In this document: one piece after another, positions 1 to 64,000 of the stretch
Layout: every line of letters begins with the position of its first letter
How positions within the stretch are numbered: position 1 is the first letter of the stretch
Assembly (NCBI RefSeq): GCF_003634575.1
Contig: NZ_RBLJ01000005.1
Coordinates: 310,001 to 374,000 of the forward strand
Direction of reading: 5' to 3'
Length of the DNA stretch: 64,000 nt
Source: Photorhabdus asymbiotica
GTDB lineage: Bacteria > Pseudomonadota > Gammaproteobacteria > Enterobacterales > Enterobacteriaceae
Notes under the pieces: generated by a model
What the model was told of the DNA's origin: nothing
Seen by the model: the letters and a program-made list of their open reading frames with translations, nothing else
Databases searched by the model: none
Position numbers and translations under genes: made by a program

Positions 1-1
1 T

Positions 2-316
2 CGCTTTGGTAAATCACTTAAAAAGAAAGGGTTCGATAAAAATATATTAATTGAAAATCTGGATAAAATTAATAGAGAAGTGAATAGTACGCTCAATAAT
101 TGGCTGACCCAAGGAGTAGAAATCACTGTCGAATATAAATCAAAAGAGATCAGTGATACCAGATTATGGAAATCGACTATTGACTCCACAGTAGTCACTA
201 TTCCATGTGGTGGCACTCATATAAAAAATATCAATGAAGTCAAAGGGGTAAATATTGAAATAAAGATCGGTGAATCTGTTGATTTTATTCAAATAACGAC
301 TCGTTGTGAAATATAG
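2..316 (+). CDS. Alanyl-tRNA editing (AlaX-like) protein, C-terminal part
   Basis: The frame is open from base 2 to the stop at 314-316, so the gene begins upstream of the window. The translation carries CGGTHIKN, the zinc-binding Cys-Gly-Gly-Thr-His motif of the AlaRS second additional domain and of free-standing AlaX proteins, followed by a short beta-rich tail. AlaX proteins hydrolyse Ser-tRNA(Ala) or Gly-tRNA(Ala) in the cytosol. About 104 residues are visible. The lack of the C-terminal oligomerisation domain of AlaRS favours AlaX over AlaRS itself. The family is clear; the subtype and exact substrate are not. Confidence 0.7.
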   Translation, partial: RFGKSLKKKGFDKNILIENLDKINREVNSTLNNWLTQGVEITVEYKSKEISDTRLWKSTIDSTVVTIPCGGTHIKNINEVKGVNIEIKIGESVDFIQITTRCEI

Positions 317-669
317 AGCCATGAACCTCAATTTGCTTTATTTATTTTTTATCTTATATAATACTGGGCCAAAATTGGCCTATTATCAATAAATTGGTGC
401 TAAGATTATGACATATTATAACTATCAAACATCGCTAATCTAAAGTTTATTCTTTATAATAAATAAAAAAGCAAAACCTTATCATAAATCTATTTTATTT
501 TCTATTCGATAAGGATTGAATGACTAATAGAATAACTGCAAAAAAAGAAGAAAATTTTCCAGTTCCTTCTTATAACCTATATCCCTCATCTTCTTACGAA
601 AATAAAATACTTCATGAATATACTTCTACATAAATTAAATACTTCTCTATTGTTCTACCATAAAAAATA
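317..669. other. AT-rich intergenic region
   Basis: This stretch separates the AlaX-like gene from the remnant on the opposite strand. A short inverted repeat (GGCCAA/TTGGCC) near 368-381 could form a hairpin after the AlaX-like stop but lacks a clean T run. No open frame with a credible ribosome-binding site was seen. Confidence 0.4.
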
Positions 670-1152
670 TCAATCCTTCTGTAATAAAGCTTTGACAGTA
701 TATCCTTGATTGGGATGATTCGGTGTTTGTGGAAATGCCATCATTAGGTTCTGCTTATTAAGCAGTGGTTTTATATGGCGCTGTCTGAGATTCTTTGCAG
801 AACGATTAAGTAGTATGCTTAACACATCAATACGAATATAGTGAGACTCACAAAGTTTCATAATAATCGATTGCATTTGTTCTAGCTCTAATCGACGATT
901 TTCACAAGCTGGTTTAGCAATTTCTCGCAATTTTTCTCTTAAATCGGATGTTATGTACTTTAAGTCATCAATAAATGGTAGGCTAAATGACGAAGGAGCA
1001 AGACGCCCTAACTCATCTCGGTGGATTTGAATACCTGAATATGAATGAGGCAAGCTAGATTCCTTATGAGGTAAGTCCGATTTATTGTTAATATTATTTA
1101 TTGCTCCAACAGAGAAAAGTTCTTCAGGGTTTGGTAACGACACACCCGGCAA
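670..1152 (-). pseudogene. C-terminal remnant of an ATP-binding AlbA_2/COG2865-type regulator
   Basis: The 160-codon frame ends in a winged-helix-like segment (SHYIRIDVLSILLNRSAKN, then RHIKPLLNKQ and a final GYTVK). This resembles the extreme C-terminus of ATP-binding, RecG-like transcriptional regulators of the AlbA_2 / COG2865 group, which are usually 450-550 residues long. The N-terminal Schlafen-like domain is absent. The frame starts only with TTG, and it is open upstream to 1188 before a stop. It is probably a decayed gene at the edge of the glucuronate locus. An intact short protein cannot be excluded. Confidence 0.5.
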
Positions 1153-1272
1153 TGTATAGGATTTATTATGTTTTTCACCCGATAAAACCTAAAATCCCTT
1201 ATGTTCAAGACGGAAAAAGGCCAAAGCAACTTCTTGGAAGTGCAGCGTTGTTAACTCAAGGTCCGCTGATAA

Positions 1273-1920
1273 TTAATCCGTCCTATTATTAATTCCATTC
1301 ACCAAATCCACCGCTTCGCGAGTCAAACGGCCAATTTCCTGCCAGTTTTGGCTGTCCACCAGCACTTTACTAACCATCCATGAACCACCGCACGCCACAA
1401 TGCGCGGCACAGCAAGGTAATCACAGATATTCTTCGGCCCTATTCCCCCAGTAGGCATAATTTGAAGTTCAGTATAAGGTGACAATATCGCTTTAATCAT
1501 TGGCAAACCACCTGAAGGCTCCGCCGGGAAGAATTTCAACAGTTTCAGTCCCAATTCCATTGCACCTTCAATCGCACTTGGGTTATTTACACCTGGAATA
1601 ATCGGAATATTCAGTTCCTGACAGGCTTTAACGGTATTTGGATTAAAACCCGGGGAAACGATAAAAGTCGCCCCTGCTTGTTTCGCTGCCATCACCTGCC
1701 CACGATTCAGCACCGTACCTGCACCAATCAGCATATTCGGCTGAGCCTTTCTCAGCAGACGAATAGCCTCCTCCGCTGCCGCAGAACGGAAAGTAATTTC
1801 CGCTACAGGCAACCCATTGTCAGCTAATGCTTTACCCAACGAAATAATATCTTCTGCCCGGTCAACCTCAATCACAGGTACAATTTTTAACTGGCGTAAC
1901 TGCACAATGATTTGTTTCAT
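1273..1920 (-). CDS. kdgA: KDPG / KHG aldolase
   Basis: This 215-residue class I aldolase cleaves 2-keto-3-deoxy-6-phosphogluconate to pyruvate and glyceraldehyde-3-phosphate in the cytosol, the last step of hexuronate breakdown. The translation shows the family landmarks: the catalytic glutamate in VAEITFRS, GAGTVLN, SPGFNP, the Schiff-base lysine in LLKFFPAE, and the phosphate-binding PTGGIGP. Length matches the Eda family. Its ATG overlaps the kdgK stop by one base (TGATG), so the two are translationally coupled. It is the last gene of the minus-strand operon. The same enzyme is called eda in E. coli. Confidence 0.93.
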   Translation of the reverse strand: MKQIIVQLRQLKIVPVIEVDRAEDIISLGKALADNGLPVAEITFRSAAAEEAIRLLRKAQPNMLIGAGTVLNRGQVMAAKQAGATFIVSPGFNPNTVKACQELNIPIIPGVNNPSAIEGAMELGLKLLKFFPAEPSGGLPMIKAILSPYTELQIMPTGGIGPKNICDYLAVPRIVACGGSWMVSKVLVDSQNWQEIGRLTREAVDLVNGINNRTD

Positions 1921-2882
1921 CAGTTTTTCTCCTGCTCTGAAAAGAAGCTGTCAGTCATCGTTTTAGTAACGCTGCTGGGAATAATCGCCCCTTTATGCTG
2001 AATGACGATACCGGCAAGACGATGCCCCATGATTGCCGCTTGTTGTATCGGGCAATCCATCAGATAGCCAGCCAAAAATCCGGCATTAAAGGCATCTCCC
2101 GCCGCCGTAGTATCAATCACTTTGGCGACCGGTTCCGTTGGGATCAGTTCAAGCGGAGTACCCCGCCCCAAATTCTGATAATAGCAACCGACTTCACCGG
2201 CTTTAATAACTGCTTCTTTCACCCCTGCCCGTTTAAGGCGAGTCATGGTTGCTTTAACCGATTTATCACCCCATAGATTCTCCTCATCGTCATCCGTTAC
2301 CAATGCCAGTGAAGTACAAGAGAGTAATTTCTGATAACACACTTGGGTTTCCGCTATACTTTCCCATAATGCTGAGCGGTAATTACTGTCAAAGACAATG
2401 GTTTTTCCTTGCTCAGCCAGTTCAGCCAGCAAGTTCAGTAATTTTTCACGATCATCGGCAGGCAAAATAGCCAGACTGATGCCACTGAGATAAACGACAT
2501 CCATCTGTTGCAATGCTTGAGAAATAGAAGTGAAATCTGGGTGGCGCACCATATAACGAGCGGCAGAATCGTTACGCCAGTACAGAAAGGTACGCTCTCC
2601 CTGTTCATCAAGTTGAATCAAATACAATCCCGGTTGATGAGCCGGATCACGCAAAACCAGATGTGTATGAATACCCTCGTCTTGCCAACGTTTGATCATT
2701 CCTTCACTGAGTGAATCCATTCCCAACGCAGTAACAAAATTGACCGCAATCTTTTGCTGGCTTGCTCGTGCTAAATAAACCGCACTGTTCAATACATCAC
2801 CGCCAAAAGTCTGGTGCAAGGTACCGAAAGGCACGCCATTAAGCTCAATCATACACTCACCAAGGAGTGCAATTTGCTTCAT
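1920..2882 (-). CDS. kdgK: 2-dehydro-3-deoxygluconokinase
   Basis: This PfkB-family sugar kinase of 320 residues phosphorylates 2-keto-3-deoxygluconate to KDPG using ATP. The N-terminus (GECMIELNG, then [14 protein letters not shown]) matches KdgK sugar-binding segments, and the C-terminus holds the PfkB signature [16 protein letters not shown] with the catalytic aspartate. It lies between uxaC and kdgA with a 4-base ATGA overlap with uxaC upstream and a 1-base overlap with kdgA downstream. This tight packing supports one transcript running from the TRAP transporter to kdgA. Confidence 0.93.
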
Positions 2883-4303
2883 GAATTTTCTCCCGGCAAA
2901 GCAAAATAACGGCGAGCGTTGTTAAAACAAATATCCTCGACCATTCGACCTAACATCGTTCTATCGTTGGGAACTTCGCCATTTTCGACCCATTTCCCCA
3001 ACAAATTGCAAAGAATACGACGAAAATATTCATGCCGTGTGTATGAAAGAAAGCTACGAGAATCGGTCAACATACCAACAAATCGACTCAACAGCCCAAG
3101 TTGGGAAAGTTGCTCAAGCTGGCGCAACATGCCATCTTTCTGATCATTGAACCACCAGCCTGAACCAAATTGCACTTTACCAGCGATACCACCACCTTGA
3201 AAGTTACCGGCCATCGTTGCAATCACTTCGTTATCTCGTGGATTCAGACAGTAAAGAATCGTTTTCGGCAGCTCATCCGTCACATCCATACTATCCAGCA
3301 AGCGAGATAACGACCGGGCGATATTGTTATCACCAATGGAATCAAAGCCACTATCCGCCCCAAGTAGACGGAACATACGAGTATTGTTGTTACGAATAGC
3401 ACCGATATGCAACTGCATCACCCAGCCGCGGGCAGCATATTGCCGACCAAGCCACACCAGCACCGCAGTGGTGTACTGCGCAATTTCAAGCTCAGAGAGA
3501 GTGCCCCCTGCAAATCGTTTTTGCAGGATGCTATTTAATACCGCTTCATCAGGGATGGGGGCATAGCGTAAATTTTCTATGCCGTGATCAGCAGCTCGGC
3601 AACCATGAGCAGCAAAATGTTCAAGACGACGCCCCAACGCACTCAGTACGTCAGCAAAAGAAGAGATAGACACATCAGCCACAGCTTCAAGCTGTTGAAT
3701 ATATTCAATAAAACCCTCCAACTCGATTTTAAATACCCGGTCGGGACGCCAACTCGGTAATACTTCGATATCAAAATCCTCGTCTGTCGCGATTTGGCGG
3801 TGATATTCCAGAGAATCCACCGGATCATCCGTGGTTCCAACCATACGCACATTCATTTGCTGCATAATGCCACGTGCTGAAAATTCTGGAGTTGCCAACT
3901 TTTCATTGCATTGATGCCAAATTTCATCAGCAGTTTGCGGTCCAAATAATTTCCCGGTAATGCCAAATGGACGACGTAATTCCAGATGAGTCCAATGATA
4001 AAGCGGATTTCCTAATGTCAACGGTACCGTTTTTGCCCATGCTTGATATTTTTCATTATCACCGGTTTGCTTGCCGGTAATGAGTGATTCATCAATACCC
4101 ACAGAACGCATTGCCCGCCATTTATAGTGATCCCCTTCCAGCCAAATCTGACCAAGATTATCAAACAGGCGGTTTTCAGCAATTTCGCGCGGATTGAGAT
4201 GACAGTGATAATCGTAAATCGGCATATCTACGGCGTATTCATGATATAGCTGACGGGCAGTTTCATTGTTTAGCAGAAAATCTTCACACATAAAATTTTT
4301 CAT
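2879..4303 (-). CDS. uxaC: Glucuronate (uronate) isomerase
   Basis: UxaC converts D-glucuronate to D-fructuronate, the first catabolic step. The metal-dependent hydrolase fold is shown by [17 protein letters not shown] and [11 protein letters not shown], the latter nearly identical to E. coli UxaC. An in-frame ATG exists at 4324, but the start at 4303 (MKNFMCEDF) has AGGAAAG five bases upstream and aligns with the E. coli N-terminus, giving 474 residues. It begins 21 bases after the uxuB stop. UxaC can also isomerise galacturonate, but the window lacks altronate-branch genes (uxaA, uxaB), so the locus looks glucuronate-specific. Confidence 0.93.
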
Positions 4304-4324
4304 ATCGCTTTCCTGTCGCCCCAT

Positions 4325-5782
4325 TCAGAGTGCCGCCACAGCCCGACGAGCGCCGTAATCTAGTAATCGCTGGTAAGCTTCAGTAACTACCCGCACAAAA
4401 TGCGGATTGGCTAGCAATGGATTGCCAAAAACAGCCAACAATGCAGGTACCACATCAACAGATAACCCATACTTCTGGTAAATAGATTTAAATTGGTCAA
4501 CCATTGGATCGCGCACATCAATCAATTTGCCTTGTTCATCTTGACCGCTGACATAGCACATCCATCCGGCGATACCCAATGCCAAGTAACGGTAATCGCT
4601 GCCATTTGCCAAATGATAAGCCACAGAATCAAACATACGCTGTGGTAATTTCTGGCTACCATCCATCGCTATCTGCCAAGTCTGGTGTTTAAGACTAGGA
4701 TTACTGAAACGCTCAATCAGCAGATGGGCATATTGGGAAAGATCTGTTCCTACCGGCATCGTCAGAGTTGGTGCTTGCTCTTTCAGCATTAGATCCAAAA
4801 CAGCCTGCCTGTAATCGGCATTAGCCATTGTGTCAGCAATATGCGCATATCCTGCCAAATAGCCCAGATAGGCCAAAAATGAGTGGCTACCATTTAACAT
4901 CCGTAATTTCATGGTTTCAAAAGGCATCACATCTTTAACGAATTGGGCACCGGCAACATCCCAGTTTGGACGGCCATTAGCAAAGTTATCCTCAATCACC
5001 CACTGACAGAAAGGTTCACAGGTGATTGCACAGGGATCATATACACCTAACTGTTCAGCAATCTCTCCCAACGATTCTGATGTAGCAGCAGGAACAATAC
5101 GGTCAACCATTGTGCATGGGAAAGTCACATTCAGTTCAATCCATTGCGCCAGTTTTTCATCGCGTAAACGGGCAAAACCCACCACCGCTTCACGAGCAAC
5201 ATTGCCATTTTCTTTGACGTTATCACAGGACATCACCGACAACGGCGATAAACCACGTTCATAACGTAAGCGAAGCGCTTCAACAATATAGCCAATAGCG
5301 GATGTTGGTGCGGTTGGGTTAGCTAAATCCCATTGAATTAGTGCATTATTTACATCAAGTTTTCCGTTGACTGCATCGATACAATACCCTTTTTCGGTAA
5401 TTGTCAGAGAGACAATCGCAACCTGCGGTTGCGCTATGGTTTCCAGAATACCTTGCTGACCCACAAACTCAGGGTGTAAAGCATCAATCATAGAACCGAT
5501 AACTTTCAGCTCAGTTTTTTCTGCTCCTTTCTCCGCAATAGTACACAAGCAATCCTGATCGTTAAGTTGCTGAATCAACCTATGACCGGAGAACAAACTA
5601 ACTTCACAAATACCCCAGTCACTGTCCGTTTTTTCCAACATATGATGAGTAAAAACCGCCTGATGTGCCCGGTGAAAAGCACCACACCCCAGATGAACAA
5701 TACGGGTAATCAACCTATTACGATCATAGGAAGGGAGAGAAACAGCAGGATTGATTTTGCAATTGGCTATATTGCGGCTCAT
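4325..5782 (-). CDS. uxuB: Fructuronate reductase
   Basis: UxuB reduces D-fructuronate to D-mannonate with NADH. It belongs to the polyol (mannitol) dehydrogenase family: the Rossmann segment RIVHLGCGAFHRAHQAVF is at the N-terminus, and TMVDRIVPAAT plus MKLRMLNGSHSFLAYLGYL with the catalytic Lys/Asn/His region follow, all very close to E. coli UxuB. The open frame extends upstream to 5905, but the ATG at 5782 (MSRNIANCK) is preceded by AAGGAA and matches the expected N-terminus, giving 485 residues. The gene lies 38 bases after the TRAP permease gene in the same operon. Confidence 0.93.
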   Translation of the reverse strand: MSRNIANCKINPAVSLPSYDRNRLITRIVHLGCGAFHRAHQAVFTHHMLEKTDSDWGICEVSLFSGHRLIQQLNDQDCLCTIAEKGAEKTELKVIGSMIDALHPEFVGQQGILETIAQPQVAIVSLTITEKGYCIDAVNGKLDVNNALIQWDLANPTAPTSAIGYIVEALRLRYERGLSPLSVMSCDNVKENGNVAREAVVGFARLRDEKLAQWIELNVTFPCTMVDRIVPAATSESLGEIAEQLGVYDPCAITCEPFCQWVIEDNFANGRPNWDVAGAQFVKDVMPFETMKLRMLNGSHSFLAYLGYLAGYAHIADTMANADYRQAVLDLMLKEQAPTLTMPVGTDLSQYAHLLIERFSNPSLKHQTWQIAMDGSQKLPQRMFDSVAYHLANGSDYRYLALGIAGWMCYVSGQDEQGKLIDVRDPMVDQFKSIYQKYGLSVDVVPALLAVFGNPLLANPHFVRVVTEAYQRLLDYGARRAVAAL

Positions 5783-5820
5783 GGAACAATTCCTTTTTAA
5801 AACGCAAATTACCTGAATAA

Positions 5821-7122
5821 TCAGTAATTCAGTAACATTTGAGGCAACCACAAACTCAACTGAGGCATAAAAGTCACCAACATCAGGGCAATAATTAAGG
5901 CGCAATACATTGGTACCAAAGGCTTCAACACCTTATTAATGCTGACCTCACCAATGGAACAGCCAACAAATAGCGCACTACCTACCGGAGGCGTACAGAT
6001 ACCAATAGCCAAGTTAAAAGTCATAATGATGCCGAAGTGTACCGGATCAATTCCCATACTCTGTGCTACAGGCAGAAAAATCGGCGTAAAAATCAGAATC
6101 GCCGGGGTCATATCCATAAAGGTTCCGACCAGCAATAAAATGATATTAATGACCAGCAGAATAACCAGCGGGTTTTCCGAAACTACCATCAATGCATCAG
6201 CAATCAGATAGGGCAGATCAGCATTTGCCATTGCCCAAGACATTCCCATTGATGCACCAATCAGCAGCAGAACAATGGAAGTGGTCACAGCAGAATCCAA
6301 AATGATTTTCGGCAGCTTGATGATACTGACTTCGCGATAAATCAGTACTGCCAATACAAAGCTGTACAATACGGCAATTGCAGAAGCTTCTGTCGCGGTA
6401 AAAATACCGGCAATGATACCGCCCATAACGACCACAATCAGCATCAGGGAAGGCAATGCGCGAACCAAAGTGATAAAAAACTCGTTCCATGTGGGTCTTG
6501 GTGATACCGGATAGCCACGGCGTTTGGCAATAATTGCCGACACTATCATCAGAGATACCCCCATCAGAATGCCTGGAATATAACCTGCCAGAAATAGCGC
6601 CGCAATTGATGTACCACCGGAAACCAGAGAATAAACAATCAAAGTATTACTTGGTGGGATCAACAAACCAGCAGGGCAAGAAGCAATGTTTACAGCAGCA
6701 GAATACTCCGGTTCATAACCCTCTTTTTTCTGCATTGGTGCCATCGTTCCGCCGACAGCCGCAGCGGATGCCACCGCTGAACCCGAAATCGCACCAAAAA
6801 ACATATTCGCCATAATATTGACGTGAACCAATGAACCGGGCAAGCGTCCCCCCATAACTTTCGCCAGATTAATCAACCGGGTAGCAATTCCCCCCTGATT
6901 CATAATATTCCCCGCCAAAATAAAGAACGGAATAGCCAGTAAAGAGAAGTTATCAACACCCACAGCCATACGTTGAGCAACAACAGTAACAGCCGCTTCT
7001 ATGGGAAGCGTCATCATAATGGCCAGTAATGATGACAAACTAATCGCAAAGGATACCGGGATACCAAGTGCCAGTAATATCGCGAAACTACCGAACAAAA
7101 CTAAAACAACTTGCCAATCCAT
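5821..7122 (-). CDS. TRAP transporter large permease (DctM family)
   Basis: This 433-residue integral membrane protein is the ion-coupled translocation subunit of a tripartite ATP-independent periplasmic transporter. It has about a dozen hydrophobic segments and DctM landmarks such as PFFILAGNIMNQGGIA, GAISGSAVASAAAVGG, PPSNTLIVYS and the C-terminal GICTPPVGSALFV. It lies 27 bases downstream of the small permease gene. The neighbouring genes are all glucuronate catabolic, so a hexuronate (probably glucuronate) substrate is inferred. This system replaces the ExuT carrier used by E. coli. Confidence 0.9.
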   Translation of the reverse strand: MDWQVVLVLFGSFAILLALGIPVSFAISLSSLLAIMMTLPIEAAVTVVAQRMAVGVDNFSLLAIPFFILAGNIMNQGGIATRLINLAKVMGGRLPGSLVHVNIMANMFFGAISGSAVASAAAVGGTMAPMQKKEGYEPEYSAAVNIASCPAGLLIPPSNTLIVYSLVSGGTSIAALFLAGYIPGILMGVSLMIVSAIIAKRRGYPVSPRPTWNEFFITLVRALPSLMLIVVVMGGIIAGIFTATEASAIAVLYSFVLAVLIYREVSIIKLPKIILDSAVTTSIVLLLIGASMGMSWAMANADLPYLIADALMVVSENPLVILLVINIILLLVGTFMDMTPAILIFTPIFLPVAQSMGIDPVHFGIIMTFNLAIGICTPPVGSALFVGCSIGEVSINKVLKPLVPMYCALIIALMLVTFMPQLSLWLPQMLLNY

Positions 7123-7149
7123 AAGCTCATCCTCTTGTGTCTGGTGATT

Positions 7150-7656
7150 TCAACGACTTTCATAAACGACAGTGTCTTTACCTGAAAAATTCTGAATAAG
7201 AGCAACGCTATCTGTCAGCGTATAGAAGATCATCAGAACACCGCTGATTGGCAGACATAAGTAGACATACCCCATCTGTAGTCCCAACGCAGGCGTGATT
7301 TGCCCAGTCTCAAGCGTTGAAATAGCCAACACTGATCCGCCATACACCAGCACAACTGAAGCAAACAGAGCAATCGAGGCCAGTATGACTAAACCAACAA
7401 TATTTTTGCCTATCCCCTTAAGTTTCATCGCTAACAGGTCGATAGCTAAGTGACGGTGTTGGCCTGTGGTATATGCCGCGCCAATCATGGCGACCCAAAT
7501 AAACAGATAACGGGCGAGTTCATCAGTTACCGTACTCGGCGTACCAAGCACATAGCGGGAAACAACCTGCCATGTCACACAAAACACCAAAAAAACAAAA
7601 AGGCAGATTGTAAAAAATGCCAAGCCTTTATTGATGCAATCCACAAGGTTTTTCAT
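7150..7656 (-). CDS. TRAP transporter small permease (DctQ family)
   Basis: This small membrane subunit has four predicted transmembrane helices and the DctQ-type segment TWQVVSRYVLGTPSTVTDE, followed by LARYLFIWVAMIGAAY. An upstream in-frame ATG at 7692 exists, but the ATG at 7656 (MKNLVDCINKGLA) is preceded by AAGGAC at proper spacing, giving 168 residues. It is the first gene of the minus-strand operon and is read divergently from the binding-protein gene. Its promoter must lie in the regulatory region 7657-7955. Confidence 0.88.
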   Translation of the reverse strand: MKNLVDCINKGLAFFTICLFVFLVFCVTWQVVSRYVLGTPSTVTDELARYLFIWVAMIGAAYTTGQHRHLAIDLLAMKLKGIGKNIVGLVILASIALFASVVLVYGGSVLAISTLETGQITPALGLQMGYVYLCLPISGVLMIFYTLTDSVALIQNFSGKDTVVYESR

Positions 7657-7692
7657 GGAACTTGTCCTTTTATTGGCTTTAACAGAAGCCAC

Positions 7693-7708
7693 ATTTGGTC
7701 AACCAAAT
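7693..7708. promoter_or_regulatory. GntR-type operator, site 1
   Basis: The bases ATTTGGT-CA-ACCAAAT form a perfect 7-bp inverted repeat around a 2-bp centre. This is the operator shape of the UxuR/ExuR (FadR-subfamily GntR) regulators, whose E. coli sites contain TTGGTATACCAA. The site is about 37 bases upstream of the small-permease start, in position to repress the minus-strand operon. A partial half-site (TTGACCAA) follows at 7722-7729. Confidence 0.7.
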
Positions 7709-7788
7709 AGCAGAAAACTGCTTGACCAAAATCAGTAAAGAGAACGTTACGTCACCCGGATTATAAGATCCAGGTCAAAAAAACATCC

Positions 7789-7804
7789 AGTGAGCGGGAT
7801 CACA
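7789..7804. promoter_or_regulatory. CRP-like site
   Basis: AGTGA-GCGGGA-TCACA differs from the CRP consensus TGTGA-N6-TCACA at one base. It sits midway between the two GntR-type operators in the divergent promoter region. Catabolite control of both transcripts is expected by analogy with E. coli hexuronate genes. Confidence 0.55.
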
Positions 7805-7844
7805 AACTGACTGGTTTACTCACTGACGCGATTATTTTGTGATA

Positions 7845-7856
7845 TTGGTCAACCAA
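7845..7856. promoter_or_regulatory. GntR-type operator, site 2
   Basis: TTGGT-CA-ACCAA repeats the core of site 1 about 150 bases away, on the side of the divergent region facing the substrate-binding-protein gene (start at 7956). Sites 1 and 2 together suggest coordinate repression, possibly with looping, of both divergent transcripts. Confidence 0.7.
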
Positions 7857-7955
7857 ATGGTATTTATTTTTTGACGACAGCAGAAGCGGTGCTTATGGTT
7901 TGGCCGTCAGTTCAGTTGTGCCCGTAACCTATTTACAGCAATTGGAGAACGAACA

Positions 7956-8936
7956 ATGAACAATTCTAAGCGTATTTTATGTACTGTAATCGGCACGATA
8001 TTTACCTTGGGAGCATCACAAGTCATAGCGGTGACAACATTAAAACTCAGCCATAACCATAACCGCGATCACGCAGTACACAAGGCAATGACTCAGTTTG
8101 CTGATGAAGTTCGCCAAAAAACAAATGGTGATGTTCGTATTCGGATCTATCCAGATGCACAATTAGGCAATCAACGGGAATCGATGGAATTGATGCAAAA
8201 TGGTGCGTTGGATTTAGTCAAATCTAACGCCGCAGAACAGGAAGCTTTCTCACCCGCTTATTCCGCTTTTAATCTGCCTTATCTATTCCGCGATCAAGCA
8301 CACTACGAAAAAATTAAAAATGGAGAAATTGGTAAAGAGATCCTCGCTTCCAGTAAAAACCGTGGATTTGTTGGTATAACCTTCTATGAAGCTGGTGCAC
8401 GCAGCTTCTACGCCAAAAAACCTATTCGTACTCCTGCGGATCTCAAGGGCATGAAGATCCGAGTACAGCCTAGCCCAACAGCCATTTCAATGGTGAAAAA
8501 CCTGGGAGGTAATCCAACATCTTTAGCTTACGGCGAATTGTATACCGCTCTGCAACAGGGTGTTGTCGATGCCGCAGAAAATAACATTCCTTCTTTCAGC
8601 CTGAGTCGCCACAGTGAAGTTGCCGGATATTTCTCACTGGATAAGCATACAATGGTGCCAGATGTGCTAGTTATTTCTAATAAATCTTTAAATAAGCTGT
8701 CATCAGAACAACAAAAAATCCTTATGAGTGCAGCGACCCATTCCTCGGAATATATGACCAAATTATGGGAAAAATCAGAGGAAAAAGAGCGCCAACATGC
8801 CGAAAAAATTGGGGTTAAATTCGTCGATGTTGATAAAAAATCGTTTGAAGAAGCGGTTAAACCTATATACGACGACATTAAGAAAAGCGATCCGATGCTT
8901 TACCATATGGTAGAGCGCATTCGCGCAGTAAAATAA
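7956..8936 (+). CDS. TRAP transporter substrate-binding protein (DctP family)
   Basis: This 326-residue periplasmic receptor has a Sec signal peptide (residues about 1-25, ending in SQVIA) followed by a DctP/SiaP fold: TLKLSHNHNRDHAVHKAM at the mature N-terminus, IYPDAQLGNQRESMELMQNG, and LKGMKIRVQPSP with the arginine that normally clamps the carboxylate of the ligand. The start has GGAG nine bases upstream. It is transcribed divergently from the two permease genes and precedes the regulator. The likely ligand is D-glucuronate, inferred from context only. Confidence 0.9.
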   Translation: MNNSKRILCTVIGTIFTLGASQVIAVTTLKLSHNHNRDHAVHKAMTQFADEVRQKTNGDVRIRIYPDAQLGNQRESMELMQNGALDLVKSNAAEQEAFSPAYSAFNLPYLFRDQAHYEKIKNGEIGKEILASSKNRGFVGITFYEAGARSFYAKKPIRTPADLKGMKIRVQPSPTAISMVKNLGGNPTSLAYGELYTALQQGVVDAAENNIPSFSLSRHSEVAGYFSLDKHTMVPDVLVISNKSLNKLSSEQQKILMSAATHSSEYMTKLWEKSEEKERQHAEKIGVKFVDVDKKSFEEAVKPIYDDIKKSDPMLYHMVERIRAVK

Positions 8937-8982
8937 TCAATCATAGATGAAGATCTTTGGCCTTCACCTTGAAATGGTGTTT

Positions 8983-8994
8983 TTGGTTGACCAA
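8983..8994. promoter_or_regulatory. GntR-type operator, site 3
   Basis: TTGGT-TG-ACCAA lies 58 bases upstream of the regulator start and after the binding-protein gene. It is the third copy of the same palindrome in the locus and suggests autoregulation of the gntR-family gene. Confidence 0.65.
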
Positions 8995-9052
8995 TTTTTG
9001 TTTTTAACTATGATCCGTGCAATTAATAGATAGTCATCGTAATGGTAGTAAC

Positions 9053-9817
9053 ATGATGAAGCATTTACTTGAGTCAAAACGTCCTTATCAAGAAGTCGGT
9101 ATTTCATTAAGACAGATGATTGCTAACCAGCAATATCATATCGGGGATCGCTTACCGCCAGAGCGAGAACTGGCTGAATTATTAGGCGTTTCCAGAACAG
9201 TTGTTCGTGAAGCATTAATTATGCTCGAACTAGAAAATCTAATCGAAGTCCGTAAAGGTTCTGGGGTCTATATTATCAGCCTCCCTCACCTGCTGCCTGC
9301 TTCTTCATGCTCAGTCAATGCGGCAGGACCTTTTGAGCTATTACAGGCTCGCCAATTGCTGGAAAGTAATATTGCTGAATTTGCCGCCATGCAAGTAACA
9401 CCAAACAATATTGCTAATATGCGTCGAGCATTACAAAAGGAATCCGAAGATTTGGCCTCCGGTGAAGATGAATCCGGTGACAGAGAATTCCATCTCGCCA
9501 TTGCTGAAGCCACCCATAACAGTATGTTAGTTGAACTGCTTAAACAATCTTGGGCATGGCGGGAAAATAATCCCATGTGGCAGAAACTACATACTCGAAT
9601 TACCGATAAAGATTATCGTAAAGAGTGGTTGCATGATCATCAGATCATTTTATCCGCCATGATCAAGAAAGATCCGGCAGCAGCTAAACAAGCAATGTGG
9701 CAACATTTGGAAAATGTGAAATTACGTTTACTGGAACTGTCTGATATTGATGATCCCTATTTCGACGGTTATCTCTTTAATTCGTATCCCTATGAAATAG
9801 CAAAGAAGCGTAATTAA
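9053..9817 (+). CDS. GntR/FadR-family hexuronate repressor (UxuR/ExuR-like)
   Basis: This regulator has an N-terminal winged helix-turn-helix (RPYQEVGISLRQMI, then GDRLPPERELAELLGVSRTV and VREALIMLE), close to E. coli UxuR and ExuR. A C-terminal FCD ligand-binding domain (residues about 90-235) contains EFHLAIAEATHN and the metal-binding histidine pattern around LHDHQIILSAM. A longer frame starts at 9017, but the ATG at 9053 agrees with the family N-terminus and gives 254 residues. The inducer is presumably fructuronate or a related hexuronate. Three TTGGT-NN-ACCAA operators lie in the locus and are its probable targets. Confidence 0.88.
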   Translation: MMKHLLESKRPYQEVGISLRQMIANQQYHIGDRLPPERELAELLGVSRTVVREALIMLELENLIEVRKGSGVYIISLPHLLPASSCSVNAAGPFELLQARQLLESNIAEFAAMQVTPNNIANMRRALQKESEDLASGEDESGDREFHLAIAEATHNSMLVELLKQSWAWRENNPMWQKLHTRITDKDYRKEWLHDHQIILSAMIKKDPAAAKQAMWQHLENVKLRLLELSDIDDPYFDGYLFNSYPYEIAKKRN

Positions 9818-9906
9818 TCTAACGGAACAATTAATAAATAAGTTTTTATATCCAGTTGTTTTGATGACTGTTTTTCATTCTAGAGTTCATGTAAAGGTAG
9901 ATAACA

Positions 9907-11094
9907 ATGGAACAAACCTGGCGTTGGTTCGGCCCAAATGACCCTGTCTCTTTAGATGATATCCGTCAAGCTGGTGCAACCGGCATCGTTACCGCGTTGC
10001 ATCATATTCCTAACGGACATGTTTGGCATCAAGACGAAATCTTGGCGCGTAAAACCCTTATCGAAAATAAGGGACTTATCTGGTCAGTTGTTGAAAGTAT
10101 ACCTGTCCATGAAGAAATTAAAACCCAGACCGGTCACTATCAACAATGGATTAATAACTATAAAACCTCACTGAAAAATCTGGCAGAATGTGGCATCAAT
10201 ACCGTTTGCTATAATTTTATGCCAGTACTCGATTGGACACGTACCGATCTTGAATACCTGCTCCCTGATGGTTCTAAAGCTCTACGTTTTGATCAAATTG
10301 CCTTTGCTGCATTTGAAATCTATATCCTCAAACGCCCGGGTGCAGAAGCTGATTACACCGTTGAAGAACAAGCTCAGGCAAAAGTCTATTACGACAATAT
10401 GTCTGCTGCTGATATTGAGAAGCTGACTGCTAATATCATTGCCGGTCTGCCAGGGGCCGAAGAGGGCTATACGTTAGCAGAATTTCAGGCGCAATTAGAT
10501 CGCTATCAAGATATTACCCACGATAAACTGCGTGAACATTTGGCTTATTTCCTGCACCAAATTGTTCCTGTATGTGAAGAATATAGTTTACGTCTGGCAA
10601 TTCACCCAGATGATCCACCTCGCCCTATTCTGGGCTTACCACGTATTATTTCCACCATTGAAGATATTGAATGGCTGACAACCATTGAACCAAGCCCGGT
10701 TAACGGCATTACAATGTGCACCGGTTCCTACGGTGTTCGTAGTGATAATGATTTGGTTGAGATGATTAAGCGCTATGGCAACCGCATTTATTTCACTCAC
10801 TTGCGCTCTACCCAACGGGAAGAAAACAGTAAAACTTTCCATGAAGCCGCTCATCTGGCAGGTGATGTAGATATGTATAACGTAATTATGGAAATCCTAC
10901 GTGAAGAATATCGCCGTAAGGCGGCTGGAGATAACCGTTTAATCCCTATGCGCCCTGACCACGGCCATCAAATAATTGATGACCTAAAAAAACAGACTAA
11001 TCCCGGTTATTCCTGTATTGGCCGATTAAAAGGTTTAGCCGAAATTCGTGGGCTGGAATTAGGTTTAAGGCGGGCATTTTTTGAAAACAAATAA
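9907..11094 (+). CDS. uxuA: Mannonate dehydratase
   Basis: UxuA dehydrates D-mannonate to 2-keto-3-deoxygluconate, linking UxuB to KdgK. The 395-residue sequence begins [16 protein letters not shown] and shows the TIM-barrel family motifs [46 protein letters not shown] and [12 protein letters not shown], with metal ligands among the conserved His, Cys and Asp. Length equals that of E. coli UxuA. It lies 89 bases after the regulator and closes the plus-strand half of the glucuronate locus. A hairpin terminator follows. Confidence 0.95.
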
Positions 11095-11122
11095 TTAGTT
11101 TGAATGATTCACTATATTTACT

Positions 11123-11149
11123 AGTAACCCTAAAAAGGGTTACTTTTTA
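11123..11149 (+). terminator. Rho-independent terminator of uxuA
   Basis: AGTAACCC and GGGTTACT form an 8-bp perfect stem with a 6-base loop, followed immediately by a T run. It lies 28 bases after the uxuA stop. Confidence 0.85.
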
Positions 11150-11289
11150 TATTTATCCACATCGATGTGATTATCAGGATGTTGAAATAAAAACTTAATT
11201 TATTATTTTAATTGTTTTTCTAACAGTAGAAAACAGAAAACCTTATCAAGCTCTCTGTTTTTCAATAAATAAGAATAAGTTATACCAAT

Positions 11290-11451
11290 TTATTTTTTAT
11301 TCTCACCAATCGCATAAGTCTTAGATTTATCTTTACCAGATGTCTGTAGGTTACGGCGCGTTTTCAATCCACCTTTCTTCCAATCTGGCCATTGTTCAAC
11401 TATTTTACTCGCTTCACTTAAATAAGCTAAAAACTCCTCTTTCTTAGTCAT
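11290..11451 (-). CDS. Small protein coupled to the dCTP deaminase (53 aa)
   Basis: This short gene encodes 53 residues beginning MTKKEEFLAYLSEASKIVEQ and ending in a basic tail (KDKSKTYAIGENKK). Its ATG overlaps the deaminase TGA by four bases (ATGA), so translation is coupled. The N-terminal half looks helical and contains WPDWKK; the second half is rich in Lys, Arg and Thr. No known domain is recognised. The tight overlap argues for a role in the deaminase system, for example a regulator or cofactor. The known AvcI regulator of AvcD is an RNA, so this protein would be something different. Confidence 0.65.
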   Translation of the reverse strand: MTKKEEFLAYLSEASKIVEQWPDWKKGGLKTRRNLQTSGKDKSKTYAIGENKK

Positions 11452-12899
11452 TTCTTTAACTCCTTTATTAATCTATCTACATTAGCTGCTGATTCGGTTT
11501 CTTTCTCTATATAAGATAATGATAGCATCTTCATTCTGAGTTTTCCATCTCTCCTATCCCAATTAAGAGTTTTACCCTCTTTATTTTTTCTTTTGATTTT
11601 ATAACCTACTCCTAGATTTATAGAGAATAAATTAAAGAAACAACGAGGCCCAACCCCCACAAATGGCTCAAAAATTACTTTATTGTCATCTACCCCAGGA
11701 GTTGAAATAGAATCAGGATGAAAATCAAAGGCTTTACTTTTAGGATAAGGTTCAATATATACAACTCGTTTTATACCACTGGCAACGATATGTTTTGCAC
11801 AATTATGACATGGAAATGTAGTACAATATAATATTCCATTATAAGTACTAATATTACTTCTTGCACATGCTAAGATAGCTTCCATTTCAGCATGCACAAC
11901 CCTCCCATACTCGGTAATATCCTTAATCTTACTTCTCAGAAGATATTCTTTAAATTCTTCCTTTTTTTCATCTTTGACATCTTTAAGTATATCTTCAATA
12001 ATTAATCTTTTCTCTTTCGCATTTGAATCCTCACCTACTTTATAATCTCTACCATTTTTAGCATCTTCAATTTCATCTCCTACATATTCAGGCCAATATA
12101 ATCCTCCGCCAAATTTTGGTACATCGTTAGCCCCAGTTGATATGATATTTTTATTTTTCGTTAATACAGCCCCAACCTGACGGGAAAGATCTCCAGATCG
12201 TAATGAAGCAGAAAAAGCCATGAACATAGCATATTCATCAAAGGTCGGAGTAACATATGGATTACCAAAAATAAGATCCAATATTCTCCATATACTATTG
12301 TCGGCCCTATTTTTATTCCCATCATAACTTATAAAGAAATCTGATAACTCATAAGTATCTCTTGTATGCTGTCCCCACTCATTTCCCTCATTGGAATCAC
12401 GACTAATCAACTCCTTAGCCTTTTCCCTATCAATGCCTTTATCAACAGTAAGATTCTTTAATCTTTGAGACTCACTAGTATATACACCTATCAGGAAAAA
12501 TCCATTCGCATAAATCTCCCTTAATGCATTGACCTCATCTGGATGTTTGAGAGAATTTATAATATATGCTCTCCTAATAGATGGTATTGGTAAGGAATTC
12601 TTCTTCTCTCTTCTTTTATTTATTTCGGCTACCGCAGCCAATGCCAATATAGAGTTATCCTGACTAACCTCTCTTAGATTATTACCCTCTGTCATTAAAC
12701 AACTTATCTTTTCATAATTATCCTTTGTTAAGGGAATATCCCTTAATACTGAGATAATTTCAGAAGATATTCTTACCTCTTGTACATCATACCGGAACGC
12801 ATTAAGTTTCTGTGTTATAGAATCTTTAATTATTTCTAAATCGGTTCCTACAGCACCAACCAGCCCAATAACGACTTCGGAATCAAAATCACAAGGCAT
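11448..12899 (-). CDS. Anti-phage dCTP/dCMP deaminase (AvcD-type)
   Basis: The protein has two parts. The N-terminal half carries an atypical P-loop-like segment (VVIGLVGAVGTDLEIIKDSI), resembling the kinase-like domain of AvcD / anti-phage dCTP deaminases. The C-terminal half is a zinc-dependent cytidine deaminase domain with HAEMEAILAC (His ligand, catalytic Glu) and TTFPCHNCAKH (the two Cys ligands). These defence enzymes deplete dCTP during phage infection. The frame extends to a GTG at 12956, but the ATG at 12899 has GGAGG eight bases upstream, giving 483 residues; the longer 502-residue form remains possible. It forms an operon with the 53-codon gene. Confidence 0.85.
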   Translation of the reverse strand: MPCDFDSEVVIGLVGAVGTDLEIIKDSITQKLNAFRYDVQEVRISSEIISVLRDIPLTKDNYEKISCLMTEGNNLREVSQDNSILALAAVAEINKRREKKNSLPIPSIRRAYIINSLKHPDEVNALREIYANGFFLIGVYTSESQRLKNLTVDKGIDREKAKELISRDSNEGNEWGQHTRDTYELSDFFISYDGNKNRADNSIWRILDLIFGNPYVTPTFDEYAMFMAFSASLRSGDLSRQVGAVLTKNKNIISTGANDVPKFGGGLYWPEYVGDEIEDAKNGRDYKVGEDSNAKEKRLIIEDILKDVKDEKKEEFKEYLLRSKIKDITEYGRVVHAEMEAILACARSNISTYNGILYCTTFPCHNCAKHIVASGIKRVVYIEPYPKSKAFDFHPDSISTPGVDDNKVIFEPFVGVGPRCFFNLFSINLGVGYKIKRKNKEGKTLNWDRRDGKLRMKMLSLSYIEKETESAANVDRLIKELKK

Positions 12900-13340
12900 C
12901 TGGTTATCCTCCGATAAATATGTTTTATTTATATCAATCATGTGAATTATTTCCACCTATTATTGTTTTATCTTATTTATTAAAAATAACAATTAATTAC
13001 AGATAATGATATCTATAGAAAATAAATGATAACATTAAAATAAATATAATTTCGAAACCAAATAAAAATCCATTTAATTACTCTATCCTATATATCCTAG
13101 ACTAAAATATTTTTTCAACATTAAGTTGGAGAAATAGTAATCAATATCACATAATTTATTTTCTATAATAAATTCACACTCCTTTTATTGTGATCAAGAT
13201 TAAACTATATTTCTCAATTATGTATATATCACTATACTATTGTTAGTGGAAATCAAGGTAATTTATTTGGCAATTTTAGATTTCAAGTCACTGAAAATAG
13301 CTCACATAATCATTTAAAGTGCATAAGCTATGTAAAAAAA
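12900..13340. other. AT-rich intergenic region upstream of the deaminase gene
   Basis: No protein gene was found between the deaminase start and the terminator of the first hydrolase gene. In Vibrio the AvcD deaminase is controlled by a small RNA (AvcI) encoded just upstream, so this is where an equivalent RNA would be expected. The sequence is very AT-rich and no AvcI-like structure could be recognised by eye. Confidence 0.4.
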
Positions 13341-13372
13341 CGGCCAGAACATCATCATGATAGTTCTGACCG
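13341..13372 (-). terminator. Terminator of hydrolase copy 1
   Basis: A long imperfect inverted repeat (CGGCCAGAAC ... GTTCTGACCG) is followed on the minus strand by seven T residues, 100 bases after the stop of the first beta-lactamase-fold gene. It belongs to a hairpin family repeated after each paralogue. Confidence 0.75.
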
Positions 13373-13474
13373 AAAATAAATAGATTAGATAGAAAATATC
13401 TTTATGATCTCAACCAAATCTTTTCATCCTACCAGAAAAACACAGTTCTTAATTCCTATTTACAATTCTGTCAA

Positions 13475-15064
13475 TTAAACCGGGACAAACTCTATCTTCC
13501 AACAACGTGAGTCATTGACATAAAGATGAGGTTTATTTGTATCAGAGTCCAATTTAAAATCAATAATCAGCTCTGTAGCCTGAGAAAAATAACTATTCTC
13601 GTAAGCCCATCGTAAGGCTTCTTTTTTTCCGGGCAAGACAACCGCATCGAGATAAAGCTTATCACCGGATGATTCAATATTAATAATCGATTCTGTTTCG
13701 TGATTATAATAGCGACCTGATAATCGCTGAATATCGATATCAGCTTTATCGATCATCTTTTTTAAATAAAAAATGTTGCCATTTTCATCAATCTGTTCCA
13801 ATGCGATAACTTCATTATTGCCAATAACAGCTCTAAATCGGATGTCTCCCCCTTTCTCCTGGAATGTCCCATCAGCATTAAAAATAATCGGATTACCTTT
13901 CTCGAATAAATTACCTAATAAATAGCAATCTTCCTTGGTAATAATATAAGGATAGGGATCTTCTCCTTTAAACATACCGGTGATATCAATATTACTGGTT
14001 CGGCAATGTTCTGGCTCAGTTATATCAGTGTTAAATAATATATTCAGACATTGATTAGTAAATTCAACGGTATTAATACCTGTTGCAGCCGTAATCACGA
14101 TACCTAATTTAATATCAGGTAAAACACAAACCTCAGCTTTAAAACCACCATAAGAACCATCGTGCCGTATTATCTTTTGCCCTTCACGTTGGCTGATCAT
14201 CAAACCGTAAGCATAATTGTTACGATTTCCATTGGTTAAATTTGGTGTACGGGATAAATGAGGCAACATATCCCGAACAATCGATGGTGAATAAAATGCT
14301 TTCATCCAGCGACATAAATCACTTACTGTAGAACGAAGCCCCGCACTACCTATAGTTGAATCGTTGTGATCCGATCTTTTCCATTGTTTTGCATCTTCGT
14401 TATAAACATAACCTATCGCCCGATCATCGATAATCTCAGTAACCTCATCATAGAAAGAAGTATTATTCATCTTTAATGGAATAAAAATATTTTCTTTCGC
14501 ATATTCTCTTAACGATTTACCGGAAACTACTTTGATAATTTCTGCCAGCAAATTATAGCCCGTATTGCTATAACGAAAGCGTTCTCCCGGTGTGAAATTA
14601 AGTGCCTGTTGCCGTTGAATTAGTTTTCTCAATAAACCCATACTGCGGTGGTCAAAATCTGAGTTTTTACCTGCCAAGCCATAAGGGACATATTTATCTC
14701 GTAACCCACTGGTATGATGAATAAGATGCTCAATGGTAATATCAGAGAAACGCGTTGGGAAATAATCCACATATTTCCCAACTTTATCTTTAACGTTGAG
14801 CTTTCCAGCTTTTTCCAGCAAAGCAATACAAAAAGCCGTGAATTGTTTTGAAACACTCGCCATATAGAATTTCGTATTTGGGGTTATCGCAGCAGAATGT
14901 TCAATACTGGCTTGCCCAATATAGCGCTTATAAATGGTTTCATTTTCATGAGTAACAGCAACCGCGAGAGCGCCGCCATTTTTCTTATTTTCAATATCAA
15001 TTAAATTGTCTATTTTCTTCAGAAGAAACTTAATATTATCTCTAGATATCGTTAATGCCATCAT
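13475..15064 (-). CDS. Serine beta-lactamase-fold hydrolase, tandem copy 1
   Basis: This 529-residue protein has an N-terminal class C beta-lactamase / D-aminopeptidase domain (residues about 1-350) and a C-terminal beta-rich, lipocalin-like half. It shows the three active-site elements: SVSK (SxxK nucleophile) in FYMASVSKQFTAF, YSN in FRYSNTGYNLL, and HDG replacing the KTG triad. There is no signal peptide, so it should act in the cytosol. This architecture recalls CubicO-type D-peptidases such as Pab87. The start has AAGGAAA upstream. It is the most divergent downstream member of four paralogues; the substrate is unknown. Confidence 0.82.
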   Translation of the reverse strand: MMALTISRDNIKFLLKKIDNLIDIENKKNGGALAVAVTHENETIYKRYIGQASIEHSAAITPNTKFYMASVSKQFTAFCIALLEKAGKLNVKDKVGKYVDYFPTRFSDITIEHLIHHTSGLRDKYVPYGLAGKNSDFDHRSMGLLRKLIQRQQALNFTPGERFRYSNTGYNLLAEIIKVVSGKSLREYAKENIFIPLKMNNTSFYDEVTEIIDDRAIGYVYNEDAKQWKRSDHNDSTIGSAGLRSTVSDLCRWMKAFYSPSIVRDMLPHLSRTPNLTNGNRNNYAYGLMISQREGQKIIRHDGSYGGFKAEVCVLPDIKLGIVITAATGINTVEFTNQCLNILFNTDITEPEHCRTSNIDITGMFKGEDPYPYIITKEDCYLLGNLFEKGNPIIFNADGTFQEKGGDIRFRAVIGNNEVIALEQIDENGNIFYLKKMIDKADIDIQRLSGRYYNHETESIINIESSGDKLYLDAVVLPGKKEALRWAYENSYFSQATELIIDFKLDSDTNKPHLYVNDSRCWKIEFVPV

Positions 15065-15090
15065 GAATTTCCTTATTTAAGGTTATCGAA

Positions 15091-15121
15091 CAGGCAGAAT
15101 ATAAATCGATCGTTCTGCCTG
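15091..15121 (-). terminator. Hairpin after hydrolase copy 2
   Basis: CAGGCAGAA ... TTCTGCCTG forms a 9-bp perfect stem 83 bases after the stop of copy 2. It has the same sequence family as the hairpins after the other copies and the one at 25403. A strong T run is missing, so termination is likely but not certain. Confidence 0.55.
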
Positions 15122-15203
15122 GAACAAAATGTATCTAATAAAAAAATATCTTTAAACGCTCAATAACATTAATTCTGTTCTGCTAAGGTAATATTATCTC
15201 CTA

Positions 15204-16796
15204 TCAATTAAATTGCACGAGCTCTACATTCCAACAGCGTGAATCATTGATATAGAGACGAGGCTTATTAGTATCAGAATCTAATTCAAAATCAATAATC
15301 AGTTCAGTACTGGGGGAAAAATAACTATTCCCGTAAATCCGCCGTAAGACTTCTTTCTTCCCAGGATAGACAATTCCATCAATATAAATTCCATTGTCAG
15401 AAGAAGAAATAAATAGCATTGCTTCTGCTTCATGACTATAATAACGTCCTGACAATAGCTGAATATCAACACCCCCATCATCAACTCGCTTTTTAAGATA
15501 AAAGATATTGCCATTTTCATCAATCTGCTCCAATGCAATAACACTGTCATTTTCAATGATAGGTCTGAATCGGATTTTACCGCCTTGTTCTTGGAATGTA
15601 CCGTCAGAGTTAAAAATAATCGGGTTACCTTTTTCGAATAAATTACCTAACAAATAAGTATCTTCCTTGGTAATAATATAAGGATAAGGTTCTATTCCTC
15701 GGAAAATACCCGTGATATCGATATCATTGGTTAAGCAATACGGTTCTTCTCGCTCAATATCGGTATGAAACAATATATCAATATGCTGCTCCACCCATCC
15801 AGTAACTTCAGCGCCTGTTGCAGCGGTAATCGCAATACCTAATTTAGCATCCGGTAAAATACAAACATGAGATTTAAACCCAGTATAGGAACCACCGTGT
15901 TGTATTATCTTTTGCCCTTCGCGTTGGCTAATCATCAAACCGTAAGCATAATTGTTACGATTGCCATTGGTTAAATCTGGTGTACGGGATAATTGAGGCA
16001 ATAGATCCTGCACAATGGATGGCGAATAAAAGGCTCTCATCCAACGACACAAATCATTTACCGTAGAATGCAACCCTGAACCACCAACCACCACATCGTT
16101 GAGATCATCTCTTCTCCACTGATGCGACTCTTCGTTATAAGCGTAACCCATCGCTCGATCAGGAATAATCTCAGTGATGTCATCATAGAAAAAGGTATCT
16201 TTCATCTTTAATGGGACGAAAACATTTTCTTCCGCGTATTTCCTTAACGATTTACCCGAAACTACCCTGACTATTTCTGCCAGTAAATTATAGCCCGTAT
16301 TACTATAGAGATAATATTCTCCAGGCGTAAAATTAAGTGCCTGTTGCCGTTGCATCAGTTTTCTCACCAACTCAATATGGCGGTGGTCAAAGTCTGAATT
16401 TTTACCTGCCAGACTATAAAATAAAAACTCATCCCGTAACCCACTGGTATGATGAATAAGATGTTCAATGGTAATATCAGAAAAATGCGCGGGGAAATAA
16501 TCCAAATATTGTCCAACTTTATCCTTAATGCAGAGCTTTCCTTCTTTCTCCAACAGGGCAATACAAAAAGCCGCAAATTGTTTTGAAACACTCGCCAAAT
16601 AGAATTTAGTATTAGGTTTTACAGCTACAGAATGTTCAATATCCGCTTTCCCAATATGGCGCTGATAAATGATTTTATTTCCGTGAGTAACCGCAACCGC
16701 GAGTGCTCCCCCCTTTTTTTTATTCTCAATATTAACCAATTCGTCTATTTTATTGATAAACAACTTAATTTTATCTGTAGATATCGTCGATTCCAT
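15204..16796 (-). CDS. Serine beta-lactamase-fold hydrolase, tandem copy 2
   Basis: This 530-residue paralogue has Ser69-Val-Ser-Lys72 (SxxK), Tyr164-Ser-Asn166 and His300-Gly-Gly302 as the catalytic elements of the beta-lactamase fold, then a C-terminal beta-rich half of about 180 residues. The N-terminus (MESTISTDKIKLFINKIDEL) lacks any export signal. Over roughly the first 290 residues it is almost identical to copy 3, then diverges sharply, which suggests gene conversion or recent duplication. It has AAGGAAAC before the ATG and an ERIC element 40 bases upstream. Cytosolic esterase or D-amino-acid peptidase activity is an inference from the fold. Confidence 0.82.
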   Translation of the reverse strand: MESTISTDKIKLFINKIDELVNIENKKKGGALAVAVTHGNKIIYQRHIGKADIEHSVAVKPNTKFYLASVSKQFAAFCIALLEKEGKLCIKDKVGQYLDYFPAHFSDITIEHLIHHTSGLRDEFLFYSLAGKNSDFDHRHIELVRKLMQRQQALNFTPGEYYLYSNTGYNLLAEIVRVVSGKSLRKYAEENVFVPLKMKDTFFYDDITEIIPDRAMGYAYNEESHQWRRDDLNDVVVGGSGLHSTVNDLCRWMRAFYSPSIVQDLLPQLSRTPDLTNGNRNNYAYGLMISQREGQKIIQHGGSYTGFKSHVCILPDAKLGIAITAATGAEVTGWVEQHIDILFHTDIEREEPYCLTNDIDITGIFRGIEPYPYIITKEDTYLLGNLFEKGNPIIFNSDGTFQEQGGKIRFRPIIENDSVIALEQIDENGNIFYLKKRVDDGGVDIQLLSGRYYSHEAEAMLFISSSDNGIYIDGIVYPGKKEVLRRIYGNSYFSPSTELIIDFELDSDTNKPRLYINDSRCWNVELVQFN

Positions 16797-16836
16797 TATT
16801 AGTTTCCTTATTTAATTTTATACAAACAGGTATATA

Positions 16837-16963
16837 TATACCCTATGGATTTCAAGATTCATCGCGGCGGCAAGGGAGCGAATCCCCGGGAGCATAGCAA
16901 ACTCTGTGACCGGGGTGAGTGAGTGCAGCCAACAAAGAGGCAACTTGAAAGATAACGGGTATA
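16837..16963. repeat. ERIC element 1 (127 bp)
   Basis: This full-length enterobacterial repetitive intergenic consensus element is bounded by TATACCC and GGGTATA and contains the conserved CCCCGGGAGCATAG / GACCGGGGTGAG core. It lies between hydrolase copies 2 and 3. Confidence 0.92.
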
Positions 16964-17004
16964 TGCAATTTGAGCGCCTTACGTATATGCAGGCAGTCCC
17001 GTAA

Positions 17005-17036
17005 GGCAGAACATAAATATTTCAAGAGTATCTGCC
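17005..17036 (-). terminator. Hairpin after hydrolase copy 3
   Basis: GGCAGA ... TCTGCC is a shortened relative of the CAGGCAGAA/TTCTGCCTG hairpin family, 50 bases after the stop of copy 3. The stem is only six pairs, so its activity is uncertain. Confidence 0.4.
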
Positions 17037-17085
17037 ATCCTGCCAGAACAACACAGTTATCAATGTATGTTTACTGTCATCTCAA

Positions 17086-18681
17086 TCAAAACGCGACAAA
17101 TTCTATATTCCAGCAACGACCATTACTGAGATAAAGCTGAGGTTCATTCGTTTCAGGGTCCAATGCAAAATCAATAATAAGCTTTGTGCTAGGAGAAAAA
17201 TAACTATTCCCATAAACCCGATGTAAGACTTCTTTTCTTTCAGGAGAAATAATTGCATCGATATAAAGCTCATCACCAGAAGCTGCAACAGTGAGCACAG
17301 CTTCTGTTTCGTGGTTATAATAATGCCCTAACAGTAGCTGGATATCGGCACCACCATCATCAATCATCTTATCTAAATAAAAAACATTGCCATTTTCATT
17401 AATCTGCTCCAATGCAATAACATTGTCATTTTCAATAACAGGTCTGAACCGAATTTTCCCATCTTCCGCTTGGAATGTACCATCAGAGTTAAAGATAATC
17501 GGGTTACCTTTTTCGAATAAATTACCTAATAAATAGCAATCTTCTTTGGTGATAATATAAGGGTAAGGTTGTAATCCTTTAAAAATACCAGTAATATCGG
17601 CATCACTGGTCCGACAAGGTTGTTTTTCTGGTTTAGTATCATTAGGATTAAATAATACATCAAAACACTGTTGAACAAGTTTAGAGACATTAGTATTCAT
17701 TGCAGAAGTAACAGCAATACCTAATTCAGCATCAGGTAAAATACAAACTTCGGATCTAAAGCCACCATAACCACCATCATGTCGTATTATCTTTTGCCCT
17801 TCACGTTGGTTAATCGCAAAACCGTAAGCATAATTGTTACGATTGCCATTGGTTAAATCTGGCGTACGGGATAATTGAGGCCACAGATCCTGAACAATAG
17901 ATGGCGAATAAAACGCTTTCATCCAGCTACACAAATCATTTACCGTAGAATACAGCCCTGAACCACCAACCACCACATCGTTGAGATCATCTCTTCTCCA
18001 CTGATGCGACTCTTCGTTATAAGCGTAACCCATCGCACGATCAGGAATAATCTCAGTGATATCATCATAGAAAAAGGTATCTTTCATCTTTAATGGAATG
18101 AAAACATTTTCTTCCGCATATTTTCTCAACGATTTACCCGAAACTACGCTGACTATTTCCGCCAGTAAATTATAGCCCGTGTTGCTATAGAGGTAATATT
18201 CCCCTGGAGTGAAGTTCAGTGAATATTGCCGTTGGGTCAGTTTTCTCACCAACTCAATATGGCGGTGGTCAAAGTCTGAATTTTTACCTGCCAGGCTATA
18301 AAGTAAAAATTCATCCCGTAACCCACTGGTATGATGAACAAGATGTTCAATGGTAATATCAGAAAAATGTGCGGGGAAATAATCCAAATATTGTCCAACT
18401 TTATCTTTAACGCAGAGCTTTCCTTCTTTCTCCAACAGGGCAATACAAAAAGCCGCAAATTGTTTTGAAACACTCGCCAAATAGAATTTAGTATTAGGTT
18501 TTACAGCTACAGAATGTTCAATATCCGCTTTCCCAATATGGCGCTGATAAATGATTTTATTTCCGTGAGTAACCGCAACCGCGAGTGCTCCCCCCTTTTT
18601 CTTATTCTCAATATTAATCAATTCGTCTATTTTATTGAGAAACAATTTAATCTTATCTGTCGATATCGTCGATTCCATCAT
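17086..18681 (-). CDS. Serine beta-lactamase-fold hydrolase, tandem copy 3
   Basis: This 531-residue paralogue carries the same elements as copy 2: SVSK, YSN and HDG (IIRHDGGYGGF). Its N-terminal 290 residues are nearly identical to copy 2, whereas the segment around HDGGYGGF resembles copy 1 more than copy 2, giving a mosaic pattern. It has no signal peptide. AAGGAAG precedes the ATG, and a Fur-like box lies about 102 bases upstream. The substrate is unknown; it is not expected to be a true beta-lactamase, because it is cytosolic and has a long C-terminal beta domain. Confidence 0.82.
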   Translation of the reverse strand: MMESTISTDKIKLFLNKIDELINIENKKKGGALAVAVTHGNKIIYQRHIGKADIEHSVAVKPNTKFYLASVSKQFAAFCIALLEKEGKLCVKDKVGQYLDYFPAHFSDITIEHLVHHTSGLRDEFLLYSLAGKNSDFDHRHIELVRKLTQRQYSLNFTPGEYYLYSNTGYNLLAEIVSVVSGKSLRKYAEENVFIPLKMKDTFFYDDITEIIPDRAMGYAYNEESHQWRRDDLNDVVVGGSGLYSTVNDLCSWMKAFYSPSIVQDLWPQLSRTPDLTNGNRNNYAYGFAINQREGQKIIRHDGGYGGFRSEVCILPDAELGIAVTSAMNTNVSKLVQQCFDVLFNPNDTKPEKQPCRTSDADITGIFKGLQPYPYIITKEDCYLLGNLFEKGNPIIFNSDGTFQAEDGKIRFRPVIENDNVIALEQINENGNVFYLDKMIDDGGADIQLLLGHYYNHETEAVLTVAASGDELYIDAIISPERKEVLHRVYGNSYFSPSTKLIIDFALDPETNEPQLYLSNGRCWNIEFVAF

Positions 18682-18782
18682 TAACTTCCTTATTTAAAAT
18701 TATAAAATAGAACATATATATTCAGTTTAATAGCAATACATATGTGGGCAGTACTGTAAGACGTAAACAGGAAATATCCAAG

Positions 18783-18797
18783 TGATAACGATTATCA
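18783..18797. promoter_or_regulatory. Fur-like box upstream of copy 3
   Basis: TGATAACGATTATCA matches the 7-1-7 Fur consensus TGATAATNATTATCA at all but one position. It lies 102 bases upstream of the copy 3 start, inside a promoter-region repeat shared with copy 4. Confidence 0.5.
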
Positions 18798-18852
18798 TTT
18801 AATATGTGAGCGGCAATATAAAGTAACCATGGGAACTGATGCTTACGAAAAA

Positions 18853-18884
18853 CAGGCAGAACATAAATATAATAGTTCTACCTG
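18853..18884 (-). terminator. Hairpin after hydrolase copy 4
   Basis: CAGGCAGAAC ... GTTCTACCTG pairs with one mismatch, 17 bases after the copy 4 stop. It belongs to the shared hairpin family. Confidence 0.55.
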
Positions 18885-18901
18885 ATTTATCACTTTATAA
18901 G

Positions 18902-20491
18902 TTAAACTGCAACAAATTCTACCTTCCAGCAACGCGAATCACTGATATATAGGCTATGTTTATTAGCATTAGGATCAAATGCAAAATCAATAATAAGTTC
19001 AGTTCTCGGGGAGAAATAACTATTCCCATGAATCCGTCGCAAAACTTCTTTTTTACTAGGATAGATAATCCCACCAATAGCAATCCCATCACCAGATGAT
19101 ATAATATCAACCATCGCCTCTGTTTCGTGACTATAATATTTCCCTAATAATAGCTTAATATCGATATTCTCTTCATCTTTCATTTTTTTAAAATAAAAAA
19201 CGTTACCATTTTCATCAATCTTTTCCAACGCGATAACGCTGTTATTTTCAACAATGGGTCTGAACTTAATTACACCTCCTTGCTCTTGGAATGTACCGTC
19301 AACATTAAAGATGATTGGTTTACCTTCTTCTAACAAATTACTTAACAAATAAACATCTTCTTTGGTAATAATATAAGGATAAGACTCTATCCCTCGAAAA
19401 ATACCAGTGATATCAATATCACTAGTTAGGCAATGCGGTTTTTCTGGCTTAATACCAGTGTTAAACAATATATCAATATTCTTATCCACCCATTTAGCAA
19501 CATTAACATTTGTTGCAGAAGTAATCGCGATGCCTAATTTAGCATCTGGTAAAATAACAATATTAGCTCTGAAGCCAGCATAAGTACCACTGTGGTGTAT
19601 TATCCTTTGCCCTTCGCGTTGGTCGATATCCAAACCGTAAGCATACTTATTTCGATTGCCATTAGTTAAATCTGGTGTACGGGATAATTGAGGCAACAGC
19701 TCCTGAACAATAGATGGCGAATAAAATGCCCTAATCCAACGACACAAGTCATTCACAGTGGAATGAACCGCTGCACTACCTACCACAGAATTATTGATAT
19801 CGCTTCTTATCCACTGGTGTGAATCTTCGTTATAAGTGTAACCCATTGCTCGATTAGGGATAATCTCAGTTATATCGTCACAAATAAGGGTATCTTTCAT
19901 CTTTAATGGGGCAAAAACATTTTCTTCTGCATATTTCCTCAGCGTCTGACCTGAAACCACGCTGATTATTTCCCCCAGAAAATGATAGCCCGTGTTGCTA
20001 TAAAGACTATATTCCCCTGGAGTAAAGCTAAGTTCCTGTTGCCTGTGGGCCAGTTTTCTGACTAAATCAGCATTGCAGTAGTCAAAATCTGAGTTTTTAC
20101 CTGCCAGATTATAAAGTAAAAATATATCCCGTAACCCGCTGGTATGGTGAATAAGATGCTCAATAGTAATATCAGAAAAACGCGCAGGAAAATCATCCAA
20201 ATATTTCCCGACCTTATCCTTGACGCTGAGCTTTCCTTCTTTCTCCAACAAAGCAATACAAAAAGCCGTGAATTGTTTTGAGGCACTCGCCAAATAGAAT
20301 TTAGTATCAGGCTGTATAGCAACAGCATGTTCAATGCTAGCTTGTCCGATATGACGCTGATAAATCGTTTCATCACCGTGGGTAACAGCAACCGCGAGAG
20401 CACCACCCTTTTTTTTATCTTCAATATTAACCAGTTCGTCTATTTTCTTAATAAACAATTTAATATTATCTGTAGATATCGCTGATTCCAT
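18902..20491 (-). CDS. Serine beta-lactamase-fold hydrolase, tandem copy 4
   Basis: This 529-residue paralogue is the upstream-most of the array and is more diverged than copies 2 and 3. The active-site elements persist: SASK (in YLASASKQF), YSN (LYSNTGYHFLGEI) and HSG (IIHHSGTYAGF). The Val-to-Ala change inside SxxK leaves Ser and Lys intact. It has no export signal. A GGGA ribosome-binding site precedes the ATG, and a degenerate Fur-like box lies 109 bases upstream. All four copies share the N-terminal opening (IS..NIKLF or similar), so they descend from one gene. Confidence 0.82.
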   Translation of the reverse strand: MESAISTDNIKLFIKKIDELVNIEDKKKGGALAVAVTHGDETIYQRHIGQASIEHAVAIQPDTKFYLASASKQFTAFCIALLEKEGKLSVKDKVGKYLDDFPARFSDITIEHLIHHTSGLRDIFLLYNLAGKNSDFDYCNADLVRKLAHRQQELSFTPGEYSLYSNTGYHFLGEIISVVSGQTLRKYAEENVFAPLKMKDTLICDDITEIIPNRAMGYTYNEDSHQWIRSDINNSVVGSAAVHSTVNDLCRWIRAFYSPSIVQELLPQLSRTPDLTNGNRNKYAYGLDIDQREGQRIIHHSGTYAGFRANIVILPDAKLGIAITSATNVNVAKWVDKNIDILFNTGIKPEKPHCLTSDIDITGIFRGIESYPYIITKEDVYLLSNLLEEGKPIIFNVDGTFQEQGGVIKFRPIVENNSVIALEKIDENGNVFYFKKMKDEENIDIKLLLGKYYSHETEAMVDIISSGDGIAIGGIIYPSKKEVLRRIHGNSYFSPRTELIIDFAFDPNANKHSLYISDSRCWKVEFVAV

Positions 20492-20599
20492 TATTAATTC
20501 CCTAATAATTTAACGTTATACAAACATGACTCATATATGCAATTTGGTAATACGATATATGCGGGCAGTACTGTAAAGTGGAAATAGACAACATCCAAG

Positions 20600-20614
20600 T
20601 AATAACGGTTATCA
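20600..20614. promoter_or_regulatory. Degenerate Fur-like box upstream of copy 4
   Basis: TAATAACGGTTATCA matches the Fur 7-1-7 consensus with three mismatches. It sits at the same relative position as the better site upstream of copy 3, within homologous flanking sequence that also shares GGGCAGTACTGTAA further downstream. Confidence 0.35.
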
Positions 20615-20706
20615 TTTAATATGTAAGGAACAATACAAAGCAATTGGGGTTCTAAAATCCACGAATGAACTACGGCCAGGCTGATTACAACCCGGCAAAT
20701 ACAAGT

Positions 20707-21588
20707 TTATTCAGTAGAAAGCGATATTTTCTTTGTACGAAAGACCAAGATTAGCCCAGACAAGATAGCAACCATACCCAGCAAACTTAAATCAGGCAAC
20801 GAATTTCCCAAAAACAAATAGTCCATTACAGCCGTAACCCCAGGAACAAGATAAAACAGACTTGTCACATTCACTAAATTACCCGCTTGAATAAGCCGGT
20901 AAAGTAATAATTGAGCCACAACAGAAATGACTAATCCAAGCCATAACAACGAAATAATAAAGCCAGGCACCAGCTGAAATTCAAAAGGCTGAAAAGGAAC
21001 AAATAGTAAGCAAAGCAGTAGGCTAACACCATATTGTAGAGGTAAAACTACAGAAGGAGCTTGATGAATTCGTTTCTGTAAAATCGCACCGATACTCATA
21101 CAAGCCAGTGCAACCAAAGCAAAAGTAATACCGGCCAGAGAGAATCTGGACAGCACAAGACTTTGATACACTACTAATATCAAACCCAGCAGCGCTAACA
21201 ATAAACCCGCCAAACGTACAGCCGAAAAACGGCGCTCGATGACTAACAATGTAATAATCGGTTGAATTCCCATTACTGTAGCCAGAACTCCGGGGGTAAT
21301 CCCATTGTCCAACGCAAAAAAATAACAAATAGAATAACCACCTATTAGCAGAACGCCGGTACTGGCTACTTGTTTACGCGTACCCTGTTCAGGCAAGAAA
21401 TGGCCCTTACGCCCGAATAATAATCCCAAAAATATCAAAAAAATAAGCGCAACAGCAAAACGCATTAAGAGAATCGCAAATGCGGTACTATGGTCAAGTC
21501 CCCACCGCGAAAAAATCGCACCACTGCTCCACAATAAAACAAACAGCAAAGTCGAGCCATAAGAGACCCATAGGGCTTTAGAAATCAT
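20707..21588 (-). CDS. EamA/DMT-superfamily exporter
   Basis: This hydrophobic protein of about 293 residues has ten predicted transmembrane helices arranged as two EamA repeats (LLFVLLWSSGAIFSRWGLD in repeat 1, ALVALACMSIGAILQKR opening repeat 2). The family exports amino acids and small metabolites across the inner membrane. The ATG at 21588 has AGGTG upstream; a GTG nine bases earlier is an alternative. It follows the amidinotransferase, desaturase and oxygenase genes in the same direction after a 317-base gap. That makes it a candidate exporter or self-resistance gene for their product, although it may have its own promoter. Confidence 0.82.
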   Translation of the reverse strand: MISKALWVSYGSTLLFVLLWSSGAIFSRWGLDHSTAFAILLMRFAVALIFLIFLGLLFGRKGHFLPEQGTRKQVASTGVLLIGGYSICYFFALDNGITPGVLATVMGIQPIITLLVIERRFSAVRLAGLLLALLGLILVVYQSLVLSRFSLAGITFALVALACMSIGAILQKRIHQAPSVVLPLQYGVSLLLCLLFVPFQPFEFQLVPGFIISLLWLGLVISVVAQLLLYRLIQAGNLVNVTSLFYLVPGVTAVMDYLFLGNSLPDLSLLGMVAILSGLILVFRTKKISLSTE

Positions 21589-21905
21589 CGGAATCACACC
21601 TATCTTACGTTTTAACTAAGCCAGTACACAAATCTGGCAACACATTGCATGCAAACCATCTCTTAGAAACAAGAGTATTACACAGTTATATATAGATAAT
21701 AAAGGAAGTGGCAGTGGAGCAAGGGGAGAAGTGAAAAAATGCATGTACAATCTACTGCTGTTAATGCTAAGCCAGTAGATGCAATCAGTGTACATGCAAG
21801 TAATAACATAGCATTCGTCTTATAATATTCTAAATTAATCATTTAAATGTAGATGCATATCTCGCTATGGTCAAATATCTGTGGGACTATTTTCAATATC
21901 ATGAT
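21589..21905. other. Intergenic region between transporter and oxygenase genes
   Basis: No open frame with a ribosome-binding site was seen. The gap is large enough for a separate promoter for the EamA transporter gene, so co-transcription with the oxygenase is not assured. Confidence 0.4.
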
Positions 21906-22781
21906 TTATGTCCACCAGACAAGATCGCCATTTTGCTGCACTCCCATAAAACAAGTCACAAGCAATCGTCGTTCTGGTGCAGATATAGCATTACCATTCA
22001 ATACTGCATGTACTAAATTTCCATTCAGCAATACCAAATCCCCCGCCTTAATATTGATCACCATGTTTGCATGATTTTCCAGTAATTCTACTGGATAGGG
22101 AAAACCACTGTAAGTTAAACCAAGGGCACTACGTGATTGGTTGTCGGGTTGAATATTCCATACTTTTAATTGCCCCCCATTTTGGGGAACATCAGCGTAA
22201 AAATTTACCGCCATGACACGATTAATTTGTTGGACCTCAAAATCGCTCTGACGTGGATCGCTCAGCTGTGCAAGATCATCATGAGGTAATAACAGGAATT
22301 CACCGAAATTATTCCAATACACAATTTTTACATTACCCGCAGCAACACCATGATACATAGCAGGACGCGTTACCTGAGGGTTATCCCCACTAAAATGTGT
22401 TATTTGCTCTATGAAACGATCAATTGGATTGATCGTATCCTGGAAAATCTCACTAATTGCCGGGCGGAAATTTTCTACTTCTTCTATATATTGGCGGGTA
22501 TTTTTTTCAATATGGGATGCCCCGATAAAATATCCCTCAACACCATCAATACCATCAATACCATCTCCGTAACGGGGAGTAAGTGCTGAAGAACGCCAAA
22601 AATTCTCAATTATTTTCTTTCTTTGTTCTGGTAAAAGAAAATGGTTAATCCGACAAACGGCAAGATGACCATCCAGAAGATCAGAAACTGCATTCATAGA
22701 TATATTATTTGATGTTTCGTATACAATAAATTCTGACTTTGCCAGCTTTGTTCCCCTAATGCCGAATTTTTCTTGCATCAT
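21906..22781 (-). CDS. 2-oxoglutarate/Fe(II)-dependent oxygenase
   Basis: This 291-residue protein has a jelly-roll 2OG-Fe(II) oxygenase pattern. The iron triad is visible as HDD (in FLLLPHDDLAQL), and the distal His is in NGNLVHAVLNG. The 2OG-binding Arg is in APERRLLVTCFMG. The intact Asp in HxD indicates a hydroxylase or desaturase rather than a halogenase. AAGGAG lies six bases before the ATG. It starts 50 bases after the desaturase stop and so probably shares the transcript with the amidinotransferase. The substrate could be a free or guanidino-modified amino acid; this is inference. Confidence 0.75.
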   Translation of the reverse strand: MMQEKFGIRGTKLAKSEFIVYETSNNISMNAVSDLLDGHLAVCRINHFLLPEQRKKIIENFWRSSALTPRYGDGIDGIDGVEGYFIGASHIEKNTRQYIEEVENFRPAISEIFQDTINPIDRFIEQITHFSGDNPQVTRPAMYHGVAAGNVKIVYWNNFGEFLLLPHDDLAQLSDPRQSDFEVQQINRVMAVNFYADVPQNGGQLKVWNIQPDNQSRSALGLTYSGFPYPVELLENHANMVINIKAGDLVLLNGNLVHAVLNGNAISAPERRLLVTCFMGVQQNGDLVWWT

Positions 22782-22831
22782 AGCAGACTCCTTCGTCAGA
22801 CTCTGTATAAAGCTTATATAATTAACTGGAA

Positions 22832-23788
22832 CTATTTTTTATTTATAGACCTATGCAATAAAGGTCTACGCTTGTGTAAAAAACCCAATATTGCAGGTAC
22901 TGGGCTGACAATCCTTTCCTGTGCAGAAAGCTTGGTTGAATATTTTTGACGTAGATCAGGTAACGACTTCCAATGAGTGTTGCCTGAAATATGATGTTCC
23001 TGATGATAACCATCATTAAATGTCAATAAATTATAAATTCGTCCATAATAACTGACTGAATTTGCAAACCTGTTCTCCGGCTGAGCCCCATAATGCTCAT
23101 AATAGTTTTGTATATTGACCAGAACAAAGGAAAAATAGAGAGCAGGTAAATAGCAAAATAAAACCCATTTCCAGGATAAGGTGAATAAAATAATAACCCA
23201 CACCGCCTGAAATAATCGATCTAATCTCAATTGTAATAACTCTTCAACTTTCCTCTTCCTATCCATCGAAAGGAGTTTTTCATATCCTTTATCAGCTTTA
23301 CTAAGCGGTTTTTGCCAAATAAATATAGCCCAGAACATACGAACAAAACTGTTATATAGAGTGAATATTCCACCAAGGGCAGAATAGTTCCAAAGAGTAC
23401 TGTGCTCCCCTATCTCTTTTCCATTTATAAAAGTAGAAGAAGTATCTTGTGGTCCACTTTCACCAACTCCCCGGTCGTTATTATATTTATGGTGATTACG
23501 AACATGGGACAAATGATAAGCCTGTACAGACTGCCCAATATTCATTGAATTCAGGATAGACACAAACATATTCACGGTTCGAGAAACAAACCAGGGAGTA
23601 TGGCTAAAAAAATGTGATATCACTATTATGTTGTAGGTTGTCATCAGTGTCAGCAACACAATGTTGCCCAACCAACCCATAATAGTGAAATTATCCCAAT
23701 ATACAACCAGAGTAACAGTGGCTATCGTATGCAAGATACTTAATATAAACATTACCGAATCCCAATAAGAATATCGCCAGATAGCCAT
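22832..23788 (-). CDS. Membrane fatty-acid-desaturase-family di-iron enzyme
   Basis: This 318-residue integral membrane protein has the three histidine boxes of the fatty acid desaturase/hydroxylase family: HFFSH near residue 57, HVRNHH (HxxxHH type) near residue 93, and HQEHH near residue 262. Four or more hydrophobic helices surround them. It starts eight bases after the amidinotransferase stop with AGGAG before the ATG, so the two are one operon. A DesI-like desaturase similarly accompanies the amidinotransferase AmtA in the Pseudomonas phaseolotoxin cluster. The substrate, a lipid or an amino-acid derivative, is not deducible. Confidence 0.82.
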   Translation of the reverse strand: MAIWRYSYWDSVMFILSILHTIATVTLVVYWDNFTIMGWLGNIVLLTLMTTYNIIVISHFFSHTPWFVSRTVNMFVSILNSMNIGQSVQAYHLSHVRNHHKYNNDRGVGESGPQDTSSTFINGKEIGEHSTLWNYSALGGIFTLYNSFVRMFWAIFIWQKPLSKADKGYEKLLSMDRKRKVEELLQLRLDRLFQAVWVIILFTLSWKWVLFCYLPALYFSFVLVNIQNYYEHYGAQPENRFANSVSYYGRIYNLLTFNDGYHQEHHISGNTHWKSLPDLRQKYSTKLSAQERIVSPVPAILGFLHKRRPLLHRSINKK

Positions 23789-23796
23789 AGCTGCTC

Positions 23797-24897
23797 CTAG
23801 TTAAAATAAGACTGTAAAATTCCGCGTCGCCTTACATCCACTGTTGCGCAATGGAAAGAACCCCCGAAGGAGTTAAAATTCCTGAAATTACATGGAATCG
23901 GAGTAAAGCCCCAACGTTTCATCGCCGCAATCATTGGTTCATCTTGCTTTTCAACAATGACTCGTTTTTCATCCAACATCAGAATATTCATGTTGATCCA
24001 TTTACTGGTCATATACAGCGGATGCTCATCAGGAATAACCGGTTCAGGGGCACATAACACATCCCATCCTTTAAATAGTTCAGGAATCTTTAACACCTTT
24101 TCTGGATTAATCAGCAGTTTTCCAGGTGCCATCGGGAAAAACGTCGCATCAATGTGCATAGGGCTATCATCGTTAAATTCAAAAACGTGAATACGATAAT
24201 CATCACCTATATGACGACGAAGCCATTCGATACCAAATTCATTAGTCACATGGCTCTTTTGCGCAATAATATCTCGCCCACAACGGATAAAGTCCGCAGC
24301 ATCAAATGTCGGTTCAAATTCAGTCACCGCAAGACGAGTACTATCCTTACCATCAGGCTTATACCATTCAAAATCATATTGTTCATCTATTAACTGTGGT
24401 TTTGGCCCTGAGCTCCATCTCGCTCCTTGCTTAAAGTAATCTTTAAGTAAAGTTTTATATGCCGCGGTTTCAAAATAACGGGAACGCCATGCCAGCGGGC
24501 ATTCAATAATATCATCACCAATAACTAACAGGGAATCACGAGGCATTGCACAATATAGTCCTGTGCTGCTCCAACCGGGCGCCCCAAATACCTGAGATTG
24601 ATCCTGAGGCTCAGGTCGACGTACTTTAACACCTTCACTTTCGAGAATATGAACAAACTCTTCTAACTCTCTGGACGCTGCCTCAATCCGCTCTTTTGGA
24701 AATGACCGGCCAGCATTCCGATGAAAAGTCTCAATCTGATTCGGTGGTAATACCGGCTCTATCGCCATATGCCAGCCAGGAAATCTGGCACCATCAACAG
24801 CACCAACAATCACCTCTTCGAGTGGGTCCCATTCGTTAAAAGAATTAACTGGGGAAGAAATCTTACTATCACTATCTATTAAATTTGGATCAAGCAT
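23797..24897 (-). CDS. Arginine:glycine amidinotransferase-like enzyme
   Basis: This 366-residue enzyme belongs to the AGAT family, which moves the amidino group of arginine to an amine acceptor. The triad is complete: Asp199 in EPTFDAADFIRCGRDI, His248 in PMHIDATF and Cys350 in GGSFHCATVDVRRRG, all strikingly like vertebrate AGAT (GATM). N-terminal FNEWDPLEEVIVGAVDGARFP is also typical. The ATG at 24897 has AGGAGAAG upstream and is preferred to the in-frame codon at 24933. Possible products are guanidinoacetate, homoarginine or another guanidino precursor. Its desaturase and oxygenase neighbours point to specialised metabolism. Confidence 0.85.
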   Translation of the reverse strand: MLDPNLIDSDSKISSPVNSFNEWDPLEEVIVGAVDGARFPGWHMAIEPVLPPNQIETFHRNAGRSFPKERIEAASRELEEFVHILESEGVKVRRPEPQDQSQVFGAPGWSSTGLYCAMPRDSLLVIGDDIIECPLAWRSRYFETAAYKTLLKDYFKQGARWSSGPKPQLIDEQYDFEWYKPDGKDSTRLAVTEFEPTFDAADFIRCGRDIIAQKSHVTNEFGIEWLRRHIGDDYRIHVFEFNDDSPMHIDATFFPMAPGKLLINPEKVLKIPELFKGWDVLCAPEPVIPDEHPLYMTSKWINMNILMLDEKRVIVEKQDEPMIAAMKRWGFTPIPCNFRNFNSFGGSFHCATVDVRRRGILQSYFN

Positions 24898-25402
24898 GTC
24901 TTCTCCTGATATCTGAATATTATGTCGCCTCAAAACTATATTAACTGTATTAATTGCGACCCTAACACCATCAATAACGACTCCTTAGTTTAAATATGCA
25001 GTCATGCGTAATATTATTAGATTACGTATCTTTCTGTTTAAAAATTCAATAACTATGACTTCCTCATGGTTAATAAATTTAGTCAAAGATCACAAAATTG
25101 GTTATTTAAAATAGTAAAAAAAATGTTAAAAATTTTATTTTTTCACCACAAGACATTAAATGACAGTAATAATATACCGAAACAACTTTATATATAAACC
25201 TAACTCAACGTTATAAACTTGTCTGCATGCAATAATATATGGACATTTAAATTTGTAAAGGAATTAAATCTAAATATTATAAAACCAAGATAATGTTATT
25301 ATTTGCAATATCATTATTACTGTTAAAACATTACCACAAATAAACCACAATTTATTTATAAGATATTATTTTTCAAAATTATATAATTTACTCCAATAGA
25401 AA
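24898..25402. other. AT-rich promoter region of the amidinotransferase operon
   Basis: No coding potential was seen. The region is very AT-rich and must hold the promoter of the amidinotransferase-desaturase-oxygenase transcript. No recognisable operator could be assigned. Confidence 0.4.
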
Positions 25403-25434
25403 CAGGCAGAACGTTAATATAACTATTCTGCCTG
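25403..25434 (-). terminator. Hairpin of the CAGGCAGAA family
   Basis: CAGGCAGAA ... TTCTGCCTG is the same hairpin found after the hydrolase paralogues, with related flanking sequence on its right side. It is 140 bases downstream of the small gene at 25575 and may be its terminator. Confidence 0.5.
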
Positions 25435-25574
25435 GAGTTAAGTGCATATAATAGAAAACATATCTAGGATTATAATAAAATCAATTTTATTTGATTATAT
25501 CATTAAAACCAAACTCAGTTCTTCTACTGAATATATTATTCCATGCACTTATTCAGAGATTTAATAAATACTTA

Positions 25575-25880
25575 TTAAATCTCTACACCTACTATATATT
25601 TTATCTTAGTAAGATTGCTTTTCGCAATTTTTACTTTCACGTCTAGTTTTTCATGAAGAACACGTAAAAGAGAAAGATAGAGCAGCACAATCTTCTCTTT
25701 ATCTTTATCTCCATCAACCACTAATAGATGAAAATCATCAACAACACCTAAAATATTCAAACTAACAATGACTGAACTGGGTGACAGAATATCAATATTG
25801 ACTTTCTCTACCTTACCTACCCTAAGCTCATCATCTACAATCAGCTCTTCATGTAACAAAATATCTTTCTTAATCATCAT
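25575..25880 (-). CDS. Hypothetical protein (101 aa)
   Basis: The start at 25880 (MMIKKDILLHEEL) has GGAG nine bases upstream and is preferred to the ATG at 25895. The protein alternates short charged and hydrophobic beta-like stretches (LRVGKVEKVNIDI, SSVIVSLNILGVVDDF, VKVKIAKSNLTKIKYIVG). There is no signal peptide, membrane helix or recognised motif. It stands alone in AT-rich DNA and is followed by the same hairpin as the hydrolase array. I do not recognise the family. Confidence 0.5.
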   Translation of the reverse strand: MMIKKDILLHEELIVDDELRVGKVEKVNIDILSPSSVIVSLNILGVVDDFHLLVVDGDKDKEKIVLLYLSLLRVLHEKLDVKVKIAKSNLTKIKYIVGVEI

Positions 25881-26379
25881 AATTATAAACTCCACAATTT
25901 AATATAACCAATTGATAAATAACTAATATTATTCCAACATACAAACAATTAGCTATTTATCTTGCCCATATAAAATTACAACCATTTTCACTAGAAAATA
26001 AGTGCCTATCAGGAATTTATCCAATATTTAGATAATATATACAGCATTTTTGATGCCATATTGATGCTTTATCTAATACATATAACTATAGATGCCATTA
26101 ATGTATTGTCAATAAAATAAAAAAATAAATTTAATTAATTTAAAATCAATGTTTTATTAGACAAAATAAATAAAAAAGATACTACATCCTGTCATGGATA
26201 TAATATCTCGTTAATTTTTTCCATCGAACATAATGACAGATATAAATGATAATGAGAAATAACTCTGCTATTTCCCTCTACGATATAAAAGGTAATATCT
26301 CAAAAACAATAAACAGTTTAACATTATATTTCATGGAAATTACAAGCGGGATATTAATCATGTCATTATTTATACGAAG
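25881..26379. other. AT-rich intergenic region left of ERIC element 2
   Basis: The stretch is extremely AT-rich. A short open frame from 26246 runs into the ERIC element but has no convincing ribosome-binding site, so no gene is called. Confidence 0.4.
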
Positions 26380-26506
26380 TATACCCGTTATCTTTCAAGT
26401 TGCCTCTTTGTTGGCTGCACTCACTCACCCCAGTCACATAGTTATCTATGCTCCCGGGGATTCGCTCTCTTGCCGTCGCGAAGCATCTTGAAATCCATAG
26501 GGTATA
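26380..26506. repeat. ERIC element 2 (127 bp)
   Basis: This full-length element is bounded by TATACCC and GGGTATA, in the orientation opposite to element 1, with the CACCCCAGTCACATAG and CTCCCGGGGATTCG core. It lies in AT-rich DNA. Confidence 0.92.
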
Positions 26507-26822
26507 TTATAATGACATCTCATTTCCTCCATTATAATAACAAAAATATAAAATAAATATCATGTAATTATCTTATTATTAAATGAATTATAAATCATTA
26601 ATTATCAATTTGTTATTTATATATATTTTCATTGCTAAATTAAATATAATCATTCACCATGAAATAAATTTACTTTAATCAAATGAAATATAGTGTTAAT
26701 AATTACTACTATACCGAAATAATACTGTCAAAACGTGGTATCCATGTTAACTATACCACGCTTTATCCATTCCCGCCCGAAATAGTAAGCAATGATCTGA
26801 TTATCATGAAAATTACAGCTTC

Positions 26823-27746
26823 TTACCCAGATACTCTGGATAACCAATTCCTTATATCTTCAACAATAGGAGTCACTTGTAAAACACCTTCACTATTCTT
26901 AAATCCATGACTTAGACCTGGATATTGATAAAAGGTAATATTATCTTTCTTTAATTGCTGCTCCATTGCCATAGCTGCACTCACACTAACGGAGTTATCA
27001 TTCAATGTTTGAATAATCAGAATAGGTCTTTTTGTCTGATCTAATACTCTATATTGATTAATACCCAATGAAATTTTCCACCAATTGACTCCATGATTAC
27101 TCATTTCCAGATTATTATTGGTATGTATTCTTTGCTGGAATTCTCTAAATCCTTTCATAGCCTGATTAACATGTTCTGGTGGAACTTCACTCTTTATACT
27201 GTGAATAACATCATCAGCTAAATACCGACCGCCGCCATTTAATGAGATTGTTCTATCAATATAATTAACTTGCGATGTAATTAAATTGGCAACCATTGCC
27301 CCTTCACTTCCACCCAAGATAATGATCTTTTTATATTTATTCTGATTCTTCAGATAACCGATGATCTGAATATAATCCTTAACCCGCTGTTCTGGCGTAT
27401 CTGATTTTATATAAGCCTTAGGACAATCTGAACGCTCACCGGCATCAGACCAGGGAAGTAATGCATCGATACCATATTTTTCCACGGTTAACACATCTGT
27501 ATCTGGATAAATATCGCTGAATGTCTCATTTACAAACTTATTATTGGCTATACTATTACAATCAGAACCTTGTATCAGCACTAATAGGTTTTTACCTCCT
27601 CTTTGCTTAAGATAGTAAGTTATTTCACTACCATCATGACGAAAAAATTGTTTATGCGTACTTGGGTAAACGAAACCTATATAACATGTAAAAATCAGAA
27701 TTGACGTCAAAACCTTCTGCCGCAAATTAAAACAATATGCCTTCAT
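26823..27746 (-). CDS. Exported alpha/beta hydrolase
   Basis: The protein (about 307 residues) begins with a signal-peptide-like segment (KVLTSILIFTCYIGFVYPST) and has an alpha/beta-hydrolase pattern: strand LLVLIQGSD, nucleophile elbow GGSEGAMV (Ser), acid in TLNDNSVS and catalytic His in GLSHGF. It should act in the periplasm or outside the cell. The ATG at 27746 has AAAGGAG six bases upstream; the ATG two codons earlier abuts that site and is unlikely. Related proteins are annotated as prolyl-oligopeptidase-like or acyl-CoA-thioesterase-like hydrolases. The substrate is unknown. Confidence 0.75.
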   Translation of the reverse strand: MKAYCFNLRQKVLTSILIFTCYIGFVYPSTHKQFFRHDGSEITYYLKQRGGKNLLVLIQGSDCNSIANNKFVNETFSDIYPDTDVLTVEKYGIDALLPWSDAGERSDCPKAYIKSDTPEQRVKDYIQIIGYLKNQNKYKKIIILGGSEGAMVANLITSQVNYIDRTISLNGGGRYLADDVIHSIKSEVPPEHVNQAMKGFREFQQRIHTNNNLEMSNHGVNWWKISLGINQYRVLDQTKRPILIIQTLNDNSVSVSAAMAMEQQLKKDNITFYQYPGLSHGFKNSEGVLQVTPIVEDIRNWLSRVSG

Positions 27747-27899
27747 TAACATCTCCTTTAGCTGATATGTTTAAAGACCACAAATCGGCAATATTGTTCC
27801 TGTCAGAAAAATTTTTAAAATTTGAAAACAGGATTCAGCGTTTTTTATCCAGAGTGCTAACTATAATCACTAAAACATCCATACATTTGGAGAGAAGAA

Positions 27900-28280
27900 A
27901 TGAAAACAACTTTATCCACAAAAATCGGATTACCAAATAATTATCATATCGGCCAGCAAATCAGTGTCAGTGCAGCGATATCTATTCGCAGGAGATTTAT
28001 TCAGGCAATGGGAATTCAACACCCTTCTGGATTATGGTGCTATCCAACCCCAAACAAATAATCAATCATTCAGAAGATGAATTACGCTGATATGGATTTT
28101 CTGTCAGCAAAGCCAAAGCATTACTCCGCTTAAGCCAATTATTAAATCTGGTGAATTAACATTAGAAATCTCTAATAGTGAACAAGACATTCAGCAGCTA
28201 ACAAGTAATCTGATCGCGATAAAAGGCGTTGGTATGTGGACAATCAATTATTCCCTGTTACAAGGATTCAACTACTCAAT
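27900..28280 (+). pseudogene. Broken DNA-3-methyladenine glycosylase (AlkA-like) gene
   Basis: Homology is spread over more than one frame with stops. The most recognisable part is 28086-28275: SKAKALLRLSQLL, then [17 protein letters not shown]. This is the helix-hairpin-helix and catalytic-helix region of AlkA-type glycosylases (family form: I-x-G-I/V-G-x-W-T-A). An ATG at 27900 with a GGAGAG site opens a 53-codon frame that stops early. The sequence breaks off exactly at the 3-prime end of selC, which suggests loss by recombination at the tRNA gene. Confidence 0.6.
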
Positions 28281-28375
28281 TGGCGGAAGATCACAGGAGT
28301 CGAACCTGCCAAAGACCGCTGGCGGCCTCATCTGGATTTGAAGTCCAGCCACCCCACCGGGGACGATGATCTTCC
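28281..28375 (-). tRNA. selC: tRNA-Sec (TCA anticodon)
   Basis: This 95-base selenocysteine tRNA reads GGAAGATCATCG at its 5-prime end and CGATCTTCC-like pairing at the 3-prime end, with an encoded CCA (complement of 28281-28283). The anticodon loop sequence GGACTTCAAATCC places TCA at 28339-28341, and the long variable arm and extended acceptor stem resemble E. coli SelC. It decodes UGA as selenocysteine with SelB, implying the cell makes selenoproteins. selC is a well-known integration site for genomic islands. Confidence 0.96.
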
Positions 28376-28612
28376 ATATGAATACTAAAGAATTATGAAA
28401 AGCAACTCATCATAGCGCATATTATCTGGCTTCTGAATCCATTTGCTGAAATCATTCTCAATTTCCTAAAAAGCATTAAATTTTATTGTTCATAAACTCA
28501 ACATTCGCGTTGAGTTTGTCGAATTTTACCTACATCTTATTAGCCGATACCCATTACGATACAGGGTTGCCCCGCTCAGCAATGTATCCAAAACATAAAT
28601 AGGACGCTTTAT

Positions 28613-30655
28613 ATGACTAACCCTTTACTCGTTCCATCAGGTTTACCAAAATTTTCTTCTATTAAACCAGAACATGTTGTTCCCGCTGTAAAAGAAGTGA
28701 TTGCCAATTATCGCCAAACCGTCGAAAAAATACTGACCGAGAATACCGTTTTTACCTGGGATAATTTGTGTCAACCACTGGCCGAAGCAGGTGATAAACA
28801 ATCCCGTGCATGGTCACCAGTTAATCATCTGAATTCAGTTAAAAACAGCCCAGAATTACGCGCCGTCTATGAAGAGAGTTTGCCATTACTGTCCGAATTC
28901 AGTACCTGGTTAGGTCAGCACAAGGGACTATATCAAGCCTATAAGTCATTACGTGAGAGTGCTGAATTTGAGAAACTCTCTCAACCTCAACGCAAAGCTG
29001 TCGAAAATTCACTGCGTGATTTTAAACTATCAGGTATTGGTTTGCCTGAAGAGAAGCAGAAACGTTATGGCGAGATTAGCGCACGTTTGTCAGATTTAAG
29101 TTCGTTATTCAACAATAATGTGCTTGATGCCACTATGGGCTGGACCAAATTAATTACTAACGTGAAAGAGCTGTCTGGTCTGCCTGAAAGCGCGATTGCC
29201 GCCGCTAAAGCTCAAGCAGAAGCTAAAGGACAAAAAGGCTGGCTACTGACTTTAGAAGCACCAAGTTACCAGCCGGTTATCACCTATGCAGATAACCGTG
29301 AACTGCGTCGCGAAATTTACCACGCCTACAATACCCGCGCATCCGATCAAGGCCCAAATGCAGGTAAATGGGATAACAGCGAAGTGATCGCCGAAATCCT
29401 CGCGCTGCGCCATGAACAGGCTCAATTGCTTGGTTTAAAAAATTATGCTGAACAATCCCTTGCAACCAAAATGGCAAAAACCCCTAAGGAAGTGCTGGAT
29501 TTTCTGAATGATTTGACAAAGCGCGCGCGTCCACAGGGCCAAGAAGAAGTAGATGAATTAAAAGGTTTTGCTAAATGGCATCATTGCGCCCACAAACTGG
29601 AAGCTTGGGATATGACTTATTATGGCGAGAAACAAAAACAGTATGAGTTCTCTATCAATGATGAACAGTTACGTCCTTATTTCCCGGAACAAAAGGCTGT
29701 TGAAGGGCTATTCGAAGTTGTTCGCCGTATTTATGGTATTACTGCCAAAGAGCGCCATGATGTAGAAACCTGGCACCCGGATGTCCGTTTCTTTGATCTG
29801 TTCGATGACACAAATGAGTTGCGCGGTAGCTTCTATATGGATCTGTACGCACGCGAGAATAAACGTGGCGGCGCCTGGATGGATGAGTGTATCAGCAAAA
29901 TGCGTCGTTCCAACGGAGAGCTGCAAAAGCCTGTCGCTTATCTGAACTGCAACTTCAACAGACCTGTTGGCGATAAACCCGCGCTATTCACTCACAATGA
30001 AGTCAACACACTGTTCCACGAGTTTGGTCACTGTCTACATCTAATGCTGACCCAGATTGAAACTGCCAGCGTTTCTGGTACTAATGGTGTACCGTGGGAC
30101 GCGGTAGAAATGCCAAGCCAGTTCATGGAGAACTGGTGTTGGGAACCAGAAGCACTGGCATTTATCTCTGGTCACTACGAAACTCAAGAGCCTCTGCCGA
30201 AATCCATGTTGGATAACCTTTTAGCCGCGAAAAACTATCAGGCTGCTATGCGGATCTTGCGTCAGCTTGAGTTTGGTCAGTTCGATTTCCGTCTGCATGT
30301 TGAGTATGATCCAAAGAAAGGTGCTCAGACCATGAAGACCTTAAAGGAAGTGAAGAAATTGGTCTCCGTAGTGCCTTCACCTGAATGGGGCCGTTTTCCA
30401 CACTCATTCACCCATATCTTCTCCGGTGGTTATGCCGCAGGTTACTACAGCTATCTGTGGGCTGATGTATTAGCAGCTGATGCTTATTCCCGCTTCGAAG
30501 AAGAAGGCATTTTTAACCGCGAAACCGGGCAATCTTTCCTTGATAACATTTTGTCCCGTGGCGGTTCAGAAGAGCCAATGGAGCTGTTCAAACGCTTCCG
30601 TGGCCGTGAACCAAAACTGGATGCAATGCTGCGCAAGGCCGGTATCAAAGGATAA
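28613..30655 (+). CDS. prlC: Oligopeptidase A
   Basis: This cytosolic M3-family zinc metallopeptidase of 680 residues degrades short peptides and cleaved signal peptides. The zinc-binding helix is intact as LFHEFGHCLHLML (HExxH, near residue 470), with the third ligand in ENWCWEPEAL. The sequence is colinear with E. coli PrlC (OpdA) over its whole length. It is followed after five bases by rsmJ, the same pair as in E. coli. Confidence 0.96.
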   Translation: MTNPLLVPSGLPKFSSIKPEHVVPAVKEVIANYRQTVEKILTENTVFTWDNLCQPLAEAGDKQSRAWSPVNHLNSVKNSPELRAVYEESLPLLSEFSTWLGQHKGLYQAYKSLRESAEFEKLSQPQRKAVENSLRDFKLSGIGLPEEKQKRYGEISARLSDLSSLFNNNVLDATMGWTKLITNVKELSGLPESAIAAAKAQAEAKGQKGWLLTLEAPSYQPVITYADNRELRREIYHAYNTRASDQGPNAGKWDNSEVIAEILALRHEQAQLLGLKNYAEQSLATKMAKTPKEVLDFLNDLTKRARPQGQEEVDELKGFAKWHHCAHKLEAWDMTYYGEKQKQYEFSINDEQLRPYFPEQKAVEGLFEVVRRIYGITAKERHDVETWHPDVRFFDLFDDTNELRGSFYMDLYARENKRGGAWMDECISKMRRSNGELQKPVAYLNCNFNRPVGDKPALFTHNEVNTLFHEFGHCLHLMLTQIETASVSGTNGVPWDAVEMPSQFMENWCWEPEALAFISGHYETQEPLPKSMLDNLLAAKNYQAAMRILRQLEFGQFDFRLHVEYDPKKGAQTMKTLKEVKKLVSVVPSPEWGRFPHSFTHIFSGGYAAGYYSYLWADVLAADAYSRFEEEGIFNRETGQSFLDNILSRGGSEEPMELFKRFRGREPKLDAMLRKAGIKG

Positions 30656-30660
30656 TTTAG

Positions 30661-31404
30661 GTGGATATCTGTTTAATCTGTGAACAAGGCGCTGATAGCA
30701 GCGCCTTATCTCAACTAGCAAAGCGCTGGCATCTCATACATGACGAAAGCGCAGTTATGGCGCTGGTTCTTACACCTCAACACCTCGAACTCCGCAAACT
30801 GGATGAACCCAAGCTGGGTGGCATCTATGTGGATTTTGTGTCAGGTGTAATGGCACATCGCCGCCGCTTTGGGGGTGGCCGAGGTGAAGCAGTTGCTAAG
30901 GCCGTAGGAATCAAAAAAGATTATCTGCCAACAGTCGTGGATGCTACCGCAGGTCTGGGACGCGATGCCTTTGTATTAGCATCACTGGGCTGTCATGTGA
31001 GAATGCTAGAACGCCATCCGGTGGTCGCTGCATTACTGGATGATGGGCTGCAACGTGGCTATCAAGATGCAGAAATTGGTGGCTGGCTGCAAGAACGTAT
31101 GACACTGCTCCATGCCTCTAGCATCACAGCATTAGTTGATATTACCCCACAGCCTGATGTTGTTTATCTTGATCCTATGTATCCACACAAGCAGAAAAGT
31201 GCATTAGTGAAAAAAGAGATGCGAGTGTTTCAATCTCTGGTTGGCGCTGATGAAGATGCTAATCATTTGCTAGCCCCCGCTCGCGCTTTAGCAAAACGCC
31301 GTGTAGTCGTAAAACGGCCTGATTATGCAGAACCCTTAGCTGGAGTAGCTGCATCAGCGGCTATCACCACGAAAAACCACCGTTTTGATATTTATCCTTG
31401 CTGA
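30661..31404 (+). CDS. rsmJ: 16S rRNA (guanine-1516-N2)-methyltransferase
   Basis: RsmJ methylates G1516 of 16S rRNA using S-adenosylmethionine. The 247-residue product starts with GTG and shows the SAM-binding segment [17 protein letters not shown] and the catalytic [17 protein letters not shown], almost identical to E. coli RsmJ (formerly YhiQ). GTG lies five bases after the prlC stop, so translation is probably coupled. Confidence 0.96.
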
Positions 31405-31409
31405 AAAGT

Positions 31410-31428
31410 CAGCCGCATATTGCGGCTG
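31410..31428. terminator. Convergent hairpin between rsmJ and gdhA
   Basis: CAGCCGCA-TAT-TGCGGCTG is a perfect 8-bp stem between two convergent genes. The minus-strand side is followed by a short T-rich stretch, so it probably serves gdhA best. Confidence 0.7.
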
Positions 31429-31439
31429 ATATCCTCAAT

Positions 31440-32783
31440 TCACAAAATGCCTTGGGCAAGCATGGCATCGGCAACTTTTACAAATCCAGCAATATTTGCA
31501 CCCTGAACATAATTGGTCTGTTTACCCTCGCCACCATACTTAACGCAGGCGTGATGAATATCCAGCATGATGTGATGCAAACGTGCATCCACTTTCTCCG
31601 CCTTCCAGCCTAAACGTGCAGCGTTTTGCGCCATTTCCAGACCAGATGTTGCCACGCCTCCTGCGTTAGCTGCTTTACCCGGTGCAAACAACACCCCCGC
31701 TTCAATAAAGGCTTCAGTCGCGGAAATAGTTGCAGGCATATTCGCACCTTCAGCTACAGCTTTAACGCCATTCTTGATAAGAACTTTGGCCGCATCCAGA
31801 TCCAATTCATTCTGAGTAGCACACGGCAAAGCGATATCAACTGGCACCGACCAAGGTTGCAATCCCTTTAAGAAAGCCAGCCCCCGTTCTTTGGCATACT
31901 CTTCCACACGACCATAGTGCTGGTTTTTAATCTCTTCAAGATGAGCCAGTTTCTCCAGTGTAAACCCTTCCTCATCAACCACTGTGCCGCCAGAATCAGA
32001 AGCAGTCACCACTTTCGCACCCAATGCCATGCATTTTTCAATCGTATATTGCGCAACATTACCTGCACCGGAAACCGACACACGCATACCTTCAAAGCCC
32101 ATTCCATGACGTTTCAACATAGCATTGGTGAAATAAACCAGACCATAACCCGTTGCTTCCGGGCGAATCAAACTACCACCGAAAGAGAGTCCCTTGCCAG
32201 TGAATACACAAGCCGTATTATTAGAGAGCTTTTTCATCATTCCTGACATAAAAGCCACTTCACGGCCACCCACACCAATATCACCCGCGGGAACATCGGT
32301 ATCTGGTCCCAGATGGCGATACAATTCTGTCATTAACGCCTGACAAAAACGCATCACTTCGCCCTGACTTTTTCCTTTAGGATCAAAATCTGAACCACCT
32401 TTACCCCCACCCATTGGTAAGGTTGTCAGTGCATTTTTCAAGGTTTGTTCAAAGCCAAGGAATTTCAAAATAGAGAGGTTTACGGATGGATGAAAACGCA
32501 TACCGCCTTTATATGGGCCAATGGCTGAGTTGAACTGTACCCGCCATGCACGATTTACCTGAACCTTGCCCTGATCATCTACCCAACAAACTCGGAACTG
32601 AATAACCCTTTCCGGCTCTACCATACGCTCCAGTAAACTTTGTTCACGATATTTTGGGTTTTGTTCAAGAAATGGCCATAGTGAGGTGAAAACTTCCCGG
32701 ACAGCTTGGAGATATTCGGGTTGATACTCATCCCTGCGTTGAATTGATCCAAGAAATGAAGACAAAGATAGTAAACAGCTCAT
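31440..32783 (-). CDS. gdhA: NADP-specific glutamate dehydrogenase
   Basis: GdhA aminates 2-oxoglutarate to glutamate with NADPH and ammonium. The 447-residue product is colinear with E. coli GdhA: YKGGMRFHPSVN, PMGGGKGGSDFDPKGKS with the catalytic lysine, PAGDIGVGGREV, and SGAGNVAQYTIEKC in the NADP-binding domain. The start has GGAAGAG upstream. It lies between rsmJ and uspA, where E. coli has no gdhA, so gene order has been rearranged at this point. Confidence 0.96.
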   Translation of the reverse strand: MSCLLSLSSFLGSIQRRDEYQPEYLQAVREVFTSLWPFLEQNPKYREQSLLERMVEPERVIQFRVCWVDDQGKVQVNRAWRVQFNSAIGPYKGGMRFHPSVNLSILKFLGFEQTLKNALTTLPMGGGKGGSDFDPKGKSQGEVMRFCQALMTELYRHLGPDTDVPAGDIGVGGREVAFMSGMMKKLSNNTACVFTGKGLSFGGSLIRPEATGYGLVYFTNAMLKRHGMGFEGMRVSVSGAGNVAQYTIEKCMALGAKVVTASDSGGTVVDEEGFTLEKLAHLEEIKNQHYGRVEEYAKERGLAFLKGLQPWSVPVDIALPCATQNELDLDAAKVLIKNGVKAVAEGANMPATISATEAFIEAGVLFAPGKAANAGGVATSGLEMAQNAARLGWKAEKVDARLHHIMLDIHHACVKYGGEGKQTNYVQGANIAGFVKVADAMLAQGIL

Positions 32784-32987
32784 TTAACTCTTCCTTTTCT
32801 ACTTCGGTTGTGATGTCTCCCCACAGTCTTCTGATAATTATTTTTGTTGAAAATGTGAGGTAAGTTGTGTTTGCTCTTTGAATATATCACTGTTCTATAT
32901 TCACCTTTCAAGAATTTTTTTTAAAGAATGGTAAAAAAAATTTCTTGATTGCACTAGGAACAAACCAAACAACACCTCATCTCATCA

Positions 32988-33012
32988 AAAAAACGCCTGC
33001 ATAAGCAGGCAT
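32988..33012 (-). terminator. Rho-independent terminator of uspA
   Basis: GCCTGC-ATAA-GCAGGC is a perfect stem-loop followed on the minus strand by GTTTTTTT, about 30 bases after the uspA stop. Confidence 0.9.
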
Positions 33013-33040
33013 TTTAACCGAATAGTTTTTCAATTTGTGG

Positions 33041-33472
33041 TTATTCATCATCACGCAGAGGAACGATCAGCATATCAACATGAACGGTGTTAATTAACTG
33101 ACGAGCAGAAGACATCAGCTTGCTCCAGAAATCCTGATGATGACCACAAACAACCAGATCTATGTCATATTTTTTAATTGCATCAACCAATACTTGTCCC
33201 AGATCACCGCTACCACTCAAAGTTTCCTGAATACCATAATCTGACTCTGCGGAAAGATCTTTCAACGCATTGCGGGTCTCATCAGTAATACGTTGCTGCA
33301 TGTCACCGAGATTAACGTCAATCAAACCGGTGTAGAGATCGGAATAGTTAACATCAACATGGATCAGGGAAACTTTGGCATTGTACGGTTTTGCCACGGA
33401 GACAGCTTTTTGCAGCAACACCTGACTTTCCGGGGATAAATCAACCGCAACAAGAATATGTTTATAAGCCAT
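33041..33472 (-). CDS. uspA: Universal stress protein A
   Basis: UspA is a small cytosolic alpha/beta protein induced by growth arrest and many stresses. The 143-residue sequence starts [20 protein letters not shown] and shows the family pattern ending in [19 protein letters not shown] and VDMLIVPL, close to E. coli UspA. In E. coli uspA and uspB are divergent neighbours; here more than 3 kb of accessory DNA separates them. Confidence 0.95.
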
Positions 33473-33990
33473 AAGCGAACTCCTTCCATAATGCTAGTTA
33501 ATGAGTTGGCAGGGCAAATCGCCACTATGCTACGTTTATTACTGTTTAGAATGTCCTGAAAGTGCTGTTTCGATCACAACTCTTCGTATTTAGCTATCGA
33601 ACAAAGAACATTCACCAAACAACATATACCACAATCGCTATTCCTTCCACTTGATGGAGAACAAAATCAGACTCTGGTTTTATGGTCTTTCTTGTTCACC
33701 CTATGCCTTTCCACTTTCAAATAGCACTTCTTACGTGAAATCCCAATAATCTGAGGTATTGATTGATACGACCCTCAAACAGAAACAAAGCATCTTCGCA
33801 AAGTTTATCCAATAACAACATACATTTATTGTAATCCTTAAACCACCTTCGTTGAAGGTAATGCTGTCCGGTTAAGACATCTTGAACAACTCTGTATCTT
33901 TGAAATAATTCAGAGAATCACCTCTTCTCTGGATTATTTTATGTTCTAACAGGATATTGAACTTGTCATTGAGACACTGGGCCCTCCGTC
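33473..33990. other. Intergenic region upstream of uspA
   Basis: The right flank of uspA holds its promoter. Beyond about 33700 the sequence has no intact open frame and looks like decayed mobile-element DNA. No specific element could be identified in 33700-33990. Confidence 0.4.
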
Positions 33991-33997
33991 TTCCGAC

Positions 33998-34288
33998 ACG
34001 AAATTGCTCCTTTATGGATTGAACATGCTCTGAGTTCCACTTCTACAGCCAGTATCCGTCAGCGACGTCTGCCAGCACAACAGGCTGTATGGACAGAAAA
34101 ACTCGTTGGACATCTAAAGTACTCACCAGGAAGTAAAGTTCCCGAGCCTGGAATCTACCACTGCACAGTCTATAGAAAAGAGATTACAAGCAATAAAGGA
34201 GCTCCGTTCCCTCCCTAAAATCACCACTAACATAGCTCAAGAGTGGCAATTGATTGTCAGAACCGATACTAATGGCGATCGGAATTAA
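33998..34288 (+). pseudogene. IS4-family transposase remnant fused to zinc-ribbon-like fragment
   Basis: One frame reads APLWIEHALSSTSTASIRQR, then RRLPAQQAVW, which resembles the IS4-family transposase N-terminal domain. It runs on into KYSPGSKVPEPGIYHCTVYR, a segment resembling a small zinc-ribbon protein that has lost one of its cysteines, and ends at a stop. A further piece (IAQEWQLIVRTDTNGDRN) lies at 34232-34288. None is a complete gene. This is mobile-element debris marking the accessory insertion between uspA and uspB. Confidence 0.45.
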
Positions 34289-34444
34289 ATAATCGCTTTA
34301 ATGAAATATGGGTTCATTTTCAGATAATGTTGGCTTGTCAGATTTGGATTGCAAATCACTATAATCAGGAAATAGACTTGTTCAATTTGTTTATTTTTAT
34401 TAATGTAGATAACGATACATGACAATATTTTAAAGAAGAGGATT

Positions 34445-35415
34445 ATGATGGATGTTTTAGATGAATTCTACGGAAGAAATCCGTGGGCCAGAGGATACTT
34501 TGATGATGCCACTCAGAAAGAAAGGCAGCTTATGAAGATTCAAATGGATAAACAAAATGAACTGATTATAGTTATGAATAGTGTTGCTAATAAATTTATA
34601 AAATGGAGCCTGGCTAAAGATCATTTCATCAATGAAGTTATCGCGTACTCTCAAGATATTACAGCAAAAATAAACACAGGGGAACTTTCAATACTTGAGG
34701 CAATAGACTTATTAGAAGAGGAAATAAAATCCTTAAAAGAACAAGATAGAATGATTTCGCAAAAAAATGTAAGGCAAGCGATTGTTGTACAAAAAGAGGT
34801 TATAGATAGCCCTAGAAATAGCAAAAGGCGTGAATTTGATAAATTAATTATTGCAGGTGTTGGTTTCATTTCAGGAGGGCTTCAAATAGTTGGCGGGTTA
34901 ACTGTTACGAGACTTTCACGTTCTGGCTATGGAGGATTATTATTAGCTCATGGATATAATAATGTTATAGAAAACGGATATTACATACTTTACCGGGAAG
35001 ATTATGCCGGCCCAGTAAGATTTGTGTATCGCCAGGTTGCAAAAGAAACATTCAATATGAATGAACGTGATGCTGATGCCCTCTACGCATCTGTTGATAT
35101 AGGTATATCTCTTACTGGGATGTTAACTTACCAACTTCTACCCGATCATCAGAGACTATATCGATATACCTGTTATCTTTCAAGTTGCCTCTTTGTTGGC
35201 TTCACTCACTCACCCCGGTCACATAGTTAGCTATGCTCCGGGGGATTCGCTCCCTTGCCGTCGCGATGCATCTTGAAATCTATTGGGTATATATAAATAC
35301 AGATCTCCTATACGGATTAAAGAATCGCGGAATAAAAATGATGAGTATAGAAGAAATCATTATTGAGATTGTTAGCGATATAAGTACTGCATATGGATAT
35401 ATGAGGAGTAATTAA
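34445..35415 (+). pseudogene. DUF4225-type membrane protein gene interrupted by ERIC 3
   Basis: The first part (34445 to about 35168) encodes a coiled-coil-like charged N-terminus, then two glycine-rich hydrophobic segments (IIAGVGFISGGLQIVGGLTV and SVDIGISLTGMLTY). This pattern resembles DUF4225 proteins of Photorhabdus and Pseudomonas. ERIC element 3 splits the gene. Removing the element and one TA copy restores LYRY-INTDLLYGLKNRG and a 281-residue frame ending at 35415. A GAAGAGG site precedes the tandem ATGs. As it stands, translation ends in ERIC-derived residues at 35230; whether the shortened protein works is unknown. Confidence 0.65.
35165..35291. repeat. ERIC element 3 (127 bp), inside the DUF4225 gene
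   Basis: This full-length element runs from TATACCT to GGGTATA. It changes the frame of the host gene by two; excising 125 bases (123-bp core plus one TA) restores it. Confidence 0.92.
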
Positions 35416-35693
35416 TGGGGTTTATCTATATATTATTATCTTTGATAATACTAAGACCTACATATGTTTTCATAAAAAAGCTTTTAATCTCAGATAATAT
35501 CTATCATCATCTTTATGCTATAATATTACCATTATCTCTATCTGCTTTTCATCTTTATGTTTCTCATTTTGATTTTATCCCTTTACTAAATATAGACACA
35601 ACAAATGATGATTTTTTACATTATGCTTCATTTGTTCTTGCGTATTCATGTTGTATCCCATATATCATTGCTCGTCGTAAACACAATACATGA
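35415..35693 (+). CDS. Small three-helix membrane protein next to DUF4225 gene
   Basis: The 92-residue product has three hydrophobic segments (IYILLSLIILRPTYVFI, YAIILPLSLSAFHLYV, YASFVLAYSCCIPYII) and a basic C-terminus. GAGGAG lies upstream, and the ATG abuts the stop of the rebuilt DUF4225 gene, so the two form a coupled pair. An immunity or accessory role for the DUF4225 protein is possible but unproven. I do not recognise the family by sequence. Confidence 0.6.
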   Translation: MGFIYILLSLIILRPTYVFIKKLLISDNIYHHLYAIILPLSLSAFHLYVSHFDFIPLLNIDTTNDDFLHYASFVLAYSCCIPYIIARRKHNT

Positions 35694-35759
35694 ATTATAA
35701 ATAAGATAATTATCTAAGCATAACTAAGAATATTTAGTTATGCTCGGTCGTTAAATATG

Positions 35760-36239
35760 TTAATAGTTCCTATCATCCCAAATACTATAAGCACTGGTTC
35801 CTGCAATATGATGGGTCCACGTGATACTCTTGTATCGTAAAGAGAGAGTTTCCTGTGGCTCAGAACCTGTATGCGTTATATTATGTGGATGAACAGCTGT
35901 TAAATCGGAGATAGTGGCATCAACCACTTTTATGGTGTAATACAACTCTTGAGCACCTGATTGATTTGTTCTATAACACTCAAAAATAGCATCAAGTACT
36001 TCGTTATCTGAAATGGCTAACCCTAAAAGTGGAGATGATTTATCAATAGGTTTTTTTATTACGATGGGGTGATGGCTGACATTCTGTTCTCTGCTTATCG
36101 AATGAGAAAGGCTGTATACCAATATTTGGTCTGTATGATTCACCTGGCCCTTGTTTCCTATTGAATCGATGGATGAACAACCCGCCGAAATAAGCCCTTG
36201 CTTACGACCTTTTAAAGTTAAATAAATTAAGTTTGCCAT
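35760..36239 (-). CDS. hcp: Orphan Hcp family type VI secretion protein
   Basis: Hcp forms the hexameric tube of the type VI secretion system and can chaperone or carry effectors. The 159-residue sequence is colinear with short Hcp proteins of Enterobacterales: NLIYLTLKGRKQGLISAGC, SIDSIGNKGQ, VSHHPIVIKKPIDKSSPLL and the C-terminal SITWTHHIAGTSAYSIWDDR. No sheath or baseplate genes are nearby, so it is an orphan copy, convergent with the DUF4225 / small membrane protein pair. Orphan hcp genes often sit beside effector genes, which fits a DUF4225 effector role. Confidence 0.92.
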   Translation of the reverse strand: MANLIYLTLKGRKQGLISAGCSSIDSIGNKGQVNHTDQILVYSLSHSISREQNVSHHPIVIKKPIDKSSPLLGLAISDNEVLDAIFECYRTNQSGAQELYYTIKVVDATISDLTAVHPHNITHTGSEPQETLSLRYKSITWTHHIAGTSAYSIWDDRNY

Positions 36240-36761
36240 TTACATTTCTATTTAGTGTTTTATCAATCTTCATAACACCTGAATTTGACTATTTTTCATT
36301 CTACAAAATTAAATTCCAGATTAGAAGCAGATTCATGACATTGGTACTTCCCCCTCTCTCTCATATTAATTCAGTCATAAATTTAGTTACCTACAATGAG
36401 TTAGACATGAAAATCAGTAAGACACGCAAAAAAGCCTTATTTCCCACTACATTGAATTACTCAGTGGTTACAACAACTCAGATAATGGAATCTATGATTA
36501 ATTTCATTATATAAGCCGTACTTATTATCAAAATATCATCACATTAAGGGATTAACGCTTCTGACTATTACCATCTGGTATCGGCAACAATCACCACAAC
36601 TTGACCGCCGTTTTATGACTTTGCCCAAATTTAAGCCACAAGAAAGGTTTTTTTTGTACTATCTGACTATCTTTCCTACAATAAATATAAGACGTCGCTA
36701 CCTGCAATTTTGATTTTTTCCTTTTGTGACAGCTCTGGCTAACCATTCTAAGGAGGGGATT
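36240..36761. other. Intergenic region upstream of uspB
   Basis: This region contains the promoters of hcp (leftward) and uspB (rightward). A short open frame at 36233-36514 has no family features or ribosome-binding site and is not called. Confidence 0.4.
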
Positions 36762-37097
36762 ATGTTCAGTACAATTGCGCTGTTTTGGGCGCTGTGTCTT
36801 GTCTGCATTATGAATATGATGCGCTACTTCTCTTCACTGCGGGTATTGCTGTCTATTCTTCGTCAGTCCGATCCCTTACTTTACCAATCAGTAGACGGTA
36901 ACGGCTTTTTTACTACTCATGGGCAGCTTAATAAGCAAATGCGGTTGGTGCGCTATATCAATTCACAACGTTACCTTGACCATCATGATCCGGAGGTGGT
37001 TCTTCTCTGTGAAAGGCTGAGGAAGCAATTTATTCTGACAAGTGCGCTGAGTGGATTAGTTGTTGTTTGCCTGATCTCTATGCTGATTTGGTACTAA
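36762..37097 (+). CDS. uspB: Universal stress protein B
   Basis: UspB is a small inner-membrane protein linked to stationary-phase stress and ethanol resistance in E. coli. The 111-residue product starts [20 protein letters not shown], shows [21 protein letters not shown] and ends with a second membrane helix, all matching E. coli UspB. AGGAGG precedes the ATG at 36762, so the longer frame from 36726 is rejected. Confidence 0.94.
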
Positions 37098-37100
37098 AAC

Positions 37101-37133
37101 AAAAGGCGGTATAGTTAACCCATACCGCCTTTC
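37101..37133. terminator. Terminator downstream of uspB
   Basis: AAAGGCGGTAT and ATACCGCCTTT form a stem of eleven pairs just after the uspB stop. Flanking A and T tracts allow it to work in both directions between convergent uspB and pitA. Confidence 0.85.
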
Positions 37134-37138
37134 AATGT

Positions 37139-37265
37139 TATACCCTTCATCTTTCAAGTTGCTGCTTTGTTGGCTGCTTTTACTCACCCCAGTCACAGAG
37201 TTATCTATGCTCCCGGGGATTCGTGCACTTGCCGCCGCGCTGTGGCTCGAAATCTATTAGGTATA
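37139..37265. repeat. ERIC element 4 (127 bp)
   Basis: This full-length element is bounded by TATACCC and AGGTATA, between the uspB terminator and the pitA stop codon, seven bases from the latter. Confidence 0.92.
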
Positions 37266-37271
37266 TAACAA

Positions 37272-38762
37272 TTAAATCAATTTCAAAGCAAACCAGTAGA
37301 GAGTACCGGACAGCGCGATTGAAACTGGTAATGTCAGTATCCAGGCCAACATGATGTTCTTGATTGTTTTACCTTGAACACCACCACCATCAACCAACAT
37401 CGTCCCTGCTACCGCAGAAGACAACACCTGTGTAGTAGAGACCGGCATCCCGGTATAACTCGCGACACCGATTGAAACAGCAGCAGTCATCTGAGCTGAA
37501 ACACCCTGCGCGTAGGTCATGCCTTTCTTACCAATCTTCTCACCGATAGTTACCGCAACACGTTTCCAACCAACCAAAGTTCCCAAAGACAGAGCCAGTG
37601 CTACCGCGATGATGATCCAGACTGGTGCATACTCAACAGTGTGCAATAAGTCTTTACGCAGCTTATTCAGGAAACGAGCATCTTCAGCCGTGGTTTCTGG
37701 CAGTTTTGCCACAGATTCCGCAGTATCCGCAATACACATCAACATACGACGCATATTGTTACGCTGTTCAGGGTTCAACTCACTGTAACTCTGAATGCCC
37801 TTCAATATGCTTTCTGTTTGATTAAGAACCACCACGGCACGGGTGCTGTCACAATGGAATTTCCCCTCCGGTTCATTCTCAACAATGGCTACCGATGGCG
37901 TCAGTTCAATGGCATGAGATAACGCCGTACCATGCTGCTGATAATATTGTTGCAGGTGAGTAACCGCATCGTAAGTACGAGCAATGTCATAACCATTAGC
38001 ATTCATGTTTACGACAAATCCCGCCGGAGCGACACCGATCAACACCAGCATAATCAAACCAATGCCTTTCTGACCATCATTCGCCCCATGTGAGAAACTG
38101 ACTCCCACCGCAGACAAAATTAGCGCAGTACGCGTCCAGAAAGGTGGCTTACGCTTACCGTCTTTCTTTTCACGCTGAGCTGGCGTCAGATGAATACGTT
38201 TGCGCTTCTTGGTACCACTCCAGTAACGACGCAACAGAAACACCACTGCCCCAGCGATAATCAATCCAATTAAAGGAGAGAGGATCAGTGACAGGAAAAT
38301 CTGTATCATCTTCGGCACATTCAACGCATCAACCACAGAAGAGCTGGTCACAATGGCATTGGTCAAACCAATACCAATGATGGAACCAATCAAGGTATGA
38401 GAGCTGGATGCAGGTAAACCGAAATACCAGGTGCCAAGGTTCCAAACAATAGCAGCCAGCAACATGGAAAACACCATAGCAAGACCATGAGCAGAGCTGA
38501 CATTGAGAAGAAGATCGGTTGGGAGTAAATGTACAATCGCGTAGGCGACACTTAATCCACCAAGAAGAACACCGAAAAAGTTAAATACCCCAGCCATGAC
38601 GACAGCAAACTGTGCTCGCATAGCACGGGTATAAATAACTGTTGCTACCGCATTCGCGGTATCATGAAAGCCATTAATGGCTTCATAAAACAGCACAAAC
38701 AGCAGTGCCAGTACTAACATTAGGCTGGTGTGAAAATCCAGGCCAGTAAAAAGATGTAGCAT
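37272..38762 (-). CDS. pitA: Low-affinity inorganic phosphate transporter
   Basis: PitA is a proton/metal-phosphate symporter of the inner membrane. The protein (496 residues from 38762) aligns throughout with E. coli Pit[52 protein letters not shown] and [17 protein letters not shown]. The last motif has Gln where E. coli has His. The start at 38762 (MLHLFTGLD) fits the E. coli N-terminus but lacks a strong ribosome-binding site; ATGs at 38801 or 38813 are alternatives. The uspA-uspB-pitA neighbourhood is as in E. coli. Confidence 0.94.
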
Positions 38763-39062
38763 AAACGTTAAGCCAGTTAGTTGGACATGAACGCGGCGCA
38801 TTATCAGTGACAAATGCTAGCGGGGGAAGTGAAATATGAACTTTTTTTGATTTCATGACAACCAGACAACAATAAGAAATATAAATATTCATTATATATC
38901 ATACTGTTATATATATTTTGAAAAATTGACAATCCTAAGACAAAAAATAAGTTTACTTGACAAATTCAGGTCATATAGGGCTTTTTCTCCGTAAATTTAT
39001 CAAAAATGCAACATGTTAGGGGAAATTCCCCACTAAATTATTCAGTTATAAAGAGAAAAACA

Positions 39063-40247
39063 GTGGAAAGATTTGATGCAATTATTATTGGTGCCGGTGC
39101 TGCTGGTCTGTTTTGCGCAGCTCAGGCCGGACAACTCGGCTTACGGGTGCTAGTTCTGGACAACGGCAAAAAAGCCGGACGTAAGATTTTGATGTCCGGT
39201 GGTGGGCGTTGTAACTTCACTAATATGTATACAGAACCATCGGCTTATCTTTCTACTAACCCTCATTTCTGTAAGTCTGCACTGGCCCGCTATACACAAT
39301 GGGATTTTATCGAACTGGTTCAACGTTATGGTATTGCTTACCACGAAAAAACGTTGGGGCAGCTTTTCTGTGATGATTCAGCCCAACAGATAGTTGATAT
39401 GTTACTGAAAGAATGTGAAGCCGGTCAGGTCAACATTCGCCTGCGCAGCGAAGTCAGTCACGTAGAAAAAAAGGAACAAGATTTCGTTATCACCGTTAAT
39501 GGAAAGGAAGTAAGTACACGCTCACTTGTTATTGCTTCCGGTGGATTATCTATGCCAGGTCTTGGAGCAACCCCCTTCGGTTATCGAATCGCAGAGCAGT
39601 TTGGTCTGCAAGTCTTGCCAACCCGTGCCGCTCTCGTGCCTTTTACTCTGCATAAACCGTTACTGGAACAACTTCATGTACTTTCAGGTGTATCTGTTCC
39701 CGCCATTGTCACCGCCGCAAATGGTACTCTGTTCAAAGAAAATATCCTGTTCACTCACCGAGGACTTTCTGGCCCGGCAATTTTACAAATTTCCAGTTAC
39801 TGGCAGCCCGGAGAGTTTGTGAGTATTAACTTACTCCCAGACACTGATTTAGACGCTTTTCTAGAACAAGAACGAAGTTCTCATCCAAATCAAAGCGTAA
39901 AAAATTCTCTGGCAAAATTATTACCGAAGCGGCTGACAGAATGTTTACAAATGCTCGACCAGATCCCAAATATTGCTCTTAAGCAATTAAACTCAATTCA
40001 GCAAAAGCAGCTCGTGTTAAACCTTCAGTCATGGCAAGTACAACCTAACGGCACTGAAGGCTATCGCACAGCTGAGGTGACAATAGGTGGCATTGATACT
40101 CACCAGCTCTCCTCCAAAACGATGGAGGCTAATCAGGTAAAAGGACTCTATTTTATTGGTGAAGTGGTAGACGTCACCGGCTGGCTTGGTGGCTACAATT
40201 TCCAATGGGCATGGAGTTCCGCTTGGGCATGTGCGCAGGCGCTATGA
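39063..40247 (+). CDS. yhiN: HI0933/YhiN-family FAD-dependent oxidoreductase
   Basis: This 394-residue flavoprotein has the N-terminal dinucleotide-binding motif GAGAAGLFCAAQAG, followed by GKKAGRKILMSGGGRCNFTN and the C-terminal GEVVDVTGWLGGYNFQWAW, the hallmark of the HI0933 family. It is colinear with E. coli YhiN. The GTG at 39063 (VERFDAIIIGAG) matches the E. coli start and follows an AAAGAG site; the frame upstream to 39006 is not conserved. The reaction is unknown. The gene lies beside pitA as in E. coli. Confidence 0.92.
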   Translation: MERFDAIIIGAGAAGLFCAAQAGQLGLRVLVLDNGKKAGRKILMSGGGRCNFTNMYTEPSAYLSTNPHFCKSALARYTQWDFIELVQRYGIAYHEKTLGQLFCDDSAQQIVDMLLKECEAGQVNIRLRSEVSHVEKKEQDFVITVNGKEVSTRSLVIASGGLSMPGLGATPFGYRIAEQFGLQVLPTRAALVPFTLHKPLLEQLHVLSGVSVPAIVTAANGTLFKENILFTHRGLSGPAILQISSYWQPGEFVSINLLPDTDLDAFLEQERSSHPNQSVKNSLAKLLPKRLTECLQMLDQIPNIALKQLNSIQQKQLVLNLQSWQVQPNGTEGYRTAEVTIGGIDTHQLSSKTMEANQVKGLYFIGEVVDVTGWLGGYNFQWAWSSAWACAQAL

Positions 40248-40286
40248 TATTTGCGTAGAAACAATAAAGTTTGTCCATAAGACTTC

Positions 40287-40583
40287 TCAACTTATTAGTC
40301 CCAAAGCGCACTCATTGGTACTGCAAATTGTGTTCGGTATATGGCTGATTGGCAGGCAATTGTTACCTGTGTAAAGCAAGATTCCGCTTTGCCAATCTCT
40401 GTCAACCAATGAAGCTAATCTAGCCAGTCCCATGCCATCTTTAGGCGGTATGCTGGCTGTTTTTTTAACTTCCCCCCATATTCTTCGTCCATCTTCAATA
40501 ACCAGATCAACTTCAATCTGATCTTTGTCACGATAGTGAGAGAAATACAGTTCATGTTCACTCCAACCCGATTGACAGATCAA
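40287..40583 (-). pseudogene. C-terminal remnant of a DUF4143 AAA ATPase
   Basis: The frame contains HYRDKDQIEVDLVIEDGRRI and WGEVKKTAS followed by GLARLASL and GILLYTG. This is the nuclease-like C-terminal DUF4143 domain of archaeal/bacterial AAA+ ATPases (usually about 400 residues). The ATPase part is missing and the sequence to the right (40584-40860) shows only disrupted frames. It marks the start of an accessory region after yhiN. Confidence 0.6.
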
Positions 40584-40891
40584 ATGCTGGTTTGTATAGC
40601 GTCTATGTGTTGGTTTCTGACGTTCTTACACGTCAATCAAAACTTTTTAAGCGTCTGTCAGTCTAGGCTTAAAAGCACGACTGTTACGAAAAGCCAGAGT
40701 GATTGGAGGCAAATTTATCGTCTCTGAGAGTCAACACGACCCTCAGAATGATATGCAGCACGCAGGAAGGTAAAGAACATAGTCAGACCTGAAGCTTACT
40801 GCAAAATTATATTAGTGGAACTTCAGAAGTTGGTTCACATATTAACCTACAAATCAAAACAGCAATTTCAGTACCAAAAATTCAGATCTTA

Positions 40892-41365
40892 TCACCTAAA
40901 CCACTTTCCCATTTTTATCGAAAAAGCACTTATTATCGAAATAACAGTTGCACACAAACTGGGGAGTAACATCGAAATAAAACCAAGAATAGTTCCATTG
41001 TTTGCAACCGAGTGATGCTCAGCCATCCCGCCCATAGCCATTTGCATGAAAACAGAGTTCGTCAGGTAGGTATAAACCAAACCGCAAATCCCCGTAATCA
41101 GCAGAAAACTTATGAACATAGCAACCACTGATCCCGTTATCTGAGGTAATCTTCCCCTAATTGAATGGATGGTGAGAGCGGTCAAGCAACCCGGAGCAAA
41201 ACCCCATCCTAATACATACCAAATAGCCATTAACCCTTTTAGGGGGACATTGTGTGCCATTTCCAGAATATCAGCGCGCCACAATATAAGATTCAAACAT
41301 GCAGCCAGCACAGCCAGAAATACGGAAATGGCAAAACTGTTAGGTAAACTAGATTTTTTACTCAC
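40892..41365 (-). CDS. Hypothetical membrane protein, second of a pair
   Basis: The product has four hydrophobic segments (FAISVFLAVLAACLNLILW, GLMAIWYVLGWGFAPGCL, SVVAMFISFLLITGICGLVY, LGFISMLLPSLCATVISIIS). The start is probably the GTG at 41365, preceded by GAAGGTG and overlapping the stop of the upstream gene by one base (TAGTG), giving 157 residues; a TTG at 41383 is less likely. It is coupled to the preceding membrane protein, with which it shares length and topology. I do not recognise the family. Confidence 0.62.
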   Translation of the reverse strand: MSKKSSLPNSFAISVFLAVLAACLNLILWRADILEMAHNVPLKGLMAIWYVLGWGFAPGCLTALTIHSIRGRLPQITGSVVAMFISFLLITGICGLVYTYLTNSVFMQMAMGGMAEHHSVANNGTILGFISMLLPSLCATVISIISAFSIKMGKWFR

Positions 41366-41850
41366 TAAAACACCTTCAAGCAATCAAGGAATCTTGCACC
41401 TTTTACAGAGTTAAGCAGGAAGCTGCCCAGAATACCGGCCAAAAGTGCAGCAGTGTATCCTTTGATAAGGAACAGCAACGGCATTTCTATTGAGCCCCAA
41501 TAATTCAGTCCAACGTTGTGGTCCAATCCCCAACACAGCGTTTGGCAAACACTAAACAGCAAAGCACTACTCACCGCAGTCATCGTATAAGCTCCTGTGC
41601 TTCCGGGGGTAAAACGTGATGAAACCAGATAGGTGAGTCCCCCAACAGCAGCGCCCATCCCGATACCACATAAACCAAGAGCCCATACGAGACGCCATAC
41701 CAAAGGGCCATTATCGGGAAATAAAATAAAGCTCATTAAAAGAAATCCAAACTCCGCAATAAATCCCAAAGCAATGAACAGCTTAATTGTGCGTATAGCA
41801 CGTTTTTCACCTTCCGCTATCGCGTATTCATTCACGGCTTGAGTAGACAT
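41365..41850 (-). CDS. Hypothetical membrane protein, first of a pair
   Basis: This 161-residue protein has a charged N-terminus (MSTQAVNEYAIAEGEKRA) and four hydrophobic segments, including LFIALGFIAEFGFLLMSFIL and LWRLVWALGLCGIGMGAAVGG-like stretches. Gly-rich helices hint at packing with a partner, probably the product of the overlapping downstream gene. A GGAG site lies near the ATG. A divergent hydrolase/monooxygenase pair starts 800 bases to the right. No family is recognised. Confidence 0.62.
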   Translation of the reverse strand: MSTQAVNEYAIAEGEKRAIRTIKLFIALGFIAEFGFLLMSFILFPDNGPLVWRLVWALGLCGIGMGAAVGGLTYLVSSRFTPGSTGAYTMTAVSSALLFSVCQTLCWGLDHNVGLNYWGSIEMPLLFLIKGYTAALLAGILGSFLLNSVKGARFLDCLKVF

Positions 41851-41931
41851 TTTTCATCTCCTGAACAAGTTTGTTAAACATCTAATGATGTCATTCAGTT
41901 TTATCTGAAGCAGACTATATGCTCTGAATTG

Positions 41932-42049
41932 TATATATCAAGTTGCTGCTTTGTTGGCTGCCTTCACTCACCCCAGTCACATCGTTATCTATGCTCCTGG
42001 GGATTCGTTCACTTGCCGCCGCGCTGCAACTCGAAATCTATTGGGTATA
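41932..42049. repeat. ERIC element 5, truncated at its left end
   Basis: The right end (GGGTATA) and core (CACCCCAGTCACATCG) are intact, but about ten bases of the left arm (CCCTTCATCTTTC in other copies) are missing. It lies upstream of the coupled membrane-protein genes. Confidence 0.85.
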
Positions 42050-42659
42050 AAACCGGACCGAACACTCTAGCAAAATGCTGTCAGATTGAGGAAAACACTG
42101 TACGGTACTTTTTTACCTGATTTTAATTACTTACCTTACTTAATTATGTGAATTATTACCCAATAAAGTAAGAACAATAGGAAAATAAATTATTCAACAA
42201 ATCAAACAAGAAAAATAAAAATTATATTCAATGTAATTACTATGGTATGAAGATGAAAACCTGTCAATGCAAAACAAACAATTTAGAGAAAAGTAAAATA
42301 TATAAAATTTTTAATGTCTTGATAATTCCCCCGTTTAACCTGACAGAAGCATAGCATTAAATGGTCAGTCGATAACTAACTACTTAACAAACGGCAAATG
42401 CCATAAATTTTTCAAAATTATTAGCAAGTTAATATTTTACTCTCAATTTTAAATGACTTCTAAAACACAATAAACAAGTCCTAATACTGAACTTTATAAT
42501 AATAATGAAAATATTCAGACAAGATACTATTTTAATTTTATAGTTTGACAATAACGCTATCATTAGTTATTAATTTAATTAAGCAATGATAAGAAAATTA
42601 CTTAATTATTTATATTTAACTTCCTTATAACCCATATTTATCAAGAGTGTTTAACTACT
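42050..42659. other. AT-rich promoter region of the hydrolase/monooxygenase operon
   Basis: Apart from the right edge of the ERIC element, this stretch is very AT-rich and has no coding potential. It must hold the promoter for the plus-strand hydrolase and monooxygenase genes. No specific operator was recognised. Confidence 0.4.
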
Positions 42660-43535
42660 ATGAATAGACCAGAACAAGAATTCAGTGCCAATGAAAGTGT
42701 TATAAAAGTAGATGGAAAGAATGTAAAGTTTTTCACCTCTACACCCCAGGGTCCAATTAAGAATAATGATAAGAAAAATCCTGTGGTCTTAGTGCATGGT
42801 ACTGGCGGAAGTACACAGATACATTTCAGTTCTTTGTTTCAATTACTTGCTACAGAACACCGGGTTATATCACTGGATTTTACTCAACCAGTAAACGCAG
42901 ACGAAACACTGACTCTTGAACACCTTGGAAAGCAGGTCGAAGCCGTTATTAAAACAGCAGCACCAGGAGAGTCTGTCACACTGATAGGTTATTCTTTGGG
43001 CGCTGCCGTTGTTGCTGCTGTTGCCGCTCAACATCCGGATCTGGTTCGTAATTTAGTTCTGATCGCAGGATGGATGAAATCAGATTTACAGCTAAAACGG
43101 TTTGCTGCTGTCTGGCACCAGTTATATGAAATCCAGTCCCCCGTTATTACAGAATTTATGATGTATTGCGCGTTCAGAGGTCCCTGTCATGTGAACATGC
43201 TTCCAGACCAGCTTGCAAACGGATTTGAAAATATCAATCCGGGGGAATTTGATGCATTGCAAATAACTCTTGATTCCCAAGTTGATATCACCCAACTTGT
43301 TCCTACCATAAAAGCCACGACTCTGATTATTGGTTGTAAATATGATCACATCGTTCCTACCTACCATAGTAAAGCACTTTTTGGCGCAATTCAGGATGCA
43401 CGCTATACAGAGATAGAATGTGGACACGCTGTCATTTATGAACGTCCTTTCCAGTTGGTACGAGTTATTGACCAGTTCTGTACGGACCCTTCGTTTTATC
43501 CTGCCGGAACCATTATCCCTACAGATCAACCATAA
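42660..43535 (+). CDS. Alpha/beta hydrolase
   Basis: This 291-residue cytosolic hydrolase has strand PVVLVHGTGGST (oxyanion HG), nucleophile elbow IGYSLGAAVV (Ser near residue 112), acid in CKYDHIVP and His in ECGHAVIYERP. The order fits the canonical alpha/beta fold. It lies 23 bases upstream of a Baeyer-Villiger-type monooxygenase gene in the same direction. Such pairs typically turn a ketone into an ester or lactone and then hydrolyse it, so this enzyme is probably the esterase or lactonase of a two-step pathway. Confidence 0.82.
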   Translation: MNRPEQEFSANESVIKVDGKNVKFFTSTPQGPIKNNDKKNPVVLVHGTGGSTQIHFSSLFQLLATEHRVISLDFTQPVNADETLTLEHLGKQVEAVIKTAAPGESVTLIGYSLGAAVVAAVAAQHPDLVRNLVLIAGWMKSDLQLKRFAAVWHQLYEIQSPVITEFMMYCAFRGPCHVNMLPDQLANGFENINPGEFDALQITLDSQVDITQLVPTIKATTLIIGCKYDHIVPTYHSKALFGAIQDARYTEIECGHAVIYERPFQLVRVIDQFCTDPSFYPAGTIIPTDQP

Positions 43536-43558
43536 TCTCTCTTACCCTCTGGAGAACG

Positions 43559-45073
43559 ATGATGAATAAAAGTGCACCAGACCATAATCCACAAATAGAC
43601 ATATCACGGGCCACTGATGTAGAAATTATTATCATCGGCGCAGGCTTTGCTGGCCTTGGTATGGGAACTCAGCTTAAACGCAGATCTCAGCACAGTTTTC
43701 TTATCCTCGAACGTGCCGATGATGTCGGAGGTACCTGGCGCGATAATACTTACCCCGGTATAGCCTGTGATATCCCCTCGCATCTTTATTCTTTCTCATT
43801 CCGCCCCAACCCTGACTGGTCTTATGTTTTTTCACCAGGACATGAAATACTTGCCTATCTTCAGGCTACAGCCAGAGATGAAGGGTTATTGCCTCATATC
43901 CGTTTGGGAACCAACGTTCAAAAAGCTTACTGGGATAACCAAGAAGAACGCTGGATAATTATCACAACCACAGGAGTTTTCAGTGGTCGATTCTTAGTAG
44001 CAGGCACCGGGCATTTAACAGATGAAAATATTCCACAGATCGAAGGTCTGAATAGTTTTACTGGGGAAGTTTTCCATTCAGCCCGCTGGAAACATCACAT
44101 CCCTCTTCAAGGTAAACGGGTAGGTATCATCGGATCAGGCGCTTCGGCAATACAAATAGTCCCTGAAGTGGCTAACAGTGTCTCTGAACTCGTTATTTTC
44201 CAGCGAAGCGCTCCCTACATCCTACCACGCCCCGACCGAAGTTATTCAGAAGCTGAAAAGCGATTGTTCCGACGCGATCCGAAGTCTATTCCTGCTCTTC
44301 GTTCAGATATATTCTGGCACTTTGAGTCTCTGTATCCAGCTTGCCGTTCTATTCCTGAATATCTGGCAGAATTAAAACGTATAGCCTTCGATCATCTTAA
44401 ACAGCAAATTTCCGATCCAGAATTATGCGCAAAACTCATCCCTAATTATGAACCTGGCTGTAAAAGAATCTTGGCTGCAAACAATTATTATCCCGCTCTT
44501 CTCCGAGATAATGTTCAACTCGAAACATCAGCCTTAAAGCGAATCGATGGACAAAACGCAATCTCAGTGTCTGGCAACAGTTATCCACTTGATTTACTTA
44601 TATTTTGCACTGGTTTTCAAACCACCCAACCGCCTTATACCCATCTGATTCATGGCCGTGATGGCCTTAGCCTCGCAGACCACTGGACTCAAGGTATGGA
44701 AGCCTTTGCATCAACCACAGTTACAGGTTTTCCAAACTTCTTTATTATCAACGGACCAAGTGCAACGCTTACCCATAACTCAATTATCTACATCATTGAA
44801 TCTCAAATAGAGTACATTCTTGGTGCTATTGAATACAGTAGGAAAAATAGCAACTATGTACTTGAGGTTTCTGCCGAAGCTCAAGAGAGTTATGTAAATG
44901 AATTACAACATCAGCTTAAAGATACGGTATGGGTTAGCGGTGGTTGTACAAGCTGGTACCTTGATCCCCGAAATAAGCGTCCAACACTGATATGGCCGGG
45001 CTTTGCTCATACGTTCAGAAAACATAATAGTAATTTTGATCCTGCTCCCTATATACATCGCGTTACAACATAA
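43559..45073 (+). CDS. Baeyer-Villiger-type flavin monooxygenase
   Basis: This 504-residue enzyme has a first Rossmann motif GAGFAGLGMG for FAD, a second GSGASAIQI for NADPH, and between them FTGEVFHSARWKH, the fingerprint FxGxxxHxxxW of type I Baeyer-Villiger monooxygenases (near residues 161-173). GGTWRDNTYPG is also typical. The enzyme inserts oxygen next to a carbonyl using NADPH and O2. It is co-transcribed with the preceding hydrolase and followed by a strong terminator, so the two genes make a self-contained operon. The substrate is unknown. Confidence 0.87.
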   Translation: MMNKSAPDHNPQIDISRATDVEIIIIGAGFAGLGMGTQLKRRSQHSFLILERADDVGGTWRDNTYPGIACDIPSHLYSFSFRPNPDWSYVFSPGHEILAYLQATARDEGLLPHIRLGTNVQKAYWDNQEERWIIITTTGVFSGRFLVAGTGHLTDENIPQIEGLNSFTGEVFHSARWKHHIPLQGKRVGIIGSGASAIQIVPEVANSVSELVIFQRSAPYILPRPDRSYSEAEKRLFRRDPKSIPALRSDIFWHFESLYPACRSIPEYLAELKRIAFDHLKQQISDPELCAKLIPNYEPGCKRILAANNYYPALLRDNVQLETSALKRIDGQNAISVSGNSYPLDLLIFCTGFQTTQPPYTHLIHGRDGLSLADHWTQGMEAFASTTVTGFPNFFIINGPSATLTHNSIIYIIESQIEYILGAIEYSRKNSNYVLEVSAEAQESYVNELQHQLKDTVWVSGGCTSWYLDPRNKRPTLIWPGFAHTFRKHNSNFDPAPYIHRVTT

Positions 45074-45103
45074 TCAATAAACGCCAAAAGCAATGAGCAA
45101 TGG

Positions 45104-45141
45104 TGCTGCGTTATTCCGCGTGTCACAAACGCAGCATTTTT
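45104..45141 (+). terminator. Rho-independent terminator after the monooxygenase gene
   Basis: TGCTGCGTT and AACGCAGCA pair perfectly and are followed by five T residues, 30 bases after the stop codon. Confidence 0.85.
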
Positions 45142-45212
45142 CATGATGAAGCCCCAAAATACCTCTATTTATGATCTAAAAACATCTATTTTCGGATATT
45201 CATTCCTGAAAC

Positions 45213-45248
45213 GGCAAAGGACTTTTCCCTCGAACTCAGTCCTTTGCC
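45213..45248 (-). terminator. Hairpin downstream of cynS
   Basis: GGCAAAGGACT and AGTCCTTTGCC form an 11-bp perfect stem 18 bases after the cynS stop. There is no marked T run, but the stem strength and position suggest a terminator. Confidence 0.65.
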
Positions 45249-45265
45249 AATATTAATTAATCACT

Positions 45266-45736
45266 TTAGAACGGTTTCGTCGGTAGATATTTTCCATCTA
45301 GTGTAATCACAGCCCGCGAACCACCGTTAGGGTCATCGACCTTTTTGATATCAAGTTTGAAATCGATCGCACTAATAATGCCATCACCAAATTTCTCATG
45401 GACCAACGCCTTCAGCGTTGAACCATAAATTTGTACCATTTCATAGAATCGGTAAATAGTCGGATCAGTCGGTACACCACCGGGGATACTGCCACGCACA
45501 GGGATAGTTTGCAGCAGGCGAAGAGCATTCTCATCAAGTTCGAGTCGGTCAACCACAATCTTGGCGGCATTTTCAGGCAATGGGTGTTGACCAAGCAGTG
45601 CAGCAGTGACGAACGCAAGACTTAGACCCGTTCCTTGTGCAATATCCTCAAACGTCAAATTTTTGCGTATTTTGGCGTCGATGATAGCATCAGTAAGGAT
45701 CTGGCGGGGAGTTTGGGAATATTGTGATTGTGTCAT
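45266..45736 (-). CDS. cynS: Cyanate hydratase (cyanase)
   Basis: CynS decomposes cyanate with bicarbonate to ammonia and carbon dioxide. The 156-residue protein has an N-terminal helical DNA-binding-like domain and the C-terminal catalytic domain with the conserved Arg, Glu and Ser in [12 protein letters not shown] and [11 protein letters not shown], as in E. coli CynS. No cynR, cynT or cynX is adjacent, so it is a lone gene with its own promoter. Confidence 0.95.
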
Positions 45737-46069
45737 GATAATTCCTTTAGATTGATGAACTATTCAAGTTCCGCGGTAAGACACGGATTACATTGTAGAA
45801 ACAGGCAAAAAGACAGGCCGTCTGGAACCAGCTCTATATTGGTAATTCGAACAATTGCGTTTTTACGCATCATCAAATCAAATTGAATGAACTTTTCTAT
45901 TATGTCAAAGATCAGATAGTTATTATTTGTATAATACTTTCCGATAGTGACTAGTTAGCAAGCTAGGCAAGGCCCTCCGCATTCCCCAATCGCTGTTGAT
46001 CTCCACCGAAAATTCCCTCAACAATAATAGGTGGCCCGAACAACCGCCCCGATTTAAGAAATTCCTACA
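45737..46069. other. Intergenic region between cynS and the pullulanase gene
   Basis: The left part holds the cynS promoter. The stretch near 45960-46069 is GC-richer and contains no recognisable gene; it lies just past the pullulanase stop. Confidence 0.35.
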
Positions 46070-49000
46070 TTACTTGCCACGAACTGGCAAGCCTATGCTA
46101 CGAACGCCATCCTGTGGCAGAACTAGCACAGCCACCGACCAAGCCGGCAACGTGACAGAACCATCCTCAGCTATTCTGATACCCGCCGCCAGAGAAGCAT
46201 TGCCCAGCTCGCCCTGAATATCATTCAACTTCAATCCCCTGACGTTAAGATCGCTCACAGTAGCAGTCTGCGACGCAGCATTAATCATCACCACCAAACC
46301 GTCAAACCGCAAATCTCGGTCATCGTCAGTAGTATTACCATCATCTATAGTCATCACGAATAGTCCAAGTTGCTGATTCGGCCCAACATTACGGAAATCA
46401 ACGCGTTGCTTAACCGATTTCCCATCGCCAAGAGTCATCAGTGGTGAAAATTGACGCAAGCGCAATAACTCCTGATAGAAGGATGTCATTTGTAACAACT
46501 CAGTTTGGCCCGGTTTATCCACCAGATTTTTCACTTGTTCAATTAATGCGTAATTTTCGCCGTCATCACGCCAACCGGGCATACCAACATCATAGTTGTT
46601 GTCCTGATAGGTGTAGCTGACACGATTAAACCAATCACCTGCATTGTAAGAATCACGAGTAAAAGACTTAGAGCGTAGTAGCTCTGATCCATGTTGCGCA
46701 AACGCCAGCCCCTGTCCCAGGAACGTAGTAGCTAGGGATATTGCCTGCATACGAACCCGTGTCGCCAAATTCGCCTCACGTGCGGCTTTGTAGCTGATGA
46801 TGTCCCACAGTGTCTGATTATCGTGTTTAGACACATAATTGATCACTTCGGTTGGGTCAGCGGCATAACCAGCTATAGCCCCTTTATAATCAATTTCTCT
46901 ACCAGTTTTCACCGCGCCATCTTTATTAATCAGCACAAAATCAGCCAAATTACCCGCCATACCAAGACGTACCAGATCCGCCAGATGACGCACCTCATCA
47001 GCATTTAACCAAGTCATTTCGTTCGGTAGTGTGCCCGCACCGTTACCCACACCTTGGTTAATCCGAATACTATTAGCGGAATCAAATGGACCCCCCCCCT
47101 GTACTGCGTCGCGCAGTCGATCAGAAAAAGTGCCTATCCCAGAACCTTTAAGATTAATTTGAGAAGCAATCTCGAAACGGTCATCCTGCCCAGAGTTCCA
47201 ACCTTCACCCAGAAAGTAGACCGATGGGTTAATCATTCGTACCTTTGCCAACGCCGACAAGATTTGTGCTTTAGGATGGAAACCCATAAGGTCAAATCGA
47301 AATGCGTCGATTTTATAGTCCTTAACCCAAGTTACCAAAGAGTCTTCAATGAGCTTAGCGAACATACGGTGTTCCGGCGCGGTATCGTGACAACAGGTAT
47401 TGGATTCAACGTTACCGCTAATTTCATTTAGGCGATGATAATACCAGGGGACTATCTTATCCAACACGGAGGATCTATCTGTTGGACCCGCTGCATCAGT
47501 GTGGTTGTACGCGACATCCATGATCACATTCATCCCCAGCTGTTGCTTGATAGCTTGGACCATTGCGCGAAACTCTTTTATGCGTACTGAACCTTCAGCA
47601 TCAGTGGCATAAGAACCTTCCGGCACCGAGTAATGGAACGGATCGTAGCCCCAGTTATAGGAGTCAGTTTCTGCAATCATTGCATTAAGTTCTTGTACCT
47701 GCGGGTTATTAGCGCTGTCACCATTCTTGAGTTCCTGTAACACTTCGCCCACAGTCTGTAAGCCATTACAGTAATCAGCAAAACGGCTGTTCCTCACCAT
47801 GGCATTGACCTGACATAAACGACTGAATGGGTGATTAAGATCAGCTACTTGGTTGCTGAACTCATTAATGGAAGCCACATCAAATACGGGTAATAGTTCC
47901 ATATGAGTAACCCCTGCCTGACTCAGCGCCTTGAGATGTTTGAACATATCACTGTTATTCGCTGTCAGAGCCAGGTATTTACCCCGCCAAGCTTCCGGTA
48001 CTGTGCTGTCTGCAATGGAGAGATCTCGGACATGAGATTCGTATATAGTCATACGCGCAATATCCGCTTGTGTACTTTGCGAACGCGGCATAATCAAGCT
48101 ATCCCAGTTCTGCGGTTTTAACGCTTCATCATCCAAGTTAATTACTTGACTGTATTCCGAATTGGTAGACAAGCTGTGGGAATAGGGATCAGTAACTTCA
48201 TAATGCTCCACGTTGCGAGAACGTGGATGGTACACCGTTAGAGCATAGCGGTAGTAAGCCCCGATCAAATCCTTATCGCCTTGCCATGACCAAGAACCAC
48301 TAGCAGGATTACGGTTCATTGCATAGTTAGCAATTACCTGTTTATCTGTATCGTAGATAACCAATGCTACCTGTTGAGCCGTCGGAGCCCATAAGTGAAA
48401 AGTAACACCTGATCCGCTGACCAATGCACCATACTCGAGTGTATCAGCAGCATTAGCAAAACGATCATCTAATACACCAGCCGTTTGTACTTGAGTAGCT
48501 GATAATAGTAAGCCCTCTTTGTTGGTCGCCAACGCCACCAAATCACCGGTAAGTAACTTATCGACATCCGTATCCGCAGGCAAACGAAATGCGGTTAACT
48601 TCGTCAAATGGGGGAACCGCTCAGCTGTCTTCTGGCTTAAAGTCGTCGGTGTTAACGTCAGATAGCTATCAGTGAAGTTTCCTTCGTCATCAGCTCCTAC
48701 CTTGTCGTTCCGGTTATGATACAAACGGACATAAGGCTTATCTGCTCCGCCGGACCACAGCAATGTTTGCTTATCGACCCAATGCGCCGAAGCCTGAGAA
48801 ACGCCGAATACGGAATTAAAAGCTTCCGCACGACTACCGTAGATCTGATTACTGCCTGGTATCACAGAGATGGTACGGTTACTGAAATCGGAGAAGGAAA
48901 TTTTCAGGTCATTGTCGATCAATTTAGTGTTGTTACCATCACGCACGATAAAATTAATACAACCCTCGTTCTTAGTTAATGGTACTACCCAGTAAGGCCC

Positions 49001-49342
49001 ATAACTATCGCTACCAGTGGGAACTATACTGGTATCGTTCCAATTTAATGAAGGGAAAGCCAAAGAATCACAGCTTTCATCATTCCATAAGTACAGGCTG
49101 TTAGTACTGTAATCACGATCTGTTGTCGGGTTGTTTTTGTTTAATGCGGCTATGTCCACTAGATGGATCACTGCCTGTAAATCGCCGGCACGGGCAGCTT
49201 CACCCGGTATTTTAATAGGGAGATGCGCCATTGGCTCTTTCGGGGGATTGGGTGAAGGGCCATTGCTATCACAGCCTGACAGTAAAACAAATGTACCGCT
49301 TAATAGGGCCCGGTAAGCCTTTTTACCGAAGTGAGCTACCAT
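46070..49342 (-). CDS. pulA: Pullulanase, surface or periplasmic lipoprotein
   Basis: This 1090-residue GH13 debranching enzyme cleaves alpha-1,6 links in pullulan, starch or glycogen. The N-terminus (YRALLSGTFVLLSGCDSNG) is a lipoprotein signal with lipobox LSGC and Asp at +2, as in Klebsiella PulA. Accessory beta domains follow: a pullulanase-type carbohydrate-binding region and a CBM48-like segment around HLWAPTAQQVALVIYD. The catalytic residues lie near Asp683 (FRFDLMGF), Glu711 (FLGEGWNSG) and Asp841 (SKHDNQTLWD). It stands alone, and no type II secretion genes are in the window. Confidence 0.9.
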   Translation of the reverse strand: MVAHFGKKAYRALLSGTFVLLSGCDSNGPSPNPPKEPMAHLPIKIPGEAARAGDLQAVIHLVDIAALNKNNPTTDRDYSTNSLYLWNDESCDSLAFPSLNWNDTSIVPTGSDSYGPYWVVPLTKNEGCINFIVRDGNNTKLIDNDLKISFSDFSNRTISVIPGSNQIYGSRAEAFNSVFGVSQASAHWVDKQTLLWSGGADKPYVRLYHNRNDKVGADDEGNFTDSYLTLTPTTLSQKTAERFPHLTKLTAFRLPADTDVDKLLTGDLVALATNKEGLLLSATQVQTAGVLDDRFANAADTLEYGALVSGSGVTFHLWAPTAQQVALVIYDTDKQVIANYAMNRNPASGSWSWQGDKDLIGAYYRYALTVYHPRSRNVEHYEVTDPYSHSLSTNSEYSQVINLDDEALKPQNWDSLIMPRSQSTQADIARMTIYESHVRDLSIADSTVPEAWRGKYLALTANNSDMFKHLKALSQAGVTHMELLPVFDVASINEFSNQVADLNHPFSRLCQVNAMVRNSRFADYCNGLQTVGEVLQELKNGDSANNPQVQELNAMIAETDSYNWGYDPFHYSVPEGSYATDAEGSVRIKEFRAMVQAIKQQLGMNVIMDVAYNHTDAAGPTDRSSVLDKIVPWYYHRLNEISGNVESNTCCHDTAPEHRMFAKLIEDSLVTWVKDYKIDAFRFDLMGFHPKAQILSALAKVRMINPSVYFLGEGWNSGQDDRFEIASQINLKGSGIGTFSDRLRDAVQGGGPFDSANSIRINQGVGNGAGTLPNEMTWLNADEVRHLADLVRLGMAGNLADFVLINKDGAVKTGREIDYKGAIAGYAADPTEVINYVSKHDNQTLWDIISYKAAREANLATRVRMQAISLATTFLGQGLAFAQHGSELLRSKSFTRDSYNAGDWFNRVSYTYQDNNYDVGMPGWRDDGENYALIEQVKNLVDKPGQTELLQMTSFYQELLRLRQFSPLMTLGDGKSVKQRVDFRNVGPNQQLGLFVMTIDDGNTTDDDRDLRFDGLVVMINAASQTATVSDLNVRGLKLNDIQGELGNASLAAGIRIAEDGSVTLPAWSVAVLVLPQDGVRSIGLPVRGK

Positions 49343-49737
49343 AATCAGACCTTTATAATTGAAAGAAATTAGCGCCGATATTATTGTTAATACAACGAAG
49401 AGGAAATATTAAATAATGTCTCAAATAAAGCAGCATCATCCTAATTTTGATACTAAGGGGAGTAGAAGGCAGGAGGAGGGGCATTTTCGTGATATTGCGC
49501 ACGATAATAATGTAATAATCTTTTATTACATAAGCTCGAAGTAAATTGCATAAAACACAGAAGAATTATTTTATATCTGACATTAATAGAGAATGTCGTC
49601 AGGCATTCTCTATTAAATTTATCCAAAATAAAGGCAAAATTTATCTTAAACAATTAATTCTAACCTATCACTAACTCTATTTATGAATCTTCCCAGTTAA
49701 TGACTTCTGCCATGACCAAATGCAAATGTAAAATCTG
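49343..49737. other. Intergenic region upstream of the pullulanase gene
   Basis: It includes the pullulanase promoter. A short frame at 49453-49653 has no family features and is not called. Confidence 0.4.
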
Positions 49738-50321
49738 TTACCTAAAAAACTTCAACATTCCATGCTTAAATGTTTCAGCTGGGACAATTTTAGTATGATA
49801 ACCAAAGTTATTTCTTATGAATCCTGAAACTGGCAATAAACGCCCTACAGATGGCCTATAATGACCAGAATGATTCACTAAATACACCGCGTCCCTATAT
49901 CGATACATATAACCAGCACTAATGACGCGACTCCCTCCCGCCTCTTTCGCTAAGACCGGGTGAGAAAGCATCTTAGGATTAACCTTTTTACTGATACTCC
50001 CGATAGCCAGTTTTCCTTCCACATTAAAGATAAATTTATGTGATTTGGTTGTGTCAGACAAAATATCTAGATCTCTGGTCTGCGTAATCACCCGTATATA
50101 CCCAATAGATTTCGAGTTGCAGCGCGACGGCAAGTGAACGAATCCCCAGGAGCATAGATAACTATGTGACTGGGGTGAGTGAAAGCAGCCAACAAAGCAG
50201 CAACTTGAAGGATGAAGGGTATAGATGCATCGTCATAACGTCGCGCCCAACCAGCTAAGTTTTCTTCCATATCAAATAGATTTAGTTTGGTATTTCTCAA
50301 ATCACCTATGCCTTCAGTCAT
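49738..50321 (-). pseudogene. Small gene with SGHYRPS motif interrupted by ERIC 6
   Basis: The 5-prime part starts at 50321 (MTEGIGDLRNTKLNLFDMEE) and the 3-prime part carries HPVLAKEAGGSRVISAGYMY, then VYLVNHSGHYRPSVGRLLP. ERIC element 6 lies between them. Removing 125 bases (element core plus one TA) fuses YDDASI to RVITQTRD in one 152-residue frame. The V-N-H/N-x-S-G-H-Y-x-P pattern is reminiscent of C-terminal domains attached to polymorphic toxins or of small orphan effector-like proteins, but I cannot assign a function. The gene is presumably inactive. Confidence 0.6.
50097..50223. repeat. ERIC element 6 (127 bp), inside the SGHYRPS gene
   Basis: This full-length element is bounded by TATACCC and GGGTATA, with core CCCCAGGAGCATAG / GACTGGGGTGAG. 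It disrupts the minus-strand gene described at 49738-50321. Confidence 0.92.
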
Positions 50322-50863
50322 CCATAACTCTCCAACTGTGTTTTGTTTAACATGTTAATAGATCCTCAAATGATTTTGATTTCTCATCTTCCAGATTGCT
50401 ACTTTGCTACCAAGCAGTGAAGCCATCTTTATGGCTCATAGTTATTTTCCAATAGGTGACACTCCGCAATAAAATATTTCTTTGTTATTTCGGATTTGTC
50501 AGTTAACGGAGCACTTTTAGATGTTAAAGAAATAGTTTAGATATGAAACAAACCACATTATTTTGATAAGGACTTTAAATATAACACAAGAGAGATTTTA
50601 TTTTTTTGGATAACACCATGAAGTTTATATTAATCATTGAAATAAATATGTTCGATGTTATATACATCGAACATATTTAAATTAAATCTATTTAATAATC
50701 ACATAAACACAATGATATTAATTAATCATTATAAAAAAACCAATTAAAAATAAAACTCATTAGATATGACTTTTCAATTATTAACCATGCAAAAATATAT
50801 AATTACGGGATATATTAAACCCGGCTTTATATCCATTATATTAATTACATGACAATATTTTTA
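50322..50863. other. AT-rich intergenic region with a perfect inverted repeat
   Basis: No gene was found. The region includes a strong palindrome at 50644-50680, described separately, and a degraded ERIC-like trace near 50390-50440. Confidence 0.45.
50644..50680. repeat. Perfect 16-bp inverted repeat
   Basis: TAAATATGTTCGATGT and its exact complement ACATCGAACATATTTA flank a 5-base centre (TATAT). It lies about 180 bases downstream of the GlcG/HbpS-like gene and is not followed by a T run. It could be a terminator-like hairpin or an operator. Confidence 0.7.
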
Positions 50864-51352
50864 TTACAATTCCGATGAAACCTTTTGAATTGCATCAAGA
50901 GCACACTGTTGATCTAAAGAGCCACTTGGTGCACCACCAATACCAATAGCACCAATCACCTCATCACCAGATTTAACCGGAACACCACCAGCTAACAGTA
51001 GAAAACCGGGAATATCCCCTAAATACTGAGCACCAAGATTTGATTGTGCGGTTTTCATTACATCTTCTGACGTTCTCTGGGTAGATAATGCGGTATAAGC
51101 TTTCATTTTGCTCGCCTCAACAGTATGCAATCCAGCTTTATCCATACGCTGAACGGCTTTCAAGACCCCACTTTTATCAACAACAGCAACCGTCACGTTA
51201 TAATTACTCGATTTACAAGATTGAATTGCCTCAGAAGCTAATTTATTCGCTAACTCAAGGGTAATATTACGTTCAGTAATTAGTGATGAGGCAAAAGCGG
51301 ATTGAGCGAATAAACCTGCTGCCAGGATAGTATAGAAAAGAGAATGTTTCAT
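50864..51352 (-). CDS. Exported GlcG/HbpS-family (DUF336) protein
   Basis: The 162-residue protein starts at 51352 (GAGG six bases upstream) with a Sec signal peptide cleaved after QSAFA. The mature part is a single GlcG/HbpS domain: LELANKLASEAIQSCKSS, VTVAVVDKSGVLKAVQRMD, KMKAYTALS and FLLLAGGVPVKSGDEVIGAIG. Streptomyces HbpS binds haem outside the cell and modulates the SenS/SenR two-component system. Here a sensor kinase and response regulator lie immediately upstream on the same strand, so a similar sensing role is inferred. Confidence 0.82.
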   Translation of the reverse strand: MKHSLFYTILAAGLFAQSAFASSLITERNITLELANKLASEAIQSCKSSNYNVTVAVVDKSGVLKAVQRMDKAGLHTVEASKMKAYTALSTQRTSEDVMKTAQSNLGAQYLGDIPGFLLLAGGVPVKSGDEVIGAIGIGGAPSGSLDQQCALDAIQKVSSEL

Positions 51353-51452
51353 AGTAAACCTCATTAAGTTGGTAAATTATCCTCTACTAACTTAATGAGA
51401 TTTATAGACTGCATCTATTAGGTCGATTACTTATCAAACTTGGTAGAAATAC

Positions 51453-52082
51453 TTAATCACAAAATGATAATGATTTAAGTAATTCATACTCTTTTACTAA
51501 TTGTGGTAAAGAATGTATATCTAATTTATGAAATATATTGGCACGATGAACTTCGATTGTACGTGGTGATAATGCCAATTGTTGGGCAATTTGCTTACTG
51601 GTTTTGCCTTCCAAAATAATTTTCATCACTTCACTTTCACGATCAGATAATTGGCTGAATTTGACTTTCAATTGTTCGTATACCTGATGCTGCTTAAATA
51701 TTTTTTGATGAAATGATAATGCATTTGAAACTGTTTCAATCAATAAATCTGCATCAATAGGCTTGGTTAAGAATTCAAAAGCACCATTTTTAAAAGCACG
51801 GCGACAAATATCAATATTGCCATGCCCTGTCATGATAATGACTGGCAACGTATTGTTGAGTTTCAGAAGATCATCCTGCAATGTCAATCCAGGTTTTCCC
51901 GGCATACGAATGTCCAATAAGATACATCCCTGAAGCTCTGAGATATTTTTCTTATTAATTACATCAAGAAATTCTTGAGCACCAGGAAATGAAACTACTG
52001 ACCAATTCATAGTTTCCAATAAAATAGATAATGAATCACGGATCGCTTCATCATCATCAATAAGATAAATCATTTCCGCCAT
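51453..52082 (-). CDS. FixJ/NarL-type response regulator
   Basis: This 209-residue regulator has an N-terminal receiver domain (acidic DDDE pocket near residue 9, phospho-acceptor Asp in LLDIRMPGKPG, conserved Thr in MTGHG, Lys in FLTKPID) and a C-terminal LuxR-type helix-turn-helix (LSDRESEVMKIILEGKTSKQ, then LSPRTIEVHRANIFHKL). The LTKPxD and KxSKQIA patterns place it in the FixJ group. Its start overlaps the kinase stop by one base, so the two are coupled. Its regulon is unknown; the GlcG/HbpS-like gene 100 bases downstream is a candidate. Confidence 0.92.
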   Translation of the reverse strand: MAEMIYLIDDDEAIRDSLSILLETMNWSVVSFPGAQEFLDVINKKNISELQGCILLDIRMPGKPGLTLQDDLLKLNNTLPVIIMTGHGNIDICRRAFKNGAFEFLTKPIDADLLIETVSNALSFHQKIFKQHQVYEQLKVKFSQLSDRESEVMKIILEGKTSKQIAQQLALSPRTIEVHRANIFHKLDIHSLPQLVKEYELLKSLSFCD

Positions 52083-53446
52083 TATTCCTCCTTACCTTTC
52101 TTAGCTGGTAATAAAATAATAAAACGAGCACCGCCTGTCTCACAATTTTCAGCGCTAATATCCCCACCAAGTTTCTGAACTAATGTCTCCGTTAAAGTCA
52201 TTCCCAATCCCATACCCTGCTGGCGTGTTGTAAAGAATGGAATAAATACGTTCTTTAAGGCTTCATTGCTTAATCCAGGACCGCCATCTGTTATCACAAT
52301 TTTTATCATTTCATCAGCATAGGTGATATCAATACAGATCCAATTTTTATGCTCAGCCTGATTTTTTTCTTGCTGTGCCTGAATTGCATTGCTTATTAGA
52401 TTGTGAAATATCTGTTCAATCCATAATGGATCAGAAAATATCATTGGCAAATCATCGCAAACATGTTTTATGACTTTTATTTTCCCCGTTTTAATTTCAT
52501 TTTCGAGTAACGTTTCAACCCGAATTAATATCGATAGGATATTAACAGGCTGTAAAATAGTACTGCCAGTCGTCAGTTTCTCGTGATATTGCGTTAATAA
52601 ATTTGCGATGCGTTGAGTTTGCAAAATTGATGAATCCAATACTGAAATAACTTTATCATATTGCTGCTTTTTGATTAGTCTCAACGCACTTTGGTTATAG
52701 CTCATAATCGCAGTTAAAGGCTGGTTTAACTCATGAACGATACCTGTTGCCACTTCATCTATCGTATTCAGGCGAGTGAACTCAAAGAAATGTGCTCGTA
52801 AATCAGAAACCTTTCTCAATCTTCTATTTTTCTGAATTAAAAAGATAAAACAGATAATCACTGCCCATAAAAAACTGAGACAAGTAATATAACCCCATGG
52901 CAGTTGCGACCATTGTTGATCATTACTCGCTTTGAGCACAAAAGGCTGAAAACGACTAGTCAGCTTTTTCTCCCAATGCCAAAAATACGGCCCTTCCTCC
53001 AGCCCCCATCTAATCAATGGGCGATTATTCCAATCTAATTGTACCGATCGAAATTGTGACAATAATGATAAATTTTTCATCAGAATATTAAGATCAATCA
53101 ATAATCGGATACTATTGCGTGTACTATTAAGCCAATATCTTCCCTCTTCCGCTTCACTGATCATAGGGAAAATTAATACATGCACTGGAATCTCTTGTAA
53201 TCCGATAATTTGCGGAAAATTTTCCTGTAACTGCTTTAATCCGATATTAGCATCCATAAGCGAAACAATAGCATCATGCTGTGCCAGCTTTTCGCTCAAC
53301 TCTCGATAAAGGATATTAAATGAAACCGTTTGCTGTTGATAATTTTGATCCAATGAATGATTAATCATTCCCCAAGCAGTCAAAGCTGTTAACACCATCC
53401 ACGCAAAAAAATGCCACATATGATTACCTGAAAGGATATCTTTCAT
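52082..53446 (-). CDS. Membrane sensor histidine kinase
   Basis: This 454-residue kinase has a first membrane helix (WHFFAWMVLTALTAWGMI, residues about 11-28), a periplasmic region of about 165 residues, a second helix (YITCLSFLWAVIICFIFLI), then the dimerisation domain with the phospho-acceptor His in GIVHELNQPLTAIMSY. The ATPase domain shows the N box FHNLISNAIQA, G1 ITDGGPGLS and G2 QGMGLGMTL. The periplasmic region shows no recognised PAS or Cache motif. It pairs with the coupled FixJ-type regulator. The HELNQPLTAI box is typical of DctB/FixL-like kinases. Confidence 0.9.
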   Translation of the reverse strand: MKDILSGNHMWHFFAWMVLTALTAWGMINHSLDQNYQQQTVSFNILYRELSEKLAQHDAIVSLMDANIGLKQLQENFPQIIGLQEIPVHVLIFPMISEAEEGRYWLNSTRNSIRLLIDLNILMKNLSLLSQFRSVQLDWNNRPLIRWGLEEGPYFWHWEKKLTSRFQPFVLKASNDQQWSQLPWGYITCLSFLWAVIICFIFLIQKNRRLRKVSDLRAHFFEFTRLNTIDEVATGIVHELNQPLTAIMSYNQSALRLIKKQQYDKVISVLDSSILQTQRIANLLTQYHEKLTTGSTILQPVNILSILIRVETLLENEIKTGKIKVIKHVCDDLPMIFSDPLWIEQIFHNLISNAIQAQQEKNQAEHKNWICIDITYADEMIKIVITDGGPGLSNEALKNVFIPFFTTRQQGMGLGMTLTETLVQKLGGDISAENCETGGARFIILLPAKKGKEE

Positions 53447-53766
53447 GACGTTGAAAGACGTAAATAAGAATATATAAGGAAATGGCTATCAGATTCCAGC
53501 GCTGGATTAACCTTATGCATTTTCCCTACACACTTTTCAACCTAAGATAAACATTGGCTACAGGGAAAAGACGAGTATTTACGAAGATTCCCGCTAAACA
53601 ATTGCAGGTAATTAGAATTCTATTTAGTGAATCAGCTAGATGAAATGATTCTCGTTCAATAAATTATCAAATGAAATCCTAAAAAACACTAATTTTATCA
53701 AAAAGTTAGAAAATAACTCCATAATTATTCCATATTTGACCAGAAAAAACGCTTTACAATCGATAG

Positions 53767-53781
53767 TGATAATTATTATCA
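53767..53781. promoter_or_regulatory. Perfect Fur box of ryhB
   Basis: TGATAATTATTATCA is an exact 7-1-7 Fur consensus. It overlaps the probable -10 region of ryhB (TTTACA at 53753, TATCAT at 53777), so Fur-iron would block transcription, as in E. coli. Confidence 0.88.
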
Positions 53782-53789
53782 TTCGTATC

Positions 53790-53888
53790 GCTTTCAGATG
53801 AACCACCTTCAGGGTACATATGAAAGCACGACATTGCTCACATTGCTTCCAGTGTTTACTTTAGCCAGCCGGGTGCTGGCTTTTTTTT
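53790..53888 (+). ncRNA. ryhB: RyhB small RNA
   Basis: The stretch 53822-53880 is almost identical to the core and 3-prime half of E. coli RyhB: GAAAGCACGACATTGCTCAC, ATTGCTTCCAG, then the terminator GCCAGCCGGGTGCTGGC followed by T8. RyhB is the Hfq-dependent small RNA made under iron starvation that represses iron-using proteins. The 5-prime end (53790) is estimated from the promoter. Its neighbour is the pirin gene yhhW, as in E. coli, where ryhB lies near yhhW and yhhX. A 5-prime region differing from E. coli is present. Confidence 0.92.
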
Positions 53889-54005
53889 ATTGGACAAGTT
53901 CGATCATTATTCATTCAGAATATTTGAATAATAATGTTAGGTTTTTAAGCTTTTATGCTCTCTCTTCTCAACTAGACTGTAAAAAAATATTGAGGAGAAC
54001 TGAAT

Positions 54006-54815
54006 ATGATCCATTTACGCAAAGCATCAGATCGCGGTCATGCAAATCATGGATGGTTAGATAGCTGGCATACCTTCTCATTTGCCAACTACTACGACGC
54101 CAATTTTATGCGTTTCTCAGCGCTGAGAGTGATTAATGAAGATTTCATCAAAGCTGGTCAGGGTTTTGATCCCCATCCTCATAAAGATATGGAAATACTG
54201 ACCTATGTTCTTTCCGGTACAATTGAACATCAGGACAGCATGGGAAATAAAGAGCAGATATCCGCTGGTGAATTCCAAATTATGAGTGCCGGTACAGGTA
54301 TTCGTCATTCAGAATACAACCCAGACAGTGATAGCCAATTGCATCTATACCCTATGGATTTCAAGATGCATCGCGACGGCAAGGGAGCGAATCCCCGGGA
54401 GCATAGATAACTATGTGACCGGGGTGAGTGAGTGCAGGCAACTTGAAAGATGACGGGTATATATCAGATCTGGATTATTCCAGATAAAACAGGCTTAACA
54501 CCACGCTATGAACAACACCGTTTTGAGGATGTACAAGGCCGTCAGTTGATACTTTCTCCTGATGCCCGAGATGGCTCAATGAAGATATTCCAAGATATGA
54601 CCTTGTGGCGCTGGACACTTAAAAACAATGAAACTTCCGAATATGTTACAAAGAAAGACCGTCATATCTGGATACAAGTGGTACGTGGCAACGTCATTGT
54701 TAATGGTGTAAAAGCAACCACCAGCGATGGTCTGGCTATCCAGAATGCAACTAACCTTCAGCTCAGTGCCAATGATGACAGTGAAATACTGCTGTTTGAC
54801 CTTCCCCAAAGATAA
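54006..54815 (+). pseudogene. yhhW: Pirin-family quercetinase gene interrupted by ERIC 7
   Basis: Both halves match E. coli YhhW: the first contains GHANHGWLDSWHTFSFANYY, HPHKDMEILTYVL and AGTGIRHSEYN with the metal-binding His and Glu residues; the second begins QIWIIP and ends SEILLFDLP. ERIC element 7 separates LHLY from QIW. Removing 114 bases (112-bp shortened core plus one TA) restores a 231-residue frame, the E. coli length. In its present form translation stops at 54408-54410 inside the element, so the protein lacks its C-terminal cupin. Confidence 0.88.
54346..54461. repeat. ERIC element 7 (116 bp), inside yhhW
   Basis: The element runs from TATACCC to GGGTATA but lacks 11 bases (CCAACAAAGAG region) near its right end. 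Because the host gene sequence is known from E. coli, the duplication of a TA target dinucleotide can be read directly. Confidence 0.92.
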
Positions 54816-54824
54816 ATTCCACAT

Positions 54825-54850
54825 AAACCTCACCCATACGGATGAGGTTT
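54825..54850. terminator. Terminator between yhhW and pckA
   Basis: AAACCTCA and TGAGGTTT form an 8-bp stem between the convergent yhhW and pckA genes, 13 bases from the pckA stop. A short A/T tract flanks both sides. Confidence 0.75.
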
Positions 54851-54863
54851 ACAAAATTGACAA

Positions 54864-56483
54864 CTACAGTTTAGGGCCTGCTTTTACCAAAGCTTCCCCT
54901 GCCGGGGTATCCGTGTATTTATCAAAGTTATCAACAAAACGATTTGCTAAATCTTTCGCCTTCTCTTCCCATTGAGATTTATCTGCATAAGTATTACGTG
55001 GATCAAGAATATGGGTATCAACACCAGGCAATGCAGTCGGAACAGCCAGTTCGAAAATGGGTAATTCGATCGTATCGGCTTCCTCAATATCACCGCTCAA
55101 AATGGCATCAATGATTCCACGAGTATCTTTAATAGAGATTCGCTTACCCGTACCATTCCAACCCGTATTAACCAAATAAGCTTTGGCCCCTGCGGCTTGC
55201 ATACGTTTTACCAATACCTCAGCGTACTGAGTTGGATGCAGCGTCAGGAACGCAGCACCGAAACATGCAGAAAATGTTGGTGTTGGTTCTGTCACACCAC
55301 GTTCTGTACCGGCTAGTTTTGCAGTGAAGCCAGATAAGAAGTGATATTGGGTCTGCTCTGGTGTCAGTCGAGATACCGGAGGTAACACACCAAATGCGTC
55401 TGCCGTCAGGAAGATTACCTTAGTAGCATGTCCCGCTTTAGAAACTGGTTTAACAATGTTTTCAATATGGTAGATAGGATAAGAAACACGCGTGTTTTCA
55501 GTTTTTGAACCATCATTGAAATCAACTATTCCATCTGCCAGTACAGTAACATTTTCCAGCAATGCATCACGTTTAATTGCATTGTAGATATCAGGTTCTG
55601 CTTCTTTAGACAGATTAATCGTTTTCGCGTAACAACCACCTTCAAAGTTGAATACACCATCATCATCCCAACCATGTTCATCATCACCAATCAGCTTACG
55701 CTTTGGATCGGTAGAAAGCGTGGTTTTACCTGTACCAGACAAGCCGAAGAAAATAGCAACATCCCCTTTCTCACCAACGTTGGCAGAACAGTGCATTGAA
55801 GCAATCCCTTTTAATGGCAACAGGTAGTTCATCATAGAGAACATCCCTTTCTTCATTTCGCCACCGTACCAGGTACCCCCGATCAGTTGCATGCGTTCTG
55901 TCAGGTTAAATGCAACAAAGTTCTCTGAGTTCAAACCCTGCTCTTTCCATTGCGGATTAGTACATTTTGCACCATTCATCACAATAAAGTCAGGTTTGAA
56001 TCCAGCCAGTTCTTCATCTGACGGCCGGATAAACATGTTTTTAACGAAGTGAGCCTGCCAAGCAACTTCGGTAATAAAGCGGACTTTTAGGCGTGTATCT
56101 GCATTCGCACCACAGAAAGCATCGACAATAAACAAACGTTTGCCTGAAAGCTGTTTAGTTACCAGACCTTTCAGATGCGTCCATGTTTCCTGCTGTAGAG
56201 GCTTGTTATCATTCTTGCCTTTTCCCTGGTCAGCCCACCATACGGTGTCACAAGTTACATCATCACGAACAATATACTTATCTTTAGGAGAACGGCCAGT
56301 GAAGATCCCCGTATCGACAGCCACAGCCCCCAGGTTGGTCAGAGTGCCACACTCGTAACCTTCGAGTGAAGGTTTGGTTTCTTCTGAAAATAACAGCTCA
56401 TAGCTTGGGTTATAAACAATTTCTCTAATATCATGGATTCCGTAGTCCGCGAGTTCCTGCGGGGTAATACCTTTAACACTCAT
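54864..56483 (-). CDS. pckA: ATP-dependent phosphoenolpyruvate carboxykinase
   Basis: PckA converts oxaloacetate and ATP to phosphoenolpyruvate, the first step of gluconeogenesis from C4 acids. The 539-residue product has the kinase-1a P-loop [11 protein letters not shown] and the kinase-2 region [20 protein letters not shown] with metal-binding Asp. The N-terminal half shows [13 protein letters not shown], as in E. coli PckA. AGGAG precedes the ATG. It is the first gene of the enterobacterial run pckA-hslO-hslR-igaA-nudE-mrcA. Confidence 0.97.
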
Positions 56484-56642
56484 GTCATTGCTCCTGGGTA
56501 GTCACACTTTTTCTGTGAGCAATGATAGATAATTATGATTAATTAACAGCGATTGCTATCAAAAAATTGAAAACCTATCATTTTTTTAGGTTTTATTTAG
56601 GATAAAAAGCCCGTAATAATCCTTTGAGTATTATGTACATTA

Positions 56643-56665
56643 GTAAAAAGGCGCGAATCCGCGCC
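56643..56665 (-). terminator. Rho-independent terminator of hslO
   Basis: GGCGCG-AATC-CGCGCC is a perfect stem-loop followed on the minus strand by CTTTTTACT, about 35 bases after the hslO stop. Confidence 0.88.
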
Positions 56666-56698
56666 CTAACTAAAAGGTAAAAAGTCTTATTTAGCAAA

Positions 56699-57571
56699 TT
56701 AATGTAACCGACTCTTTTTTTCTGACTTAATTTCAGCGATATCATTAGCATCAAAAATATAATGCGCACCACAGTACTCACACCCCATATTAATGTTGCC
56801 ATCTTTCTGCAAAATATGATTAACATCTTCATCAGAAAGTGTCACTAACGTGTCAGCACACCGTTGACGAGAGCAAGTACAACGGAATTCAACCCCTTGT
56901 GGTTCATACAATGTCACATCTTCTTCATGATAAAGACGACGCAAAATCTCTTTAACTTCCAGTGAGAAGAGTTCTTCACCTTTAATGGTGGCAGTAAGTT
57001 GCACCAGATGATCAAATGCCTCCTCACTATTCTGTTCTGCCGTCGGCAGAACCTGTAATAGCATACCAGCAGCAGCGATATTTCCATCTTGACTACCGGT
57101 ACGGATAAACAAACGAGTTGGTAACTGTTCAGACTGTCTGAAATAATCATCCAGACAATCCGCCAGAGTTTCACCTTCCAAAGCAACCACACCTTGGTAA
57201 CGTTCACCATGAGTTGGGGTAATGGTAATCACCATATAACCCGTCCCAACCATCTGCTTCAGACTGCTGTTTTCAGCAATTAATCCGTCAATACGAGCAA
57301 CACCGCGCATCTGTTGTTGGTGATTACCATTAATCACCGCCAATTTTACCGGACCATCTCCCTGAATTTGAACAGTAATATCTCCATCAAATTTCAGTGT
57401 CGCCGTTAATAAGCTGGTTGCAACTAACAATTCTCCCAATAATTGTTGTACTGGCTGCGGGTAACCATGATTTTCCAAAATATGCTGGTAAGTCTCACTG
57501 GCTAAAACCAGCTCACCACGCACAGAATAATTCTCAAATAAAAAGCGGTGTAATTGGTCTTGTTTAGACAT
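56699..57571 (-). CDS. hslO: Redox-regulated chaperone Hsp33
   Basis: Hsp33 is a holdase activated by oxidation of its C-terminal zinc centre. The 290-residue sequence matches E. coli HslO, and the four zinc cysteines are intact in [10 protein letters not shown] (CxC) and [10 protein letters not shown] (CxxC). It lies 26 bases after hslR and is expressed with it. A GAGAGATA site precedes the ATG. Confidence 0.96.
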
Positions 57572-57597
57572 AAATATCTCTCATCTTTATGAGCAGG

Positions 57598-58014
57598 CTA
57601 TTCCGGCTCACTCAATTTGGTGTTTTTAAATTTAATCAACGTGCGCCTTTCTTTTTTATCCGGTCGGCGATCAGGATGAGGCATAGTTAATGCATTCATT
57701 TTACGGGCTATTGCCATTTTTTCCCGATTAGCAATACTTGCTTCAGTTTCTCGGTAAAGTTGCTGAGCTTCTGGCGCACTGCGCCGGTGACTGCTTAACG
57801 CAAGAACTTCAACTGTACGCTCATCATTACCCTGACGTAATTTAATCTCAGCCCTCAGTTCAACCAATTTACTCGGTTTACTTCTTTGACCATTATAGTG
57901 AACTTTACCACCATCTATCATTTCCCGCGCAACCGCCCGCGTTTTATAAAAACGGGCAGCCCATAGCCACTTATCCAGACGGACAGCTTGATTGGAGTCT
58001 GAATTATCCTTCAT
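57598..58014 (-). CDS. hslR: Ribosome-associated heat shock protein Hsp15
   Basis: Hsp15 binds free 50S subunits carrying nascent chains after heat shock. The 138-residue protein has an N-terminal S4 RNA-binding domain (VRLDKWLWAARFYKTRAVAR, then GGKVHYNGQRSKPSK) and a basic C-terminal tail. It matches E. coli HslR in length and order, and lies between igaA and hslO. Confidence 0.96.
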   Translation of the reverse strand: MKDNSDSNQAVRLDKWLWAARFYKTRAVAREMIDGGKVHYNGQRSKPSKLVELRAEIKLRQGNDERTVEVLALSSHRRSAPEAQQLYRETEASIANREKMAIARKMNALTMPHPDRRPDKKERRTLIKFKNTKLSEPE

Positions 58015-58070
58015 TATTTTCTCCTAATATCAGCGCTGGTAAAAAGCAGAGCGTAGCACACCATCGCCGA

Positions 58071-60182
58071 TTATCGCCAACATGTAGGAGAGAAAGTCAT
58101 ATTGAAACAGTTATCGTAATACTGCTTAATTTTGCTGAAACGTTGTTTGTTTTGCCGATTTTTCTTAACAACTAATACAAGATTAATGATCAACGTAGCA
58201 AAAAGGACCAAGAGTAAAAGAGTGGTACCGATACAACGAGCAAGTGTCATGGAATCCAGCATGCTATGCAACACAATACGGTGGGTTCCATTAGCGTCCT
58301 CAGATAATTCCGTGATAATCCCCGTTGTCTCAAAGGGGGTTTGCAACAACATATCTGATAACCGCTGTAAATCGTGCCACTGTTCCAACGCACTATGATC
58401 ATAAGAGATGCTCAGCGGCATCATATATTCAACCAACTGCTTGCCTTCATCACTGATCAGCAGAACCCCTCCTGGAGAAGGACTATTAAGCAGTATTGCT
58501 GCTTTGTCTATTTCCCGATAGATAAAGGACGATGTGGTCGCATCAACTAACTTCCCCAAGGCTTCAGCCCCTGCCGGACGCAATAAGACATTGATATCAT
58601 CAAACTTGCCACTTTTTGCATCTTTTAACAAAGCTTCCCAATCATTAGCACTGCCAAGGTTAACCAAAGCATTCTTCAATCGAAAGCAGTCTGCTTCTTT
58701 TCCACATAAATTCTTCGTTTTCAATATAATATCGGAAAAATTATCCAACAAAATCATTCCAGATTTGGACATTTTCGGAGTCAGATCTGGATTAACGGCA
58801 TCATTGTTTTCTTGTAGACGCAGTTGCTTATTAACAGTTGCAATTAGTTTAGCTGCATTTTCTATAATTTCTGATTCCGGCATTGGTAGTGGGTTAGTAC
58901 TATTCCAATATATTCCTGAGCAATCGAACGGAGAAAAACGAACGTCTCCCTTGCCATTCATATTATCCGGCGGCATATAACACATGCCAATTCCTTTTGC
59001 TTTCAAGACATCCCCAACCCGCAACTCCATTCTGTCTATCGCATTAGCATCAGTGACAACCTTTGTGTTACTACCATGCAACCAGACAAAGCTGAGCTTC
59101 ATTGGTACACTAATTGGCTGATAAAGGTAGAGCAGCAACATAATAAGCAAACTGCTACCAATCATCATTAGATTTTTCCCATAACGGTGATAGGGATAAT
59201 TCTTCTCTTCATCATGCAGAGAAAGATAATGCCCTTGTCTGACGACCTGACCATTAGTGTAAATATCAATATTGGTTTGTTGATCAAGATTATGAATAAT
59301 ATAGGGCTGCCAATGAGTTGGATAAATCAAATCAATCCCACCCAGAGAAATATTACTCATTTGTCCTTGTTCAAATTCTCCAAACAATCCCCACCGTCTT
59401 GGCATACCAGTAAAACAATGAATATCCTGGCGTCTGCGTACCGAGAGTGGGCAGAATAACGACCAGAAGCTAACAGCTATTAAACTGCCTGCAATCAACA
59501 TCAGCCATGGCAAAAGTAATGCCGGTGAAAGTAATGCAAGGAACCAAATCAAAAATCCGAGACACAGAAATCCCCCCTCCCAAATACCCGATGAGTGATT
59601 CAACCGGTATTCTTCCGGTGTCTCTTTGCGAATACCTTGGAATTTTACACTGGTATCGCCATTTTTCTGGATCGATGCCTGCTGATGAGATGCATCTGAA
59701 ACTACCAGAGCTGAAGGGAAATCCCGCTGAAAGTCTTTTAAGAAATGGCCATTAATCGAAATGACAAGCGGTATTGTCGCAGTATGAACGACATCAATAA
59801 TGTTTCTCTGTTTAATAAAGGGCTCAAAGAAAAATGGCAAATGAACTTCTGCCATATCAATATAATAACGCCAGCTATGTGGTTCATCTGTAGCAACAGC
59901 AAACCGGGTAATGGCATTACAGATAGTATAAATCGTGTCATTTTCGCCTACCAAGGCTGGCCAAGTTGTTTTATTGACACGATCTGTTACTGGCGGTAAT
60001 ACACGATTCAAATAACATTCAATGGCCTGATATTCATCAGCATTAAGTTTACGGCAAGTTGGCTCAGCAACAGAAGGCAAGTAACGGACATTATCATGCA
60101 ACTTCCATCTGAAAATCAGAAAGGAAGCCATTATAATCAGGCTAATGATCAAGATAGCCAATATAATGACCGTTACGCTCAT
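58071..60182 (-). CDS. igaA: Rcs phosphorelay membrane repressor IgaA
   Basis: IgaA (YrfF, UmoB) is an inner-membrane protein that restrains the RcsCDB envelope-stress relay. The protein (703 residues from 60182, where GGAGGG precedes ATG) has an N-terminal helix (SVTVIILAILIISLIIMASF), two further membrane segments around residues 200-260, a large periplasmic part with CYMPPDN and paired cysteines, and a C-terminal helix. The frame upstream to 60233 is not conserved. Gene order with hslR and nudE is as in other Enterobacterales. Confidence 0.94.
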   Translation of the reverse strand: MSVTVIILAILIISLIIMASFLIFRWKLHDNVRYLPSVAEPTCRKLNADEYQAIECYLNRVLPPVTDRVNKTTWPALVGENDTIYTICNAITRFAVATDEPHSWRYYIDMAEVHLPFFFEPFIKQRNIIDVVHTATIPLVISINGHFLKDFQRDFPSALVVSDASHQQASIQKNGDTSVKFQGIRKETPEEYRLNHSSGIWEGGFLCLGFLIWFLALLSPALLLPWLMLIAGSLIAVSFWSLFCPLSVRRRQDIHCFTGMPRRWGLFGEFEQGQMSNISLGGIDLIYPTHWQPYIIHNLDQQTNIDIYTNGQVVRQGHYLSLHDEEKNYPYHRYGKNLMMIGSSLLIMLLLYLYQPISVPMKLSFVWLHGSNTKVVTDANAIDRMELRVGDVLKAKGIGMCYMPPDNMNGKGDVRFSPFDCSGIYWNSTNPLPMPESEIIENAAKLIATVNKQLRLQENNDAVNPDLTPKMSKSGMILLDNFSDIILKTKNLCGKEADCFRLKNALVNLGSANDWEALLKDAKSGKFDDINVLLRPAGAEALGKLVDATTSSFIYREIDKAAILLNSPSPGGVLLISDEGKQLVEYMMPLSISYDHSALEQWHDLQRLSDMLLQTPFETTGIITELSEDANGTHRIVLHSMLDSMTLARCIGTTLLLLVLFATLIINLVLVVKKNRQNKQRFSKIKQYYDNCFNMTFSPTCWR

Positions 60183-60525
60183 TCTTCCCTCCCACATCCA
60201 TGACAATATTGCTGCTTGCAGAATAACAACCACACATTAAGCTCTGAATCAGGCCATTCCAATTTTTAACATATTTTACAATAAGTTATATAATATCACT
60301 TCGAACTACTTATAATATAACTCTATTTCCTATGAGGATTAAAGATAACAGTAACAGCAATGACCAGCGATAATCACTATCATTTATTAAAATAATCGGC
60401 CATATTTAGTCAAGCTATGGAGTGTCCCCAATTTCGCCATGAAATCTAAGGTTAACGAAATAATTCATGACGTAATGATGCATAGATACTCAACTCAATC
60501 AATATTAATACCGTCAGGGGCAATT
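60183..60525. other. Divergent promoter region igaA-nudE
   Basis: The region holds the igaA (leftward) and nudE (rightward) promoters. A weak Fur-like sequence (GATAATCACTATCATT near 60368) is noted but has several mismatches. Short frames at its right end precede the nudE start and are not conserved. Confidence 0.45.
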
Positions 60526-61074
60526 ATGAATGACCCGAAAAACCCTAAAATCTTGAACATAGAGAATATTGCCCATTCACGTTTATTCCACATTCAATCA
60601 GTAGATCTCGAATTCAGTAACGGCGTAAAACGTGTTTATGAGCGGATGCGGCCAGCCAACCGGGAAGCTGTTCTGATAATCCCAATCCTTGGTGATGAGT
60701 TGTTACTCATCCGAGAGTATGCAGTAGGTATTGAACAATACGAATTAAGTTTTCCTAAAGGTGCTATCGACCCTGGCGAAAGTATCCTTGAGGCAGCCAA
60801 CCGTGAATTGAAAGAAGAAGTCGGTTTTGGTGCCAGGAAGATAGAACAATTAGCCAAACTCACCATGGCACCTTCCTATTTTTCTAACAAAATGAACATT
60901 GTTATTGCCGAAAATCTCTATCCAGAAAGTCTGAAAGGAGATGAACCAGAACCATTGCTACAAATACGCTGGCCAATAGCAGATATGATGTCATTACTAG
61001 ATCACGCTGACTTCAACGAAGCACGAAATGTCAGTGCCCTGTTTTTGGCACAAAAATACTTACAGCATCGCTAA
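60526..61074 (+). CDS. nudE: ADP-compounds hydrolase NudE
   Basis: NudE hydrolyses ADP-ribose, Ap3A, NADH and similar substrates. The 182-residue product has the complete Nudix box GAIDPGESILEAANRE, continued by LKEEVGF, with the metal-binding RELKEE. The start at 60526 (MNDPKNPKILN) is preceded by AGGGG and aligns with E. coli; the frame upstream to 60439 is not conserved. It converges with mrcA. Confidence 0.95.
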   Translation: MNDPKNPKILNIENIAHSRLFHIQSVDLEFSNGVKRVYERMRPANREAVLIIPILGDELLLIREYAVGIEQYELSFPKGAIDPGESILEAANRELKEEVGFGARKIEQLAKLTMAPSYFSNKMNIVIAENLYPESLKGDEPEPLLQIRWPIADMMSLLDHADFNEARNVSALFLAQKYLQHR

Positions 61075-61085
61075 AGTTAACAAAC

Positions 61086-61120
61086 AGGCACAACAGCTCT
61101 TCCCTGTCGTGCCTATTTTA
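61086..61120. terminator. Terminator between nudE and mrcA
   Basis: AGGCACAACAG and CTGTCGTGCCT form an 11-bp stem with one mismatch and are followed on the plus strand by ATTTTATTT, 11 bases after the nudE stop. Confidence 0.8.
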
Positions 61121-61124
61121 TTTA

Positions 61125-63653
61125 TCAGAACAATTCTTGGCTTTCACCATCTTCAATCAAGGTTGTACCAACTTCCTGTATTGCACTTTCTGTAGGCTGA
61201 GTTCCATCAATGAAGTATTCACTGCGAGTATCCCCACCTCCGCCAGCAAGTTTCCCTGTCCTACGATCTATCACGACAGAAACAATACCCGGAGGAGGCG
61301 CTATTTCTTTTTCAGCAACCCCCTCCAGTGCCACTTTCATAAAGTCATCCCAAATTGGCTGTGCACTCTTCGCACCCGCCTCACCGCCACCAGCGGCAGT
61401 ACGACCAAGACTTCTACGGTGGTCATCAAAACCAATCCAGACGGTTGTCACAATATCCGGTCCATAACCAGAGAACCAAGCATCTTTTGAACTGTTAGTT
61501 GTACCAGTTTTGCCACCAATATCACGACGTTTCAGATCACGCGAGGCGCGCCAACCCGTACCAGTCCAACCTGGCTCACCAAAAATATTCGAATTCAGGG
61601 CATCATGGATCAAAAATGCCAGAGGAGTACTGATAACATGAGGAGCATACTTTTGCTCATTTTCATTACCATCCATTACCGGTACTTTTTCTAATTCAGG
61701 TAACGGCAATATCTCCTGTTGGCTAACATGAGATTGAGCTACATTTTCAATCGAGTTTTCAGAAAGTTCGATTGAACGTGCAGTATCACCATAAATCACC
61801 GGAATATCACATTGCGAACATGCAACCTTAGGTCTGGCTTCAAACAGAATATCTCCATCTTCATTTTCAATCTTAGTAATGAAGTAAGGATCAACCAGAT
61901 AACCGCCATTTGACATGACCGAATATCCACGTACCACCTGCATTGGTGTAAACGATGGAGCCCCCAAAGCCAAAGATTCTGTACGAACAATATTTTTCCC
62001 TGGGAAGCCAAATCGTTGTAAGTAGTCCGCGGCATAATCCACCCCCATTGCACGCATTGCGCGAACCATCACGACATTCTTCGATTGCCCTAACCCTTGA
62101 CGCAAACGGATTGGCCCAGCATAAGTTGGCGGTGAGTTTTTCGGACGCCAATCAGTACCCGCTCCCGCATCCCAGCGGCTAATTGGCAGGTCATTGAGCA
62201 AAGAAGCCAGTGTCAACCCCTTATCCATCGCTGCCGCATAAAGAAACGGTTTAATATTAGAGCCAATTTGACGTAATGATTGAGTAACTCGGTTAAATTT
62301 ACTCAAATTGAAGTCAAACCCACCCACTAGTGCCTTCACAGCACCATCATTAGGATCAATAGAAACTAGAGCAACATTAACTTCCGGTATTTGTGCCAAC
62401 CACCAGATATCTTTTACTTTTCGCACCCAAACTTGTTCACCCGCCTGAACCACCTCATTCACACTACGAGGAACTGCACCCTGTGCATTATCAGATCTGA
62501 ACTTTCTGGCCCAGCGAACACCTGCCATTGGCAATTCTACATTGCTGCCATCAGCCAACATTACTGTTGCCCGATCAGTACTTACTCTGGTCACCACTGC
62601 CGGCATTAACGGGTCATAATTTGGCAGTGTTTTCAGTTTCTTAAGGATCTGCTCCTGAGACCAGCCGGATTCACCTACTTTCCACAAGACCTCCTGCGCC
62701 CCGCGGTAGCCATGACGTACATCATAATCAATGGTGTTATTACGAGCCGCCTCTACGGCTGCTAACTGAAGTTTACGGGTAATGGTGGTATAAACTTTAT
62801 AACCGTCGGTATAAGCATTCTCACCATAGCGCTCAATCATCTCCTGACGTACCATCTCAGATAAATATGGAGCAGAAAAAGCAATTTGAGGAGCATGGTA
62901 ATTAGCCACCAGCTTTTCATTTCTGGCTTGATTATATTGCTGCTGAGTAATGTAACCCTGATCGAGCATACGACTCAAAACCACATTCCGACGGTTAATT
63001 GCCCGACCATAAGAATAAAGTGGGTTAAAAGTAGAAGGAGCCTTTGGTAAACCGGCAATCATGGCTATTTCGCTCAGTGTCAACTCATTGACGCTCTTAC
63101 CAAAATAAACTTGGGCCGCCGCTCCGACACCATAAGCCCGGTAACCAAGGTAAATTTTATTGAGATAAAGTTCGAGAATCTCATCTTTATTCAGTAACTG
63201 CTCAATCCTGATAGCAAGAAAAACTTCCTTGATTTTACGCGTCAACGTTTTTTCAGGGCTGAGAAAGAAATTTCTCGCCAATTGCTGAGTAATAGTACTT
63301 GCCCCTTGTGAAGCACGCCCTGAACTCACGGCTACAGATGCTGCCCGGATAATCCCTACAGGGTCAACACCGTGGTGTTCATAGAAACGACTGTCCTCCG
63401 TTGCAATGAATGCTTTCACCATAATCGGTGGAATTTCGGACAGCGTAAGAGGCATACGGCGCTTTTCACCATACTGAGCAATAAGCTCCCCATCCGCACT
63501 GAACACCTGCATTGGTGTCTGTAATCGCACATCTTTTAATGTCGCCACATCAGGTAACTGAGGCTCGATATATTTGTACATGCCAAAAATCGAGACCGTT
63601 CCCAGAAAAATGCAACACACGACAAAGATTAAAAAATACTTTACGAACTTCAC
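61125..63653 (-). CDS. mrcA: Bifunctional penicillin-binding protein 1A
   Basis: PBP1A polymerises and cross-links peptidoglycan. The 842-residue protein has an N-terminal membrane anchor (FLIFVVCCIFLGTVSIFGMY), a GT51 transglycosylase domain with the catalytic Glu in FIATEDSRFYEHHGVD and QGASTITQQLARN, and a transpeptidase domain with SNIKPF (SxxK), SKN and KTGTTN. Length matches E. coli PBP1A (850). It is transcribed divergently from hofM, with about 120 bases between. Confidence 0.96.
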   Translation of the reverse strand: MKFVKYFLIFVVCCIFLGTVSIFGMYKYIEPQLPDVATLKDVRLQTPMQVFSADGELIAQYGEKRRMPLTLSEIPPIMVKAFIATEDSRFYEHHGVDPVGIIRAASVAVSSGRASQGASTITQQLARNFFLSPEKTLTRKIKEVFLAIRIEQLLNKDEILELYLNKIYLGYRAYGVGAAAQVYFGKSVNELTLSEIAMIAGLPKAPSTFNPLYSYGRAINRRNVVLSRMLDQGYITQQQYNQARNEKLVANYHAPQIAFSAPYLSEMVRQEMIERYGENAYTDGYKVYTTITRKLQLAAVEAARNNTIDYDVRHGYRGAQEVLWKVGESGWSQEQILKKLKTLPNYDPLMPAVVTRVSTDRATVMLADGSNVELPMAGVRWARKFRSDNAQGAVPRSVNEVVQAGEQVWVRKVKDIWWLAQIPEVNVALVSIDPNDGAVKALVGGFDFNLSKFNRVTQSLRQIGSNIKPFLYAAAMDKGLTLASLLNDLPISRWDAGAGTDWRPKNSPPTYAGPIRLRQGLGQSKNVVMVRAMRAMGVDYAADYLQRFGFPGKNIVRTESLALGAPSFTPMQVVRGYSVMSNGGYLVDPYFITKIENEDGDILFEARPKVACSQCDIPVIYGDTARSIELSENSIENVAQSHVSQQEILPLPELEKVPVMDGNENEQKYAPHVISTPLAFLIHDALNSNIFGEPGWTGTGWRASRDLKRRDIGGKTGTTNSSKDAWFSGYGPDIVTTVWIGFDDHRRSLGRTAAGGGEAGAKSAQPIWDDFMKVALEGVAEKEIAPPPGIVSVVIDRRTGKLAGGGGDTRSEYFIDGTQPTESAIQEVGTTLIEDGESQELF

Positions 63654-63772
63654 CTGAAATTTCCCATGCCACGTTAGTTGGGTGGTTTATAAACGATTGG
63701 CGCGTAGTATAAAGGTTACACAACACCTTGAATACGGTCTTTTATTAAAATTACTGATATGGAGATCGCCAT

Positions 63773-64000
63773 ATGTACTCACCAAAGTGGTATGTCGGAT
63801 TGGACATCCAAAATGGCATCGTTCGTGCCGTCGCAGCTATAAAACGCCGTGATGGTTGGCAGCTTCGCCATTGCTGGCAATATCTTTTACCTGATGTGGT
63901 TATGCCAGAAGGTCGTTTACAACGACCAGAAATATTACGCGACATTTTAAATCAATGGCGGCAGAAATTACCTAAAAAAATCAGTTTCAGACTCGCTTTA
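63773..64000 (+). CDS. hofM: HofM/PilM-like pilus-assembly protein, N-terminal part
   Basis: The frame starts at 63773 with GGAG seven bases upstream and runs off the window after 76 codons. The start (MYSPKWYVGLDIQNG) resembles the PilM/HofM actin-like N-terminus, and position divergent from mrcA is exactly that of hofM in E. coli. HofM belongs to the DNA-uptake/type IV pilus-like hofMNOPQ operon, which lets cells use DNA as a nutrient. Only the partial sequence supports this. Confidence 0.8.
   Translation, partial: MYSPKWYVGLDIQNGIVRAVAAIKRRDGWQLRHCWQYLLPDVVMPEGRLQRPEILRDILNQWRQKLPKKISFRLAL

Follow-up and report, generated by a model that had tools for sequence, protein, structure and literature searches.

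Does a compact run of four genes in Photorhabdus asymbiotica, encoding an amidinotransferase (AT), a membrane desaturase-fold enzyme (DES), a 2OG/Fe(II) oxygenase (OG) and an EamA exporter, form a single pathway, and what would that pathway make? An earlier note on this DNA proposed that arginine is converted to a guanidino amino acid, which is then oxidised and exported. We followed up this proposal in the window, the whole 64,000-nucleotide stretch of DNA analysed. With moderate confidence, we favour the reading that the cluster is a self-contained module, gained by horizontal transfer, whose product is an oxidised guanidino amino acid that is exported. We base this on homology, residues of the active sites, the order and co-occurrence of the genes, the split between exporter and NRPS loci, and purifying selection.

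Gene organization of the locus

The following features are relevant to the question (coordinates are those of the window):

13475..20491, minus strand: four tandem serine hydrolases of the beta-lactamase/D-aminopeptidase fold, neighbours of the cluster, 65-82% identical to one another
20707..21597, minus strand: EamA (DMT) exporter, 293-296 aa, starting at ATG 21588 or GTG 21597
21906..22781, minus strand: OG, 2OG/Fe(II) oxygenase, 291 aa, relative of HilA and WelO5, with H167-x-D169, H258 and R272
22782..23796, minus strand: short AT-DES and DES-OG junctions, 8 and 50 bases, at both ends of DES
22832..23788, minus strand: DES, membrane enzyme of the FA_desaturase fold (PF00487), 318 aa, with three His boxes
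23797..24897, minus strand: AT, L-arginine-dependent amidinotransferase, 366 aa, assigned by homology, with D199/H248/C350 and K267 at the position of human R322

As previously described, the four genes lie on one strand with gaps of 8 and 50 bases, followed by a third of 317 bases if EamA begins at ATG 21588, or of 308 bases to the GTG chosen by the ORF tool. Read by eye, the AT start codon is an ATG preceded by AGGAG, and no AGGAG-like site is visible at the TTG start (24933) given by the tool. The short junctions are consistent with one AT-DES-OG transcript, as is the same gene order in other phyla. Promoter and terminator scans did not rise above shuffles (21 versus a mean of 19.4, and 5 versus a mean of 3.9). 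The stretch is AT-rich in base composition, and a tRNA-Sec gene lies approximately 3.4 kb from the amidinotransferase gene.

A Pfam scan of 29 of the 51 window ORFs of at least 120 aa detected no NRPS or PKS domains, in agreement with the earlier note, and none of the 49 matches to condensation domains in the genome is on the contig of the window. The serine hydrolases were rejected as pathway members, being absent from the fetched Xenorhabdus stretches and variable in copy number, and are probably outside the path. They are found directly behind AT in Photorhabdus loci that lack DES-OG-EamA.

Conservation of the cluster

The order and strand of AT, DES and OG are kept in Photorhabdus, Xenorhabdus, Streptomyces, Micromonospora, Salinispora, Rhodococcus and two Acidobacteria. 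Pairwise distances of the three proteins correlate (rho 0.79, 0.80 and 0.86, the pairs not being independent). Among 42 Photorhabdus and Xenorhabdus genomes, all 17 that carry DES have an AT ortholog, broken in one (G416). The second genus, taken as Xenorhabdus, has DES at E 1e-30 in 9 of 30 genomes; DES adjoins AT in all eight with an intact AT and is split by a stop in one of the genomes (G419). Family-wide, DES was found at the same threshold in 4 of 392 genomes, with AT alongside each time. The view that these genes belong together is thus upheld by a gene order that is kept across phyla and by the lack of any DES without an AT ortholog in the two genera.

Synteny in relatives, the check suggested in the earlier note, thus mostly holds, but it breaks in part of Photorhabdus. 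AT is intact in all twelve genomes, DES is full length in eight and OG in seven, and EamA has a match of at least 90% identity in eight. In four genomes AT is intact but DES and OG are not and a close EamA is missing, which shows that the four genes do not necessarily act as one pathway. In five AT-only loci, AT dN/dS is 0.027-0.082 across 10 pairs, which corresponds to strong purifying selection. Intact AT without DES-OG-EamA and the selection acting on it make a use of AT outside the four-gene path likely.

Two candidate oxidases

OG, initially identified as a 2OG-Fe(II) oxygenase, matches the WelO5 family (PF22814) with 38 bits (Pfam cut-off 27) and has the HxD motif. Ten of 18 OG homologues match PF22814 at E 1e-3 or better; the HilA model (NF041274) matches all 18 (best 9.9e-38), with OG itself at 113.6 bits, far under the 500-bit cut-off. 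The motif reads H-D-D in the window and is invariant as H-x-D in 21 of 21 sequences. Halogenases of the WelO5/BesD type have HxG instead of HxD, and a halogenase identity was rejected on this ground. Judged from these matches, OG is a predicted hydroxylase-type (HxD) relative of a free-amino-acid oxygenase. More distant OGs, of 29-32% identity, adjoin ectB in both rhizobial records opened, of five found.

DES, described earlier as a three-His-box membrane desaturase, matches PF00487 with 112 bits (cut-off 29.7), and its boxes (H59-x3-H63, H95-x3-H99-H100 and H262-x2-H265-H266) are invariant in 23 of 23 sequences. The arginine hydroxylase of guanitoxin biosynthesis is desaturase-like, a parallel that we draw because of matches to the NCBIfam GntB model (NF041365, cut-off 380 bits). 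The window DES has no match to this model at E up to 5; among 21 DES homologues, four reach E 1e-3 or better, with scores far under the cut-off. In two actinobacterial AT+DES clusters, both of those tested, a second desaturase-fold gene matches it at 6.4e-70 and 1.1e-65. We propose that DES may be an oxidase of a guanidino amino acid or its precursor. Rhizobial DES relatives of 27-32% identity were too distant and were left out of this reasoning; the single record opened has an arginase and two small EamA genes alongside. Sequence and profile searches of the PDB with OG and DES gave nothing convincing.

The amidinotransferase and its acceptor

Pfam gave no match for AT at E 0.01. In phmmer searches of the PDB, AT matches SxtG (2.7e-130), HsvA (2.2e-121) and human AGAT (2.2e-121), and full-length homology together with the Asp/His/Cys catalytic residues places it among the L-arginine amidinotransferases of the AGAT family. 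The triad D199, H248 and C350 singled out in the earlier note is present and aligns with human AGAT, where we take D254, H303 and C407 to be the catalytic counterparts; K267 corresponds to R322, presumably the carboxylate position. Human N300 and M302 align with S245 and M247. Both appear as active-site residues of human AGAT in an excerpt of PMC3684758. The M302 equivalent is kept, and that of N300 is S in Photorhabdus, N in Xenorhabdus orthologues and H in most Actinobacteria.

The R322 position is K or R in 39 of 39 ATs associated with DES or OG (including two with DES remnants only), versus W in HsvA and F in SxtG. It is also K or R in 34 of 40 other ATs and is therefore not specific. A separate AT in Photorhabdus genome G001, 52% identical to the window AT, has W there. 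The likeness to vertebrate AGAT noted before does not imply glycine as the acceptor, because SxtG and HsvA, which use other acceptors, score better and equally well, respectively. For a lipid conjugate, the product type raised earlier as an alternative to a small tailored amino acid, we found no support; the resemblance of OG to HilA, the basic residue that AT has at the carboxylate position and the NRPS genes next to related clusters all speak for an amino acid.

Export or incorporation into peptides

EamA matches PF00892 with 74.4 bits (cut-off 28.2) in two stretches, as expected for two repeats, and its assignment as an EamA exporter stands. We fetched 27 loci with both DES and OG: EamA is near AT-DES-OG in 20 of the 20 NRPS-free loci, sometimes on the other side or from another family (three in all), and in 0 of the 7 NRPS-bearing loci. 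A second HMM, for which EamA proteins of the NRPS-bearing genomes served as the seed, gave the same outcome. Fifteen of the 20 EamA loci are from Photorhabdus and Xenorhabdus; among the 20, one has a broken OG (L017) and one a truncated AT (L094). At L029-L031, three look-alike contigs of one assembly, DES is split. Two loci with DES and without OG (L056 and L058, stretches of 13.6 and 3.0 kb) have neither EamA nor NRPS genes. In a Stachelhaus-type reading, the A-domain codes of the seven NRPS-bearing loci are mixed: cationic-like in L043, perhaps in L051 and L055, and not in L045 or L057.

Based on this split, the same enzymes seem to have two fates for their product, free export or use as a peptide building block. 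A more specific version, to which we give less than even credence, is that AT-DES-OG is a cassette for a doubly oxidised amino acid of the homoarginine type, which would be secreted via EamA as a bioactive metabolite in its own right (Photorhabdus, Xenorhabdus and some Streptomyces) or loaded by NRPSs (other Actinobacteria and Acidobacteria), and that the nematode symbionts gained the secreted form horizontally.

Proposed pathway and alternative explanations

From these comparisons we infer the acceptor, step order, oxidation sites, product and biological role. AT would take the amidino group of L-arginine onto its Cys and hand it to a free amino acid, at the amine of the side chain. The most likely acceptor is L-lysine, which would yield L-homoarginine; ornithine would be the by-product. 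DES, a presumed membrane di-iron enzyme, would hydroxylate or desaturate a C-H position of the guanidino amino acid or its precursor, OG would hydroxylate another carbon, and EamA would export the free amino acid. In other phyla, AT-DES-OG without the exporter and beside NRPS genes would provide the same kind of amino acid as a peptide building block. The retention of AT alone after loss of DES-OG-EamA in Photorhabdus suggests that its direct product is also used elsewhere; a second use of AT is likely, possibly feeding homoarginine to NRPSs with an arginine/homoarginine code. The logic originally proposed, from arginine through a guanidino amino acid to oxidation and export, fits the genes.

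A rival explanation, which we consider rather unlikely, is that AT chiefly supplies homoarginine or another guanidino amino acid to NRPSs encoded elsewhere in the genome and that DES-OG-EamA is a dispensable add-on drawing on the same product. The more frequent loss of DES and OG than of AT in Photorhabdus and the purifying selection in the AT-only loci agree with it, as do A domains with the code DVESIGGVT (arginine/homoarginine) in all twelve Photorhabdus genomes. In excerpts of a review (PMC12283262), this code is foremost an arginine code that is said to take homoarginine too, and photoditritide from Photorhabdus temperata is cited for homoarginine. The NRPS link is non-discriminating, since the code and AT are both universal in the genus, and in the second genus AT is never kept alone: all eight intact copies have DES alongside.

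Two further possibilities concern the acceptor. That AT is of the arginine:glycine type and makes guanidinoacetate, with DES and OG acting on something else, appears improbable: human AGAT ranks with the nearest solved structures, the M302 position is conserved and Xenorhabdus orthologues retain N at the N300 position, but the latter position differs in Photorhabdus and most Actinobacteria, the HilA relatives of OG use larger alpha-amino acids, and guanidinoacetate would offer little to two C-H oxidases. Even less probable is the guanidinylation of a polyamine in a phevamine-like path, as by HsvA. The strong HsvA match is set against K267 in place of W, against the neighbours DES, OG and EamA, and against the separate AT of G001 (L013), whose W at this position matches HsvA. 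Finally, the base composition, the nearby tRNA-Sec gene and the varying number of tandem hydrolases might indicate chance neighbours in a variable island; the AT-DES-OG order shared across phyla contradicts chance adjacency, and with no DES lacking an AT ortholog in the 42 genomes we see next to no likelihood in this explanation.

Oxidised guanidino amino acids include both inhibitors of enzymes and building blocks of peptides. If the self-contained module is the correct reading, four genes in approximately 4 kb would be a ready route to such a compound, and a guanidino compound would become the substrate of a desaturase-fold membrane enzyme and of a HilA-like oxygenase. The exporter/NRPS split would provide a simple genomic rule for whether a non-protein amino acid is secreted or built into a peptide. 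AT is also a candidate for the enzyme that supplies Photorhabdus with homoarginine; a peptide containing this amino acid is cited from the genus in the excerpted review (PMC12283262).

Comparison with known systems

Among titles and abstract openings, a scope mostly outside the subscription literature, we found no description of an AT-DES-OG-EamA cluster. Its parts resemble several characterized systems. OG matches the models of both the L-isoleucine dioxygenase HilA and the WelO5 family; it is far under the cut-off of the former and has HxD, unlike the HxG halogenases of the latter. The amidinotransferases of phevamine A (HsvA) and saxitoxin (SxtG) belong to the same family as AT and score similarly, but they have W and F in place of K267 and apparently different neighbour genes. 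By Pfam, the three genes next to AT are DES, OG and EamA; the HsvA operon has hsvB and hsvC. The gvg cluster for 4-formylaminooxyvinylglycine is also a small cluster for an exported non-protein amino acid with an amidinotransferase gene. In excerpts of PMC8067088, this gene (gvgD) is dispensable for the product, the exporters are of the LysE rather than the EamA type, and the operon table includes no desaturase.

The guanitoxin enzyme GntB, annotated as an L-arginine gamma-(S)-hydroxylase, shares the desaturase fold and has homologues in the two related AT+DES clusters, whereas the window DES represents a separate subfamily. The phaseolotoxin cluster of Pseudomonas syringae (AmtA, PhtH, DesI) likewise combines amidinotransferase and desaturase genes, a likeness drawn from its description: in an excerpt of PMC3927611, its amidinotransferase is of the arginine:lysine type and two of its genes carry a fatty acid desaturase annotation. 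Clusters of the phaseolotoxin type also have argK and an L-amino acid ligase; the Pfam scan, which covered 29 of the 51 window ORFs, recognised neither an amino acid ligase nor a carbamoyltransferase. Compared with the phaseolotoxin cluster, the window has the HilA-like OG and EamA in addition.

Gene content of the window

AT-DES-OG-EamA is a real, mobile gene set. An amidinotransferase (AT), a membrane desaturase-fold enzyme (DES), a 2OG/Fe(II) oxygenase (OG) and a DMT-type exporter (EamA) all lie on the minus strand, in agreement with the earlier note:

24897-23797, minus strand: AT, from the ORF map and sequence
23788-22832, minus strand: DES, passes Pfam FA_desaturase
22781-21906, minus strand: OG, passes Pfam WelO5
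21597-20707, minus strand: EamA, passes Pfam EamA; start GTG (ORF tool) or ATG at 21588

The intergenic gaps are 8 bases (AT-DES), 50 bases (DES-OG) and, between OG and EamA, 308 bases to the tool's GTG; the 317 bases reported earlier is the figure obtained with the ATG start. The previously proposed AT triad (D199, H248, C350) was found, and a sequence search against the PDB showed approximately full-length homology of AT to SxtG, HsvA, human AGAT and StrB1. The top NCBIfam match of OG is HilA, an L-isoleucine dioxygenase (1e-32, far below the model cut-off).

Several neighboring features were recorded. A 106-residue ORF upstream of AT (25575-25895, minus strand) lacks any Pfam or NCBIfam hit at E 0.01; counterparts of 87-95% identity precede AT in 10 of 12 fetched Photorhabdus loci. 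A tRNA-Sec gene (28281-28375, minus strand), a possible island boundary, adjoins an AT-rich stretch. Four tandem serine hydrolases (13475-20491, minus strand; 529-531 residues, mutual identity 65-82%) have the beta-lactamase/D-aminopeptidase fold with SxxK and YSN motifs; their number ranges from one to five in other Photorhabdus stretches, and P. heterorhabditis (L018) has a copy between AT and DES. An anti-phage dCTP deaminase lies at 11448-12956 (minus strand; 489 bits versus an NCBIfam cut-off of 400).

Gene order and phyletic distribution

A pattern-based search for AT in the genome collection returned at least 78 loci (L017-L094). The order and strand of AT-DES-OG are common to Photorhabdus, Xenorhabdus, Streptomyces, Streptosporangium, Micromonospora, Salinispora, Rhodococcus and two Acidobacteria, and OG lies several kb away in three further loci (L041, L045, L057). 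EamA is upstream of AT in Xenorhabdus and downstream in Photorhabdus. The Xenorhabdus module occupies at least two chromosomal settings, one adjoining a phage-integrase-family gene. AT, DES and OG show correlated pairwise distances (Spearman 0.79, 0.80 and 0.86, the pairs not being independent), and among 392 genomes drawn from the family DES was found at E 1e-30 or better in four, all with AT alongside. A quick tree built on 72 of the 79 AT sequences (seven near-copies or partial contexts were dropped) places Photorhabdus and Xenorhabdus in a single group (SH-aLRT 100) that joins actinobacterial sequences (SH-aLRT 97), a placement that fits horizontal transfer. In the Xenorhabdus hominickii assembly the module is on three contigs with look-alike flanks (L029, L030, L031), which may reflect either genuine triplication or an artefact of assembly.

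Retention and loss

In twelve Photorhabdus genomes, including the window's own, AT is intact in all, DES is full length in eight and OG in seven (it is broken in G002); EamA is present at 90% identity or more in eight, and G009 has a 57% match elsewhere. The full-length quartet occurs in seven genomes and is contiguous in six; G007 has a full AT on a separate contig and DES-OG-EamA behind the 3' fragment of a second AT. AT survives alone in G001, G003, G004 and G009. Because remnants of DES (its first 23-44 residues) remain behind AT in G001, G004, G009 and at the full-AT locus of G007, the loss of DES is secondary. Ten pairwise comparisons among five AT-only loci (L022-L025, L027) gave AT dN/dS values of 0.027-0.082; ten among five cluster-bearing loci gave 0.051-0.105. 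A second amidinotransferase, ~50% identical to the window AT, occurs in G001 (L013), with an HsvA-like W, and in G002 (L015, L016), as two overlapping open frames.

Among 30 genomes of a second genus (that of G023, taken as Xenorhabdus on the basis of AT identity and of a triple copy in G419), ten have an AT ortholog (at least 77%), intact in eight and broken in G416 and G417. DES was detected at E 1e-30 in nine, all with the AT ortholog, and adjoins AT in all eight genomes with intact AT; a stop splits DES in G419, and one stop was reported in that of G428. Here the gene set is inherited and decaying jointly.

EamA and NRPS genes

Six-frame translations of all 78 loci, with flanks of up to 10 kb, were searched for EamA and NRPS adenylation (A) domains; counting DES matches above 150 and OG matches above 50 residues gave 27 DES+OG loci. 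EamA was found in 20 of 20 such loci without A domains, a set in which 15 are from Photorhabdus/Xenorhabdus and which includes L017 (OG broken), L094 (AT truncated) and L029-L031 (look-alike contigs of one assembly, DES split), and in none of the seven with A domains. Among the other 51 loci EamA occurs in four, all cyanobacterial; 22 AT-only and two DES-only loci lacked both EamA and A domains in this search. Another HMM, seeded with 20 EamA proteins from the seven genomes that bear these NRPS loci, recovered the identical 24 loci. Since genomes carry 8 to 34 EamA domain matches (12 genomes, usually two per gene), we estimate that chance alone would place an EamA neighbor within ~21 kb a few per cent of the time. 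The EamA genes form separate sequence groups (Photorhabdus/Xenorhabdus, four Streptomyces-type loci, Streptomyces CB03234), which suggests repeated recruitment. In L037 a PKS-like gene, judged by eye on its first residues, lies ~6 kb downstream of OG. The four cyanobacterial ATs (L079, L080, L081, L093), without DES or OG, are 57-59% identical to the window AT, and their EamA gene is just upstream on the opposite strand.

Predicted chemistry

The position equivalent to human R322, which we take to bind carboxylate, is occupied by K/R in 39 of 39 DES/OG-associated ATs (including L022 and L024, with DES remnants only) and also in 34 of 40 other ATs; HsvA has W there and SxtG has F. This residue, while not specific, favors an amino acid as acceptor. 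Lysine would be the likeliest single choice, because lysine-type ATs yield homoarginine, according to two papers (PMC3927611, PMC12833800), and a review has a homoarginine entry referring to photoditritide of Photorhabdus temperata and lists the A-domain code DVESIGGVTK as accepting homoarginine too (PMC12283262). The nine letters DVESIGGVT were found in 12 of 12 Photorhabdus genomes; as the code is mainly for arginine, the homoarginine connection is a lead only. A three-module NRPS (L112, G000:C1:924873-934805) has Arg/homoarginine-type codes in all three A domains (DVESIGGVT, DVESIGAVT, DVESIGAVT).

All 18 OG homologues compared with the HilA model match it. Each of 21 OG sequences conserves H-x-D, a distal H and an R, a pattern of hydroxylases rather than halogenases; halogenation was rejected on the H-x-D. 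Distant OGs adjoin ectB in both rhizobial records examined, and another is in a Streptomyces tendae NRPS cluster. The window DES itself matches a carotenoid hydroxylase model, and only weakly. The model of GntB, an L-arginine gamma-hydroxylase, matches the second desaturase-fold gene in two actinobacterial AT+DES clusters (6.4e-70, 1.1e-65; two of the six loci with this gene family were compared), making desaturase-fold oxidation of arginine-like substrates in such clusters plausible. NRPS codes near DES+OG are mixed; the cationic-looking DAESFGDIS recurs in seven AT loci, five with DES. From the AT residue, OG, DES and NRPS codes, we infer that an amino acid would be guanidinylated by AT, oxidized twice and then exported.

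Comparison with known systems

The gene set is of a known kind, putative guanidino amino acid biosynthesis. Searches of open-access literature gave no description of this enzyme combination or of its genomic regularity, the split between EamA and NRPS.
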